From Aeromicrobium camelliae (lineage in GTDB: Bacteria; Actinomycetota; Actinomycetes; Propionibacteriales; Nocardioidaceae): a stretch of DNA of 64,000 nucleotides. Every line of letters begins with the position of its first letter. Positions within the stretch are counted from its first letter, which is position 1. The notes below the pieces were generated by a model, which worked only from the letters and a program-made list of their open reading frames with translations, was not told where the DNA came from and did not search any database. The position numbers and the translations under genes are program-made. Below are positions 1 to 64,000 of the stretch, piece by piece. The stretch is taken from assembly GCF_003850045.1 (NCBI RefSeq), contig NZ_RQJX01000006.1, positions 1-64,000 of the forward strand. The letters run 5' to 3'.

Positions 1-1
1 C

Positions 2-268
2 AGCTACCGCGGATACTCACCACCGGACCACCTGAAAAACGCCATCCGCTACAGAGACGGCACCTGCAGATACCCCGGATGCACCACCAAAGCCACCAAC
101 TGCGACCTCGACCACCGAGAACCCTGGCCCAACGGACACACCACCGCCCGAAACCTCTGGGCGTTATGCAGACACCACCACAAACTCAAAACCTTCGACC
201 ACGCCGTCCCGATCGAACGGGACGACCAGTGGGCGTGGGACGTCGGCGGAACGATACTCACCGAGTAG
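2..268 (+). CDS. HNH endonuclease, DUF222/13E12 type, C-terminal fragment
   Basis: Only the last 88 codons are inside the window; the gene begins upstream. The fragment shows the HNH zinc-finger nuclease core: CRYPGC (fragment residues 22-27), the DLDH metal/catalytic motif (H38), then NLWALCRHHH (C56, H58-H60). This matches the C-terminus of DUF222-HNH proteins, known in mycobacteria as the 13E12 repeat family, usually found in several scattered copies per genome. Codon use differs from every neighbour: aaa, aga, cca, aac and gga are common here and rare elsewhere in the window. That suggests recent transfer or a selfish element. Whether the family acts as homing-type nucleases is not established. 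It ends one base before the convergent sufT stop. Confidence 0.85.
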   Translation, partial: SYRGYSPPDHLKNAIRYRDGTCRYPGCTTKATNCDLDHREPWPNGHTTARNLWALCRHHHKLKTFDHAVPIERDDQWAWDVGGTILTE

Positions 269-269
269 G

Positions 270-629
270 TCAGCCGATGTTGAAGCCGAGGGCGCGCAGC
301 ATCTCGCGGCCGTCGTCGGTGATCTTGTCCGGACCCCACGGCGGCATCCAGACCCAGTCGATCCGGAACTCGTTGACGATGCCGTCGAGAGCCGCGCGCG
401 TCTGGTCCTCGATGACGTCCGTCAACGGGCAGGCCGCCGAGGTCAACGTCATCTGCAGCACCGCGTTGCTGTGCTCGTCCATGTGCACGCCGTACACGAG
501 CCCGAGATCGACGACGTTGATCCCGAGCTCGGGGTCCACGACGTCCTTCATCGCCTCGATGACATCGTCCGAGCTGGTCGGCTTGGGGGCGAGATCGACC
601 TCAGGCAGGTCGGAATGGTCGGTGGTCAT
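270..629 (-). CDS. sufT: SufT, DUF59/MIP18-family iron-sulfur assembly factor
   Basis: 119-residue protein of the DUF59 family, which helps mature Fe-S proteins. It shows the DPELGINVVDLGLVYGV core and the conserved Cys in TSAACPLTDVIE. The reading frame is open to 707, but the ATG at 629 is chosen because GAAGGAG lies about 9 nt upstream and family members start just before this region. It is the last gene of the suf operon, 5 nt after sufU. The equivalent M. tuberculosis gene is Rv1466. Confidence 0.9.
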   Translation of the reverse strand: MTTDHSDLPEVDLAPKPTSSDDVIEAMKDVVDPELGINVVDLGLVYGVHMDEHSNAVLQMTLTSAACPLTDVIEDQTRAALDGIVNEFRIDWVWMPPWGPDKITDDGREMLRALGFNIG

Positions 630-634
630 GGGTC

Positions 635-1084
635 TCACTGCTCCTTCGGATCGGAGACGGCTTGGGAGACGGCGTCCTTCCACGCCATCCAGCTCAGCAG
701 CGCGCACTTGACGCGTGCCGGGAACTGGGCGACGCCGGCGAAGGCGATGCCGTCCTCGAGGACCTCCTCGTCGGGCTCGACCTGGCCACGCCCGTGCATG
801 ACCTCCGAGAAGGCGTCCAGCACGGCGAGCCCCTGCGGGACGGACTTGCCGACCAGCAGGTCGTAGAGCACCGACGCCGAGGCTTGACTGATCGAACAGC
901 CCTCCGCGTCGTACGAGACGTCAGCGACCGTGTCACCGTCGAGGTGCACCCGCAGGGTGATCTCATCACCACACGTCGGGTTGACGTGGTGCACCTCGGC
1001 CTCGTGGGGCTCGCGCAAGCCAGCCCCGTGCGGGTTCTTGTAGTGATCCAGGATGATCTCCTGGTACAGCGCGTCGACGTCCAT
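635..1084 (-). CDS. sufU: SufU, Fe-S scaffold / zinc-dependent sulfurtransferase
   Basis: 149 residues, normal length for SufU. It accepts persulfide sulfur from SufS and passes it to the SufBCD complex. The zinc/sulfur ligands are visible: C38 and D40 in NPTCGDE, C63 in EGCSIS and C127 in KCALLSW. The longer spacing between the second and third cysteines than in IscU is the SufU-type insertion. It starts 1 nt after the sufS stop, so translation is probably coupled. Confidence 0.96.
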   Translation of the reverse strand: MDVDALYQEIILDHYKNPHGAGLREPHEAEVHHVNPTCGDEITLRVHLDGDTVADVSYDAEGCSISQASASVLYDLLVGKSVPQGLAVLDAFSEVMHGRGQVEPDEEVLEDGIAFAGVAQFPARVKCALLSWMAWKDAVSQAVSDPKEQ

Positions 1085-1085
1085 C

Positions 1086-2336
1086 TCAGCTCACCTTGAA
1101 GTACCGCTGGGTGTGGCGGATCGCCTCAACCAGCGCGTCGATCTCCGCCTCGGTCGTGTACAGGTAGAACGACGCGCGCGTCGTCGACTGGACACCGAAG
1201 CGGCGGTGCGCCGGCTTGGCGCAATGGTGCCCGGCACGCACGGCGACACCGCGCGAATCGAGCAGCTGCGCGACATCGTGCGGGTGCACGCCGTCCAGGG
1301 CGAAGCTGATCGCTCCCCCACGATCGACCGGCTCCCGCGGCCCGACGATGGTCAGGCCGTCGATCTCCTGCAGACGCTCGAGCGCGTGGGCGGTGATGGC
1401 CTGCTCGTGCGCGGCGACGTTCTCCATGCCGAGGGCGGTCAGGTAGTCGACCGCCGCACCCAGGCCGGCGGCCTGCGCGATCGGCGGGGTGCCCGCCTCG
1501 AACCGGTGCGGCGGAGCGGCGAACGTGCTGCGCTCCATCGTCACCGTCTCGATCATCTCGCCACCGCCGAGGAACGGCGGGAGCGACGCCAGCAGGTCAT
1601 AGCGACCCCACAGCACGCCGATGCCCGTCGGACCGACCATCTTGTGGCCGGTGAACGCGACGAAGTCCGCGCCCAGCGACGCGACGTCGACCGGGATCTG
1701 CGGCACGGCTTGCGAGGCGTCGACCGCCACCAGCGCACCGACCTGGTGCGCCCGCGCGATGACGACGTCGAGCGGGTTGATCGTGCCGAGCATGTTCGAC
1801 ACCCACGTCAGCGAGACGATCTTGGTGCGCTCGTTGACCAGCGTGTCGAGATCGTCGAGGTCGAGGCGGCCCTCGTCGGTGACACCGAACCACCGCAGCG
1901 TCGCACCCGTGCGCTCGGCGAGGAGCTGCCACGGGACGATGTTGGAGTGGTGCTCCATCTGCGAGATGACGATCTCGTCGCCGGGACCCACAGTGCCGAC
2001 GTCGCCGAGCACGCGCGCCACGAGGTTGAGCGCCTCGGAGGCGTTCTTCGTGAAGATCACCTCGTCGCGCGAGGGCGCTCCGATGAACTGCGCGATCTTG
2101 TCACGGCCACCCTCGAACGCCGCCGTGGCCTCCGCACCGAGCTGGTGCATGGCCCGAGCGACGTTCGCGTTGTGCTCGAGATAGTGCCGCTCGATGGCCT
2201 CGACGACCTGCCGAGGCTTCTGCGAGGTGTTGGCACTGTCGAGGTACACGAGCGGGTGCCCGCCCGCGACCGACCGCGCGAGGACCGGGAAGTCCTTGCG
2301 GATCGCTTCGACGTCGTAGCCCTGAGTCCGGGTCAC
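1086..2336 (-). CDS. sufS: SufS cysteine desulfurase
   Basis: 416-residue PLP enzyme (class V aminotransferase fold, group II desulfurase) that takes sulfur from cysteine to form a protein persulfide and alanine. The PLP lysine is K232 in FTGHKMVGP. The persulfide cysteine is C372 in RAGHHCAKP, with the short loop typical of SufS rather than IscS. The GTG start overlaps the sufC stop as GTGA, and partner sufU follows immediately. Confidence 0.97.
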
Positions 2337-3097
2337 AGTGCTGCGGCCGCCTTGACGTACTTGTCGTAGCCCTCGGACTCGAGCTGCTCGGCGAGTTCGC
2401 GTCCGCCGGACTCGGCGAGCTTGCCGGCCACGAACACGTGGACGTAGTCGGGCTGGATGTACTGCAGGATGCGCGTGTAGTGCGTGATCAGCAGAACGCC
2501 GCGGTCACCCTGGCTCGTGTAGCGGTTGACGCCCTCGGAGACGACGCGCAGGGCGTCGATGTCCAGGCCGGAGTCGGTCTCGTCGAGCACCGCGAACTTC
2601 GGGTTCAGCAGTTCGAGCTGCGCGATCTCGTGGCGCTTCTTCTCACCACCGGAGAAGCCCTCGTTGACGCTGCGCTGCGCGAAGGTCGGATCCAGCGTCA
2701 CGCGCTCGAGCGCGGCGTTGACGTCCTTGACCCAGGTGCGGAGCTTGGGCGCCTCACCGTCGATGGCGGTCTTGGCGGTGCGCAGGAAGTTCGCGACCGA
2801 CACGCCGGGCACCTCGACGGGGTACTGCATGGCCAGGAAGAGGCCGGCGCGCGCGCGCTCGTCGACGGTCAGCTCGAGGATGTTCTCGCCGTCGAGCAGC
2901 ACCTCGCCGTCGGTCACCGTGTACTTCGGATGGCCGGCGATCGAGTACGCGAGCGTCGACTTGCCCGAGCCGTTGGGTCCCATGATCGCGTGGACCTCGC
3001 CGGACTTGATGGTGAGGTCGACGCCGCGCAGGATCTCCTTCGCGCCGTCCTCGGTCTCGACCGAGACGTGGAGGTTCTTGATCTCAAGGGTGGACAT
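2333..3097 (-). CDS. sufC: SufC, ATPase of the SufBCD scaffold complex
   Basis: 254-residue ABC-type ATPase without membrane domain. Walker A is GPNGSGKST (about residues 40-48), the signature is FSGGEKKR, and Walker B is [12 protein letters not shown], the Suf-specific variant with DETDSG. It drives conformational change of SufB-SufD during cluster assembly in the cytosol. It lies 6 nt after the Rieske gene and overlaps sufS by 4 nt. Confidence 0.97.
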
Positions 3098-3103
3098 GAT
3101 GTG

Positions 3104-3427
3104 TCAGTTCTCGCTTTCGTCGGGGAGATCGACCCACACGGTCTCTCCCTCGATCTTGGTGGGGTACACGGGCACGGGTTCGGTGGCGGGCAGGCCGAGC
3201 GGCTCGCCGGTGCGAAGGTCGAATCGCGAACCGTGGAGGAAGCACTCGATCGTGCATCCCTCGACGTCGCCGTCCGACAACGGGATCTCCGCGTGGGAGC
3301 ACCAGTCCTGGATCGCGTAGACGGTGTCGCCCTGCTTGACGAGCGCAAGGTCGATGCCGCCGAGCTCGACGGCCAGGGCCGCGCCCTCGGGAACGTCAGC
3401 CAGCTTGGCTGCCTCCTGGAACGCCAT
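3104..3427 (-). CDS. Rieske-type [2Fe-2S] ferredoxin in the suf operon
   Basis: 107-residue single-domain Rieske protein. Cluster ligands are C43 and H45 (DWCSHAE) and C62 and H65 (CFLHGSRF). It resembles the ferredoxin subunits of non-heme-iron oxygenases but has no oxygenase partner here. Its position between sufD and sufC, with the start overlapping the sufD stop (TGATG), is conserved in Actinobacteria. An electron-transfer role in cluster assembly is plausible but is inferred from context only. Confidence 0.93.
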   Translation of the reverse strand: MAFQEAAKLADVPEGAALAVELGGIDLALVKQGDTVYAIQDWCSHAEIPLSDGDVEGCTIECFLHGSRFDLRTGEPLGLPATEPVPVYPTKIEGETVWVDLPDESEN

Positions 3428-4598
3428 CAGGACTCCAGCCGGCCGACGACCGTCGCGAGCTCGTCCTCGATGGCCGAGGTGAGCCGCTCCTGAAGATCCT
3501 CGACACCGATCCGGCGGATGATGTCGTTGAAGAAGCCGTGGACGACGAGGCGACGCGCCTCGGTCTCCTCGATGCCGCGGCTCTGCAGGTAGAACAGGTG
3601 CTGGTCGTCGAAGCGACCGGTCGTCGACGCGTGGCCGGCGCCGGCGATGTCGCCCGTCTCGATCTCGAGGTTCGGCACCGAGTCGGCCTTGGCCCCGTCG
3701 GTGAGCACCAGGTTGTCGTTCTGCTCGAACGTCTCGATGCCCTCGGCGACCTTGCGGATGAGGACGTTGCCGATCCACACGGTGTGCGCGTCCTGCCCCT
3801 GCAGCGCGCCCTTGTACTCGACGTTGCTGCGGGTCTTGGGGGCCGTGTGGTCGACGAACTGGCGGTGCTCGATGTGCTGGCCGGCGTCGGCGAAGTACAC
3901 GCCGAGCAGGTCGACGCTGCCACCGGGACCGGCGTAGTCGACGTTGAGGCTCGTGCGGACGAGGTCGCCGCCGAGGCTGAACTCGAAGACCCGGACCTCG
4001 CTGTCGCGACCGGCGCGCAGATTGATCTGCTCGGTGTGGACGGCGTCGTCCTCCCAGTCGTTGAGCGTGACGAGATCGAGCTTGGCACCGTCGCCGACGA
4101 CGACCTGGGTGAAAGCGTCGTAGGTGGCCGAGCCGACGTGATCGACGAGGACGGTGGCCTTCGCGTGCGCACCCACCCGGATCACCACGTGTCCCCACAC
4201 CAGCGTGTCGGCGCCAGCGCCGCGCATCGTGAGACGCACAGGGCGATCCAGCTCGGCGTTTGCGGGGATGTCCAGCAGCACCGCGCCGCCGGCGTTGGCG
4301 ACCGCGAGGGCGCCGAGCCGGTCGAACGGAGCGCTCACCGCGAGCGCCTGCGCCTCCTCGGTGCTCAGCTCACCGAGCGTGACGCCTTCGGGCAGGTCGT
4401 TCTCCCAGGAAAGGTGCGCGTCGGAGGCCGCGCCGTCGAACAGCCCGCGGAGACGCTTGAGCGGGGTGAACCGCCAGATCTCCTCCAGGCCGCTGGGAAC
4501 GGGATGCGCCGCGAGGTCGTAGGACGGCTCGGGATGCAAGTGCGACTCCACATGCTCGAGTTCCAGCGCGTTCGCGACGTTCTCCACGGTGGCGGTCA

Positions 4599-4599
<1 letters not shown>
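3427..4599 (-). CDS. sufD: SufD, scaffold complex subunit
   Basis: 390 residues, right-handed beta-helix protein that pairs with SufB and SufC. The C-terminal SufBD core with SRGIEETEARRLVVHGFF (about residues 340-357) is the family signature. In the SufBC2D complex it aids iron acquisition. The start overlaps the sufB stop by one base (TAATG), indicating translational coupling. Confidence 0.96.
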
Positions 4600-6031
<1,432 letters not shown>

Positions 6032-6035
<4 letters not shown>

Positions 6036-6724
6036 GACGACACCCTCTCTGGTGTGGGGGCTTGCGGAAGATGGGTGGTGCAGACACCGTCACCGTGCGC
6101 GATGGTGGCGAGTCGCTGGACGTGCGTGCCGAGCAGGTCGGCGAACAACTCGGTCTCGGCTTCGCACAACTGGGGGAACTCCCCCGCGACGTGCGCCACG
6201 GGACAGTGGTGCTGACACATCTGCTCGCCGGCCGGCGAGCTGCTGACAGACGCGGCGTAACCGTCGTCGGTCAGGGCTTGGGCGAGGATACGCGCACGCT
6301 CCTCGAAGGACTCGACGCCCTCCAGGACCGCGCGGTAGCGCTCCTCGAGGGCACCGAGGCGGTGGCGGGCGAAGGCCTTGACGGCATCGTCCCCGCCGGT
6401 CTGGTGCAGGTAGCGCAGCGCCTCGGCGGCGAGCGCGTCGTACGAGTGCTCGAACTGGTCGCGGCCCGAGTCGGTCAGGACGAACACCCGAGCGGGCCGT
6501 CCGCGACGGCGCTGGCCGACGATGCGCTGCTCGCGCGGTTCGATGAGGCCCTGCTCCAGCAGCGCGTCCAGGTGCCGGCGGACGGCTGCGGGCGTCAGAT
6601 CGAGGCGCTCGGCCAGCTGCGCAGCGGTCGAGGCGCCATGCGACAACAGGCACTGGGCGACACGCAGGCGCGTGGGAGCGTCATCGGTCGACGACGCCAC
6701 CTCCGGTACCCGCATGTTTTTCAC
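6032..6724 (-). CDS. sufR: SufR, Fe-S-sensing transcriptional repressor of the suf operon
   Basis: 230 residues: N-terminal winged helix-turn-helix (about residues 17-85, with [13 protein letters not shown] in the wing) and a C-terminal sensor carrying C170, C174, C187 and C215, the cysteine cluster expected to bind [4Fe-4S]. In M. tuberculosis Rv1460 (SufR) is the first gene of the suf operon and represses it. The GTG at 6724 is chosen because a promoter-like -10 (CACACT) ends 6 nt before it, suggesting a leaderless message. The ATG at 6715 is an alternative; neither has a Shine-Dalgarno. Its own operator overlaps the start. Confidence 0.93.
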
Positions 6725-6760
6725 AACACCAGTGTGCCGTTATTCATTCCGGCCATTCAA
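6721..6760 (-). promoter_or_regulatory. suf promoter with SufR operator
   Basis: On the minus strand the sequence reads ACACT-GGTGT-TGTGA (6735-6721), an exact match to the ACACT-N5-TGTGA inverted repeat I recall as the mycobacterial SufR site. It overlaps a candidate -10 (CACACT, 6736-6731) and the GTG start. A -35-like TTGAAT lies at 6760-6755, 18 nt upstream of the -10. Binding here would block the promoter, giving autorepression. Confidence 0.8.
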
Positions 6761-6761
6761 C

Positions 6762-6780
6762 GAAGGTTCGCCTTACCGCT
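6762..6780. promoter_or_regulatory. DtxR/IdeR-like iron box upstream of suf
   Basis: The 19-mer GAAGGTTCGCCTTACCGCT fits the core of the DtxR/IdeR consensus TWAGGTWAGSCTWACCTWA at 13 of 14 inner positions (AGGTTcGCCTTACC). The outer flanks do not match. It lies immediately upstream of the -35 of the suf promoter, a position more like an activator site than a blocking operator. Nearly the same block occurs at aconitase (53840-53858). Confidence 0.6.
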
Positions 6781-6811
6781 CGATGCGCCTGCCGCCATGC
6801 CCCGACGACGA

Positions 6812-6817
6812 TACGGT
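6812..6817 (+). promoter_or_regulatory. -10 element of the LigD-type polymerase gene
   Basis: TACGGT (TANNNT) ends 5 nt before the ATG at 6823, and there is no Shine-Dalgarno, so a leaderless transcript is likely. Confidence 0.45.
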
Positions 6818-6822
6818 GAAGC

Positions 6823-7881
6823 ATGGCCACCACGGCAGCGCAGGTCGAGGCGGGCGGGCGTACCGTCCGCGTGTCGAGCCCCGACCGGATCATCTACGAG
6901 GCGACGGACATCACTCCCGCGATCACGAAGCTGGAGGTCGTGGAGTACGTCGTCGCGGTCGGCGACGGCCTCATGCGGGCGCTCTACGAGCGGCCCACCA
7001 CCCTCGAGCGCTGGCCCAAGGGCGTGCGCGAGGGCATGACGCTGTCGACGCGCCAGGACAACCACGGCGACGCGTTCTACCAGAAACGCGTACCGAAGGG
7101 AGCACCCGACTACCTGGAGACGGTGCGCATCCACTTCCCGTCGGGCCGCCGGGCTGACGAGATCTGCCCGACGGAGATCGCCGTCGCCGCCTGGGCGGCG
7201 CACATGGGCACGATCACGTTCCATCCGTGGCCGGTGCGGCGCAGCGACGTCGACCGGCCGGACGAACTGCGCATCGACCTCGATCCGCAGCCGGGTACCG
7301 ACTTCCACGACGCCCAGCGGGTCGCCCGCGTGGCCAAGGAACTCCTCGAGGAGATCGGCATGCGCGGCTACGTCAAGACGAGCGGCAACCGCGGGGTGCA
7401 CGTGTTCGTACGAATTCGCCCCGAGTGGACGTTCACCGATGTGCGGCACGCCGCGCTGGCGTTCGGTCGTGAGCTCGAACGGCGCGACGACAGGGTCACG
7501 ACGAAGTGGTGGAAGGAGGAACGCGGCGAGAAGATCTTCGTCGACTTCAACCAGAACGCGCGCGACCGCACCATCGCCAGCGCCTACAGCCTGCGACCGA
7601 AACCCGGCGCTCCCGTGTCCACTCCCCTGACCTGGGACGAGCTGTTCGACCTCGACGAGCCGCGGACGCTCAATCTCACGACGGTCCCCGACCTTCTCGC
7701 GCAGCGGCCCGACCCGTGGGCCTCGATCGACGACGAGGCGTTCGGCCTCGAGACCCTGCTCGAGTGGTACGCCCGCGACGAAGAGAACGGCGAAGGCGAC
7801 ATGCCCTATCCCCCGGACTACCCCAAGATGCCCGGCGAACCGAAGCGCGTGCAGCCGTCCAAGGCCCGCGCGGACACCTGA
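6823..7881 (+). CDS. LigD-type DNA polymerase (archaeo-eukaryotic primase fold)
   Basis: 352-residue stand-alone polymerase domain of the LigD family, here without fused ligase or nuclease. Metal-binding aspartates are D152 and D154 in RIDLDPQPG, followed by KTSGNRGVHVFVRI, the nucleotide-binding motif of the family (usually TSGxxGxH). Such proteins (for example M. tuberculosis Rv3730c) sit next to LigC-type ligases and are linked to NHEJ or RNA-primed gap filling. The convergent neighbour is exactly such a ligase. No ku gene is in the window, so an NHEJ role is not shown. Confidence 0.9.
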   Translation: MATTAAQVEAGGRTVRVSSPDRIIYEATDITPAITKLEVVEYVVAVGDGLMRALYERPTTLERWPKGVREGMTLSTRQDNHGDAFYQKRVPKGAPDYLETVRIHFPSGRRADEICPTEIAVAAWAAHMGTITFHPWPVRRSDVDRPDELRIDLDPQPGTDFHDAQRVARVAKELLEEIGMRGYVKTSGNRGVHVFVRIRPEWTFTDVRHAALAFGRELERRDDRVTTKWWKEERGEKIFVDFNQNARDRTIASAYSLRPKPGAPVSTPLTWDELFDLDEPRTLNLTTVPDLLAQRPDPWASIDDEAFGLETLLEWYARDEENGEGDMPYPPDYPKMPGEPKRVQPSKARADT

Positions 7882-7976
7882 TCGGTGAGTGAGCGTCCAT
7901 CGAGCCGCGACGGCGGTGGGCCAGCGCCCGTTTCTTCCGCCGGAATGGACGGTAAGTCACCGCCCTGGAGGTGGAC

Positions 7977-9077
7977 TCAGAGCAGGACGTCACCGAGGTC
8001 GTACCGGGCGACCTCCTCGAGCTGCTCGTACGTGCACGACGCCGGTTCGCGATCGGGCCGCCAGCGCTTGAACTGGGCCGTGTGCCGGAAGCGTGCGGAA
8101 TCGCCGACACCCTCCATGTGCTCGTAGCCGACCTCCGCCACGAGGTCGGGTCGCAACGGCACGAAGGAGAGGTCCTTCGTGCCGCTCCATCGACTCTGGC
8201 CGCCCGGGAGCCGGCCGCTCACCTGGGCGGACTCGTCGCGCCAGTCCGCCCAGGGGTGGGGTTCGCCCTCGGCGACCACGAGCGGTGCGAGCTGCTCGAT
8301 CAGCTCCGCGCGCCGGCGCTCGGGGAACGAGGCGGCGACGCCGACGTGCTGGAGGCGGCCGTCCCCGGCGTAGAGGCCGAGCAGGAGCGAACCGAGCAGG
8401 GGTCGATTCGCCGTCGAAGTCTTGTGCAGCCGGTAGCCGGCGACGACGACGTCGGCCGTCCGCGCGTGCTTGACCTTCATCATCACGCGCCCGTTCGGCG
8501 TGTAAGGCTCGGCGAGCGGTTTGGCGACGATGCCGTCGAGACCCGCGCCCTCGAACTGCTCGAACCACTCCTGCGCTTCATCGGCATCGCCGGTGACGCG
8601 GGTGACGTGGATCGGCGCGGCGGCATCGGCCAACGCGTCGACGAGACGATCGCGTCGCACGGCGAAGGGCTCGTCCATCAGCGAGTCGTCGCCGAGCGCG
8701 AGCAGGTCGAAGGCGACGAGCCGCGCCGGCGTCTGTTCGGCGAGCACGCGCACCCGCGAGTCGGCGGGGTGGATGCGCTGACTGAGCGCGTCGAAGTCCA
8801 GGCGGCCGTTGATGTCGATGACGATCTCGCCGTCCACGACACATCGCTCGGGCAGGTGGGCGCGCACCATCTCGACGACCTCGGGGAAGTACCGCGTCAA
8901 CGGCTTCGTCGAACGGCTGGCGATCTCGACTTCGTCACCATCGCGGAACACGATCGCCCGGAACCCGTCCCACTTGGGCTCGTAGACGAGACCGCCCTCC
9001 ACGGAGTCGGGCGCAGGGACCCCCTTGACCGACTTGGCCAGCATCGGGCGGATGGGAGGGCTCACGGGCAAGGCCAT
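7977..9077 (-). CDS. ligC: LigC-type ATP-dependent DNA ligase
   Basis: 366 residues, the length of LigC ligases: adenylation domain plus OB-fold. The catalytic lysine is K35 in EPKWDGFRA (KxDG motif I). DGEIV, the DGIVAK motif and VMMKVKH follow. The ATG at 9077 has TGAGGAG 7 nt upstream. It pairs convergently with the LigD-type polymerase, as Rv3731 does with Rv3730c. It seals nicks in DNA and may act in repair at ribonucleotide-containing ends. Confidence 0.92.
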   Translation of the reverse strand: MALPVSPPIRPMLAKSVKGVPAPDSVEGGLVYEPKWDGFRAIVFRDGDEVEIASRSTKPLTRYFPEVVEMVRAHLPERCVVDGEIVIDINGRLDFDALSQRIHPADSRVRVLAEQTPARLVAFDLLALGDDSLMDEPFAVRRDRLVDALADAAAPIHVTRVTGDADEAQEWFEQFEGAGLDGIVAKPLAEPYTPNGRVMMKVKHARTADVVVAGYRLHKTSTANRPLLGSLLLGLYAGDGRLQHVGVAASFPERRRAELIEQLAPLVVAEGEPHPWADWRDESAQVSGRLPGGQSRWSGTKDLSFVPLRPDLVAEVGYEHMEGVGDSARFRHTAQFKRWRPDREPASCTYEQLEEVARYDLGDVLL

Positions 9078-9087
9078 CGGATGCTCC

Positions 9088-9330
9088 TCAGACGTTGGTG
9101 ACGATCGGCAGCACACGGCGCAGCGTGCGGCCGGTGAGCCGCACCAGCGCCCAGCCGATCAGCATGGGAACGCAGGTCCCCACCGGCACCCACGGTGACG
9201 GACGATCGCCCTGCGCGACCATCACCGCGATCACCACCGCCGCCCCGGCGGTGAGGACGGCGCCGGCGAAGAAGATCAAGCCGCCGAGGCCCGCGACGAT
9301 GCGGCCCGGCGTGAGGCGAACTCTGTTCAT
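9088..9330 (-). CDS. Small two-helix membrane protein, unknown function
   Basis: 80 residues, not recognised. Two hydrophobic helices (about residues 11-40 and 47-66) flank a short polar loop, and both ends are basic. The ATG lies 8 nt after TAGAGT, a possible leaderless -10, and there is no clear Shine-Dalgarno. It is 10 nt upstream of ligC and could be co-transcribed, but nothing ties it to ligation. Confidence 0.6.
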   Translation of the reverse strand: MNRVRLTPGRIVAGLGGLIFFAGAVLTAGAAVVIAVMVAQGDRPSPWVPVGTCVPMLIGWALVRLTGRTLRRVLPIVTNV

Positions 9331-9393
9331 GGCAGGGGACTCTACCGTCGCGAGGGCGGCTGGACCGCCGACCGGCCGTTGTAGTGCGCCGCC

Positions 9394-9399
9394 TAGAAT
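9394..9399 (+). promoter_or_regulatory. -10 element of the ABC exporter/ctaA operon
   Basis: TAGAAT lies 6 nt before the GTG at 9406, a leaderless arrangement. It fixes the start of the ATPase and probably drives the three-gene run to ctaA. Confidence 0.6.
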
Positions 9400-9405
9400 G
9401 TCGGG

Positions 9406-10326
9406 GTGTCGCACGCTGCCGTCGAAGTCACCGACCTGGTCATGCGGTACGGCGACGTCACCGCTGTCGACGGCCTCACGTTGCGCGTCGAACCCGGCAC
9501 GGTGACCTCCATCCTCGGGCCCAACGGCGCCGGCAAGACCACGACCATCGAGACGTGTGAGGGGTTCCGGCGCCCTCATGCCGGCCGGGTCCGGGTGCTC
9601 GGCCTCGATCCCGTCGCCGATGCCGCCGAACTGCGACCGCGCGTGGGCGTGATGCTGCAGTCCGGCGGCGCCTGGCTCGGCGTACGGACCGAGGAGATGT
9701 TGCGCCACATGGCCTCGCTCCACGCCCATCCGCTCGACGTCCCCGCACTCATCGAGCGGCTCGGGATGGGCTCCTTCGCGCGGACGAGCTACCGCCGCCT
9801 GTCTGGAGGAGAACGCCAGCGGCTGAGCCTCGCGATGGCGATCGTCGGCCGTCCCGAACTGCTCTTCCTCGATGAACCGAGCGCGGGCCTCGACCCGCAG
9901 TCGCGACGCGCCACCTGGGATCTCGTCGCCGAACTGCGGGAGCACGGCGTGACGACCGTCCTCACCACTCACTTCATGGACGAGGCCGAGACGTTGTCGG
10001 ACTTCGTGCACATCGTCGATTCCGGCCGCGTCATCGCCTCCGGCTCCCCCGGCGAGCTCTCCGGTGACGGCTCGCGCAACACGATCCGGGTGACCGCCCG
10101 TCCCGGCCTCGCCCTGGGTCCGCTCGCAGACCGGCTGCCCACCGGATCGTCGATCGAGGAGCCCGTTCCCGGCCAGTACGTCGTCACCGGAGACGTCTGC
10201 CCGCCGCTCGTGACGGCCGTCGCGCGCTGGTTCAGCGATCAGGACGTCCTCGTCGAGTCGATGCTCGTGGAGCGCCAGTCCTTGGAGGACCGTTTCCTCG
10301 AACTCACCGGGAAGGCGCTGCGATGA
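9406..10326 (+). CDS. ABC transporter ATP-binding protein
   Basis: 306 residues, DRR/CcmA-like ATPase. Walker A is GPNGAGKTT (about residues 39-47), the signature LSGGERQR, Walker B LLFLDEPSAGLD, and the switch histidine is in TTHFMDEAE. A C-terminal extension of about 80 residues follows. It is partnered with the permease that overlaps it by 4 nt and with ctaA downstream. M. tuberculosis has the same arrangement (Rv1458c, Rv1457c, ctaA). The substrate is unknown; a role in cytochrome or heme-related export is inferred from context. Confidence 0.92.
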   Translation: MSHAAVEVTDLVMRYGDVTAVDGLTLRVEPGTVTSILGPNGAGKTTTIETCEGFRRPHAGRVRVLGLDPVADAAELRPRVGVMLQSGGAWLGVRTEEMLRHMASLHAHPLDVPALIERLGMGSFARTSYRRLSGGERQRLSLAMAIVGRPELLFLDEPSAGLDPQSRRATWDLVAELREHGVTTVLTTHFMDEAETLSDFVHIVDSGRVIASGSPGELSGDGSRNTIRVTARPGLALGPLADRLPTGSSIEEPVPGQYVVTGDVCPPLVTAVARWFSDQDVLVESMLVERQSLEDRFLELTGKALR

Positions 10327-11102
10327 TGACGCCCCTCGACCTCTCTCCCGCTCCCGGTGCCGCACCGCGCGGCGCGATGCTGCGCTCGCAGACGGCGATG
10401 GAGCTCAAGCTCCTGCTGCGCAATGGCGAGCAGGTGCTGCTGACGATCATCATCCCGCTGATCCTGCTGATCGCCGGCACACGCTCGGACCGCATCGTCG
10501 ATCTCGGTCCCGGACGACCGATCGACGTCATCACACCGGGCGTCCTGGCGCTCGCGATCCTCTCCACCTCGTTCACCTCGCTGGCGATCGCCACCGGCTT
10601 CGAGCGCCGCTACGGCGTCCTCAAACGGCTCGGCGCCTCGCCGCTGCCGCGTTCAGGGCTGGTCATCGGCAAGATCGCGGCCGTCGTCCTGGTCGAGATC
10701 GCTCAACTCGCGCTGCTGAGCGTGGTGGCCCTCCTGCTCGGCTGGGAGCCCGCGGGGGGCGTGTTCCCCTGGCTGTGGCTCGCACTGCTGGCCGTGCTGG
10801 GTACGGCGGCCTTCGGCTCGTTGGCCCTGCTCATCGCCGGAACGCTCCGGGCCGAAGCGACTCTCGCGCTCGCCAACCTCGTGTACGTCGTGCTGCTCGT
10901 GGGTGGCGCGCTGCTGGTCCCGTTGGACCGCTATCCCGATGCCGCTCAGTCGGTTCTCGGCCTCCTGCCGTCGGCCGCGCTGGGCGAAGGCCTGCGCGAC
11001 ACCTTCGCTGTCGGCGCACCGCACTGGTCGGCCGTCGCCGTCCTCGCCGGCTGGACTGCTGTCGCCGGCGCCCTCACCACCAGGAGTTTCACATGGGAGT
11101 GA
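10323..11102 (+). CDS. ABC-2 type permease
   Basis: 259 residues with about six hydrophobic helices, matching ABC-2 exporters. The usual RRYGVLKRLGASPLPR loop (about residues 95-110) follows helix 2. The start is ATG at 10323 or 10326; both overlap the ATPase stop, so coupling is certain in either case. The C-terminus overlaps ctaA by 10 nt. Substrate not identified. Confidence 0.9.
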   Translation: MMTPLDLSPAPGAAPRGAMLRSQTAMELKLLLRNGEQVLLTIIIPLILLIAGTRSDRIVDLGPGRPIDVITPGVLALAILSTSFTSLAIATGFERRYGVLKRLGASPLPRSGLVIGKIAAVVLVEIAQLALLSVVALLLGWEPAGGVFPWLWLALLAVLGTAAFGSLALLIAGTLRAEATLALANLVYVVLLVGGALLVPLDRYPDAAQSVLGLLPSAALGEGLRDTFAVGAPHWSAVAVLAGWTAVAGALTTRSFTWE

Positions 11103-11995
11103 AGGAACTGCTCAGCCCGAGCGACATCCGCCGTTCCACGGTGGTGAAGTGGGCGTGGGCCTCCCTCGTCGCCAACACGGTGATCATCCTGACCGGCGGC
11201 CTGGTCCGGCTCACCGGCTCGGGACTCGGCTGCCCGACGTGGCCCAAGTGCACGGACGAGTCGTTCGTGCCGCACAGCTCCCTCGGATGGCACGGGGCGA
11301 TCGAGTTCGGCAACCGGCTGCTCACGTACGTGCTCATCGCCGTGGCGATCGCCACGTTCGTCGCGGTCTGGCGCTGGCGCGGCGCCACTCCCCTGCTGCG
11401 TCGACTCACCCTCGTGATGGCGCTCGGCATCCCCTTCCAGGGCGTCATCGGCGGCATCACCGTCCTCACCCAGCTCAACCCCTGGGTGGTCGCGCTGCAT
11501 CTGCTGCTGTCGATGGGCTTGGTCGTCGCGTCCACGGTGCTGCTGGTGAAGGTGCGCGGCGGGCAGGGTCTCGACGTCGACGAGCTCACACGCAAACTCA
11601 CGTACGCGGCCTACGGCCTCCTGCTCGTGGCGATTTACCTCGGCACGGTCGTCACCGGCAGCGGCCCGCACGCCGGCGACGCGGACGCCCCGCGCAACGG
11701 ACTCGACCCGCAGCTGTGGAGCCGAATCCACGCGGTGTCGGTGTGGGCGCTCGTCATCGTCACCGTCATCGTCGTGTGGCGGCTGCGCCAGCACCCGGCG
11801 CGCAGCGCGGCCCTCGGCCTGCTGGTCGTCGAGCTGGCGCAGGGTCTCATCGGCTACGTGCAGTACTTCACGGACCTGCCGATCGCCCTCGTGGCGGCGC
11901 ACCTCGTCGGCGGGGCCGTCCTCCTCGCGTCGGCCACGTACGTCGTCTTGCTGGTCAGCGGGAGCCGCGACCGCCAGCCGGTCGCCGCATCGTGA
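11093..11995 (+). CDS. ctaA: CtaA/Cox15 heme A synthase
   Basis: 300 residues, eight transmembrane helices. It oxidises the C8 methyl of heme O to a formyl group to make heme A for cytochrome aa3 oxidase. The four heme-ligand histidines are visible in GWHGAIEFGNR, VALHLLLS, SRIHAVSVW and VAAHLVGG, two per four-helix half. A cysteine pair GLGCPTWPKC in the first external loop matches the conserved disulfide of Bacillus CtaA. Its partner ctaB lies three genes away on the other strand. The 3' end overlaps the convergent GNAT gene by 41 nt. Confidence 0.95.
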   Translation: MGVKELLSPSDIRRSTVVKWAWASLVANTVIILTGGLVRLTGSGLGCPTWPKCTDESFVPHSSLGWHGAIEFGNRLLTYVLIAVAIATFVAVWRWRGATPLLRRLTLVMALGIPFQGVIGGITVLTQLNPWVVALHLLLSMGLVVASTVLLVKVRGGQGLDVDELTRKLTYAAYGLLLVAIYLGTVVTGSGPHAGDADAPRNGLDPQLWSRIHAVSVWALVIVTVIVVWRLRQHPARSAALGLLVVELAQGLIGYVQYFTDLPIALVAAHLVGGAVLLASATYVVLLVSGSRDRQPVAAS

Positions 11996-12431
11996 GGGTT
12001 CCCTCGTCGTCCAGCGGCGCCCCGTCCAGCACGAACCCCATCGCCTCGTAGAAGCCCTGCGCTCGCGCGTTGCCTGCCATCACGCGCAGCGCGACCGGGC
12101 GATCCTGCGCGACCTCGAGGACCCGTTCGACCAAGGCGCGGCCGACACCGCGCCCGCGCCCTTCGCTCGCCACCCACATCGAGATCAGCTCACACTGATC
12201 TGACCGCGGCGACGCACCGACGATTCCCAGATCGACTTCATCGTCCGTCGCCACGAAGAGCCGGTCAGCGCCGCTGAGTCGCTCGCGCCACCGTGCCTCG
12301 GTGTCGCCGCCCTCGATCCAGGCGTGAGCGCTCCGCGCGAACGCCTCGGCGTCATCGCTCAGAGCTCGCAGGCGCAGAGCGCGCCACCGCCGCCAGTCGT
12401 CCGGACCGACCTCCTCGACCACGACCGTCAT
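11955..12431 (-). CDS. GNAT-family N-acetyltransferase
   Basis: 158 residues with one GNAT domain. The acetyl-CoA loop is ASEGRGRGVGRALVE (about residues 88-102), followed by NARAQGFYEAMGF, the usual helix-4/strand-5 motif. The ATG at 12431 is chosen because it overlaps the upstream gene's stop as ATGA and yields a domain of normal length. The substrate cannot be told from sequence. The final 14 codons run antisense into ctaA. Confidence 0.9.
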   Translation of the reverse strand: MTVVVEEVGPDDWRRWRALRLRALSDDAEAFARSAHAWIEGGDTEARWRERLSGADRLFVATDDEVDLGIVGASPRSDQCELISMWVASEGRGRGVGRALVERVLEVAQDRPVALRVMAGNARAQGFYEAMGFVLDGAPLDDEGTLTMRRPAGGRGSR

Positions 12432-12781
12432 CGCGGTGGTGCGGAGCGCCGCTCGCGTAGCCCCACCGCGAGTCCCGCGAGGAGCGCTGCGAGGACGGCG
12501 GCCGCGACGAAGACCCCGATGGCGGCGACGCTCCAGCGAAGACCGGCGTCGCCGGAGGGGATGACGGCCGAGCTCCATCCGACCGCCACTCCCGCTGCCG
12601 AGGCGAGACTGATCGCCGGGAGATCACGGCGGGAGAGAACGACAGCGGCCACCACGACCAGCACGGCCGACGTCAGCGCGGCGGCGACCCACCAGGCGGG
12701 AGCGTCCAGCGCCGTGGGCCAGAGCAACCAGGTCACCGCGTGGGCGGCGCCGAGGACGAGCCAGGTGATCGCGGTGCGCAT
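12428..12781 (-). CDS. Four-helix membrane protein, unknown function
   Basis: 117 residues, not recognised. Four hydrophobic segments (about residues 2-22, 29-50, 56-72 and 83-107) separated by short loops, with a basic C-terminus. It is co-translated with the GNAT enzyme (ATGA overlap) and preceded by a clear -10. Similar small Trp/Ala-rich membrane proteins are common beside ctaB in Actinobacteria, but I know of no function. Confidence 0.75.
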   Translation of the reverse strand: MRTAITWLVLGAAHAVTWLLWPTALDAPAWWVAAALTSAVLVVVAAVVLSRRDLPAISLASAAGVAVGWSSAVIPSGDAGLRWSVAAIGVFVAAAVLAALLAGLAVGLRERRSAPPR

Positions 12782-12787
12782 GCGCCG

Positions 12788-12793
12788 AGCCTA
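12788..12793 (-). promoter_or_regulatory. -10 element of the membrane protein/GNAT pair
   Basis: TAGGCT on the minus strand ends 6 nt before the ATG at 12781, a leaderless arrangement. Confidence 0.5.
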
Positions 12794-12800
12794 ACGCGGC

Positions 12801-13748
12801 TCAGCCGATGAACGGGTCCAGTGCGGCGGCGACGAAGAGCAACGCGAGGTACGCGTTGGAGAAGTGGAAGAGCCGCATCGGCTTGATGACCGACAGCTGC
12901 TCCGTCTCCCGCGTCCGCCCGCGCAGATCGTAGGCCTCGGCGAGGAAGACGATGCCGAGCACGATCGCGACGGCCGGGTAGAACCAGCTCGTATCGGCCA
13001 CGGGCCACACGGCGATCGAGGTGATGACCGTCGCCCAGGTGTACAGCACGATCTGCCGGCCGACCTCGGCCGCCGGCGCGACGGACGGGAGCATCGGGAC
13101 GTCGGCCGCGGCGTAGTCCTCGCGGTACCGCATGGCGAGCGCCCACGTGTGCGGCGGCGTCCAGAAGAACACGATGAGGAACAACACGAAGGGCGCCCAC
13201 GCGAGCTCGTTGGTCATCGCGGTCCAGCCGATCAGCGGCGGGAAGCAGCCGGCGATGCCGCCCCACACGATGTTCTGGCTCGTGCGGCGCTTGAGGATCA
13301 TGGAGTAGCCGACGACGTAGAAGACGTTGGCCGCGAGGGCGAGCCACGCCGACAGCCAGTTGACGAGCGTCCCCAGCCACACGGTGGACAAGACGCCGAG
13401 GACGAGACCGAAGATCAGCGCGTTACGGGTGCCGACCTGGTGGCGCGGAAGCGGGCGACGCGACGTGCGCCGCATCTTGGTGTCGATGTCGGCGTCGACC
13501 ACGCAGTTGAGCGCGTTGGCGCTGGCTGCGGCGAGCGTGCCGCCGATCATCGTGGCGGCGGCGAGGCCGAACGACGGGACTCCCCGTGCTGCCAGGAACA
13601 TCACCGGCAGCGTCGTCACCAGCAGCAGCTCGATGATCCGCGGCTTCGTCAGAGCGACGTAGGCCTTGACGACATCAGCCACGGCAGAGCGGTGCTTCCG
13701 CGGATGCGACGTGCCGGCGACGGGGGTCTCGGGTTCGACGGAAGTCAC
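12801..13748 (-). CDS. ctaB: CtaB/CyoE protoheme IX farnesyltransferase (heme O synthase)
   Basis: 315 residues, UbiA-family prenyltransferase with about nine helices that attaches farnesyl to heme B to make heme O. The first Asp-rich motif is NCVVDADIDTKMRRTSRRPL (about residues 93-112), the second YDLRGRTRETEQ. Its product feeds ctaA. The GTG start lacks a Shine-Dalgarno but follows a -10 by 6 nt. It is divergent from tkt across about 71 nt, an arrangement also seen in M. tuberculosis. Confidence 0.96.
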   Translation of the reverse strand: MTSVEPETPVAGTSHPRKHRSAVADVVKAYVALTKPRIIELLLVTTLPVMFLAARGVPSFGLAAATMIGGTLAAASANALNCVVDADIDTKMRRTSRRPLPRHQVGTRNALIFGLVLGVLSTVWLGTLVNWLSAWLALAANVFYVVGYSMILKRRTSQNIVWGGIAGCFPPLIGWTAMTNELAWAPFVLFLIVFFWTPPHTWALAMRYREDYAAADVPMLPSVAPAAEVGRQIVLYTWATVITSIAVWPVADTSWFYPAVAIVLGIVFLAEAYDLRGRTRETEQLSVIKPMRLFHFSNAYLALLFVAAALDPFIG

Positions 13749-13754
13749 CTGATG

Positions 13755-13760
13755 AGTCTA
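13755..13760 (-). promoter_or_regulatory. -10 element of ctaB
   Basis: TAGACT ends 6 nt before the GTG at 13748, so ctaB is probably leaderless. Confidence 0.55.
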
Positions 13761-13819
13761 ACTCGCGCGGAGTAGGCTCGGAGTGACCGGATCTACCGAC
13801 CGATCTTGGAGTGAGGCTT

Positions 13820-15979
13820 GTGAGCGCTGGACCGTCCGAACTTGAGTGGAACGACCTCGATCGGAGGGCGGTGGACACGGCGCGACTGCTCGCCGCCGAC
13901 GCCGTGCAGAAGGCCGGCCACGGCCATCCCGGTACCGCCATGAGCCTCGCGCCCGCGGCGTACCTGCTCTACCAGAAGCTGATGCGGCACAACCCCGCCG
14001 ATCCGCACTGGACAGGTCGCGACCGTTTCGTCCTCTCGTGCGGCCACACCAGCCTCACGCAGTACGTTCAGCTCTACCTCGCGGGGTATCCGCTGCAGCT
14101 GAGCGACCTCCAGTCGCTGCGCACGTGGGGCAGCCAGACCCCCGGTCACCCCGAGTACGGACACACCGAGGGCATCGAGGTCACCACGGGCCCGCTCGGC
14201 CAGGGCATCGCGAACGCGGTGGGCATGGCGATGGCCGCCCGCCGCGAGCGTGGCCTCTTCGATCCGGACGCCGCCCCCGGCGAGAGCGCCTTCGACCACC
14301 AGGTCTACGTGATCGCCTCGGACGGGGACCTGCAGGAGGGCGTCTCCGCGGAGGCGTCCTCGCTGGCCGGCCACCTCAAGCTCGGCAACCTCACGGTGCT
14401 CTACGACGACAACAAGATCTCGATCGAGGACGACACCGACGTCGCGTTCACCGAGAACGTCGCGCAGCGTTACGAGGCCTACGGCTGGCACGTCCAGACC
14501 GTCGACTGGACCCACGGCGGCAGCGAGTACCGCGAGGACGTCCACGCCCTCTGGGATGCGTACCAGGCGGCCGCTCAGGTCACCGACAAGCCGAGCCTCA
14601 TCGTGCTGCGCACGATCATCGCGTGGCCCGCACCGAACGCCCAGAACACCGGCGCCGCCCACGGCTCCGCACTCGGCGACGACGAGGTCCGTGCGACCAA
14701 GGAGGTGCTCGGCTTCGATCCCGACCGCCAGTTCGCGGTCGACGACGAGGTCATCGCCCACACGCAGGCCGCTCGCGCGCGCGGCGAGGAGGCGCAGTCG
14801 GCCTGGCAGGAGCGATTCGACGCCTGGGCATCGGCCGAGCCCGAGCGTTACGCGCTGTTCCAGCGCCTGCAGAACCGCGAGCTCCCCGACGGCTGGGCTG
14901 ACCAGCTCCCGGTCTACGACGCCGATGAGAAGGGCGTCGCGACCCGCGTCGCGTCCGGTGACTTCCTGACCGCGGCCGCCGAGCTGCTTCCGGAGTTGTG
15001 GGGCGGTTCCGCCGACCTCGCCGGCTCCAACAACACCACCCCCAAGGGCCAGCCGTCGTTCATCCCGCCGGAGTGGTCGACCAAGAAGTTCAGCGGCGAC
15101 TGGTACGGGCGCGTGCTGCACTTCGGCATCCGCGAGCATGCGATGGGCGCGATCCTCAACGGCATCGCGCTCCACGGCCCCACCCGGCCGTACGGCGGCA
15201 CGTTCCTCGTGTTCAGCGACTACATGCGCCCCGCCGTGCGGCTCGCCGCGCTGCAGGAGCTCCCGGTCACGTTCGTCTGGACCCACGACTCCATCGGTCT
15301 CGGCGAGGACGGCCCCACCCACCAGCCCATCGAGCACCTGACCGCGCTGCGCGCGATTCCGGGCCTCGACGTCGTCCGGCCGGCGGACGCCAACGAGACG
15401 GTCGCCGTGTGGCGCACGATCCTCGAGCGTCACCACCGTCCGGCGGCCCTGGCGCTCAGCCGCCAGAACCTGCCGGTGTTCCCGCGTGGCACCGACGGTT
15501 TCGCGCCGGCGTCCGAGGCGGCGAAGGGCGCCTACGTGCTCATCGACGCCGAGGGCACGCCGGACGTCGTGCTCGTCGCCACCGGCTCGGAGGTGCAGAT
15601 CGCGGTCAAGGCTCGCGCGCTGCTCGCCGACGAGGGCATCCAGGCCCGCGTCGTGTCGATGCCGTGCCGCGAGTGGTTCGAGGAGCAGAGCGCCGAGTAC
15701 CGCGATAGCGTGATCCCGCCGCACGTGCGGGCACGCGTCGCCGTCGAGGCGGGTGTGGCGCTGGGCTGGCGCGACGTCGTCGGCGACGCCGGTCGCATCG
15801 TCAGCATCGAGCATTTCGGCGCGTCCGCGGCGTTCGCGACCTTGTACGAGAAGTTCGGCATCACGGCCGAGGCCACGGTGGCGGCAGCGAAGGAGTCGAT
15901 GGGCGCGGTGACCTCCGATGCCGGCGTCCCCTTCGCGGCGCGGCCCACGGGCCCGGTGCTGCCGGACACGACCCACTGA
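13820..15979 (+). CDS. tkt: Transketolase
   Basis: 719 residues, full length. It transfers two-carbon units between pentose-phosphate sugars using TPP. The TPP/metal motif is ASDGDLQEGVSAEASS (around residues 165-180), and the central pyrimidine domain contains FGIREHAMGAI and the GLGEDGPTHQP motif. An in-frame GTG exists at 13811, but the GTG at 13820 is preferred because GGAGTGAGG lies directly before it. First gene of tkt-tal-pgi-zwf-opcA-pgl. Confidence 0.97.
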   Translation: MSAGPSELEWNDLDRRAVDTARLLAADAVQKAGHGHPGTAMSLAPAAYLLYQKLMRHNPADPHWTGRDRFVLSCGHTSLTQYVQLYLAGYPLQLSDLQSLRTWGSQTPGHPEYGHTEGIEVTTGPLGQGIANAVGMAMAARRERGLFDPDAAPGESAFDHQVYVIASDGDLQEGVSAEASSLAGHLKLGNLTVLYDDNKISIEDDTDVAFTENVAQRYEAYGWHVQTVDWTHGGSEYREDVHALWDAYQAAAQVTDKPSLIVLRTIIAWPAPNAQNTGAAHGSALGDDEVRATKEVLGFDPDRQFAVDDEVIAHTQAARARGEEAQSAWQERFDAWASAEPERYALFQRLQNRELPDGWADQLPVYDADEKGVATRVASGDFLTAAAELLPELWGGSADLAGSNNTTPKGQPSFIPPEWSTKKFSGDWYGRVLHFGIREHAMGAILNGIALHGPTRPYGGTFLVFSDYMRPAVRLAALQELPVTFVWTHDSIGLGEDGPTHQPIEHLTALRAIPGLDVVRPADANETVAVWRTILERHHRPAALALSRQNLPVFPRGTDGFAPASEAAKGAYVLIDAEGTPDVVLVATGSEVQIAVKARALLADEGIQARVVSMPCREWFEEQSAEYRDSVIPPHVRARVAVEAGVALGWRDVVGDAGRIVSIEHFGASAAFATLYEKFGITAEATVAAAKESMGAVTSDAGVPFAARPTGPVLPDTTH

Positions 15980-16000
15980 CACACAACGGGAGGAAACCCC

Positions 16001-17089
16001 ATGAGCGATCGTCTTGCGGCACTGAGTGAGGCAGGCGTCTCGATCTGGTTGGACGACCTGTCGCGAGAGAGGATCGAGACCGGCAACCTCGCCGAGCTCG
16101 TCGAGAGCAAGCATGTCGTCGGGGTCACCACCAACCCGACGATCTTCGCCTCCGCGCTGGCCAAGGGCGAGCGGTACGAGCCGCAGGTGCGCGAGCTCAA
16201 GGCGAACGGTGCCGATATCGACACCGCGATCTTCGAACTGACCACGACGGACGTCCAGCGCGCCTGCGACATCCTGCGTCCGGTCTACGACCGCACCGAC
16301 GGCGTCGACGGCCGGGTGTCCATCGAGGTCGAGCCGGGCCTCGCCCACGACACCGATGGCACGGTCGAGCTCGCGCAGCGGCTGTGGGAGCGCGTCGACC
16401 GCCCGAACCTCTTCATCAAGATCCCGGCGACCCGCGAGGGACTCCCGGCGATCGCGGCGACCATCGCCCGCGGCATCAGCGTCAACGTCACATTGATCTT
16501 CTCGCTGGAGCGCTACCGCGACGTGATGGACGCCTACCTGTACGGCCTGGAGCAGGCGGCGGCCGAGGGCCGCGATCTCAGCACTATCGCCTCCGTGGCG
16601 TCCTTCTTCGTGAGCCGCGTCGACTCCGAGGTGGACGGCCGGCTCCCCGAAGACAGCCCCCTGCGTGGCAAGGCCGCCATCGCGAACGCGCGTCTCGCCC
16701 ATGAGGCGTTCGTCCAGGTGTTCTCCTCCGAGCGCGCCCGAGCGCTCCTCGACCAGGGGGCCAAGCCGCAGCGCCCGCTGTGGGCCTCCACGGGGGTCAA
16801 GGACCCAGCGTACCCCGACACGCTCTACGTGCAGGAGCTCGTCGTCGCCGATAGTGTCAACACCATGCCGGAGAAGACGCTGCTCGCCTTCGCCGATCAC
16901 GGCGAGGTCACGGGTGACACCGTGACGGGACGTTATGACGAAGCCCGCGACGTGCTCGCGGACCTGGAGAAGCAGGGCATCTCATACGACGAGGTCGTCG
17001 ACCAGCTCGAGGTCGAGGGTCTGCAGAAGTTCGACGCCTCGTGGGCCGAGTTGGTCGAGACCGTCCAGGCCGAGCTGGACAAGGCCTGA
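16001..17089 (+). CDS. tal: Transaldolase
   Basis: 362 residues, the long actinobacterial TalB-like form. The Schiff-base lysine is K140 in NLFIKIPAT. The [13 protein letters not shown] motif (residues 41-53) and [15 protein letters not shown] also mark the family. A strong GGGAGG lies 8 nt upstream of the ATG. It transfers dihydroxyacetone units in the non-oxidative pentose phosphate branch. pgi starts 2 nt after its stop. Confidence 0.97.
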
Positions 17090-17091
17090 CC

Positions 17092-18672
17092 GTGGACGGG
17101 CAGAGCGCCGGGGTCGTTGAGCGGGCCCGGCTCACCGAAGGCTTCACCTCGGCCCTCGACGACGCCGTCGCAGCCCACGTCGCGTCGCAGATCTTCGCCG
17201 AGGTCCCCACGCTGTGGGGGCCTGCGGCCGAGGACGAGTCGGCGCGACGCCTGGGCTGGACGGCGGCCGCGGAGCGTTCCCGCGAACTGGTTCCGCGGAT
17301 CGAGCGCCTGCGCACGAGCCTGCTGGACCGCGGTGTCGACCGCATCGTGCTGTGTGGCATGGGCGGTTCCTCGCTGGCTCCCGAGGTCATCTGCCGGGCT
17401 GCGGGCGTCGAACTCGTCGTGCTCGACTCGTCGCACCCGGACATGGTCCGCGCGGCCATCACCGAGCTGGAGCGCACGGCGGTGGTCGTGTCGAGCAAGT
17501 CCGGCGGAACCGTCGAGACCGACAGCCAGCGCCGGGCGTTCGAGAAGGCGTTCAACGACGCGGGGATCGACCCGGCCGAGCGCATGATCGTCGTCACCGA
17601 CCCCGGCTCGCCGCTCGACCAGATCGGCCAGGAGTCGGGCTACGAGGTCTTCCAGGCCGACCCGAGCGTGGGTGGCCGCTACTCGGCGCTGACCGCGTTC
17701 GGCCTCGTACCCAGCGGTCTCGCCGGGGCTCCCATCGGTCAGCTCCTCGACGAAGCCGCGGCGGTTCAGGAGCCGCTGGCGTCGGACTCGCCCGATAATC
17801 CGGCGCTGCGGCTCGGCGTCCTGCTCGGAGTCGCCGCGCTCGACCACGCCGACAAGCTCGTGCTGGTCGATACCTCCGGCGTCGGCCTCGGCGATTGGGC
17901 CGAGCAGCTCGTGGCGGAGTCGACCGGCAAGAACGGCACCGGCATCCTCCCGGTCGTCGTGGCGAGCACCAGCTCGCCGAACTTCGCCTCCCACACCGGC
18001 GACTCCGTCCTCGTGGTGACGGGCAGCCGTGAACTTCCGGACGGGGGCTGGGCGGCTGCCGTGCACGGGACCCTCGGCGCGCAGTTCCTGCTCTGGGAGA
18101 CGGCCATCGCCGTGGCCGGACGCGTCCTCGGCATCAACCCGTTCGACCAGCCCGACGTGGAGAGCGCCAAGCAGGCCGCACGCGAACTGCTCGGCGGCGG
18201 TGGCGAGCGCCCCTCCCCCGACGCCACCGACGGCGACATCCAGCTGTTCGGAACCCAAGCGGACGATCTCGCCGGCGCGCTCGAGGCGTTCTTCGCCGAG
18301 CTCACGTCCGAGGGCTACCTCGCCGTCCAGGCGTACCTCGACCGTTGGACCCACGCGGACTTCGCCCAGGTGCGTGACGTTCTGGCCGAGCGACTCGGCC
18401 GGCCGGTGACCTTCGGCTGGGGCCCGCGGTTCCTGCACTCCACCGGCCAGTACCACAAGGGCGGCTCTCCTCACGGCGTGTTCCTCCAGCTCACGGACAC
18501 GCCCGTGGAAGACCTCGACATTCCCGGCCGCGACTTCAGCTTCGGCGACTTCATCGCCTCCCAGGCCGAGGGCGACGCCGCGGTCCTGCGTGACCACGGC
18601 CGCCCCGTGCTGCGACTGCATCTGACCGACACTCCCAACGGACTCGCACGACTCAGGAGCGTTCTGGCGTGA
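17092..18672 (+). CDS. pgi: Glucose-6-phosphate isomerase
   Basis: 526 residues with two SIS-type subdomains. CGMGGSSLAPEV (about residues 83-94) and SSKSGGTVETDSQRRAF form the sugar-phosphate site; HSTGQYHKGGSPHG is near the C-terminus. It interconverts glucose-6-P and fructose-6-P, linking the branch to glycolysis. The frame is open further upstream, but the GTG at 17092, 2 nt after the tal stop, is the only start that fits the operon. This divergent actinobacterial Pgi inside the pentose-phosphate cluster is also seen in Streptomyces. Confidence 0.93.
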   Translation: MDGQSAGVVERARLTEGFTSALDDAVAAHVASQIFAEVPTLWGPAAEDESARRLGWTAAAERSRELVPRIERLRTSLLDRGVDRIVLCGMGGSSLAPEVICRAAGVELVVLDSSHPDMVRAAITELERTAVVVSSKSGGTVETDSQRRAFEKAFNDAGIDPAERMIVVTDPGSPLDQIGQESGYEVFQADPSVGGRYSALTAFGLVPSGLAGAPIGQLLDEAAAVQEPLASDSPDNPALRLGVLLGVAALDHADKLVLVDTSGVGLGDWAEQLVAESTGKNGTGILPVVVASTSSPNFASHTGDSVLVVTGSRELPDGGWAAAVHGTLGAQFLLWETAIAVAGRVLGINPFDQPDVESAKQAARELLGGGGERPSPDATDGDIQLFGTQADDLAGALEAFFAELTSEGYLAVQAYLDRWTHADFAQVRDVLAERLGRPVTFGWGPRFLHSTGQYHKGGSPHGVFLQLTDTPVEDLDIPGRDFSFGDFIASQAEGDAAVLRDHGRPVLRLHLTDTPNGLARLRSVLA

Positions 18673-20183
18673 CCAATCCGCTGCGCGATCCTCGTGACCG
18701 CCGCCTTCCCCGCATCGCCGGCCCGTGCAGCATGATCATGTTCGGCGTCACCGGCGACCTCGCACGCAAGAAGCTGATTCCGGCGATCTACGACCTCGCG
18801 AACCGCGGACTGCTGCCGCCGGGCTTCGCGCTCGTCGGCTTCGCGCGCCAGGACTTCGGCAACGGCACCTTCGCCTCGATGATCAAGGCGGCCGCGAAGG
18901 CAGGAGCCCGCACGGAGTGGAGCGAGACGGTCTGGAAGCAGCTGGCCGCGGGCATCCGCTTCGTCCCGGGTCAGTTCGACGATGACGCCGCCTGGAAGCA
19001 GCTCGCCGAGACGCTCGCCGAACTCGACCGCGATCAGGGGACGGGCGGCAACCACGCGTTCTACCTCTCCATCCCTCCGGGCCTGTTCCCCACGGTCGTC
19101 TCCAAGATCAAGCAGCACGGGCTCGCCACGTCGACGGAGGGCTGGCGCCGCGTCGTCATCGAGAAGCCGTTCGGCCACGACCTCGCCTCAGCCAAGGAGC
19201 TCAACCGGCTCGTCGGGGACGTGTTCGAGCGCAGCTCGGTCTTCCGCATCGACCACTACCTCGGCAAGGAGACGGTGCAGAACATCCTGGCGCTGCGGTT
19301 CGCCAACGGCATGTTCGAGCCGGTCTGGAACAGCCACTACGTCGATCACGTCCAGATCACGATGGCCGAGGACATCGGCATCGGGTCCCGGGCCGGGTAC
19401 TACGACGGCATCGGCGCGGCGCGTGACATCATCCAGAACCACCTCCTGCAGCTCATGGCACTCACCGCCATGGAGGAGCCAGTGTCGTTCGACGCGCACA
19501 GCCTCCGCCTCGAGAAGCAGAAGATTCTCGCCAACGCGAGCGCTCCGGCGGACCTCTCCAAGCACACGGCACGCGGCCAGTACGTCGCTGGCTGGGCGGG
19601 CGGTGTCGAGGTCGACGGGTACCTCGACGAGGAAGGCATCCCGGAGGATTCGCGCACCGAGACCTTCGCAGCCATGCGCATCGACATCGGTACCCGCCGC
19701 TGGGCCGGCGTGCCGTTCTACCTGCGCACCGGCAAGCGGCTGGGCCGGCGCGTCACCGAGGTGGCGGTGGTGTTCAAACGGGCCCCGCACCTGCCGTTCC
19801 GCAAGCACGACGTCACCGAGCTCGGTCAGAACGCGCTCGTCATGCGCATCCAGCCCGACGAAGGCGTGACCCTGCGCTTCGGCTCGAAGGTGCCGGGCAC
19901 GACGATGGAGATCCGCGACGTCAACATGGACTTCGCCTACGGCGGCGCGTTCGTCGAGAGCAGCCCCGAAGCTTACGAGCGGCTCATCCTCGACGTGCTG
20001 CTCGGGGACCCGCCGTTGTTCCCGCAGCAGGAAGAGGTCGAGCTCTCCTGGAAGATCCTCGATCCGGTCATCAACCACTGGCGACGTCAGCGCACGATCG
20101 ACACGTACCCCGCGGGCACGTGGGGCCCGCGGTCGGCCGACGAGATGATCGCCCGCGACGGACGGACCTGGAGGCGCCCCTGA
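18669..20183 (+). CDS. zwf: Glucose-6-phosphate 1-dehydrogenase
   Basis: 504 residues. NADP-binding motif GVTGDLARKKL (about residues 26-36), active-site RIDHYLGKE (His is the catalytic base), and EKPFGHDLASA. It commits glucose-6-P to the oxidative pentose phosphate branch and makes NADPH. The GTG start overlaps the pgi stop as GTGA, and opcA follows with a one-base overlap. Confidence 0.97.
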   Translation: MTNPLRDPRDRRLPRIAGPCSMIMFGVTGDLARKKLIPAIYDLANRGLLPPGFALVGFARQDFGNGTFASMIKAAAKAGARTEWSETVWKQLAAGIRFVPGQFDDDAAWKQLAETLAELDRDQGTGGNHAFYLSIPPGLFPTVVSKIKQHGLATSTEGWRRVVIEKPFGHDLASAKELNRLVGDVFERSSVFRIDHYLGKETVQNILALRFANGMFEPVWNSHYVDHVQITMAEDIGIGSRAGYYDGIGAARDIIQNHLLQLMALTAMEEPVSFDAHSLRLEKQKILANASAPADLSKHTARGQYVAGWAGGVEVDGYLDEEGIPEDSRTETFAAMRIDIGTRRWAGVPFYLRTGKRLGRRVTEVAVVFKRAPHLPFRKHDVTELGQNALVMRIQPDEGVTLRFGSKVPGTTMEIRDVNMDFAYGGAFVESSPEAYERLILDVLLGDPPLFPQQEEVELSWKILDPVINHWRRQRTIDTYPAGTWGPRSADEMIARDGRTWRRP

Positions 20184-21085
20184 TGGAGATCGCACTCACC
20201 GACACCAATGCGGGCGAGATCGCCCGTGCCCTCGTCCGCGCACGGTCCGGCGCCGGGAGCCCGGCGATGGACATGGTCCTCACGCTGCTCGTCGTCACCG
20301 ACGACGAGAACGTGGCGCATGCGATGAAGACCGCCACCACCCTGTCGATGGAGCACCCCGCTCGCATCATCGGCGTCGTCATCGGCGACGCCCGCGGCAA
20401 GGCTCGCCTGAACGCCAAGGTGCGCGTCGGCGAGTCGTCCTCGGGCGAGTCGATCCTGCTGCGCATCGCGGGCAAGCTCACCAATCACGCCGAATCGGTC
20501 GTGCTGCCGCTGCTGCTGCCCGACTCCCCGGTGGTGATCTGGTGGCCGAGCAACGCCCCCGCCAACCCCGCCGACGATCCGATCGGGCGCCTCGCACGCC
20601 GCCGACTGACCGATGCTGAGAGCACCGCCAACCCGGTGCGGGCGTTGCGCAACGTCGCGCGGCACTACGTCGAAGGCGACACGGATCTCTCGTGGACGCG
20701 GCTCACCCCCTGGCGCGCGCTGCTCGCCGCCGCCCTCGATCAGGCGACGGGCACAGTGTCGAGCGGCACTGTGGTCAGCGACCGGGACAACCCGGCGGCC
20801 GTGCTGCTGGTCGCCTGGCTGTCCTCGCGGCTCGGTGTCCCGATCGAGCACGAGTACGGACCCGGAACGCAGATCTCCCGGGTGAGTCTCGAGACGCAGG
20901 TCGGCACGATCGAGCTCACCCGCCTCGACGAGGGCAGTTGCGAGTTCCGCGTCCCCGGCTCGTCGTCACGTGTGGTGCCGCTGGGCCGGCGCACGCTCGC
21001 CGAGTTGCTCGCCGAGGATCTGCGCCGGCTCGACCCCGACGAGATCTACGCCGAGACGATCGATCACCTCCTGGAGCATGCATGA
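20183..21085 (+). CDS. opcA: OpcA, glucose-6-phosphate dehydrogenase assembly protein
   Basis: 300 residues. OpcA is needed for full Zwf activity in cyanobacteria and actinobacteria. Family hallmarks are the N-terminal MDMVLTLLVV strand and the VVIWWPSNAPANPADDPIGRLARRR stretch with the Trp-Trp pair. The ATG at 20183 overlaps the zwf stop (TGATG). Its fixed position between zwf and pgl supports the call. Confidence 0.95.
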   Translation: MEIALTDTNAGEIARALVRARSGAGSPAMDMVLTLLVVTDDENVAHAMKTATTLSMEHPARIIGVVIGDARGKARLNAKVRVGESSSGESILLRIAGKLTNHAESVVLPLLLPDSPVVIWWPSNAPANPADDPIGRLARRRLTDAESTANPVRALRNVARHYVEGDTDLSWTRLTPWRALLAAALDQATGTVSSGTVVSDRDNPAAVLLVAWLSSRLGVPIEHEYGPGTQISRVSLETQVGTIELTRLDEGSCEFRVPGSSSRVVPLGRRTLAELLAEDLRRLDPDEIYAETIDHLLEHA

Positions 21086-21783
21086 CCGTTCAGATCCTCG
21101 AGGACCGCGATGCCCTGGCCCGCGCGGTGGCCCACCGGCTCACCGAGCGGATCGACGAACTGCGACGCAGCACCGGTCGCCGTCCCCGGCTCGTCCTGAC
21201 CGGAGGAACGATCGCCAACGAGGTTCTCGCCCAACTCGTGGGCCCTGTGTCGCTGTGGCGCGACGTGGACTACTACTGGGGCGACGAGCGGTACGTCCCG
21301 TCCGATGACGACGATCGCAACGAGAAGCAAGCACGCGAAGCGTTCCTGACGCGATTCGAGATCCCTGAGGACCGGATTCACCCCATGCCGGCAGCAGGCG
21401 AGTTCGCATCCAAGGACGACGCCGCGGACGCCTACGCAGCGCAGCTGCCCGAGTCCTTCGACCTCGTCCTGCTGGGCGTCGGCCCGGACGCCCACGTCGC
21501 GTCGTTGTTCCCGGGCTTCCCGCAACTCGACGAGAAGGAGCGGCGAGTGGTCCCCGTCGACGACTCCCCCAAGCCTCCGCCGGAGCGGCTGAGCCTGACC
21601 TATCCGATGCTGAACAGCGCGACGGCGGTGTGGTTCGTCGTCGCCGGCGAGGACAAGGCGCCCGCTGTCGCGGCGGCGCTCTCGGGTGCCCCGGTGGACG
21701 AGGCACCGGCCGCCGGTGTCCGAGGGGTCGAAGAGACGCTATGGCTCCTCGACACCGACAGCGCGAGCCGGCTCCCCCGCTGA
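21082..21783 (+). CDS. pgl: 6-phosphogluconolactonase (DevB/SOL family)
   Basis: 233 residues, hydrolyses the lactone made by Zwf. Motifs: VLTGGTIANEVL (about residues 39-50), YYWGDERYVPSDDDDRN (about 64-80) and LLGVGPDAHVASLFPG. The ATG overlaps the opcA stop as ATGA. Last gene of the pentose-phosphate operon. Confidence 0.95.
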   Translation: MTVQILEDRDALARAVAHRLTERIDELRRSTGRRPRLVLTGGTIANEVLAQLVGPVSLWRDVDYYWGDERYVPSDDDDRNEKQAREAFLTRFEIPEDRIHPMPAAGEFASKDDAADAYAAQLPESFDLVLLGVGPDAHVASLFPGFPQLDEKERRVVPVDDSPKPPPERLSLTYPMLNSATAVWFVVAGEDKAPAVAAALSGAPVDEAPAAGVRGVEETLWLLDTDSASRLPR

Positions 21784-21790
21784 CGAGCTC

Positions 21791-22240
21791 ATGACGAGCC
21801 GCGCGAACGTCACGGACCGCCGGACGGTCGCGGCGGGGCTGCTCTTCGGCGCCGGCATCGCCGCGTCGATGATCGATCTCTTCATCTTCCACCTGTGGCT
21901 GCAGTGGCATCACTTCTACGACCGCTCCACGCCGCACGTCGGTCTGATCGCTGACGGCTTCTTCCACGCCGTCGGCTGGTTCATCACCGTCGCCGGGTTG
22001 TTCCTCCTCGCCGACGCGCGCCGCCGCGGCGGTGTGCACTGGCCACGATGGATCGGCGCCGTACTCAGCGGTGTCGGCGCGTTCCAACTGCTCGACGGCG
22101 TGCTCAACCACCAGATCCTGCGCATCCACCAGATCCGGTACGGCGTCGACCTGCTGCTCTACGACACCATCTGGATCGGAACGGCGATCGCCGCCCTCCT
22201 GGTCGGTCTTCTGGTGCTGTCGCGCACACGGCCCCGCTGA
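21791..22240 (+). CDS. DUF2243 membrane protein
   Basis: 149 residues with four hydrophobic helices. The family signature FHLWLQWHHFYDR (residues 32-44), with several histidines, and VLNHQILRIHQIR are present. DUF2243 genes typically neighbour a ctaG/caa3 cytochrome-oxidase assembly gene, as here. The biochemical role is unknown; a metal or heme role is suggested by the histidines and context. It starts 7 nt after pgl, so it may be read from the same message. Confidence 0.88.
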   Translation: MTSRANVTDRRTVAAGLLFGAGIAASMIDLFIFHLWLQWHHFYDRSTPHVGLIADGFFHAVGWFITVAGLFLLADARRRGGVHWPRWIGAVLSGVGAFQLLDGVLNHQILRIHQIRYGVDLLLYDTIWIGTAIAALLVGLLVLSRTRPR

Positions 22241-22245
22241 ACGCG

Positions 22246-22918
22246 ATGCACCACGAGCACGCGACAGCCACGGGACCCGCTGCGGGGGACGTCCTCATCC
22301 TCCTGCTCGCAGGGTCTGCTCTCCTGATCTACGCGGCAGGCGTCTACCGGGCCAGGCAGCGAGGGGCGTGGCCGTGGATGCGCACTGCCGCGTGGTTCGG
22401 CGGGGTGGCGGGCATCGTCACGGGGCTTCTGGGACCGCTCGCCGATGCGGCCCACGGCGACTTCACGGCGCACATGGGAGCCCACCTGCTGCTCGGCATG
22501 CTCGGGCCGCTCCTGCTGGTGCTCGCGGCTCCGGTCACCCTCGCGCTACGCGCGCTGCCGGTCGCATGGGCGCGCAGGCTCGCACGACTCCTGCGCCATC
22601 GGGTCGTCCTCACGCTGGGTGTACGCGCTCGTGCACATGCATCTCGTCGTGGCCGGATACCTGTTCACGGCCTCGCTCATCGGGCCTGACCCGGCCCCCC
22701 GGGCCTCGTTCGCGGTCCGCGCGAGCGTGCTCGTGGCGTTCATGGCCGCGCACTCCGTGCTGGCGAAGTGGCTGTACGCGCATCCGCCCGCCGGCGTGGC
22801 CGACGGGCGGATGGGAGCTCAACTCATGTACTACGGAGGCGACGCCATCGATGTGCTGGTGATGGTGCTGCTCGCCGCCGAGTGGTATCGCGCGACGCGA
22901 CCTGCGATCAGAAGATGA
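22246..22918 (+). pseudogene. ctaG: CtaG-type cytochrome c oxidase assembly protein, frameshifted
   Basis: The first 123 codons (ATG 22246 to about 22614) encode CtaG with AHMGAHLLLGMLGPLLLVL and ALRALPVAWARRL. The frame then breaks. From 22616 the next frame carries the rest of the family: WVYALVHMHLVVAGYLFT, IGPDPAPRASFAVRA, LAKWLYAHPPAGV and GAQLMYYGGDAIDVLVM, to the stop at 22916-22918. The first frame would run on as junk to 22689. From memory of the family, a stretch of roughly 30-35 residues (HPV...LY region) is also missing at the junction, which points to an internal deletion rather than a single-base error. Confidence 0.82.
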
Positions 22919-23264
22919 TCTCGCCGGTCTTGCGCTTGGTGCGCAACGTTTCGAGCGCCTCGGCGAGGATCGCCGATGCCTCCTCCTCGCTGCGGCGCTC
23001 CTTCACGTACGCGAGGTGCGTCTTGTACGGTTCGATCTTCGGTGCCTCGGGGCGGTTCTCGGCGTCCCGGCTAGCCGGCAGACCACAACGCGGGCAGTCC
23101 CACTCGTCGGGGACCTCCGCCTCGATCGAGAACTGCAAGGCCGTGCGGTGGTCCTTGGCGCAGAAGTACACGACGGTCTGCCGCGGTGCGGCCTCACCGC
23201 GCTCGGCCTCGCCCATCGGGCCAGCGCCGATGCGACTGCCGCGGATGGCGCCACCGGCGCCCAT
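22908..23264 (-). CDS. rbpA: RbpA, RNA polymerase-binding protein
   Basis: 118-residue actinobacterial transcription factor that binds principal sigma factors and stabilises the promoter open complex. The core region has C35 and the CPRC pair (C57, C60), and the C-terminal sigma-interaction domain ends KTHLAYVKERRSEEEASAIL. The start overlaps the secG stop (TGATG). An upstream in-frame extension is rejected because the family begins at this GAIRGSRIG stretch. The 3' end overlaps the broken ctaG by 11 nt, convergent. Confidence 0.93.
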   Translation of the reverse strand: MGAGGAIRGSRIGAGPMGEAERGEAAPRQTVVYFCAKDHRTALQFSIEAEVPDEWDCPRCGLPASRDAENRPEAPKIEPYKTHLAYVKERRSEEEASAILAEALETLRTKRKTGEIIF

Positions 23265-23500
23265 CAGGCGCTCACCTTCAGCAGCAGCCCGAGCGCGAAG
23301 ATGCACACGACCCACACCAGCGCCACGCCGACCGTGATCCGGTCGAGGTTACGCTCGGCCACGGAGGACCCGCCGAGCGAGCTGGAGACGCCGCCGCCGA
23401 ACATGTCGGACAGACCACCGCCGCGGCCCTTGTGCATCAGCACCAGGACGATCATCAAGATGCTGCTGAGAGCCAGCAGAATCGAGAAGGTCAGAATCAC
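23264..23500 (-). CDS. secG: SecG preprotein translocase subunit
   Basis: 78 residues, two helices (about residues 2-22 and 53-75) with the GGGLSDMFGGG linker typical of SecG. It is part of SecYEG in the plasma membrane. GTG start with GGAGGAG 7 nt upstream. It lies 14 nt after tpiA, as in most Actinobacteria. Confidence 0.95.
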   Translation of the reverse strand: MILTFSILLALSSILMIVLVLMHKGRGGGLSDMFGGGVSSSLGGSSVAERNLDRITVGVALVWVVCIFALGLLLKVSA

Positions 23501-23514
23501 GTGTCGCTCCTCCG

Positions 23515-24318
23515 TCAGGCGCCGGACGAGAGGTCCGGCAAGTCATAGAACCGGGCGATCGCCGCGAACTCCTCGGCCTGAAGGCTCGCGCCACCGACCA
23601 GGGCCCCATCGACATCCGGCTTGGCCATGATCGCAGCCACGTTCGCGGCTTTGACCGATCCGCCGTACAGGATACGCGTGGAGGCCGCGGTGTCGTCACC
23701 CCAGGTCTCGGCGAGCCGCCCGCGGATCGCCGCGCACACCTCTTGTGCGTCCTCGGGAGTCGCAACCTCGCCCGTGCCGATGGCCCACACGGGCTCGTAG
23801 GCGATCACGAGACCGGCGACCTGCTCGGCGTCGAGGCCGGCGAGCGACCCGTCGATCTGGCCGAGCGTGTAGGCGACGTGCTCCCCGGCCTGGCGGACGT
23901 CCAGCCCTTCGCCCACGCACACGATGGGCGTCATCCCGGCTGCCAGCGTCTTCACCGTCTTGGCATTGACGACCTCGTCGGTCTCCGCGTGGTACTCACG
24001 GCGCTCGGAGTGGCCGACGACCACGTACGAGCACCCGAGCTTGGCGAGCATCGCCGCCGAGATCTCACCGGTGTAGGCGCCGCCGTCATGCTGGGACACG
24101 TCCTGGGCGCCGTAACGGATCTGCAGTCGGTCCCCGTCGACGAGCGTCTGCACGCTACGCAGATCGGTGAACGGGGGGATGACGACGACCTCGGACTTGG
24201 CGTAGTCGTGCTTCTTGTCCGACAACGTCCAAGCCAGCTTCTGCACGAGGACGACGGCCTCGTGGTGATTGAGGTTGGACTTCCAGTTGCCCGCCATCAG
24301 CGGAGTACGCGCGCTCAT
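23515..24318 (-). CDS. tpiA: Triosephosphate isomerase
   Basis: 267 residues. Substrate lysine K13 in AGNWKSN, catalytic His in VVVGHSERR, catalytic Glu in [11 protein letters not shown], and the phosphate loop [10 protein letters not shown]. It converts dihydroxyacetone-P and glyceraldehyde-3-P. The ATG overlaps the pgk stop (ATGA) in gap-pgk-tpiA-secG. Confidence 0.98.
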
Positions 24319-25514
24319 GCGTCCGCTCCGTCCAGGACGGCGAGGCCCGGCAGCGTCGCGCCCTCGAGATACTCGAGGCTGGCCCCGCCGCCGGTGGAGA
24401 TGTGGCCGAACTGGTCGTCGGTGAAGCCCAGCTGACGCACCGCGGCAGCCGAGTCGCCCCCGCCGACGACCGACAGGCCGTCGACCTCGGTGAGCGCCTG
24501 AGCGACGGTCTTGGTGCCCGCAGCGAAGGCAGGCATCTCGAACACGCCCATGGGACCGTTCCAGAACACCGTGCGCGCACCACGGATCCGCTCGGCGAAG
24601 GCGGCAGCGGAGTCCGGGCCGATGTCGAGCCCCATCTGATCGTCGGGGATCGCGTCCACGGCCACCGTGGTGGCCGGAGCGTCGGCCTCGAAGCGGGGGG
24701 CGACGACGACGTCGGTCGGCAGAACCAGCTCGACGCCCTTCTCCGCCGCACGCTCGATGTACCCGCGGGCGACGTCGATCTGGTCGGACTCCAGCAGGCT
24801 CGTTCCGACACGGTGGCCCTGGGCAGCGAGGAAGGTGAAGACCATACCGCCGCCGATGAGCAGGGTGTCGGCCTTCTCCAGCAGGTTGTCGATGACGCCG
24901 AGCTTGTCGGACACCTTGGAGCCACCGAGCACAACGGCGTACGGCCGGTCCGGCGTCGCGGTCAGTCGCTCGAGCACGGCGACCTCCGCCTGGACGAGGC
25001 CGCCCACCGCGGCGGGCAGGCGCGTCGCGATGTCGTACACGCTGGCCTGCTTGCGATGGACGACCCCGAAGCCGTCCGACACGAAGACGTCGGCGAGCGC
25101 AGCGAGCTGGTCGGCGAAGGCGCCGCGTTCGGCGTCGTCCTTGCTCGTCTCGCCCGGGTTGAACCGGACGTTCTCGAGGACCGCCACCTCACCGTCGCCC
25201 ATGGCAGCGCTGATGCGCTGGGCCTCCGCGCCCACGGTGTCGTTGGCGAACAGCACCGGCTGCCCCAGCAGCTCCCCCAGGCGCTCGGCGACGGGGCGCA
25301 AGGAGAACGCCGGGTCCGGCACTCCCTTGGGCCGGCCGAGGTGGGCCATCACGAGGACCTTGGCGCCCGCACGGGCGAGGCGCTCGATGGTGGGAACGCT
25401 CGCGCGGACGCGACCGTCGTCGGTGATCGTCGGGCCGTCGAGCGGCACGTTGAGATCACTGCGGACGAGAACGCGTTTACCGGTCAGATCGCCGAGCTCG
25501 TCGATCGTCTTCAC
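24315..25514 (-). CDS. pgk: Phosphoglycerate kinase
   Basis: 399 residues. Signature [14 protein letters not shown] (about residues 14-27), [21 protein letters not shown] and the C-terminal [12 protein letters not shown]. It makes ATP from 1,3-bisphosphoglycerate. GTG start 22 nt after gap. There is no conventional stop-start overlap with gap, but the spacing suggests one message. Confidence 0.98.
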
Positions 25515-25536
25515 GTGTCGTGGTCTCCTCGTCGTC

Positions 25537-26625
<1,089 letters not shown>

Positions 26626-27609
26626 TCAGGCCTCGGGGAGGATCTCCTCGTTCAAGCCGGCCTCCGTGTCAGGGACGCCCATCTCGTTGGCGCGCTTGTC
26701 CGCCATGGCCAGAAGGCGGCGGATCCGGCCTGCGATGGCGTCCTTGGTGAGCGGCGGGTCGTGAAGCTGACCGAGTTCCTCCAGGCTCGCCTGGCGGTGT
26801 TCCACGCGCAGCATCCCGGCCATGCGCAGATGATCGGGAACATCGTCGCCGAGGATCTCCAGCGCGCGCTGGGCGCGGGCACCGGCGGCCACCGCGGCGC
26901 GCGCCGAACGACGCAGATTCGCGTCATCGAAGTTCGCGAGCCGGTTGGCGGTCGCGCGGACCTCGCGACGCATGCGGCGCTCTTCCCATGCCAGGAGCGT
27001 CTCGTGGGCGCCGAGCCGGGTGAGCAGCGCGCCGATCGCCTCGCCGTCGCGAATGACCACACGGTCGACGTGCCGCACCTCGCGCGCCTTGGCCTGGATG
27101 CCGAGACGGCGCGCCGCGCCGACCAGCGCGAGGGCCGCCTCCGGCCCCGGGGCGGTGACCTCGAGAGCGGACGACCGGCCGGGCTCGGTAAGCGAGCCGC
27201 GGGCGAGGAACGCCCCGCGCCAGGCCGCGACGGCGTCGCACGACGCGCCCGAGACCACCTGGGGCGGGAGCCCGCGGATGGGGCGTCCGCTGCCGTCGAC
27301 GACGCCGGTCTGCCGGGCGAGGGCGTCGCCGTCCTTGGCGACCCGGACGACGTAGGACGTGCCCTTGCGGATACCGCCGTTCTGATGGACGAGCATCTCG
27401 CTGTCGTGTCCGTAGACCTCGGCGATGTCCTTGCGCAGTCGCCGCGCGGCGGCGCCGGTGTCGAGCTCGGCCTCGACCACGATGCGGCCCGCAACGATGT
27501 GCAGACCCCCGGCGAATCGCAGGATCGTGGAGACCTCGGCCTTGCGGCAGCAGGACTTCGTGATCGGCGTTTGCGCCAATTCTGACTTGACCTGTGCCGT
27601 CATGGCCAT
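26626..27609 (-). CDS. whiA: WhiA, sporulation/division transcription factor
   Basis: 327 residues: two LAGLIDADG-like domains (without endonuclease activity in this family) and a C-terminal helix-turn-helix, with [30 protein letters not shown] from about residue 268. In Streptomyces it works with WhiB to start sporulation septation; in non-sporulators it influences cell division. GAGGAGGAAC lies before the ATG at 27609. It overlaps yvcK by 10 nt. Confidence 0.95.
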
Positions 27610-28580
27610 GTGCGCGGTTCCTCCTCGTCGAATGCTGCGTTCACTCTAGCCGTGGAGAAAACTCCTGCGAAGACCGTTGCGAGCCTCTCGGGGTCGTGCT
27701 GATCACGGTCGGACCGCGATGCCACCTCCGCGCAGACCAGTCGCGCCCCCAGGCGCGCTGCGGCGGGCACGATCAACGGATCGTCGTCGACCATGGCCGC
27801 ATCGGCGACGACGACGTCGAGCCGAAGGTCGGGGGCGTGTGCAGCGAGGACGTCGAGGTGATTCGACGGCGTCAGGCCCTCGGTCTCCCCCGGCTGCGCG
27901 ACGAGGTTGAGCACGAGGACGCGTCGGGCGGTGGTGCGCACCAGCGCGGCGCGCAGGCTCGGCACCAACAGGTTGGGCATCACGCTGGTGAACCAGGACC
28001 CGGGGCCGATCACGACCCAGTCGGCGTCGTCGATGGCCGCGACTGACTCCGGGCACGCCGGCGGGTCGGCAGGATCGAGCCGCACGTTGAGCACCTGCCC
28101 GCTCGCTTTGGCGACCTGCGCCTGTCCGCGAATCACCGAGATGTCGCCCGGCTCCTCGCGTGAACGGACGTCGGCCTCGATGTTGAGTGGAACCGCCGCC
28201 ATCGGCAGCACCCGGCCCTGGGCGCCGAGGAGTTCGCCGACCAGGTGGAGCCCTTTGACGGTGTCGCCGAGCTGGTCCCACGTGGCGGCCAGGAGCAGAT
28301 TGCCGAGCGCATGATTGGCCAACGGACCGTCGCCGCTGAAGCGATGCTGGAGGATGTCGGCCCAGGTGCGGCCCCACTCGTCGTCACGGCACAGCGCGGC
28401 GAGCGCCATGCGCAGGTCGCCCGGGGGCAGGATGCCGAACTCCTCGCGGAGCCGTCCAGAGGAGCCGCCGTTGTCGGCGACCGTGACGATGCCGGTGAGG
28501 TCGTCGGTGACACGGCGCAACGCCGCGAGACTCGCGGCAAGGCCGTGACCGCCCCCGAGGGCCACGACGCGGGGACTCAT
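27600..28580 (-). CDS. yvcK: YvcK/CofD-like gluconeogenesis factor
   Basis: 326 residues. Motifs [12 protein letters not shown] (residues 7-18), [18 protein letters not shown] and [10 protein letters not shown] mark the CofD/YvcK family, which binds UDP-sugars. In Bacillus and mycobacteria (CuvA) YvcK supports growth on gluconeogenic carbon and cell-wall synthesis. It lies between rapZ (ATGA overlap) and whiA, the conserved order. Confidence 0.94.
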
Positions 28581-29440
28581 TCTCTCCCCAGGTCGCGGTG
28601 GACGACGAGGGTGCTCACGCCGTGCGATCGCAACCGGCGGCCGAGCGCCTCCGACATCGCGACACTGCGGTGACGGCCGCCCGTGCAGCCGACGGCCACG
28701 GTCAGGAAGTGTTTGTCTTCGTGCAGGAACCCGTCGGTCAGTAACGCGATGAGATCGACGTAGCTGTCGAGGAACTCCGCCGATCGCGGCTGCTTCTCGA
28801 CGTACTCGCGGACGGGATCGTCCAGGCCGCTGAGCGGGCGCAGCTCATCCACCCAGTACGGGTTGGGCAGGAAGCGCATGTCGGCGACCATGTCCGCGTC
28901 GATGGGGACGCCGTACTTGAAGCCGAACGAGACGATCGTCGCGCGCAAGCCGTGCCGCTGCGGAGCGTCGAACGCCGCCTGCATCCGTTGCGCGAGCTGG
29001 TGCACGTTCAGGCGCGTGGTGTCGATGACGATGTCGGCGGCGGCGCGCACGTCGCGGAGGAGCTCACGTTCGCGCAGGAAGCCGTCCATGAGCCGTCCCT
29101 CGTGGCTGAGCGGGTGCGGGCGGCGGGCGGCTTCCTGGCGGCGGACGAGGACCTCGTCGGCGGCTTCGAGGTAGAGGATGCGCACGGCGACACCGGCTTC
29201 CTTGACCCGCTCGACCTCCTCGACCAGAGCACCGAAGAACCCGCGTGAACGAGCGTCGACGACGAGGGCGAACCGGTCGATGTCATCGGCCTTCAGGATC
29301 GTGGCGACCGCGTCGGAGATCATCGGCGCGGGGAGGTTGTCGATGACGTAGTACCCGAGTTTCTCCAGCACCTTGGCCGCGGTGCCACGACCGGCGCCGG
29401 TCATCCCGGTCACCAGCACGAACTCGTTGATGCTGCTCAC
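28577..29440 (-). CDS. rapZ: RapZ/YvcJ-type nucleotide-binding protein
   Basis: 287 residues. Modified Walker A GMTGAGRGTAAK (about residues 12-23) and the C-terminal VGCTGGRHRSVAMSEAL motif. In E. coli RapZ is an RNA adaptor for GlmZ decay; its role in Actinobacteria is not known. GTG start overlaps the uvrC stop by one base. Confidence 0.94.
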   Translation of the reverse strand: MSSINEFVLVTGMTGAGRGTAAKVLEKLGYYVIDNLPAPMISDAVATILKADDIDRFALVVDARSRGFFGALVEEVERVKEAGVAVRILYLEAADEVLVRRQEAARRPHPLSHEGRLMDGFLRERELLRDVRAAADIVIDTTRLNVHQLAQRMQAAFDAPQRHGLRATIVSFGFKYGVPIDADMVADMRFLPNPYWVDELRPLSGLDDPVREYVEKQPRSAEFLDSYVDLIALLTDGFLHEDKHFLTVAVGCTGGRHRSVAMSEALGRRLRSHGVSTLVVHRDLGRE

Positions 29441-31392
29441 TACCGGCCCCCATCGTCGTCGAGGATCTCCCCTGTGCGGGTGTCGATGGCCGGTCCTGGC
29501 CGGTTCTCCGCGAGGGCTTGCACGATCGATTGTGCCGTAGCCGGACCGATGCCCGGAACCGCCTGGATCTCCTCGGCGGTGGCGGCGCGCAACCGCTTGA
29601 GCGAACCGAAGTGCTTGAGCAGCGCTTTACGCCGCGTCTCCCCCAGACCCGGCACCGGATCCAGCAGGCTCTGAACCATGGACTTGCTACGGCGCGTGCG
29701 GTGGTGCGTGATGGCGAACCGGTGCGCCTCGTCGCGCACCCGCTGAAGCAGATAGAGTCCCTCGCTCGTGCGCGGCAGGATGACCGGGTCCTCGTCGTCG
29801 GGGAGCCAGACCTCCTCGAGCTTCTTGGCCAGGCCGCACAGCGCCACGCCCGTGATGCCGAGTTCGTCCATGGCCTGGTGCGCCGCGGCGACCTGGGGCG
29901 GGCCGCCGTCGACGACGACGAGCGACGGCGCGTAGGCGAACTTGCGAGGTTTGCCGGTCTCCGGGTCGATGCCCGGTTCCTCATCACCCTGGCGATCACG
30001 CGCCCGCAGGTAGTTCTCGAAGCGCCGAGTAATGACCTCGTGCATGGCCGCGACGTCGCTCTGGCCTTCGTGGCGCACCGTGAAACGGCGGTACTCCGAC
30101 TTGCGCGGCAGGCCGTCCTCGAACACGACCATGGACGCGACGATCTCGGTGCCCTGGAGGTTGGAGATGTCGAAACACTCGATCCGCAGGGGCGGCTCGG
30201 ACAGGCCCAGCGCGACCTGGATCTCCTCCAACGCCTGGCTGCGTGCCGTGAGGTCGCCGGACCGCTTGAGCTTGTGCCGGGCCATCGACTGCTTGGCGTT
30301 CTGCTCGACGGTCTCCATGAGCCGCTTCTTGTCGCCGCGCTGCGGCACCCGGATACGGACCGGCCCACCGCGGCGCTCGGCGAGCAGTTGCTCCACCGCC
30401 TCGAGATCGGTGGGCAGTTCGGGCACGAGGATCTGCTTGGGGATGGCCGACTCCGCCGCGTCCTGGTACAGCGTCATGAGCGCGTGCTGCACGAGGTCGG
30501 GCAGCGTCGCGTCGTCCTCCTTGTCGGCCACCCAACCACGCTGACCGCGCACGCGGCCCCCACGCACGGAGAAGATCTGCACCGCGACCTCCAGCGGGTC
30601 GTCGACGAACCCGAAGACGTCGGCATCGGTGCCGTCACCGAGCACCACGGTCTGCTTCTCCAGCACGCGCTGGAGGGCGGCGAGGTCGTCGCGGTACTTC
30701 GCGGCCAGCTCGTACTCCTGGCGTCCGGCGGCCTCGCGCATCTGCTGCTCGATCCGCCGCGTGAACCCGGCCGTCTGACCGCCCATGAACGCGAGGAAGT
30801 CATCGACGATGTCGCGGTGCTCCTCGGCGCTGACCCGGCCGACGCACGGCGCGGAACACTTGCCGATGTCGCCGAGCAGGCACGGACGGCCGATCGCCTT
30901 GGCGCGGCGGTACACGCCGGCCGAGCACGACCGCATGGGAAACACGCGCAGCAGCGTGTCGACGGTGTCGCGGATCGCCCACGCATGCCCGTACGGGCCG
31001 AAGTACCGCACGCCCTTGCGCTGCGCACCCCGCATGACCTGGACGCGCGGGATCTCCTCCCCCACGGTCACGGCGAGCCAGGGATACGACTTGTCGTCGC
31101 GGTACTTGACGTTGAAGCGAGGGTCGAACTCCTTGATCCAGGAGTACTCGAGCGCGAGCGCCTCGACCTCCGTACCGACGACGGTCCATTCGACCGACGC
31201 CGCGGTCGTGACCATCTGCTGCGTACGCGGGTGCAGGTGCGCGATGTCCTGGAAGTACGAGCTCAGCCGCGGCCGAAGAGACTTGGCCTTGCCTACGTAG
31301 ATGACGCGCCGCTCGGCGTCCCGGAAGCGATAGACACCGGGATCGGTGGGGATCTCGCCGGGCCGAGGGCGGTAGGTCGCCGGATCAGCCAC
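29440..31392 (-). CDS. uvrC: UvrC, excinuclease ABC subunit C
   Basis: 650 residues in the standard domain order: N-terminal GIY-YIG nuclease ([20 protein letters not shown] begins at about residue 19), UVR domain (about 205-240), RNase H-like nuclease with [18 protein letters not shown] and VVDGGPPQV, and a C-terminal helix-hairpin-helix. It makes both incisions in nucleotide excision repair. It starts 6 nt after uvrA, so uvrA-uvrC form one unit. Confidence 0.97.
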
Positions 31393-31398
31393 GGAGCA

Positions 31399-34257
<2,859 letters not shown>

Positions 34258-34264
34258 GGTTTCC

Positions 34265-34287
34265 AGCGTAACCAGGCGCACTGACAG
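34265..34287 (-). promoter_or_regulatory. RecA-NDp/PafBC-type DNA-damage promoter of uvrA
   Basis: Minus strand CTGTCAGTG (34287-34279), 8 nt, TACGCT (34270-34265). This fits the mycobacterial LexA-independent consensus TTGTCRGTG-N8-TANNNT with one mismatch. The start codon is 7 nt downstream. The same element precedes uvrB. Confidence 0.8.
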
Positions 34288-34342
34288 TTTCCCGTGGTGA
34301 GCAGGTTCCTCCCGGTGGTGAGTTGTCCCACACCAGGCTCGA

Positions 34343-34348
34343 TACCCT
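34343..34348 (+). promoter_or_regulatory. -10 element of the MBL hydrolase gene
   Basis: TACCCT ends 7 nt before the ATG at 34356, a leaderless arrangement that favours this start over upstream in-frame codons. Confidence 0.5.
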
Positions 34349-34355
34349 CGGTTCC

Positions 34356-35009
34356 ATGACGTACAGCGGACGAGTCGAGGTCGGCGGACCGGTCGACGTG
34401 CAGGATGCCGGGGATCTGCAGATCACCAAACTGGCGGTGGGCCCGATGAGCAACAACGCCTACCTGTTGCGGTGCACACTCACCGGCGAGCAGGCGCTCA
34501 TCGACGCCGCGGACGAGGCCGACCGACTCCTGGAGGTGGCCGGAACCGACGGCATCGCCCGCGTGATCACCACCCACCGGCACGACGACCACGTCCAGGC
34601 CCTCCCCCAAATCGTCGAGGCGACGGGCGCACAGACGATCGCGGGTGAGGACGACGCTGACGCGCTGCCGGTACCGGTCGACCTGCGGGTGCGTACGGGC
34701 GCCCGGGTGCGTGTCGGAACGTGCGAGTTGGAGGTCATCGAGCTCGTCGGGCACACCCCGGGGTCGATCGCCCTCGCCTACGACGACCCCGACGGCATCG
34801 TGCACCTGTTCACGGGTGACTCGCTCTTCCCCGGCGGCGTCGGCAAGACGTGGTCACCCGAGGACTTCGCGAGCCTCATCGACGACGTCGAGACCAGGAT
34901 CTTCGGCCGATTCCCCGACGACACCTGGGTCTACCCCGGCCACGGCGACGACACCACCCTCGGCGCCGAGCGCCCCCGCCTCCCCGAGTGGCGCGCACGC
35001 GGCTGGTAG
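34356..35009 (+). CDS. MBL-fold metallo-hydrolase, glyoxalase II-like
   Basis: 217 residues. Metal motif THRHDDH (about residues 81-87), then [19 protein letters not shown] and [10 protein letters not shown], all expected of zinc-dependent MBL hydrolases. The substrate is unknown; hydroxyacylglutathione-like thioesters or related detoxification are possible. It is divergent from uvrA, and M. tuberculosis also has an MBL hydrolase (Rv1637c) beside uvrA. The stop codon lies inside a large palindrome. Confidence 0.9.
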
Positions 35010-35082
35010 AACCCAGATTTGCGCCCAATTCGTCGACAAAGCCCGGCTTCGGTTGACGGATAAAGCGCAAATCTGGGGTCTA
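35007..35082. repeat. 76-bp imperfect palindrome between convergent genes
   Basis: Arms TAGAACCCAGATTTGCGC (35007-35024) and GCGCAAATCTGGGGTCTA (35065-35082) match at 17 of 18 positions; the 40-bp centre can pair partly as well. It fills the whole MBL-P450 gap, includes the MBL stop codon and is AT-richer than its surroundings. It may be a bidirectional terminator or a small palindromic (REP/MITE-like) insertion. There is no target duplication I can point to. Confidence 0.75.
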
Positions 35083-35084
35083 CG

Positions 35085-36365
35085 TCACCAGGTCACAGGC
35101 AGTTCGTCGATGCCGAAGACGAAGCTCAACTGACGGAATTCGAGTTCGCTCTCGGGCACGGCGATCCCGAGGGTCGGAAAGCGCTGGAGGAGCTTGGGCA
35201 GCACGATGCGCAGTTCCATCCGCGCGAGCTCGGCGCCGATGCAGCGGTGGATGCCATGGCCGAAGGCGAGGTGACCGCTGGAAGGCACCCGATAGGGATC
35301 GAACTCGTCCGGCCGCTCCCCCGCCACCTTCGGGTCGCGGTTGGCAGCGCTGAGCGAGGCCAGGACGACGTCCCCGGCCTTGAGCTTCGTCCCGAACAGC
35401 TCCATGTCCTGCTTGGCGAAGCGCGGGAAGGCCACCTGCACGACCGACAGGTAGCGCAGGAGTTCCTCGATGACCCGGTCGACCGTCTCGCGGTTGCCTG
35501 ACCGGACGAGTTCGGCGTACGCGGGGTCGCGGTGGAGCACGAGCGTGCTCAAGGCGATCATGCCGGCGGTCGTCTCGAAGCCGCCCGTGAACACGCCGTC
35601 GGCGAGCCCCGCGAGGTCGACGTCGCTGATGGCGTCGCCCTCCGCCTGGAGGATCTGGCCGATGAGTCCCGGACCGGGCTCCAGGCGCTGACGCGCGACG
35701 GCATCGAAGAGGAACTCACGTTGTGCCGAGACCGCGCCGAACGCCGCTGCGGCGCCGTTCGTCGCGTCGAAGCGCTGGCTGCCGAGGCGGGCGAAGGCTT
35801 CACGGTCCTCGTAGTCCAGACCCAACAGGGCGCAGATCGTGTTGAACGGCACCGGGAACGCGACGTGCTTCGCGAGGTCCGCCCCGGGCCCCGCAGCCTC
35901 AAGCGCGTCGAGCGCGTCGTCGGCGATCTGCTGGATCATCGGCTCCAGCCGGGCGAGCCGCCGCATGGTGAACTCGGGCGTGACGATCTTGCGCAGCCGG
36001 GTGTGCAGCGGCGGATCGGTGAACCCGAGACCTCCGATGTCATCGGACGTGGCCGGGCCGTCACCACGGAACAGATGACGGATGTCGTTGGAGTAGGTGT
36101 CGCGGGCGGTCAGGACCTCGCGCGTCTCGGCGTAGCCGGTGACCAGATACGCGTTGAACGCGAACGGCAGGTCCAGCTTGCGCATCGGCGATTCGTCCCG
36201 GTACCGCGCCATCTGCGGGACCGGGTCGGTGCCGACGCGCTGCAGCGGCGCCTTCGTGGACTCGGGGATGAACGAGATCCGCGAGAGATCGATTCCGCGC
36301 TTGCGCACGTGACGGCGGGCCAGCGCTCCGCCGATCCGCGCGCCGTAGGACTTCAACAACGACAC
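35085..36365 (-). CDS. Cytochrome P450
   Basis: 426 residues, soluble bacterial class P450. Heme ligand C375 in FGHGIHRCIGAELAR; I-helix GGFETTAG with the acid-Thr pair; K-helix EELLR (ExxR). The substrate cannot be deduced. No ferredoxin or reductase gene lies beside it, so electrons must come from elsewhere. GTG start 6 nt after a -10. Confidence 0.94.
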   Translation of the reverse strand: MSLLKSYGARIGGALARRHVRKRGIDLSRISFIPESTKAPLQRVGTDPVPQMARYRDESPMRKLDLPFAFNAYLVTGYAETREVLTARDTYSNDIRHLFRGDGPATSDDIGGLGFTDPPLHTRLRKIVTPEFTMRRLARLEPMIQQIADDALDALEAAGPGADLAKHVAFPVPFNTICALLGLDYEDREAFARLGSQRFDATNGAAAAFGAVSAQREFLFDAVARQRLEPGPGLIGQILQAEGDAISDVDLAGLADGVFTGGFETTAGMIALSTLVLHRDPAYAELVRSGNRETVDRVIEELLRYLSVVQVAFPRFAKQDMELFGTKLKAGDVVLASLSAANRDPKVAGERPDEFDPYRVPSSGHLAFGHGIHRCIGAELARMELRIVLPKLLQRFPTLGIAVPESELEFRQLSFVFGIDELPVTW

Positions 36366-36371
36366 GGACCG

Positions 36372-36377
36372 ACGTTA
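36372..36377 (-). promoter_or_regulatory. -10 element of the P450 gene
   Basis: TAACGT ends 6 nt before the GTG at 36365, so the gene is probably leaderless. Confidence 0.5.
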
Positions 36378-36452
36378 CACGCAGCAGTTGCTGTAGCGGC
36401 ACATGCGGAGCAGTGTTGAACCACACATCGCTTCGTCGCGCAGGGGGTCCCC

Positions 36453-37862
36453 ATGACCGCATCCGTCGCTCAGCAACCCGCCCTCAAACGGGTCATGGGT
36501 CCCAAGCTCCTGCTGCTGTTCATCGTCGGCGACATCCTCGGCACCGGCGTGTACGCACTGACCGGGCAGGTGGCGGCGGAGGTCGGCGGCGCCGCGTGGC
36601 TCCCGTTCCTCGTCGCATTCGTCGTCGCGCTGCTGACCGCGTTCTCCTACCTCGAGCTGGTGACCAAGTACCCGCAGGCCGCCGGCGCGGCGCTGTACGT
36701 GCACAAGGCGTTCGGCCTGCACATCGTCACGTTCATGATCGCGTTCGCGGTCATGTGCTCGGGCATCACCTCGGCGTCGACGGCTGCCCGCGCCTTCGCC
36801 TCCAACCTCGCCGTCGGCGTCGGCTGGGAGGCCTCGAACCTCGCGATCATGGCGATCGCGCTCGGCTTCATGCTGCTGATCGCCGCGATCAACGTGCGCG
36901 GTCTCAGCGAGGGAGTCGCGACGAACGTGGTGCTCACCCTCGTCGAGCTCTCTGGCCTCCTGCTGGTGATCCTGGTCGGCTTCTACGCGATCGCGGGAGG
37001 CGACGCGGACTGGAGCCGCGTGGTCGCGTTCGATACGCCGCAGGACAAGAACGTCTTCCTGGCCGTCACGACCGCGACGTCGCTCGCGTTCTTCGCCATG
37101 GTGGGGTTCGAGGACTCGGTCAACATGGCTGAGGAGTGCCACGAACCGAGCCGCATCTTCCCCCGCATCCTGCTGACCGGCCTCGGCATCACCGGCGTGA
37201 TCTACATCCTCGTGTCGGTGTGCGCCGTGGCGCTCGTACCCGTCGGGGATCTCGCCGGCAACGACACTCCCCTCGTCACCGTCGTGGAGCGCGGCGCACC
37301 CGGCGTGCCGATCGACGTGCTCATCCCGTTCGTCTCGATGTTCGCGGTCGCCAACTCCGCACTCATCAACATGCTCATGGCGAGCCGGCTGCTGTATGGC
37401 ATGGCGAAGCAACGGGTCATCCCGCTCGCGCTCTCCAGGGTGCACGAGCGTCGCCGCACCCCGTACGTCGCGGTGGGCTTCACGACCCTCATCGCACTCG
37501 CCCTGATCGTGTACGTCTCGGTGGCGAGCGAGAACGCGGTGGCGGTCCTCGGCGGCACGACCTCGCTGCTGCTGCTCGCGGTCTTCGCGGTCGTCAACGT
37601 GGCCGTGCTCGTCCTGCGGCGCGATCCGGTCGAGCATGAGCACTTCCACACGCGCACCTGGATCGCGCTGCTCGGGGCCGCGGCGTGCCTCTATCTGGTC
37701 ACGCCCTTGTCGGGTCGGCCCGTCGCCCAGTACGAGGTGGCGGGCGGCCTTCTGCTGCTCGGCCTCGTCTTGAGTGTCCCGATGTACCTGACGAGCCGGC
37801 GTCGCGGGGAGAACTTGCAGGTGGAACATCCGGAGGACATTCCGCCGCGCGATCTGCCGTGA
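36453..37862 (+). CDS. APC-family amino acid permease
   Basis: 469 residues with about 12 hydrophobic helices. The N-terminal VGDILGTGVYALTGQVA (about residues 25-41) is the helix-1 substrate motif of APC transporters, and the FEDSVNMAEE loop after helix 6 is typical of cationic/neutral amino acid permeases. The C-terminal tail is hydrophilic. Substrate unknown. GGGGG lies upstream of the ATG; the gene is divergent from the P450. Confidence 0.9.
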   Translation: MTASVAQQPALKRVMGPKLLLLFIVGDILGTGVYALTGQVAAEVGGAAWLPFLVAFVVALLTAFSYLELVTKYPQAAGAALYVHKAFGLHIVTFMIAFAVMCSGITSASTAARAFASNLAVGVGWEASNLAIMAIALGFMLLIAAINVRGLSEGVATNVVLTLVELSGLLLVILVGFYAIAGGDADWSRVVAFDTPQDKNVFLAVTTATSLAFFAMVGFEDSVNMAEECHEPSRIFPRILLTGLGITGVIYILVSVCAVALVPVGDLAGNDTPLVTVVERGAPGVPIDVLIPFVSMFAVANSALINMLMASRLLYGMAKQRVIPLALSRVHERRRTPYVAVGFTTLIALALIVYVSVASENAVAVLGGTTSLLLLAVFAVVNVAVLVLRRDPVEHEHFHTRTWIALLGAAACLYLVTPLSGRPVAQYEVAGGLLLLGLVLSVPMYLTSRRRGENLQVEHPEDIPPRDLP

Positions 37863-37881
37863 CGCCGGCTCGACGACGGGA

Positions 37882-38892
37882 TCAGGCCTGGCGGTTACCC
37901 CGCGGCGGCTCGGGCACCTCGGCCTGCTTCTCCGGGTGGCGCGCGGAGTACCACAGGCTCGCCACGGCGGTGATCGCGAGCGTCACGATGATCACGCCCA
38001 GGCTCATGAGGGTCGGGATCTCCGGCACCGGCACGTGCTCACCGCCGTTGATGAACGGCAGTTCGTTCTCGTGCAGCGCGTGCAGGAGCAGCTTGACGCC
38101 GATGTAGAACAGCAGGAACGCCAGACCGTAGGACAAGAACACGAGGCGCTGCAGCAGCCCACCGAGCAAGAAGTACAGCTGGCGCAGTCCCATGAGCGCG
38201 AACACGTTAGCCGTGAAGACGATGTACGGCTCCTGCGTCAGGCCGAAGATCGCCGGGATCGAGTCCAGAGCGAACATGATGTCGGTCGTGCCGAGCGCGA
38301 TGATGACGAGCGCCATCGGCGTGATGACCCGCTTGCCGTTCTCGCGCATGACGAGCTTGAGGCCCGACCACTGGTCGGTCATGTTGAAGCGCTTGCGCGC
38401 GAAACGGACCACGGCGTTCTCGCCGTCGTCATCGTCGTCGTGGCTGGTCGCCAGCTTGATCGCCGTGTAGATGAGGAACGCGCCGAACAGGTAGAAGACC
38501 CAGGCGAAGTTGTTGATCGCCACGGCACCGACGGCGATGAAGATACCCCGGAAGATCAGGGCCAGGATGATGCCGACGAGCAGCGCCTCCTGCTGGTACT
38601 TCCGCGGCACCCCGAAGCTCGCCATGATGATGATGAAGATGAAGAGGTTGTCGATCGAGAGGCTGTACTCGGTCAGCCATCCGGCGAAGAACTCGATGCC
38701 GTAATCGTGCCCGTGGAACATCCACACCCAGATGCCGAAGATGATGGCCAGGCCGACGTAGATCGACAAGGCGATCGACGTCTCGCGGGTGCTCGGCTCA
38801 TGGGGTTTGCGGGCGATGACCAGGATGTCGACCAGCAAGATGCCGACCGTCACCGCGATGGTGATGCCCCATTCGAGCGTCGTGACGTTCAA
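37882..38892 (-). CDS. TerC-family membrane protein, probable Mn2+ exporter
   Basis: 336 residues, seven or more helices. TerC hallmarks: two acidic helix motifs, EYSLSIDNLFIF (about residues 75-86) and GTTDIMFALDSIPAIFG. The loop between the two halves carries DDDDDGENAV. Family members export manganese or help metallate exported proteins. The TTG at 38892 is chosen: GGAGG lies 9 nt upstream, and the upstream in-frame ATG at 38937 falls inside the riboswitch. Confidence 0.9.
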   Translation of the reverse strand: MNVTTLEWGITIAVTVGILLVDILVIARKPHEPSTRETSIALSIYVGLAIIFGIWVWMFHGHDYGIEFFAGWLTEYSLSIDNLFIFIIIMASFGVPRKYQQEALLVGIILALIFRGIFIAVGAVAINNFAWVFYLFGAFLIYTAIKLATSHDDDDDGENAVVRFARKRFNMTDQWSGLKLVMRENGKRVITPMALVIIALGTTDIMFALDSIPAIFGLTQEPYIVFTANVFALMGLRQLYFLLGGLLQRLVFLSYGLAFLLFYIGVKLLLHALHENELPFINGGEHVPVPEIPTLMSLGVIIVTLAITAVASLWYSARHPEKQAEVPEPPRGNRQA

Positions 38893-38901
38893 GGAAGGTG
38901 T

Positions 38902-38927
38902 CCTCCGGTTGTGATGGGTACCGGAGG
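38902..38927 (-). promoter_or_regulatory. Shine-Dalgarno-sequestering hairpin of terC
   Basis: Minus strand CCTCCGG (38927-38921) is perfectly complementary to CCGGAGG (38908-38902), the terC ribosome-binding site, across a 12-nt loop. The same CCTCCG is the 3' strand of the riboswitch P1 helix, so the two helices exclude each other. Ligand binding would therefore free the site and turn translation on. Confidence 0.75.
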
Positions 38928-39017
38928 TCTCTTCCACCGCCGTGGCGGCTCACAGCACCGGAGCACTCCCGTGAGGCTCGTGATGACGGCACTGCGACGA
39001 AGGAATACTCCCCTCCG
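38922..39017 (-). ncRNA. yybP-ykoY (Mn2+) riboswitch upstream of terC
   Basis: The minus-strand leader contains the class signatures: GGGGAGTA (39013-39006), CCGTCATCACGAG (from about 38989) and GAGACCT near the 3' end, closed by P1 CGGAGG/CCTCCG (39017-39012 with 38927-38922). yybP-ykoY RNAs bind Mn2+ and very often control TerC genes. The identification is by motif; no covariance search was possible. Confidence 0.85.
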
Positions 39018-39029
39018 TCCGACATTCTT

Positions 39030-39035
39030 ACAGTA
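39030..39035 (-). promoter_or_regulatory. -10 element of the terC leader
   Basis: TACTGT ends 7 nt before about 39022, placing the transcript start just ahead of the riboswitch P1 helix. Confidence 0.4.
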
Positions 39036-39073
39036 CGCGCCCCCGGCGGTTTGCCCACCCCGAGCGGGTGCGT

Positions 39074-41158
<2,085 letters not shown>

Positions 41159-41165
41159 ACCCTCC

Positions 41166-41188
41166 AGCGTACGCACCGGCACCGACAA
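41166..41188 (-). promoter_or_regulatory. RecA-NDp/PafBC-type DNA-damage promoter of uvrB
   Basis: Minus strand TTGTCGGTG (41188-41180), 8 nt, TACGCT (41171-41166): a perfect fit to TTGTCRGTG-N8-TANNNT. The uvrB ATG follows after 7 nt. Confidence 0.88.
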
Positions 41189-41197
41189 CGCCGCCGA

Positions 41198-41203
41198 TAC
41201 AGT
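41198..41203 (+). promoter_or_regulatory. -10 element of the TetR gene
   Basis: TACAGT ends 6 nt before the ATG at 41210, again leaderless. It lies only 10 nt from the uvrB promoter on the other strand, so the two promoters may interfere. Confidence 0.5.
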
Positions 41204-41209
41204 GAGCCC

Positions 41210-41881
41210 ATGCCTGCGGAGGAACGGCGCGCGCGCCGCACGCGCGAGATCGTCGAGGCGACACGTCGCCTCTTCGATGAGCGCGGCATGCGAGCAGCTC
41301 AGATCGAGGACATCGCCAAAGCGGTGGGCATCAACCGCGCGATCATCTACCGGCACTTCACCACGAAGGAAGAACTCTTCGCGATGACGCTCGTCGACTA
41401 CCTCGGCGAACTCGAGTCGCGCATCGCCGAGGCCGACGCCCGGGCTGAGTCCCCCATCGACCGGCTCGACGCTCAGGCCGATGCGTTCTTCGCCTACGGC
41501 GCCGAGTACCCGGCGTTCGTCGACTGCGCGCAAGCGCTGCTGCGGTTCCGCGGCACCGACCTCGTGGACGAGGTCAGCCAGGAGCGGCTCATCGAGCTGG
41601 GCCAGGCCATGTTCCTGTGCCTCAACCACGTGGTGCGAGCACTCGAGGACGGCACCGCCGCCGGCGAGTTCGCCGTGGCCGATCCGCAGCTGCTGTCCAA
41701 CATCCTGTACGCCGAGGGGCTCGGCGTCCTCAATCTCGTCAACTTCCAGAAGTCCGTGCGCTCGCTGCGCTCCGGCCTGCCGTTCATGGACGACCTGCCG
41801 TTCGACGACGTCGTGGCGCACGCCAAGCGATCACTCATCGCGATGGCCGTCGGAACGGCTCGTCCTGCCGACCCGCGCTGA
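41210..41881 (+). CDS. TetR-family transcriptional regulator
   Basis: 223 residues. The N-terminal DNA-binding domain ends [20 protein letters not shown] (about residues 38-57), the TetR recognition helix region. The C-terminal ligand domain is mostly helical. It is convergent with the thiolase gene; M. tuberculosis has a TetR gene (Rv0238) close to htdX-fabG4-fadA2, so control of the following fatty-acid genes is likely but unproven. Confidence 0.9.
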
Positions 41882-41905
41882 ACGCGCGCCGGCAGGACGA
41901 GGGGC

Positions 41906-43216
41906 TCACGCCTCGAGGATCGCGACGACGCCTTGGCCGCCCGCCGCGCAGATGGAGATCAGGCCGCGGCCCGATCCCTTCTCGTGCAGCAGCTTCGCGA
42001 GGTTGGCCACGATCCGGCCGCCGGTCGCAGCGAACGGGTGCGCGGCCGCCAGCGAGGACCCCTTGACGTTGAGCTTGCTGCGGTCGATCGATCCGAGCGG
42101 AGCGTCGAGCCCGAGCCGCTGCTTGCAGTAGTCGGCGTCTTCCCACGCGGCCAGCGTCGTGAGCACCTGGGACGCGAAGGCCTCGTGGATCTCGTAGAAG
42201 TCGAAATCCTGAAGGCTCAGGCCGTTGCGCTCGAGCATGCGCGGCACCGCGTAGACCGGCGCCATGAGCAGGCCTTCGCCGCCGTTGACGTAGTCGACAG
42301 CGGCGGTCTCGTAGTCGGTGATGTAGGCCAGCGGCTCCCAGCCGCGGCGCGCCGCCTCGTCCTCCGAGGCGAGCAGGACGGTGGAGGCGCCGTCGGACAG
42401 CGGCGTCGAGTTGGCAGCGGTCATCGTCGCCGCATCGCCCAACTGCTTACCGAACACCGGCTTGAGCTTCGCGAGCTTCTCGACGCTGGAGTCCGGACGC
42501 AGGTTGGTGTCCCGCTCCACGCCGAGGAACGGCGTCACGAGGTCGTCCTGCCAGCCCTCGTCGTACGAGGCGGCGAGGTTGCGGTGCGACGCGACGGCCA
42601 GTTCGTCCTGCGCCTCGCGGGTGACACCCCACTCGTGACCGGTCAGCGCCTGGCTGTCGCCCATCGAGAGCCCGGTGCGCGGCTCCTCATTGCGGGGCTG
42701 GTCCGGAGCGAGATGATGCGGGCGGATCTTGCTCAACAGTTTCAGTCGCGTGGCCGTGTCCTTGGCAGCGTTGACCTGGATGAGGATCTTGCGCAGCGAG
42801 TCGCCGACGGCGAGCGGGGCGTCGCTCGTCGTGTCGGTGCCGCCCGCGATGCCGAACTCGATCTTGCCGAGGGCGATCTTGTTGGCGACCTGGATCGTGG
42901 CCTGGATGCCCGTGTCGCAGGCCTGCTGGATGTCGACGGCGGGCGTGGCCGGCGAGAGCTTGGAGCCGAGCACGGTCTCCCGGGTGAGGTTGAAGTCGCG
43001 GCTGTGCTTGAGCACCGCGCCGGCGACGACCTCGCCTGCGCGCTCGCCTTCGAGCCCGAAGCGCTCGACGAGGCCGTTGAGCGCGGCCGTGAGCATCTCC
43101 TGGTTGGAGACGCCGGCGTACACGGTGTTGGACCGGGCGAACGGGATGCGGTTGCCGCCGATCACCGCGACGCGGCGCACGGCCGCGGGCTGGGGTGCTG
43201 ACTTCGCAGACGCCAT
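41906..43216 (-). CDS. Acetyl-CoA C-acyltransferase (FadA2/FadI-like thiolase)
   Basis: 436 residues. Acyl-accepting C100 in QQACDTGIQ, the GTPPLS-type second motif varied, His in YEIHEAFASQVL, and the second active Cys in SICAAGGQG near the C-terminus. It closely resembles M. tuberculosis FadA2 (Rv0243), also divergent from a FabG4-like gene. It cleaves or forms beta-ketoacyl-CoA. AAAGG precedes the ATG. Confidence 0.93.
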   Translation of the reverse strand: MASAKSAPQPAAVRRVAVIGGNRIPFARSNTVYAGVSNQEMLTAALNGLVERFGLEGERAGEVVAGAVLKHSRDFNLTRETVLGSKLSPATPAVDIQQACDTGIQATIQVANKIALGKIEFGIAGGTDTTSDAPLAVGDSLRKILIQVNAAKDTATRLKLLSKIRPHHLAPDQPRNEEPRTGLSMGDSQALTGHEWGVTREAQDELAVASHRNLAASYDEGWQDDLVTPFLGVERDTNLRPDSSVEKLAKLKPVFGKQLGDAATMTAANSTPLSDGASTVLLASEDEAARRGWEPLAYITDYETAAVDYVNGGEGLLMAPVYAVPRMLERNGLSLQDFDFYEIHEAFASQVLTTLAAWEDADYCKQRLGLDAPLGSIDRSKLNVKGSSLAAAHPFAATGGRIVANLAKLLHEKGSGRGLISICAAGGQGVVAILEA

Positions 43217-43298
43217 GACGAGGACCTTTCTTCGCAGGGGCGATGCATCGCTGTGGACTCACCGGGGACGGCAAGCTACAGTCACAGTAACGCGTTCA

Positions 43299-43313
43299 GA
43301 TACCGATGGTATC
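43299..43313. promoter_or_regulatory. Candidate operator between thiolase and fabG genes
   Basis: GATACC-GAT-GGTATC is a perfect palindrome with a 3-nt centre, in the 120-nt gap between divergent fatty-acid genes. Its size suits a TetR dimer; the TetR gene at 41210 is the obvious candidate regulator. Confidence 0.5.
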
Positions 43314-43336
43314 CGAGAGATAGGACACATGTCGCG

Positions 43337-44677
43337 ATGACCGACCGTTACCAGTCGCTGATCCAGAACCCGATCGCTCAGTTCCTCGTCAAGAACATCG
43401 GACTGCCCAATCCTCCGGAGCTCGAGCGGTGGCGCGGATCGGGCCCGCTCGTTGACGGCACGGTGCTGCTCGGCGGTACCGACGACGGCATCGTCCTCCC
43501 CCAGCTCCCGACGACGCTCAAGCACGCCGGCATCGACACCACCACGGTGCGCGCCGAGGGCCGCCGGTACAAGGGGCTCGTCTTCGACGCCACGGGCATC
43601 GACTCCACTCAGGGACTGGTGGCGATCCAGCAGTTCTTCACTCCCGTGCTGCGCCAGCTCGCGCCCTCGGCGCGCATCGTGGTGCTCGGCCACCTGCCCG
43701 ATCGCACCGGGACCACCGGCGCGGCCATCGCTCAGCGGGGACTCGAAGGCTTCGTGCGCTCGCTGGGCAAGGAGATCGGCGCCAACGGCAGCACCGCCAA
43801 CCTCGTCTACCTCACCCAGGAGTCGCGCGATGCGGTGGACGCGACGTTGCAGTTCCTGCTCTCGCCCAAGTCGACCTTCGTCGACGGGCAGGTCATCCGG
43901 ATCGGCACGACCGAGTTGACCTCGGTCGACGGTCCCACCGACCCACGGAAGCCGCTGGCCGGCAAGGTCGCCCTCGTCACGGGGGCCTCGCGCGGCCTTG
44001 GTGCCGCCATGGCACGCACGCTGCACCGCGACGGCGCGAGCATCATCGGCCTGGACGTCCCGCCGCTGCAGAACGACCTCGCGGCCCTCATGGCCGAACT
44101 CGGCGGTTCCTCGATCATCGCCGACATCACCACCGAGGACGCGCCCGCGACGATCGCCGACCAGCTCCGCGACGGGGTCGACGTCGTCGTGCACAACGCG
44201 GGAATCACTCGGGACAAGCGGCTCAAGAACATGAAGCCCGAGAACTGGGACAAGGTCATCGACGTCAGCGTGGGCGCGCCGCAGCGCATCACCGACGAGC
44301 TGCTCAACCGCGGCCTGATCCGCGACGGCGGGCGCATCATCGGCATCTCGTCGATCGCGGGTATCGCCGGCAACAACGGCCAGACCAACTACGGCACGGC
44401 CAAGGCCGGCGTCATCGGCTTCGTCCAGGACCTCGCACCCCGGCTCACCGACCGGCGCATCACCGTGAACGCCATCGCCCCCGGTTTCATCGAGACCGAC
44501 ATGGTCAAGACGATGCCGATCGGCATCCGCGAGGCGGGACGCCGTCTCAGCTCGCTGTCGCAGGGCGGTCAGCCGGTCGACGTCGCCGAGGCCATCGCCT
44601 GGTACTGCCACCCCGGCTCGGGCGCCATCACCGGCAACGTGGTCCGCGTGTGCGGCCAGGGCTTCCTCGGTGCCTGA
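43337..44677 (+). CDS. FabG4-like 3-oxoacyl reductase (two-domain SDR)
   Basis: 446 residues, longer than ordinary FabG (about 245). The first half (to about residue 205) is a degenerate Rossmann domain; the second is a full SDR with VTGASRGLGAAMA (about residue 213), HNAGITRD, and the S-Y-K triad in GISSIAGIAGNNGQTNYGTAKAG. This architecture is that of M. tuberculosis FabG4 (Rv0242c), an NADH-dependent ketoacyl-CoA reductase. The MaoC gene follows by 1 nt. Confidence 0.92.
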   Translation: MTDRYQSLIQNPIAQFLVKNIGLPNPPELERWRGSGPLVDGTVLLGGTDDGIVLPQLPTTLKHAGIDTTTVRAEGRRYKGLVFDATGIDSTQGLVAIQQFFTPVLRQLAPSARIVVLGHLPDRTGTTGAAIAQRGLEGFVRSLGKEIGANGSTANLVYLTQESRDAVDATLQFLLSPKSTFVDGQVIRIGTTELTSVDGPTDPRKPLAGKVALVTGASRGLGAAMARTLHRDGASIIGLDVPPLQNDLAALMAELGGSSIIADITTEDAPATIADQLRDGVDVVVHNAGITRDKRLKNMKPENWDKVIDVSVGAPQRITDELLNRGLIRDGGRIIGISSIAGIAGNNGQTNYGTAKAGVIGFVQDLAPRLTDRRITVNAIAPGFIETDMVKTMPIGIREAGRRLSSLSQGGQPVDVAEAIAWYCHPGSGAITGNVVRVCGQGFLGA

Positions 44678-44678
44678 C

Positions 44679-45524
44679 ATGGCGACGCGCACCTTCGACA
44701 CGGCGCCCGCGGGCGCACCACTCCTGCTCAAGGCCGCGCTGCCGGCGATCCCGGTCATCGGCAAACTGCCCGGTATCCGGCACGAGCGTGGCGGCCTGCC
44801 CGACACGACGCTCGTGCGGTATCGCGAGGTGTGCGGATTCCCGCTCTCCCCCGCTCTGCCCGCGACCTATCCGCACCTCGCCGCGCACACACTGCATCTG
44901 ACGCTGATGACCGACACGGCGTTCCCGTTCACCCCGATGGGCGCGGTGCACCTGCGCAACCGCATCACTCAGCACCGTCCGATCGGTCCGGACGAGACCT
45001 ACGATCTGTCATTGCGTGCCGCGTCGCTGACGCCGCATCCCAAGGGCCAGCTCGTCGAGCTGTTCTCCGAGGCCCGGGTGGGCAGCGAATTGGTGTGGGA
45101 CGAGAGCATGACGGTCTTCTTCCGCGGCTCGTCCGGCAGCGGCCCCGAGCCGACCACGCCGCCGCTGGAGGGGCTCGAGGCTCCGACCGGACCGGTGCAC
45201 TGGAAACTGCCCAGCAACCTGGGGCGCACGTACGGCGCCGTGTCCGGCGATCGCAACCCGATCCACCTGTATCCGCTCACCGCCAAGGCGTTCGGTTTCC
45301 CCCGGAACATCGCGCACGGGATGTGGACCAAGGCCAAGTGCCTCGCAGCACTCAGCCCGCGCCTTCCCGACGCCTACACCGTCACGGTGGAGTTCAAGAA
45401 GCCGATCCTCCTCCCGAGCACGGTCGTGTTCGGTCTGGAGCAGCAGGGTGACCGGACCGTCTTCGGCGTCCGAGGCACCCGCAAGCCCCTCCCCCACCTC
45501 GTCGGCACCATCGTGCCGCACTGA
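44679..45524 (+). CDS. MaoC-like (3R)-hydroxyacyl dehydratase, HtdX-like
   Basis: 281 residues, double hot-dog. The C-terminal half has the hydratase-2 motif SGDRNPIHLYPLTAKAFGF followed by IAHGM, with catalytic Asp and His. It acts after the FabG4-like reductase, removing water from 3-hydroxyacyl thioesters. The start is ATG 44679, 1 nt after the previous stop; GTG at 44670 is possible but has no better support. Equivalent to Rv0241c. Confidence 0.92.
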   Translation: MATRTFDTAPAGAPLLLKAALPAIPVIGKLPGIRHERGGLPDTTLVRYREVCGFPLSPALPATYPHLAAHTLHLTLMTDTAFPFTPMGAVHLRNRITQHRPIGPDETYDLSLRAASLTPHPKGQLVELFSEARVGSELVWDESMTVFFRGSSGSGPEPTTPPLEGLEAPTGPVHWKLPSNLGRTYGAVSGDRNPIHLYPLTAKAFGFPRNIAHGMWTKAKCLAALSPRLPDAYTVTVEFKKPILLPSTVVFGLEQQGDRTVFGVRGTRKPLPHLVGTIVPH

Positions 45525-45540
45525 CCAGCAGGCGGTCGGC

Positions 45541-46407
45541 TTACTTCTTGGCTTGGCGGATGAGGCCCTCTTGGGCGACGGAGGCGACGAGGGTGCCGTC
45601 CTCGGTGAAGACCTTGGCCGTGCTGAAGCCGCGAGCACCGGACGCCGACGGCGAGGTCTGGTCGTACAGCAGCCACTGGTCGGTACGGAAGGGCCGGTGG
45701 AACCAGATGGTGTGGTCGAGCGAGGCCGGCGACACCTTGGGCGAGCTGATGATGAGCCCGTGCGGCACGAGCGAGGCGCCGAGCAGGCTGAAGTCGCTGT
45801 AGTAGGTGAACGCCGCGTTGTGGATCGCCTCGTCATCGGGAAGCTCTCCGGCGGCCTTGAACCACATGCGTTGCACGGCGGGAACCGCCTCGCGCGACGG
45901 ATCGTCGGCTGCGCGGTTGTCGCCGACGTACCGCATGTCGTAGCCGCCCCATTCGACGAGCCACTGGTCGGCTGCCTCGGCGTCGATGAGCTTGACCAGC
46001 TCCGACATCGGCGTGGCCTCGTCCGGGCCGGGCACGTCCGGCATCGCGTCCTGGTGGTCCCAGCCGGTCTCCTCCCGCTGGAACGAGGCGGTCATGTAGA
46101 AGATGATCTCGCCGTGCTGGCGGGCCGCGACGCGACGCGTGGTGAACGATCGCCCGTCGCGGACGTTCTCCACGTCGTAGACGATCGGAATCGCCGGGTC
46201 GCCGCCGAGGATGAAGTACGCGTGCAGCGAGTGCAGCTGCCGGTCCTCGGGCACGGTGAGATGCGCGGCCATCGTCGCCTGCGCCGCGACCTGCCCGCCG
46301 AACACGCGACGCAGCCGTGAGTTCCGCGGCTGGGAACCGCGGAAGAGTCCGACCTCGAGGGGCTCAAGCTCCAGCAGTTCGACGACTTCATTGACTGACG
46401 CAGGCAC
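45541..46407 (-). CDS. tesB: Acyl-CoA thioesterase II (TesB)
   Basis: 288 residues, double hot-dog thioesterase. N-terminal VFGGQVAAQATMAA (about residues 33-46), and the C-terminal SLDHTIWFHRPFRTDQWLLY with the catalytic Asp region. It hydrolyses medium/long acyl-CoA. GTG start 7 nt after TAGGAT. Convergent with the MaoC gene. Confidence 0.95.
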   Translation of the reverse strand: MPASVNEVVELLELEPLEVGLFRGSQPRNSRLRRVFGGQVAAQATMAAHLTVPEDRQLHSLHAYFILGGDPAIPIVYDVENVRDGRSFTTRRVAARQHGEIIFYMTASFQREETGWDHQDAMPDVPGPDEATPMSELVKLIDAEAADQWLVEWGGYDMRYVGDNRAADDPSREAVPAVQRMWFKAAGELPDDEAIHNAAFTYYSDFSLLGASLVPHGLIISSPKVSPASLDHTIWFHRPFRTDQWLLYDQTSPSASGARGFSTAKVFTEDGTLVASVAQEGLIRQAKK

Positions 46408-46414
46408 GAGCCCG

Positions 46415-46420
46415 ATCCTA
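46415..46420 (-). promoter_or_regulatory. -10 element of tesB
   Basis: TAGGAT ends 7 nt before the GTG at 46407; leaderless arrangement. Confidence 0.5.
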
Positions 46421-46428
46421 TCGGCCGG

Positions 46429-47346
46429 TCAGCTCGGGTCGTCGCCTCGGTGTTGGGCCAGGAAACGCTCGAGCTGGGACGCGAGCTCCTCGCCGCTGGG
46501 CAGCCGGTCGTCGTCCTCCAGGAGCGAGCGCGCGGCGCCACGGGCGAAGGCGTCGTACTGCTGTTCCAGGCCGGTCAGCACCTCCTCGCCGTGCTGCTCG
46601 GCGATCTGCTCGTCGATCTGGGCGATGGCCTCGGGCTGCGCCGCGCGCAACGTCTCCAGATCGAAGGCGAGTCCGAGCCGGACGGCCAGGGCCTCCAGTA
46701 GCGCGATGGCCGCCGTGGGGTACTCGACCTGGGTGAGGTAGTGCGGCACGTGCACGACGTACCCGATGGCGTCGTGCCCGCGCTGGCCGAGCCGGTACTC
46801 CAGCAGCGTCTGCGCCGAGGACGGGATGGTGATCTCCGCCTCCCACAGGTTGCGGCGGTCGACCAGCTCGGGGCGGGTGGCGTGCGCGGTGATCATGGGC
46901 GGGCGAGTGTGCGGCACGCCCATCGGGACGGCGCCGAGGCCGACCGTCAGCGAGACGTTCTCGCGCTCCGCGACGCTGATGACCTCGTCCACGAAGTGCT
47001 CCCAGCCGAAGTCAGGCTCGGGACCGGAGAGCAGCAGGAACTCGCGACCTTGGAGGTCGTGCTCGCGGGTGATGGCGAGGCGGGGCTCCTCGTAGTCGCG
47101 GTAATGGTCGCCGTCGAACACGATCGGCGGTCGGCGGGCGCGATAGTCGTAGATCGGGTCGAGATCGAACTCGTACACGACTTCGCTGTCCTTGCCGCGC
47201 AACTGCGCGGCGGCGAGGGTCGCGGAGGAACCGGCGCTCAGGAAGCCTTCGAGGACGTGGATCAGCACCGGGCCCGGCTCACGCCGAGGCGAGCGGTCCC
47301 GGGATGGACGATTCGATGAGAACCACTTCGGCGTCAACGCTCTCAC
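46429..47346 (-). CDS. PAC2-family protein (proteasome assembly chaperone-like)
   Basis: 305 residues. PAC2-family features: [19 protein letters not shown] near the N-terminus, [16 protein letters not shown] in the middle, and a helical acidic tail rich in Glu/Gln. Actinobacterial PAC2 proteins resemble eukaryotic proteasome assembly chaperones, but their function is not settled and no proteasome genes are nearby. The GTG at 47346 overlaps the dxs stop (GTGA); a start at 47268 (GTG before LIHVLEG) would remove 26 poorly conserved residues. Confidence 0.85.
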
Positions 47347-49238
47347 CCCTGTTGAGTATTCCCCGTGTCGAGTCCCGACAGTGCCGACCGCGTGTCGCTG
47401 GCGACCGCGTCCGGCGTCAAGCCCAGGCGCTCCAAGATGACGCCACGCTTCGCGTGGTCGAGGAACTCCTGGGTGATGCCGTGGATCCGCACGGGGACGG
47501 ACACCCCGGCATCGTGCAAGGTCTGCGCGACGGTCGCGCCGACACCGCCCTGGCGGCCGTTGTCCTCGACCGTGACCACGATCCGGTGACGGCGGGCGAG
47601 GTCGGTGATCGCCGGGTCGAGCGGCTTGACCCAGCGCGGATCGACCACGGTGCTGGCGACGCCGTCGACGGCGAGGTGGTCGGCGGCGTCGAGAGCGACC
47701 TGTGCGAGCGGCCCGACGCCGACGAACAGCACGTCGGCAGCGGCGTCGCGACGCAGGACGTCGATGGTGCCGACCCGGTCGACAGCCTCGATGTCAGGTC
47801 CAACGGCGCCCTTGGCGAAACGCACCACGCTCGGCGCGTCGTCGATGGCGACCGCCTCGCGCAGGAGTTCGCGCAGCTGGCCGCCGTCACGCGGAGCGGC
47901 CAGGTGGAGACCGGGGACGAGCTGCAGCAGCGAGAGGTCCCACATGCCGTTGTGGCTCGCGCCGTCGTCGCCGGTGACTCCCGCACGATCGAGGACGAAG
48001 GTGACGCCGCAACGGTGTAGTGCGACGTCGAGCAGCACCTGATCGAAGGCGCGGTTGAGGAACGTCGCGTACACCGCGACGACCGGGTGCAAGCCGCCCA
48101 TCGCCAGGCCCGCGGCGCTGGTCACCGCGTGCTGCTCGGCGATGCCGACATCGAAGACGCGGTCGGGGAACTTGTCGGCGAACGCGTCCAGGCCGACCGG
48201 GTAGAGCATGGCGGCGGTGATGCCGACGACGTCGGGGCGCTCGTCGGCGATGCGCACGATCTCGTCGCGGAACACCGACGTCCAGCCCGCGGGTGCGACG
48301 GTCGTCGCCTCGCCGGTCGCGAGGTCGAACGGATGCGACTGGTGCATCTGGTCGTTCTCGTTGGCCACCGCGATGTCGTAGCCCTGACCCTTGGTGGTGA
48401 TGGCGTGCACGAGCACGGGCCCGCCGAAGCGTTTGGCCGCCAGGAGCGCCTGCTCCATGGCGGTGCGGTCGTGGCCGTCGACAGGGCCGATGTATTTGAT
48501 GCCGAGATCCTCGAACATGCCCTGGGGCGCGAGTGCGTCCTTGACGCCCTTCTTCACCGCGTGGAGGGCCTCGTAGGCCACCTCGCCGATGCGGTGCCCG
48601 GACGTGAGGCGTTCGCGGATCGCCGTGAGCGTCGGCTCGTAACGCGGGTTGGTGCGGATCTCGGTGAGCTTGTTGGCGAGTCCGCCGACCGTCGGCGTGT
48701 AGGAGCGGCCGTTGTCGTTGACGACGATGACCACCCGGCGATGCGGGTCGGCGGCGATGTTGTTGATCGCCTCCCAGGCCATGCCGCCGGTCAGCGCACC
48801 GTCGCCGATGACGGCCACCACGTGGTCGTCACGGCCCTGGAGCTGATAGGCGCGAGCGAGGCCGTCGGCGTACGAGAGGGAGGTGGAAGCGTGCGAGTTC
48901 TCCACCCAGTCGTGGTCGGATTCGCTGCGCGAGGGGTAGCCGGACAGGCCGCCCTCCTGGCGCAATGTCGCGAAACCGTCGGCGCGGCCGGTCAGCATCT
49001 TGTGCACGTACGACTGGTGCCCGGTGTCCCACACGATGCGGTCCCGGGGGGACTCGAAGACGCGGTGCAGGGCGATGGTGAGTTCGACGACACCGAGGTT
49101 CGGGCCGAGGTGCCCGCCGTTGGCGGCGACCGACTCGAGCAGCAGCTGGCGGATCTCGGTGGCGAGTTCGGTGAGCTCGGCGTCGCCCAGCCGCCGCAGG
49201 TCCGTGGGACCGGAGAGGGAACGGAGCACGCTGGCCAT
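47343..49238 (-). CDS. dxs: 1-deoxy-D-xylulose-5-phosphate synthase
   Basis: 631 residues. TPP motif [16 protein letters not shown] (about residues 142-157), [15 protein letters not shown], and the transketolase-like [15 protein letters not shown] in the second domain. First step of the MEP isoprenoid pathway from pyruvate and glyceraldehyde-3-P. The ATG at 49238 is preferred to the upstream GTG at 49265 because TACGAT ends 6 nt before it and the family begins here. Confidence 0.96.
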
Positions 49239-49244
49239 TGCTCC

Positions 49245-49250
49245 ATCGTA
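49245..49250 (-). promoter_or_regulatory. -10 element of dxs
   Basis: TACGAT ends 6 nt before the ATG at 49238; leaderless arrangement. Confidence 0.55.
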
Positions 49251-49294
49251 ACGAGCCGACCCCACGGTGCCCGGTCAGCCCGACGCTCGTGCCG

Positions 49295-50269
49295 TCACCA
49301 CGACAGCGCCGCGATCGCGCGCGACTCGAGGCTGCCGAGCCACACGCGGTTCCCCGCCTTCCGCACGCCGGTGACCATGCCGAAATCCGGGTGCGATGTC
49401 TCGACATCGTGCACGCGGCGACCAGTTGTCGGCTCGTAGGCCTGCACGTGGATCGTCGACTTCGGCTGGGGCTGGAAGCGGTCCGGTAACGACCACACCA
49501 CCGAGCGCATCCACGGCGCACGCGGCAGCAAGGTGTCGAGCGCGGGGTCACGGGGCGAGGCGATCGTGACCCAGATCAGCCCGTCGTCGCCGAGGGCGAT
49601 GTTGTCCGGGAACCCGGTGAGCACCGGGCCGAACTGGGTGACCGCCCCGCTGGCCAGGTCCACGCGTCGCAGGACGTAGCCCGCGGTCTCGGCCACGATG
49701 ACTGCGTCCTCGGTTGGCGTGAGCGCGACGCCGTTGGCGAACGCGAGCCCGTCGAGCAGCACGTCGACGCGACCGTCCGGGTCACGCCGCAGCAACCTGC
49801 CGGTCGGCCGGTGCTCCAGCAGATCCGCACGCCAGTCGAACGGGCCGAACTTGCGCGTCGAGTCGCTGAAGAAGATCGTCCCGTCCGCGGCGACCGCGGC
49901 GTTGTTGCAGAACTTCAGCGCCACGCCCTCGACCCGATCCAGCAGCGTCGTGAGGGTGCCGTCGTCGCTGAGATGCAGCGGTCCGCGGAACCCATCGCAC
50001 ACGACGACGCCACCGTCGGGATGCATCTCCAGCCCGAACGGCCGGCCTCCCGTGTCCACCACGGGGTGCTCGCGCCCGGACTCCGGGTCGACGCGGACGA
50101 TCCGACCGTCCTCCAGGCCCGTGAGCACGCTGCCGTCGGCGAGAACGAGAACGTCCTCCGGCCCCTTGCCAGAGACCGGGTGCACGTGCGCCAGGTGCGC
50201 TGCGCTCGGCTCGGAGGGATCCGCTACGGGAGGCCGCCAGCGCTGCGGGTCGATCGACGGCTTGGCCAT
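49295..50269 (-). CDS. SMP-30/strictosidine synthase-like beta-propeller
   Basis: 324 residues, six-bladed propeller. The C-terminal strictosidine-synthase-type motif is present as FSDSTRKFGPFDW, LAFANGVALTPTEDAVIVAET and GFPDNIALGDDGLIWV. Such proteins are often lactonases or esterases; plant strictosidine synthase activity is not expected. Substrate unknown. Leaderless start. Confidence 0.88.
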   Translation of the reverse strand: MAKPSIDPQRWRPPVADPSEPSAAHLAHVHPVSGKGPEDVLVLADGSVLTGLEDGRIVRVDPESGREHPVVDTGGRPFGLEMHPDGGVVVCDGFRGPLHLSDDGTLTTLLDRVEGVALKFCNNAAVAADGTIFFSDSTRKFGPFDWRADLLEHRPTGRLLRRDPDGRVDVLLDGLAFANGVALTPTEDAVIVAETAGYVLRRVDLASGAVTQFGPVLTGFPDNIALGDDGLIWVTIASPRDPALDTLLPRAPWMRSVVWSLPDRFQPQPKSTIHVQAYEPTTGRRVHDVETSHPDFGMVTGVRKAGNRVWLGSLESRAIAALSW

Positions 50270-50275
50270 GGCCGC

Positions 50276-50281
50276 ACCCTA
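50276..50281 (-). promoter_or_regulatory. -10 element of the SMP-30-like gene
   Basis: TAGGGT ends 6 nt before the ATG at 50269. It includes the stop codon of the flavin reductase gene. Confidence 0.5.
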
Positions 50282-50782
50282 GCTGCTGCGGTAGCGCCCC
50301 CGCACGTGAACGAGCCCCTCGTCACCGTGGATCTCCGCGTGCTCGATGACGGCGACGAGCTCGAGCGCGTACCCGAGTTCACGCACGCCCTCGATGCGTG
50401 CGCCCAGCCAAGATCGCTGCGCGAGCGCGGGTCCCCACGCCGTGTCATCCCAGGCGCCCAACCGGAATGCACCTCCCGGTGCCGGCGCGAGCCCCGCGAA
50501 CGCGTCGGCGAGGAACTGGTCGCCGCCGGAGAGCAGCGAGACGGTGACGAAGGTCCCGACGTCCACCGCCTCACCGAGCTCGGAGTCCGGGTCGATGAAG
50601 GCGACGACCCGGGCCTGGGGGCCGTCGACGATCACGAGCGAAGAGACGGTCAGCCCGCTGCGGTCGCGGCCCTCCCCCGTCGCGACGACCGTGACCGGCG
50701 CGGCGAGGCGCCCGCGGAACCGCCGCACGACGTCGCGGTCGGACTCGGGCGGCACGAACGGGTGGTCGCTGTGGATCGTCAC
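50279..50782 (-). CDS. Flavin reductase-like, FMN-binding split-barrel protein
   Basis: 167 residues. The flavin-reductase domain is recognisable from PVTVVATGEGRDRSGLTVSSLV (around residues 30-50) and SLLSGGDQFLADAFAG. Members supply reduced flavin to monooxygenases or bind F420/FMN. The GTG at 50782 is chosen because TACCCT ends 6 nt before it; upstream in-frame sequence is low-complexity and runs into the acnA terminator. Confidence 0.85.
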   Translation of the reverse strand: MTIHSDHPFVPPESDRDVVRRFRGRLAAPVTVVATGEGRDRSGLTVSSLVIVDGPQARVVAFIDPDSELGEAVDVGTFVTVSLLSGGDQFLADAFAGLAPAPGGAFRLGAWDDTAWGPALAQRSWLGARIEGVRELGYALELVAVIEHAEIHGDEGLVHVRGRYRSS

Positions 50783-50788
50783 GCCGCC

Positions 50789-50794
50789 AGGGTA
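50789..50794 (-). promoter_or_regulatory. -10 element of the flavin reductase gene
   Basis: TACCCT ends 6 nt before the GTG at 50782. Confidence 0.5.
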
Positions 50795-50826
50795 ACGACG
50801 AGGTGTCACCGACGGGCGTGATGACG

Positions 50827-50863
50827 CACGAGGGCCCCGGCGACAGTCGCCGGGGCCCTCGTG
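50827..50863 (-). terminator. Strong hairpin terminator after acnA
   Basis: A perfect 18-bp inverted repeat (arms 50827-50844 and 50846-50863, built on CACGAGGGCCCCGGCGAC) with one central base lies 11 nt downstream of the acnA stop. There is no U-tract, which is usual for actinobacterial terminators. It separates acnA from the flavin reductase promoter. Confidence 0.88.
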
Positions 50864-50873
50864 GTGTCGTCGC

Positions 50874-53726
<2,853 letters not shown>

Positions 53727-53797
53727 CGTCTCTCCTTCGCGTGTCTTGACCCATCCTGCCGACCTTTCGGTTCCGCGCATCACGGAGGCCGACGCAA

Positions 53798-53815
53798 TAT
53801 CTTGACATCAAGATA
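53798..53815. promoter_or_regulatory. Palindromic operator over the acnA -10
   Basis: TATCTTGA-CA-TCAAGATA is an 18-bp palindrome with 8-bp arms. Its left arm on the minus strand is the candidate -10 (TATCTT), and the other arm covers the expected start site. A dimeric repressor bound here would silence acnA. The palindrome resembles MarR-type sites, but the regulator is unknown. Confidence 0.65.
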
Positions 53816-53838
53816 CCTTGCCGCGGCGGGGCCTTCAA
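53810..53838 (-). promoter_or_regulatory. acnA promoter
   Basis: -35 TTGAAG (53838-53833), 17 nt, -10 TATCTT (53815-53810) on the minus strand. The expected start is near 53803, giving a leader of about 77 nt with a Shine-Dalgarno. Confidence 0.65.
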
Positions 53839-53839
53839 C

Positions 53840-53858
53840 GAAGGTTGCCCTTACCGCC
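53840..53858. promoter_or_regulatory. DtxR/IdeR-like iron box upstream of acnA
   Basis: GAAGGTTGCCCTTACCGCC matches 12 of 14 inner positions of the DtxR/IdeR consensus. Together with its flank it is 22/24 identical to the block at the suf promoter (TTCAACGAAGGTTNNCCTTACCGC), and it likewise sits just upstream of a TTGAA -35. Confidence 0.55.
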
Positions 53859-53863
53859 GGGGG

Positions 53864-56590
53864 TCACCGCATGGAGCCGACGACCCGGAGGGCGGCACGG
53901 CCCTGCCGCACCCGGGACTCCCACGTTACGCCGATCACGAGGAGCACGACACCGAGCACGCCGAAGAGCGCCCAGCGCTGCACGGCCATCGCCAGCGGCC
54001 AGAGGTTGACGACCACGAGGAGGGCCAGAACGAGCGCCCCCACGAGGAAAGGCGCCTGCCACGAACGCCACCAGCCGACCGTCAAGGCGACGACGGCGGC
54101 ACCACCGAGCAGGATGGCGCGCAAGCTCGTCGGGTCGGCCAATGCCTGCGGCAAGGAGGGCAACACCGCCAGCGCCAGGCCGACGCCGAGGGCGGGAACG
54201 GAGCGTACGGACGCGTCGCGCGCCATGAACCACGCACCGATGCCGAGCGCGACCGCCGCGAGGGGAACGGTGAAGGCCTCGACCGCTGTGACCTCTTCGC
54301 CCACGATGAAGCAGATCCAGGCCAGCACGGCCAGCACGATCGCAGGCACGGCGAACCAGCGCCGGTCGGCGACATCGGCCGCCGCGGCGAACAGGCTGAG
54401 GGCGAGCACGAGGAACAGCAACGCCATCCAGGAGGCGTCCCGGACATCCAGTCCGGCCAGCACGCCGGCGAATGCGAGGACAGCCGCCACCACCTCGAGC
54501 GGAATGCGGCGTACGAGGGACTCTACGAACCAGCTCGCGACGCCGAACGCCGCGACTCCGGCGAGCGTGAGCCACAACGAGACCGCACGGGTGTCGAGTC
54601 CGGCCGAGTTCGCCAACGCCACGCCGGCCACCGCGCCGGTCAGTGCGGTCAGCACGCCGCTGACGGCGCCCACGAGGTCCCAGCGGGTCGTGGCAGTGAG
54701 CACACCGAACGCCACGGCCACGGCGGCGTAGGCCCAGGCCGCGACACCGTCATCACCGGATGCCGGGACGAGTGCCACCAGCAGGGCAGCAGGACCGACC
54801 CACTGCTCGACCTGGCTGCCGTGCACGAACCGCCACGCGATCAACGCCGCACCGGCGATCGCGACAGCGGCCTGGACGGCCTCGGGCAGGTCCGTCGCCG
54901 ACATGGTGGCCAGCACGCCCACGACCACGATCGCCAGCACGAGCGGCCGCACGAGCGGCGACGGCAGGGCGAGGGTCGGCCGCCGGCGAGCTCCCCAGGC
55001 GGCGATGGCGGCGCCGAGGCTCAACGAGGCGATCGCGGTCGCGCTGACCGTCGCTTCGGACCACCCGATCAGCACGACGAACATCGAGCCGCCTGCCGCC
55101 GCCACGAGCGCGGCCTGAGCACCACGCGCCCACGTGGACGCGCCGCGCACGAGGACGCTGCCGAGCGCGACGAAGACGGCGGCCACGACCGCTGCGACCG
55201 TGGCGGAGACTTCGCCGGCCGCCGCCGTGACGACGAGGATCCCTGCGGTCATCACCGTCACCGCCGCCGCGCCGGCGGCGCCGCGCGGCATGATCAGCGC
55301 GGCGACGCCGCTTCCGACCGCGATGACCGCGAGCGGGGCACCGTGACCCTCGAGCACGAGCCCGTCGAGGTCGGGCGAGGCGAAGGCCTCGGAGAGTGCG
55401 GCCACGACCAGGAACGGCACCATGGCCACCCCGACCGGCACCACGATCCAGAGCGCGACGGTCGTGCGAAGGCGCCATGCCAGCGCGAGGACGAGGGCAG
55501 CCAGCAGGGCTGCCACCGCTCCGGACCAGAACGCGGTCCAATCGGCCTCGGACCACAGGTATACGAGCACGGCGGGGACGGCGATCCACGGCGCGACGCC
55601 CGCGTAGATCTGCGGAAGCACCAACGGCCGTCCCAAGCGCCCACGGGCGGTGCGGGCGAGCGGAATCGTGAGGACCGCGAGAACGACCGCCCATCCCCCG
55701 ACGTAGATCTCGCCCGGTATCGCGTCGAGCCCGAGGAGTCCCTCAGCTCGCGCGGCGAACCAGTCCAGCGTCAGGAGGCCGAAGACCACGGCCCACAGGG
55801 CCTCGGCCGACGCTCCGAGACGACGACGGGTGGTGAAGGCTGCCGCGGCGGTGGCCACGAGCGTGGCGGCGAACAGCGCCATGGACCGGCCGAACAGTCC
55901 GAGCCGATCCCACGAGACCGAGATGAAGATGGTGGCGGCCACCAGCAGCAGGAGCGCGCCGAGAGCGAGGATGACCGACCCCACGTCGAGCCCCTTGCGC
56001 GGCTCCTGCGCCGTCGCCTGCGGGGGCATCGATCCTGGGAACGGTGGCAACGAGGACGCCTGCGGAGCGGTCGGCGCGACGGGAGGCGCCGGCGGCGGAG
56101 CCCAGGCCGCGGGAGCCGACGCCGCAGGCGACGGTGCTTGCGGGGGCACGGCCGCAGCAGACGATGCGGGAGGCGCGGTCGGCGCGACGACCGCCGTCGC
56201 GGGCGGCTGAGGGCGGGTCTGCCGTGCCTGCGCGACGAGCGCGTCGAGACGCTCCATCTGCCGCCACAGCTCCGTCGCCCCGGGCCCCGTCAGCGCAAGC
56301 CCGCAATGAGGACACTGGGTGTGGCCGGAGATCCAGCCACGGCAGTCGGGGCAGGCGTGCGGGTCCGCGTACTTCACCAGCCTCGACGACGCGGGCGCGA
56401 CCTGGGGCGGCATCGGAGGCTGCGGACTGTACCCGCGCACCTGCGCGACGAGCGCGTCGAGACGCTCCATCTGCTGCCACAGCTCCGTGGCGGAGGGACC
56501 CGTGAGCACGAGCCCGCAGTGGGGACAGTGAGGGTGTCCGGAGATGTGGCCTCGACAGCCGGGGCAGGCGTGCGAGTCTGCGTACTTCAC
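53864..56590 (-). CDS. Large membrane protein with duplicated zinc ribbon
   Basis: 908 residues, function unknown. The N-terminus has two near-identical zinc ribbons with a following helix (residues 1-58 and 72-129, period 71): each has HACPxCRG...CPHCGL, then ATELWxQMERLDALVAQ. A Pro/Ala-rich linker (about 130-200) leads to roughly 20-24 hydrophobic helices rich in Ala/Val/Leu to the C-terminus. Actinobacteria have similar 'zinc ribbon plus many helices' proteins (SCO7225-like) without known function. GTG start with a GAGGG site. Upstream of acnA but separated by the promoter region. Confidence 0.8.
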   Translation of the reverse strand: MKYADSHACPGCRGHISGHPHCPHCGLVLTGPSATELWQQMERLDALVAQVRGYSPQPPMPPQVAPASSRLVKYADPHACPDCRGWISGHTQCPHCGLALTGPGATELWRQMERLDALVAQARQTRPQPPATAVVAPTAPPASSAAAVPPQAPSPAASAPAAWAPPPAPPVAPTAPQASSLPPFPGSMPPQATAQEPRKGLDVGSVILALGALLLLVAATIFISVSWDRLGLFGRSMALFAATLVATAAAAFTTRRRLGASAEALWAVVFGLLTLDWFAARAEGLLGLDAIPGEIYVGGWAVVLAVLTIPLARTARGRLGRPLVLPQIYAGVAPWIAVPAVLVYLWSEADWTAFWSGAVAALLAALVLALAWRLRTTVALWIVVPVGVAMVPFLVVAALSEAFASPDLDGLVLEGHGAPLAVIAVGSGVAALIMPRGAAGAAAVTVMTAGILVVTAAAGEVSATVAAVVAAVFVALGSVLVRGASTWARGAQAALVAAAGGSMFVVLIGWSEATVSATAIASLSLGAAIAAWGARRRPTLALPSPLVRPLVLAIVVVGVLATMSATDLPEAVQAAVAIAGAALIAWRFVHGSQVEQWVGPAALLVALVPASGDDGVAAWAYAAVAVAFGVLTATTRWDLVGAVSGVLTALTGAVAGVALANSAGLDTRAVSLWLTLAGVAAFGVASWFVESLVRRIPLEVVAAVLAFAGVLAGLDVRDASWMALLFLVLALSLFAAAADVADRRWFAVPAIVLAVLAWICFIVGEEVTAVEAFTVPLAAVALGIGAWFMARDASVRSVPALGVGLALAVLPSLPQALADPTSLRAILLGGAAVVALTVGWWRSWQAPFLVGALVLALLVVVNLWPLAMAVQRWALFGVLGVVLLVIGVTWESRVRQGRAALRVVGSMR

Positions 56591-56605
56591 CGGATTACCC
56601 TCTCG

Positions 56606-57814
56606 TCAACGCTCGGCGGGAGCAAGCACGGCCACGCACTCGACGTGGTGTGTCATGGGGAAGAGCGCGAAAGCGCGCACCGAGCGCACATCGTAGCCGT
56701 GCTCGATGAACGTCTTGAGATCGCGCGCCAACGCCGCCGGATCGCAGGCGACGTAGACGACCGTGCGCGCGCCGAGGGCTGCGATGGGCGCCACCGCGTT
56801 CTTGGCTCCCGCGCGGGGCGGGTCGAGCACCACGACGTCGGCTGATCCACCGAGCCAACCACGAGCGAGAGCCTTCTCCACCGGCGCACGCTGCACGGTC
56901 GCCTGCTCGAACTCCGCGAGGTTCACTCGTGCGTCCTCATGCCCGGACCGGGCACCCTCGACGCTCACCACCTCACCTCGCGGGCCGGCCGCTTCGGCGA
57001 GGAAGGCCGAGAAGAGACCGGCGCCGGCGTAGAGGTCGAGCACGCGATCCCCGGGTTGCACCTGAGCCCCGACGAGGACAGCGTCGACGAGGGTCTCCGC
57101 GGCTCGCGGATGGACCTGCCAGAACCCCGACCCGGACACGTGGAACGTCCGGCCGTGCACCGTCTCGTGCAGTGTGCCGCTGCCCGCCCGCACCTCACCG
57201 TCGCGCCCCACCACACCGTGGACAGGCCCGAGATCGCCGGGGACCTCGGCGTCGGTGACGAGGACCCTCTCCCCCGTGGACGAGATGACGGATTCGACGG
57301 GGCCGCCGTCCCATCGCGCAGCCGGAACGGGCGGAGCATCGGGGTGGGCGATCCGGCACCGGTCGATCGGCACGACCGCGTGATCGCGATGACGCCGCAA
57401 CCCGGCGCGTCCGGACTCGTCCACCGCGTAGGTGACGCGGGTGCGCCAGCCGAGGCCCTCGGGCTGAACGGCCTCGACCTCCACGTCCCACTCGAGCCCG
57501 GCGAGCCGCTGCAGTTGCTCGCGGACTACCTGGCCGAGCAGACGCCGCTGGCCTTCGGGGCTGACGTGCTGGAAATCGCAGCCGCCGCACGTGCCCGCGA
57601 AGGGACACGGTGGAGTCACCCGGTCGGGTGCGGCCTCGAGCACCTCGACCGCGTCGGCCCGCAGGAAGCGCTTCGTGCGTTCGGTGATCGCGATCCGCAC
57701 ACGTTCGCCCGGCAGCGCATGACGTACGAACACGACCTGTCCGTCCAGCCGCGCGACACAGTGACCGCCGTGAGCCACCGGCCCCACCTCGACGACGGGC
57801 AACTCGGCGTTCAC
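56606..57814 (-). CDS. Class I SAM RNA m5U methyltransferase (TrmA/RlmD family)
   Basis: 402 residues: N-terminal TRAM domain, [4Fe-4S] cysteines in CPFAGTCGGC with the fourth in DRCRIAHP, SAM motif DLYAGAGLFSAFLAEA, and C-terminal DPPRAGA and VACDPAALARD with the catalytic Cys. It methylates a uridine in rRNA or tRNA; which one cannot be told. The GTG overlaps the stop of the permease (GTGA), matching M. tuberculosis Rv2689c-Rv2690c. It adds another Fe-S client to the window. Confidence 0.92.
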   Translation of the reverse strand: MNAELPVVEVGPVAHGGHCVARLDGQVVFVRHALPGERVRIAITERTKRFLRADAVEVLEAAPDRVTPPCPFAGTCGGCDFQHVSPEGQRRLLGQVVREQLQRLAGLEWDVEVEAVQPEGLGWRTRVTYAVDESGRAGLRRHRDHAVVPIDRCRIAHPDAPPVPAARWDGGPVESVISSTGERVLVTDAEVPGDLGPVHGVVGRDGEVRAGSGTLHETVHGRTFHVSGSGFWQVHPRAAETLVDAVLVGAQVQPGDRVLDLYAGAGLFSAFLAEAAGPRGEVVSVEGARSGHEDARVNLAEFEQATVQRAPVEKALARGWLGGSADVVVLDPPRAGAKNAVAPIAALGARTVVYVACDPAALARDLKTFIEHGYDVRSVRAFALFPMTHHVECVAVLAPAER

Positions 57815-59823
57815 CGGCGCGGCCGGATGCCCCGGCGCACGTCGCCGGCAGCGGGACGGTCGTCGAGCGGGTGCGCGTGGTGCGCCGACCGCAACTGGTA
57901 GGGGACGCTGACCGCCATGACTCCGGGCATGAACAACAGTCTGCTCTTGAGACGCAAGGCGGTCTGGTTGTGCAGCAGCTGCTCCCACCAGCGACCCACC
58001 ACGTACTCGGGGATGTAGACCGTCACGGCATCGCGCGGGCTCTCCGACCGGAGCGTCTTCACGTACCTCACGATCGGTCGCACGATCTCGCGGTACGGCG
58101 AATCGAGAACCGTCAGCGGCACAGGCACCCGGTGCTCGTCCCACTGCCGCAGCACCTCGGCGGTCTCCTCGGCGTCGAGCTCGACCGTGACCGCTTCTAG
58201 CCGGCTCGGCTGCGCGGCGCGGGCATAGGCGATCGCGCGCATCGTCGGCTTGTGAACCTTGCTCACCAGGACGATCCCATGCACGCGCGAGGGCAACGTG
58301 ACGTCGCTGTCGTCGATCGCCAGTTCCTCGGCCACGCGGCGGTAGTGGCGATGGATGGCGCGCATCATGACGAACAGCGCGACCATGGCGCTGATCGCGA
58401 TCCATGCGCCCGCGAGGAACTTGGTGATCAGGACGATCACCAGCACGGTCCCCGTCATCGTGAGACCGAAGGTGTTGATGGCGCGCGACCGCAGCATGCG
58501 GCGCCGCTCGCCGGGATCCGTCTCGGTCGCGAGAAGGCGGGACCAGTGACGGATCATCCCGAGCTGGCTGAGCGTGAACGACACGAACACGCCGACGATG
58601 TACATCTGGATGAGGCGTGTGACCTCGGCGTCGAACACGAGGATCAGCACGACGGCGGCGAGGGCCAGCATGACGATGCCGTTGCTGAACGCCAGCCGGT
58701 CACCGCGGGTGTGCATCTGCCGCGGCAGATAGCCGTCGCGGGCGAGAATCGAGCCGAGGACGGGGAACCCGTTGAAGGCGGTGTTCGCCGCCAGGATCAA
58801 GATGATGCCCGTACAGGCGATGGTGAGATAGAACAGCGGCGGGAAGTCCGCGTAGAGCGCCTTCGCCAGCTGGCCGATCACCGTGTCCTGCACGTAACCG
58901 GAGTCGTGGCCGAGCGGTTCGCCGTCGCGCAGCAACTGGTGCGCGGGATCCTCGACGTACCGCAGGTGCATGAGGTCGGCGAGCACGATGATGCTCATCA
59001 GCATCGCGATGGAGATCGAACCGAGCAGCAGCAGCGTGGTGGCGGCGTTGCGGCTCTTCGGTTTGCGGAAGGCCGGCACGCCGTTGCTGATCGCCTCGAC
59101 GCCGGTGAGTGCGGCGCAGCCGGACGAGAAGGCCCGCGCCAGCAGGAACGCCATGGCGAGCCCCGTCACAGCACCCTCGAACTGCGCCTCGGGGGCGATC
59201 TCGAAGGCCGCGCTCTCGACCCGGGGAAGGTCCCCTGTGGCATAACGCACGTAACCCCAGATCGCCATCACGGCGATCGCGCCCATGAACAGGTAGGTGG
59301 GGATCGCGAACGCTGTGCCCGACTCCTTGACTCCGCGCAGGTTCACCGCCATGAGCGCCAGCACGAGCAGAGCTCCCGCCGTCGCCTCGTGGCCGTTGAG
59401 CCACGGCAACGCCGCCGTCGCGTTCTGCACGCCCGAGGAGATCGACACTGCCACGGTCAGGATGTAGTCGACCAGCAGGGCGCTCGCGACCGTCAGGCCC
59501 GCGCTCGGCCCCAGGTTCACGGTCGCCACTTCGTAGTCGCCGCCGCCGGACGGGTACGCGTGGACGTTCTGGCGGTAGGACGCGACGACCGTCAACATCA
59601 CGACGACGACGCACAACCCGATCTGCCAGTTGAACGCGTAGGCCGACAAACCACCGAGCGAGAGGGTCAGGAAGATCTCGTCCGGCGCATAGGCCACGGA
59701 CGACAGGGCATCGCTCGCGAACACGGGAAGAGCGGTGCGCTTGGGTAGCAGTGTTTCGCCGAGCTGCGCGCTGCGCAGCTTGCGACCGATCAACGCCCGT
59801 TTGACGGCGCCGGTGATGCTCAC
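57811..59823 (-). CDS. APC-superfamily permease, KimA-like (possible K+ importer)
   Basis: 670 residues: about 12 transmembrane helices (to about residue 500) and a soluble C-terminal domain of roughly 160 residues. The N-terminus has LPVFASDALSSVAYAPDEI, the family's helix-1 motif with SSVAY. The domain layout resembles Bacillus KimA (YdaO), a c-di-AMP-controlled K+ importer. The divergent neighbours are two RCK/TrkA subunits, the regulatory half of K+ channels, so K+ transport is the best guess. GTG start 7 nt after TACGAT; no alternative start with Shine-Dalgarno. Confidence 0.82.
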   Translation of the reverse strand: MSITGAVKRALIGRKLRSAQLGETLLPKRTALPVFASDALSSVAYAPDEIFLTLSLGGLSAYAFNWQIGLCVVVVMLTVVASYRQNVHAYPSGGGDYEVATVNLGPSAGLTVASALLVDYILTVAVSISSGVQNATAALPWLNGHEATAGALLVLALMAVNLRGVKESGTAFAIPTYLFMGAIAVMAIWGYVRYATGDLPRVESAAFEIAPEAQFEGAVTGLAMAFLLARAFSSGCAALTGVEAISNGVPAFRKPKSRNAATTLLLLGSISIAMLMSIIVLADLMHLRYVEDPAHQLLRDGEPLGHDSGYVQDTVIGQLAKALYADFPPLFYLTIACTGIILILAANTAFNGFPVLGSILARDGYLPRQMHTRGDRLAFSNGIVMLALAAVVLILVFDAEVTRLIQMYIVGVFVSFTLSQLGMIRHWSRLLATETDPGERRRMLRSRAINTFGLTMTGTVLVIVLITKFLAGAWIAISAMVALFVMMRAIHRHYRRVAEELAIDDSDVTLPSRVHGIVLVSKVHKPTMRAIAYARAAQPSRLEAVTVELDAEETAEVLRQWDEHRVPVPLTVLDSPYREIVRPIVRYVKTLRSESPRDAVTVYIPEYVVGRWWEQLLHNQTALRLKSRLLFMPGVMAVSVPYQLRSAHHAHPLDDRPAAGDVRRGIRPRR

Positions 59824-59830
59824 TCGCCAG

Positions 59831-59836
59831 ATCGTA
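59831..59836 (-). promoter_or_regulatory. -10 element of the KimA-like permease gene
   Basis: TACGAT ends 7 nt before the GTG at 59823. It is divergent from the ceoB promoter. Confidence 0.5.
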
Positions 59837-59889
59837 TGCCCGTGCGGCGGCAAAAACCACGGGAGCCGGTGGTGACGCCCATCGCGGTG

Positions 59890-59895
59890 TAGCGT
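59890..59895 (+). promoter_or_regulatory. -10 element of the ceoB/ceoC pair
   Basis: TAGCGT ends 6 nt before the GTG at 59902; leaderless arrangement. Confidence 0.5.
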
Positions 59896-59901
59896 GCGTC
59901 T

Positions 59902-60561
59902 GTGCACGTCGTGATCATGGGGTGCGGCCGGGTCGGCTCGAGTCTGGCGCACAGTCTGCAAGACCGCGGTCACTCCACCGCGGTCGTCGATGTCGACCCG
60001 AGCGCGTTCCGCCGCCTGGGCGAGTCGTTCGGCGGCATCACGGTGACCGGGATGGGGTTCGATCGCGACGTCCTGCGCCAGGCCGGGATCGAACGCGCGG
60101 ACGCGTTCGCGGCCGTGTCGAGCGGTGACAACTCGAACATCATCTCCGCGCGGGTCGCGCGGGAGCTCTTCGAGGTGCCCACCGTCGTCGCGCGCATCTA
60201 CGACCCGGGGAGGGCCGAGGTCTTCGAGCGGCTGGGCGTACCGACGGTCGCGACCGTGCCGTGGGCGGCCGATCAGGTGCTACGGCGCCTGCTGCCCGCC
60301 GGAACGGAGCCGACCTGGCGCGACCCGACGGGGCACATCCGTCTCGACACGCTCTACGCGCCTGCCGCCTGGGTGGGACATCGGATCGGCGCGCTCGAGG
60401 ACGCCGCCGGCGTGCGTGTCCCGTTCCTCACGCGGCTCGGTCAGGGCAGCATCGTCGGTGCCGACACGGTGATCCAAGAGGGCGACTTCCTGAGCGTGTT
60501 CGTCCACGACGATCGGGCGGCGCATGCGCAGACGATCCTGCAGAAAGGCCCGGTGGAGTGA
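59902..60561 (+). CDS. ceoB: TrkA/CeoB-type RCK K+ regulatory subunit
   Basis: 219 residues: Rossmann RCK_N with NAD motif MGCGRVGSSLAHSL (residues 6-19), acidic end of strand 2 at VVDVDP, and a C-terminal RCK_C/TrkA_C domain. It gates K+ transporters in response to nucleotides. No TrkH-type pore lies nearby. Overlaps the next gene by one base. Confidence 0.93.
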   Translation: MHVVIMGCGRVGSSLAHSLQDRGHSTAVVDVDPSAFRRLGESFGGITVTGMGFDRDVLRQAGIERADAFAAVSSGDNSNIISARVARELFEVPTVVARIYDPGRAEVFERLGVPTVATVPWAADQVLRRLLPAGTEPTWRDPTGHIRLDTLYAPAAWVGHRIGALEDAAGVRVPFLTRLGQGSIVGADTVIQEGDFLSVFVHDDRAAHAQTILQKGPVE

Positions 60562-61223
60562 TGCGCGTCGCGATCGCCGGAGCGGGCGCCGTCGGCCGTT
60601 CGGTCGCGCAAGAACTCGTCGCCAACGGCCACGACGTCCTGCTCATCGACAAGTCTCCGGCGGCCATCCGCCGCGAGAGCGTCCGCGAGGCGGAGTGGCT
60701 GCTCGCCGATGCCTGCGAGCTCTCGTCGCTGACCGAGGCGCAGTTGCAGCGCTGTGACGTCGTGATCGCCGCGACCGGTGACGACAAGGCCAACCTCGTC
60801 GCGTCGCTGTTGGCCAAGACCGAGTTCGGTGTCCCGCGCACCGTCGCCCGCGTCAACCACCCGAGCAACGAGTGGTTGTTCGGGGAGGGGTGGGGTGTCG
60901 ACGTCGCCGTATCGACGCCCCGGCTGATGGCCGCGCTGGTGGAGGAGGCCGTCGCAGTCGGTGATCTGGTGCGCCTCTTCACGTTCGGGCAGAGTTCGAC
61001 CAACCTCGTCGAGCTCACCATGCCCGCGGACTCCCCGCTCATCGGCACGCGCGTGGGCTCCGTGCCGTGGCCGGAGCGCGTCGTGCTCGTCGCGATCCTG
61101 CGCGACGGCACTCCGCTGACGCCGGACCCGGACCGCGCACTCGAGAGCGGCGACGAGCTGCTGTTCGTGACCCCGGACGACCAGGAGGCCGAGATCAGCG
61201 CGCTCCTGTCACCGCGGCCCTGA
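60561..61223 (+). CDS. ceoC: TrkA/CeoC-type RCK K+ regulatory subunit
   Basis: 220 residues, same RCK_N + RCK_C layout as its neighbour. NAD motif GAGAVGRSVAQELVANGHDV (residues 7-26) and DKSP. The pair equals M. tuberculosis ceoB-ceoC (Rv2691-Rv2692). The ATG overlaps the ceoB stop (TGATG), so equal amounts, probably forming a heteromeric ring, are likely. Confidence 0.94.
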   Translation: MRVAIAGAGAVGRSVAQELVANGHDVLLIDKSPAAIRRESVREAEWLLADACELSSLTEAQLQRCDVVIAATGDDKANLVASLLAKTEFGVPRTVARVNHPSNEWLFGEGWGVDVAVSTPRLMAALVEEAVAVGDLVRLFTFGQSSTNLVELTMPADSPLIGTRVGSVPWPERVVLVAILRDGTPLTPDPDRALESGDELLFVTPDDQEAEISALLSPRP

Positions 61224-61225
61224 GC

Positions 61226-61891
61226 TCAGGACGAGGGCGGCGATTCCAGCGGGGTCCGGTTGCGGCTCAGCATCCAGGCCATCGCGAGGAGCGACGCGAC
61301 CTGCAGCGGCCACCCCATGACGACTTTCGCGGTGCCGAGCAACGCGACCTCGTCGGCCACGTAGAGCGGGTACTGGACGACGACGCGAAGGACGCACGGC
61401 AGCACGAACAGCCATGTCATCTGAGCGCAGAGGCGCCGCATGCCGCGGTCCTCGCGCCAGGCGGTGAAGTCGCCCACGACAGCACCGATGAGGAACCCGA
61501 CTGCCGGCCATCCGATGAGGATGGTGATCGTGAACACGACCGCGTACCCGGCGTTGTAGAGGATTCCGGGAAGGAAGACGTCCCGGGCCTCCCCCGAGCG
61601 CGACGCGAAGATGGTCGCGATGGCGATGCCCACCAGAGCGTTCAGCACGAACTGCGGGTTGGACCGCTGCAGGACACGTGCGACCAGCAGCACCACCGTC
61701 AGCGCGACGCTGACGATGAGGCTCAGCCGCAGCTGATCGCTCACGATGAAGCACACGGTGAAGGCGATCGTGGGAATGGCGCTCTCGACCACCCCGCGTG
61801 CCCCGCCGAAGGCTTCGGCGAGCCGCTGACGAACCAGTTGCTCGACGGTCTCGGCACTCGCCGGACTGGGGACGGCCGCGTCGCCGCTCAT
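61226..61891 (-). CDS. DUF3159 membrane protein
   Basis: 221 residues with about six hydrophobic helices and the family stretch LFVLPCVLRVVVQYPLY (about residues 165-181). Conserved in Actinobacteria beside ceoBC (Rv2693c). Function unknown; a relation to intracellular septation protein A-like proteins has been suggested for the family. The start overlaps the OB-fold gene's stop (ATGA). Confidence 0.88.
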   Translation of the reverse strand: MSGDAAVPSPASAETVEQLVRQRLAEAFGGARGVVESAIPTIAFTVCFIVSDQLRLSLIVSVALTVVLLVARVLQRSNPQFVLNALVGIAIATIFASRSGEARDVFLPGILYNAGYAVVFTITILIGWPAVGFLIGAVVGDFTAWREDRGMRRLCAQMTWLFVLPCVLRVVVQYPLYVADEVALLGTAKVVMGWPLQVASLLAMAWMLSRNRTPLESPPSS

Positions 61892-62247
61892 GCGGCGTCC
61901 AGCGTGTAGCGCGGGTTGTACAACACCCGAGCGCCGCCGCGCTCGCTCAGCCGTCCCGTGGCGGTGAGCTCACGTCCGGCGTCGATACCGGCGATCCGGC
62001 GCCGCCCGAGCCACACGAGCGTCACAGTGCCGGAGCCGTCATACAGCTCGGCCTCGAGGGCCGTCGCCTCACCGACCGGTCGCAACGTGATCGCCCGCAC
62101 GACGCCGTGAAGGGAGACGACGTCGCGGTCCGGCTGTTCTCGAATCGGCCGGCACCCGGCCCGAGCGCAGTGCACCAGCAGTTCGTCGCTCTCCTGCTGG
62201 TCGGTCGACGACCAGCGGTCGACCACGCGATGGAGGATTCCCGCCAT
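61888..62247 (-). CDS. OB-fold nucleic acid-binding protein
   Basis: 119 residues, one OB fold (strands LHGVVRAITLRP, EAELYDGSGTVTLVWLG, and GRELTATGRLSERGG). Equivalent to Rv2694c. It probably binds single-stranded nucleic acid; no catalytic residues are evident. ATG 6 nt after TAGGAT. Confidence 0.88.
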   Translation of the reverse strand: MAGILHRVVDRWSSTDQQESDELLVHCARAGCRPIREQPDRDVVSLHGVVRAITLRPVGEATALEAELYDGSGTVTLVWLGRRRIAGIDAGRELTATGRLSERGGARVLYNPRYTLDAA

Positions 62248-62253
62248 ATCTGG

Positions 62254-62259
62254 ATCCTA
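62254..62259 (-). promoter_or_regulatory. -10 element of the OB-fold/DUF3159 pair
   Basis: TAGGAT ends 6 nt before the ATG at 62247; leaderless arrangement. Confidence 0.5.
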
Positions 62260-62273
62260 GGCCGCGAAACGGC

Positions 62274-62924
62274 TCAGGCCTCCTGCGACGGCTGAGACGA
62301 CTGCGGCGTGACGCCCGGAGGCATGCGCAACGGCAACGGCTCCCGCACCATGCGCGGATCGCTGCCGCGCACCACGACGACGTCCCGGAGGATCTCCAGG
62401 AGCGGCTCCGCTGCGGTCTCGTCCGTGGCGGCCTGACCGAGGAGCGTGGCACGGAGCAGCCATCGCGGACCTTCGACACCGAGGATCCGGCTCTGCTGCA
62501 CGCCGGTCCGCCCGTCCTGGGCCGTCACCTCCACCCGGAAGTGCAGCTCGGGACCGAACGGACCGTCGGCGTCCTTCCAGTCACCTTCACGGCGCTCGAC
62601 CTCGCGCTTGAGGTCGGTCAGGACGTCGCCCCACTCCCCGCCGGAGCGCGAGGCGGCGAAGATGCGCAACTCCATCGCGGAGCCCTCCACGACGACCAGC
62701 ACGGACGTCAACTGGCCGTTCTCGGTGGGAAGCTGCAGTCCGACGCCGTCACGGCCCTTGATGCGCAACGCGCCGAGGTCGACGTATCCCGGGCCGTCCG
62801 GATCGCGCTCGGAGGAGTCCCAGGGTCCGGCGGACCGGGTCGCCGGGACGGTCACCTCCGCGGCGACGTCGGGGGTCTCGGTGTGCTCTGCTGCCGCCGC
62901 ATCCTTCTTGCGTCGACCGAACAT
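62274..62924 (-). CDS. DUF3710 protein
   Basis: 216 residues. Highly charged N-terminus (GRRKKDAAAAE), then a conserved alpha/beta region with GPWDSSERDPDGPGYVDLG (about residues 34-52) that defines DUF3710. Function unknown. Equivalent to Rv2696c, always next to dut. The ATG overlaps the dut stop (TGATG), and GAGGA lies upstream. Confidence 0.9.
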   Translation of the reverse strand: MFGRRKKDAAAAEHTETPDVAAEVTVPATRSAGPWDSSERDPDGPGYVDLGALRIKGRDGVGLQLPTENGQLTSVLVVVEGSAMELRIFAASRSGGEWGDVLTDLKREVERREGDWKDADGPFGPELHFRVEVTAQDGRTGVQQSRILGVEGPRWLLRATLLGQAATDETAAEPLLEILRDVVVVRGSDPRMVREPLPLRMPPGVTPQSSQPSQEA

Positions 62925-63403
62925 CAGCGTTCCTCTCGTACTTCTCGTGCGGGCGTCAACGACGCATGGCCACCCGATGAACCGTAGCCCCCTTCCCCGC
63001 GTTCGGACACGGGGAGTGCGGGGACGTCCACGAATCGGACGTGCTCGACACGTTGCACGACCAGTTGCGCGATGCGATCGCCGCGGTGAATCGTCACGGA
63101 TTCGTGCAGATCGTGGTTGATGAGCAGGACTTTGATCTCTCCGCGGTACCCGGCGTCGATCGTCCCGGGGGTGTTGACGACCGACAGGCCGTGGCGCAGC
63201 GCGAGCCCGGACCGCGGATGGACGAAGGCAGCGAATCCCTCGGGCAGGGCGATCGCGATGCCAGTCGGCACGAGCGCGCGTTCGCCGGGGGCGAGCTCGA
63301 CATCGACCGTGGAGACCAGGTCGGCACCGGCATCGTCGGGCCGCGCGTACCGCGGTGGCTCGATGCCCGGGTCGAGACGCTGGATCTGCACGTCGGTGCT
63401 CAT
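62924..63403 (-). CDS. dut: dUTP diphosphatase
   Basis: 159 residues, trimeric dUTPase with all five motifs: DAGADL (residues 24-29), [10 protein letters not shown] (63-72), [13 protein letters not shown] (80-92), GDRIAQLVV (108-116) and the C-terminal GEGGYGSSG (137-145). It hydrolyses dUTP to dUMP and PPi, keeping uracil out of DNA. The start gives the usual short N-terminus; TAAGGT lies about 8 nt upstream on the coding strand. Confidence 0.97.
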
Positions 63404-63454
63404 GTCGCCCGACCTTACCCAAGGCGGGTTCGGCCGCTCCGGCACAGTAGAGGC

Positions 63455-63901
63455 GTGAACGCCGAGCATCGCGAACGCCTCACCGCCCCGCTCCCCTGGT
63501 GGCTCGTCGCCGTGGGCGCGGGCGCCTTCACCGGATGGCTGGTCCGTGTCGCGACGACCTTCGAGATCGGCCTCGTCGTCGCCGTGGTCACGGCTGCGGC
63601 CGCCGTGACGGTCGTCGCCGCCTACGGAGCCGCGACCGTGCAGGCGTCGGACGAGGGCCTTCGCGCGGGCCGCGCCTGGCTCGACCGTGCGCACCTGGGG
63701 ACGGTCGAGCCGCTCGACGCTGAGGGCTGGTCACGGGCCTTCGGCGAGGACGGCGACCTCCGAGCGTTCACCTTCACCCGCCCGTACATCCGGACCGGCG
63801 TCCGCGTGACCCTCGAGGACCCGGCCGACCCCACGCCGTTCTGGCTCGTCTCGACGCGCTTTCCCGCCTCAGTCGCCCGGGCCCTCGGCCACGGCGACTG
63901 A
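63455..63901 (+). CDS. DUF3093 membrane-anchored protein
   Basis: 148 residues. Two hydrophobic helices (about residues 14-31 and 38-61) followed by a soluble domain ending [18 protein letters not shown], the DUF3093 signature. Equivalent to Rv2698, divergent from dut. Function unknown. GTG start, no Shine-Dalgarno; CACAGT lies 6 nt upstream. Confidence 0.87.
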
Positions 63902-63956
63902 CGCCGACCCGCGACCTGCGCCACAATGGTCCTGACCGTCACCGACAGGAGGACCC

Positions 63957-64000
63957 GTGGCCAAGCGCAAGAGCACGCCAGACGCCAGCACGACCAGCGG
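63957..64000 (+). CDS. 5' end of an unidentified gene, cut by the window edge
   Basis: A GTG with a strong AGGAGG about 5 nt upstream opens a frame reading MAKRKSTPDASTTSG up to the edge. The Lys/Ser/Thr-rich start does not identify a family. Genes near this locus in relatives include DUF4193, inositol monophosphatase and polyphosphate glucokinase. Confidence 0.6.
   Translation, partial: MAKRKSTPDASTTS

Follow-up and report, generated by a model that had tools for sequence, protein, structure and literature searches.

A predicted IdeR half-site at a conserved distance from the -10 element of iron–sulfur genes in Aeromicrobium

The shared block and its candidate regulator

In the stretch of Aeromicrobium camelliae DNA analyzed here (64,000 nucleotides, hereafter the window), nearly the same 24 bases stand upstream of sufR, the first gene of an Fe–S cluster assembly operon, and of acnA, which encodes aconitase. 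Why do these two promoters carry a common block, and what might bind it? The first-pass annotation had taken the block for a DtxR/IdeR site common to suf and acnA and placed for activation, an interpretation that our sequence comparisons support, with changes to the type of site predicted and to the age of the likeness. Both copies lie where that annotation had put them, TTCAACGAAGGTTCGCCTTACCGC at 6756-6779 (+) on the sufR side and TTCAACGAAGGTTGCCCTTACCGC at 53834-53857 (+) on the acnA side, and they are identical at 22 of 24 positions. The two genes are on the - strand, on which the block reads GCGGTAAGGNNAACCTTCGTTGAA, ending in TTGAA; at sufR it comprises a predicted half-site and the start of the -35. 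At a tolerance of 3 mismatches, the 24-mer has 2 matches in the window, against 0 in 100 shuffles, and the genome-wide search that the annotation had suggested gave only 2 in 3,063,801 bases (3.06 Mb), with 0 for the reversed pattern. The flanks outside the block are dissimilar between sufR and acnA.

The block does not amount to a full iron box. No site in the genome comes within 3 mismatches of the 19-bp DtxR/IdeR consensus TTAGGTTAGNCTAACCTAA, and a full box, with four CCTAA repeats occupied by two dimers, was not found at either promoter, the outer repeats being variable in relatives. A 19-mer with G or C at its center is, in effect, two overlapping half-sites, TTAGG-N4-CCTAA, with one dimer on each, and it is the 14-bp half-site TWAGG-N4-CCTWA that both window copies match, with one mismatch in each and with inverted CCTAA-type repeats separated by a 4-bp spacer. 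The comparison thus supports a predicted IdeR half-site for a single dimer in place of a complete iron box; in this narrower form, the DtxR/IdeR-like core noted in the annotation holds. Such sites have a biochemical precedent: a single dimer of Saccharopolyspora erythraea IdeR is described as occupying one half-site, with a KD of 78 nM (PMC8464063).

Two DtxR-family proteins are encoded in the genome, one IdeR-like and one MntR-like, the gene for the latter adjoining a metal ABC transporter. The IdeR-like protein (C2) matches solved IdeR 1fx7 with E 7e-76 and DtxR 1bi0 with E 6e-68, and its recognition helix, QSGPTVSQTV, is identical in the alignment to that of the solved chain 7b1v, which is S. 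erythraea IdeR as given in PMC8464063. Across the genome, the half-site with at most 1 mismatch occurs at 17 places per strand, compared with 43 for the reversed control, so that support for the motif rests on where it lies and not on how often it occurs; likewise, the 16 one-mismatch matches to TNAGG-N4-CCTNA in the window, against 9.4 expected, are not informative. The genomic matches merge to 14 loci, among which 7 are iron uptake loci (three Peripla_BP_2 binding proteins, three siderophore-interacting proteins, and one HtaA) and 4 are Fe–S genes (suf, acnA, a Fer4 ferredoxin, and a Fer4 oxidoreductase), several of the sites lying between divergent genes, where the iron gene was chosen as the target. 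The other 3 are a ferredoxin-reductase-like gene, an ORF without a Pfam match, and a site inside a radical-SAM coding region. Because the half-site targets include uptake genes, IdeR is the likely regulator. At two of the Peripla_BP_2 genes the upstream half-sites are arranged in tandem with a 15-bp period, three of them at G000:C10:23527-23570 (locus L085, 1501-1544) and two at G000:C1:280077-280105 (L076/L080), a layout that differs from the overlapping 19-bp box.

The sufR and acnA promoters in Aeromicrobium and beyond

The suf operon occupies the - strand of the window as sufR (6032-6724), sufB (4599-6035), sufD (3427-4599), and sufC (2333-3097). The best named match of sufR is a cyanobacterial SufR model (E 3e-26, 92 bits, under the model cut-off of 179), and its identity is accepted from its context ahead of sufB, sufD, and sufC. 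All its promoter elements are likewise on the - strand. The predicted half-site, TAAGGCGAACCTTC (6762-6775, one mismatch to TWAGG-N4-CCTWA), directly precedes a -35, TTGAAT (6755-6760), whose TTGA is largely kept in the genus, and its CCT lies 27 nt from a -10, CACACT (6731-6736). A sigma-70 scan gave no promoter at its threshold for sufR or acnA, and the -10 assignments rest on conservation. Overlapping the sufR -10 is a putative SufR operator, ACACT-N5-TGTGA (6721-6735), with a similar element in relatives; we take it to resemble the mycobacterial SufR operator. The promoter motif of SigR/SigH is GGAAT-N18-GTT, and a promoter of this type fits the window sequence at sufR; GGAAT is lost in several relatives, and it was set aside as a common feature. 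Divergent from sufR lies a LigD primase-polymerase gene (6823-7881), and the half-site persists in relatives, most of which have a different sequence beyond it.

Within Aeromicrobium, a sufR match was obtained in 47 of 49 genomes (none in G036 and G038), and all 47 upstreams were read. Every one contains TNAGG-N4-CCT, with the CCT 27 nt from a -10-like hexamer in 46 and 26 nt in 1; there is one half-site in 42 loci and two in 5, the second lying further up. The order-level search covered 147 genomes, 14 of them Aeromicrobium, and 28 upstreams were sampled from the 133 others: a half-site with nAnnnT at 25-27 is present in 22 of these 28 loci, from 13 of 19 genera, and the half-site is absent in the remaining 6. 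A further comparison took in 80 named loci. Here Kribbella, Nocardioides, Catenulispora, and one of two Actinospica have the half-site at 26-27, Embleya has it at 50, and Streptomyces has it 61-67 nt from the -10 in 56 of 57 loci; a single Actinomycetota locus among the 80 has no half-site, and one Desertihabitans and one Actinospica locus have the half-site with the operator pattern unmatched. Altogether, 153 half-sites were seen in 155 sufR upstreams, compared with a shuffle mean of 3.0, a comparison of related sequences and not a test of significance. In the Streptomyces loci (among L132-L203) the half-site often reads TTAGG-N4-CCTAAGTGA and could serve a divergent gene; no helical-phase relation between 61-67 nt there and the 27 nt seen elsewhere is claimed. 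One locus labelled Streptomyces sp. SID13031 (L138) has a Kribbella-type sufR promoter, possibly from a misnamed genome.

The acnA gene (50874-53726, -; likely start ATG 53726), unlike sufR with its below-cut-off match, is clear in its identity, and it appears to have two promoters. At P1, on the - strand, the predicted half-site TAAGGGCAACCTTC (53840-53853) precedes a -35, TTGAAG (53833-53838), and its CCT is 26 nt from the -10 assigned there, TATCTT (53810-53815). A perfect palindrome, TATCTTGACATCAAGATA (53798-53815), covers this -10 and is a candidate operator of another regulator. Its counterpart, TATCTTGANNTC(A/G)AGA, overlaps the P1 -10 in the 47 Aeromicrobium acnA upstreams, and a like palindrome is found in all 47 and in the 32 order-level upstreams read; its regulator is perhaps TamR-like, TamR being described as a repressor of aconitase in Streptomyces coelicolor (PMC5487221). 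Downstream of P1, a second putative -10 (P2), usually CAGGAT, recurs across Aeromicrobium. In the window it is assigned to 53753-53758 (-), 27 nt from a decayed half-site, TTGCGTCGGCCTCC (53784-53797, -), which two sister genomes retain in its intact form, TTAGGTCGGCCTCA.

It is at P2 that most of the genus carries the acnA half-site. Of the 47 Aeromicrobium loci, 46 keep a distance of 26-28 nt between the CCT and a -10-like hexamer, mostly at P2, and 44 have a half-site between the two -10s, all 44 with nAnnnT at 26-28. For 41 of the 44, the P2 hexamer follows the site at 27-28 nt; L054, L057, and L061 make up the remaining three, in which the P2 pattern is unmatched and nAnnnT stands at 26. 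Only the window genome, its sister G014, and G016 (by one mismatch) are without the P2 half-site. By comparison, the window clade (G000, G014, G015, and G023) carries a half-site at P1, 26 nt ahead of the -10, as does G033 outside the clade, there without a following TTGA. G015 and G023 have half-sites at both promoters, and the P2 site is decayed in the window and in G014, the window change being TTAGGTCGGCCTCA to TTGCGTCGGCCTCC, which leaves one intact half-site at the window acnA. The simplest order of events would be P2 alone, then both, then P1 alone in the window lineage. The likeness beyond the acnA half-site (CGTTGA) is confined to the four genomes of the window clade. Thus, since the acnA half-site sits at another promoter in most relatives, the 24-base identity of the two window blocks is to be read as recent and local and the half-sites themselves as old: of the site that the annotation had proposed as common to suf and acnA, the conserved half-sites stand and the extended identity does not reach beyond close relatives.

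Outside the genus, 32 acnA upstreams were sampled from the 133 genomes searched. A half-site with nAnnnT at 26-27 is present in 20 of them, two of which (L248 and L254) have it far upstream of P1; the half-site is absent in 12, 7 of which come from one family (f2). Six loci (L055, L059, L063, L064, L065, and L069) have an extra half-site, TGAGG-N4-CCTGA, 33-35 nt before the acnA P1 -10, which in five of the six accompanies the P2 site.

Spacing at four iron–sulfur genes

The ferredoxin and Fer4 oxidoreductase genes were traced in 31 Aeromicrobium genomes, with 30 loci read for each and with half-site patterns that were relaxed after the sequences had been seen. A ferredoxin half-site is present in 29 of 30 loci (TNAGG-N4-CCT in 26, a CCC variant in 3, and none in 1). 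The oxidoreductase half-site, with a loosened left arm, is present in 25 of 30, one of the 5 misses having yielded no upstream sequence; these sites are the least canonical, with AGG in 3 of 25 and TGG in 22. At all 29 ferredoxin and all 25 oxidoreductase sites, nAnnnT stands exactly 27 nt on. This pattern is a weak definition of a -10, and offsets 5 to 74 (70 in all) were scanned with it. Offset 27 ranks first at each of the four promoters, with shares of 0.98 at sufR, 0.70 at acnA P2, 1.00 at ferredoxin, and 1.00 at oxidoreductase, where the runner-up reaches 0.84 at 45; in the combined score, 27 is far ahead of every other offset. Taking sufR and acnA together, a half-site plus -10-like hexamer at 26-28 is found in 155 of 234 upstreams, compared with a shuffle mean of 0.32 and a maximum of 2, although the sequences are related and not independent. 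The half-site is conserved before four Fe–S genes of the genus, with its CCT 26-28 nt from a -10-like hexamer.

The quality of the -35 separates these promoters. The best match out of 6 averages 4.0 at sufR and 4.5 at acnA P1, compared with 2.2-2.4 at acnA P2, ferredoxin, and oxidoreductase, where shuffles give 2.2. The spacing also distinguishes the Fe–S genes from the uptake genes within the window genome, where nAnnnT at 25-28 accompanies 4 of 4 Fe–S half-sites and 0 of the 10 half-sites at the seven uptake loci. With -10s assigned by conservation, the Fe–S sites keep 26-27 nt between their CCT and a -10-like hexamer and thus lie at the -35 position or upstream of it; at four uptake loci no more than 2-35 nt separate the CCT from the assigned start codon. 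Among the remaining loci, the ferredoxin reductase half-site has no nAnnnT at 25-28, and the ORF without a Pfam match has a hexamer at the right spacing that falls within its coding frame. The idea that uptake half-sites overlap a -10 was dropped, because most of the TANNNT hexamers concerned, that at the ferredoxin site included, are formed by the half-site itself.

Proposed activation, rival readings, and known systems

We propose, with a probability of roughly two in three, that a single iron-loaded IdeR dimer, bound to the half-site at its fixed place in the promoter, activates these Fe–S genes. When iron is plentiful, one Fe2+-IdeR dimer, centered near -44.5 if the -10 hexamer is taken as -12 to -7, would contact RNA polymerase, probably through sigma region 4 or the alpha C-terminal domain, and raise transcription; at acnA P2, ferredoxin, and oxidoreductase this contact would compensate for the poor -35. 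When iron is scarce, IdeR would depart, the iron-consuming Fe–S genes would drop, and the uptake genes, which IdeR would repress while it activates the Fe–S genes, would be released. The SufR operator over the sufR -10 would supply feedback from cluster supply and the palindrome over the acnA P1 -10 a second signal, and in the window lineage the acnA half-site would have passed from P2 to P1 via a two-site stage. The activating sign we infer from the fixed spacing, the missing -35, and the contrast with the uptake half-sites; in this respect the annotation's view of the placement as suited to activation gains comparative support, the distance from half-site to -10 at Fe–S genes not being seen at uptake genes. 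Against it, most promoters have a single half-site, whereas activated IdeR genes tend to have several boxes, lying at bfrB upstream of the promoter, and repressed genes have a box over the start site or the -10 (PMC10317159); in addition, a dimer placed at -44.5 might instead obstruct polymerase. More generally, and at odds only slightly better than even, IdeR may have a second, activating mode that is legible from DNA geometry: a half-site CCT 27 nt upstream of a -10 would mark a class II-type activator of an Fe–S regulon across much of the Propionibacteriales, half-sites placed otherwise would repress uptake, and a lineage could shift the site between promoters via a two-site stage.

Three other readings have to be weighed against activation. 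IdeR might bind these half-sites and repress, a dimer by the -35 blocking sigma region 4, so that iron scarcity raises suf and acnA. In favor of this reading, the literature presents DtxR-family iron sensors chiefly as repressors (PMC10317159), the near-consensus -35 of sufR could work unaided, and in a cattle strain of Mycobacterium avium subsp. paratuberculosis suf and aconitase transcripts are reported up at low iron (PMC2975660), which fits poorly with simple iron activation. Yet a blocker needs no strict spacing, and 26-28 nt is kept in four gene families, a constancy that extends to many genera in the case of sufR and acnA; the -35 is at background level in three promoters, none of the 10 uptake half-sites shows the Fe–S spacing, and shutting down aconitase under plentiful iron makes little sense. 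We consider repression unlikely, though it deserves to be taken seriously.

That the MntR-like protein acts here instead of IdeR, with manganese rather than iron in control, we judge improbable. MntR proteins bind short palindromes as single dimers, and the genome does encode an MntR-like protein beside a metal ABC transporter; set against this, the half-site also marks seven siderophore or heme uptake loci, its other targets are Fe–S genes, and no half-site with at most 1 mismatch lies near the mntR-like gene itself (C13:2960), whose operon promoter falls outside the sequence read. Least credible is a small promoter duplication or chance as the source of the 24-base likeness, with the iron link incidental: such an origin would suit the likeness beyond the acnA half-site, restricted as it is to four genomes, and is at odds with the dissimilar flanks and with the recurrence of half-site and hexamer in 155 of 234 upstreams.

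A 2023 review of IdeR states that half-sites in other species and their function remain to be investigated (PMC10317159), and half-sites at fixed spacing before Fe–S genes provide a concrete, testable answer. If activation by IdeR is correct, cluster assembly, the TCA cycle, and ferredoxins would all come under the direct influence of iron supply, and the spacing rule may separate activated from repressed IdeR targets by sequence. No earlier mention of the spacing between half-site and -10 was found in the open-licence literature, searched mostly by listings. IdeR/DtxR sites at suf and acn have themselves been predicted earlier: a DtxR site at the suf operon of Corynebacterium diphtheriae (DIP1296; PMC524172), the counterpart of an Fe–S cluster assembly operon at which such a site, JK0985, is listed (PMC1382209), and a DmdR1 site at S. 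coelicolor acnA (SCO5999), whose expression is described as uncorrelated with dmdR1 (PMC12161575). The C. diphtheriae suf and S. coelicolor acnA predictions concern the same target genes but, in the portions of these sources available, appear as single computed sites, with no spacing rule or half-site reading found there; the single half-site, the fixed spacing, and the promoter switch thus appear to be new. A further known input to suf is Rv1460/SufR, described as repressing the operon in Mycobacterium tuberculosis (PMC6034842).

The proposed switch shares with the classical IdeR/DtxR iron box TTAGGTTAGSCTAACCTAA, which takes two dimers, its CCTAA-type repeats, its regulator family, and its tie to iron uptake genes, but sufR and acnA conserve only one repeat pair with an N4 spacer. 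The closest likeness in site type is the S. erythraea nuo half-site C23S1, a single-dimer site at a respiratory Fe–S gene cluster (PMC8464063); here, by contrast, the half-site is conserved in many genomes, at suf, acnA, ferredoxin, and oxidoreductase, and at a fixed distance from the -10. The ferritin promoters of M. tuberculosis bfrB and C. diphtheriae ftn resemble the Fe–S promoters in being bound at the -35 or upstream of it, and are induced by iron, as is proposed here. They differ in having four and three boxes, respectively, where mostly one half-site per promoter is found here, and bfrB in acting through displacement of Lsr2 (PMC10317159; PMC13001254). Finally, corynebacterial aconitase also goes up with iron by way of a DtxR protein, but along an indirect route in which ripA is under DtxR repression and its product in turn represses acn, other regulators also taking part (PMC13001254), whereas in Aeromicrobium the predicted site lies directly at the promoter.
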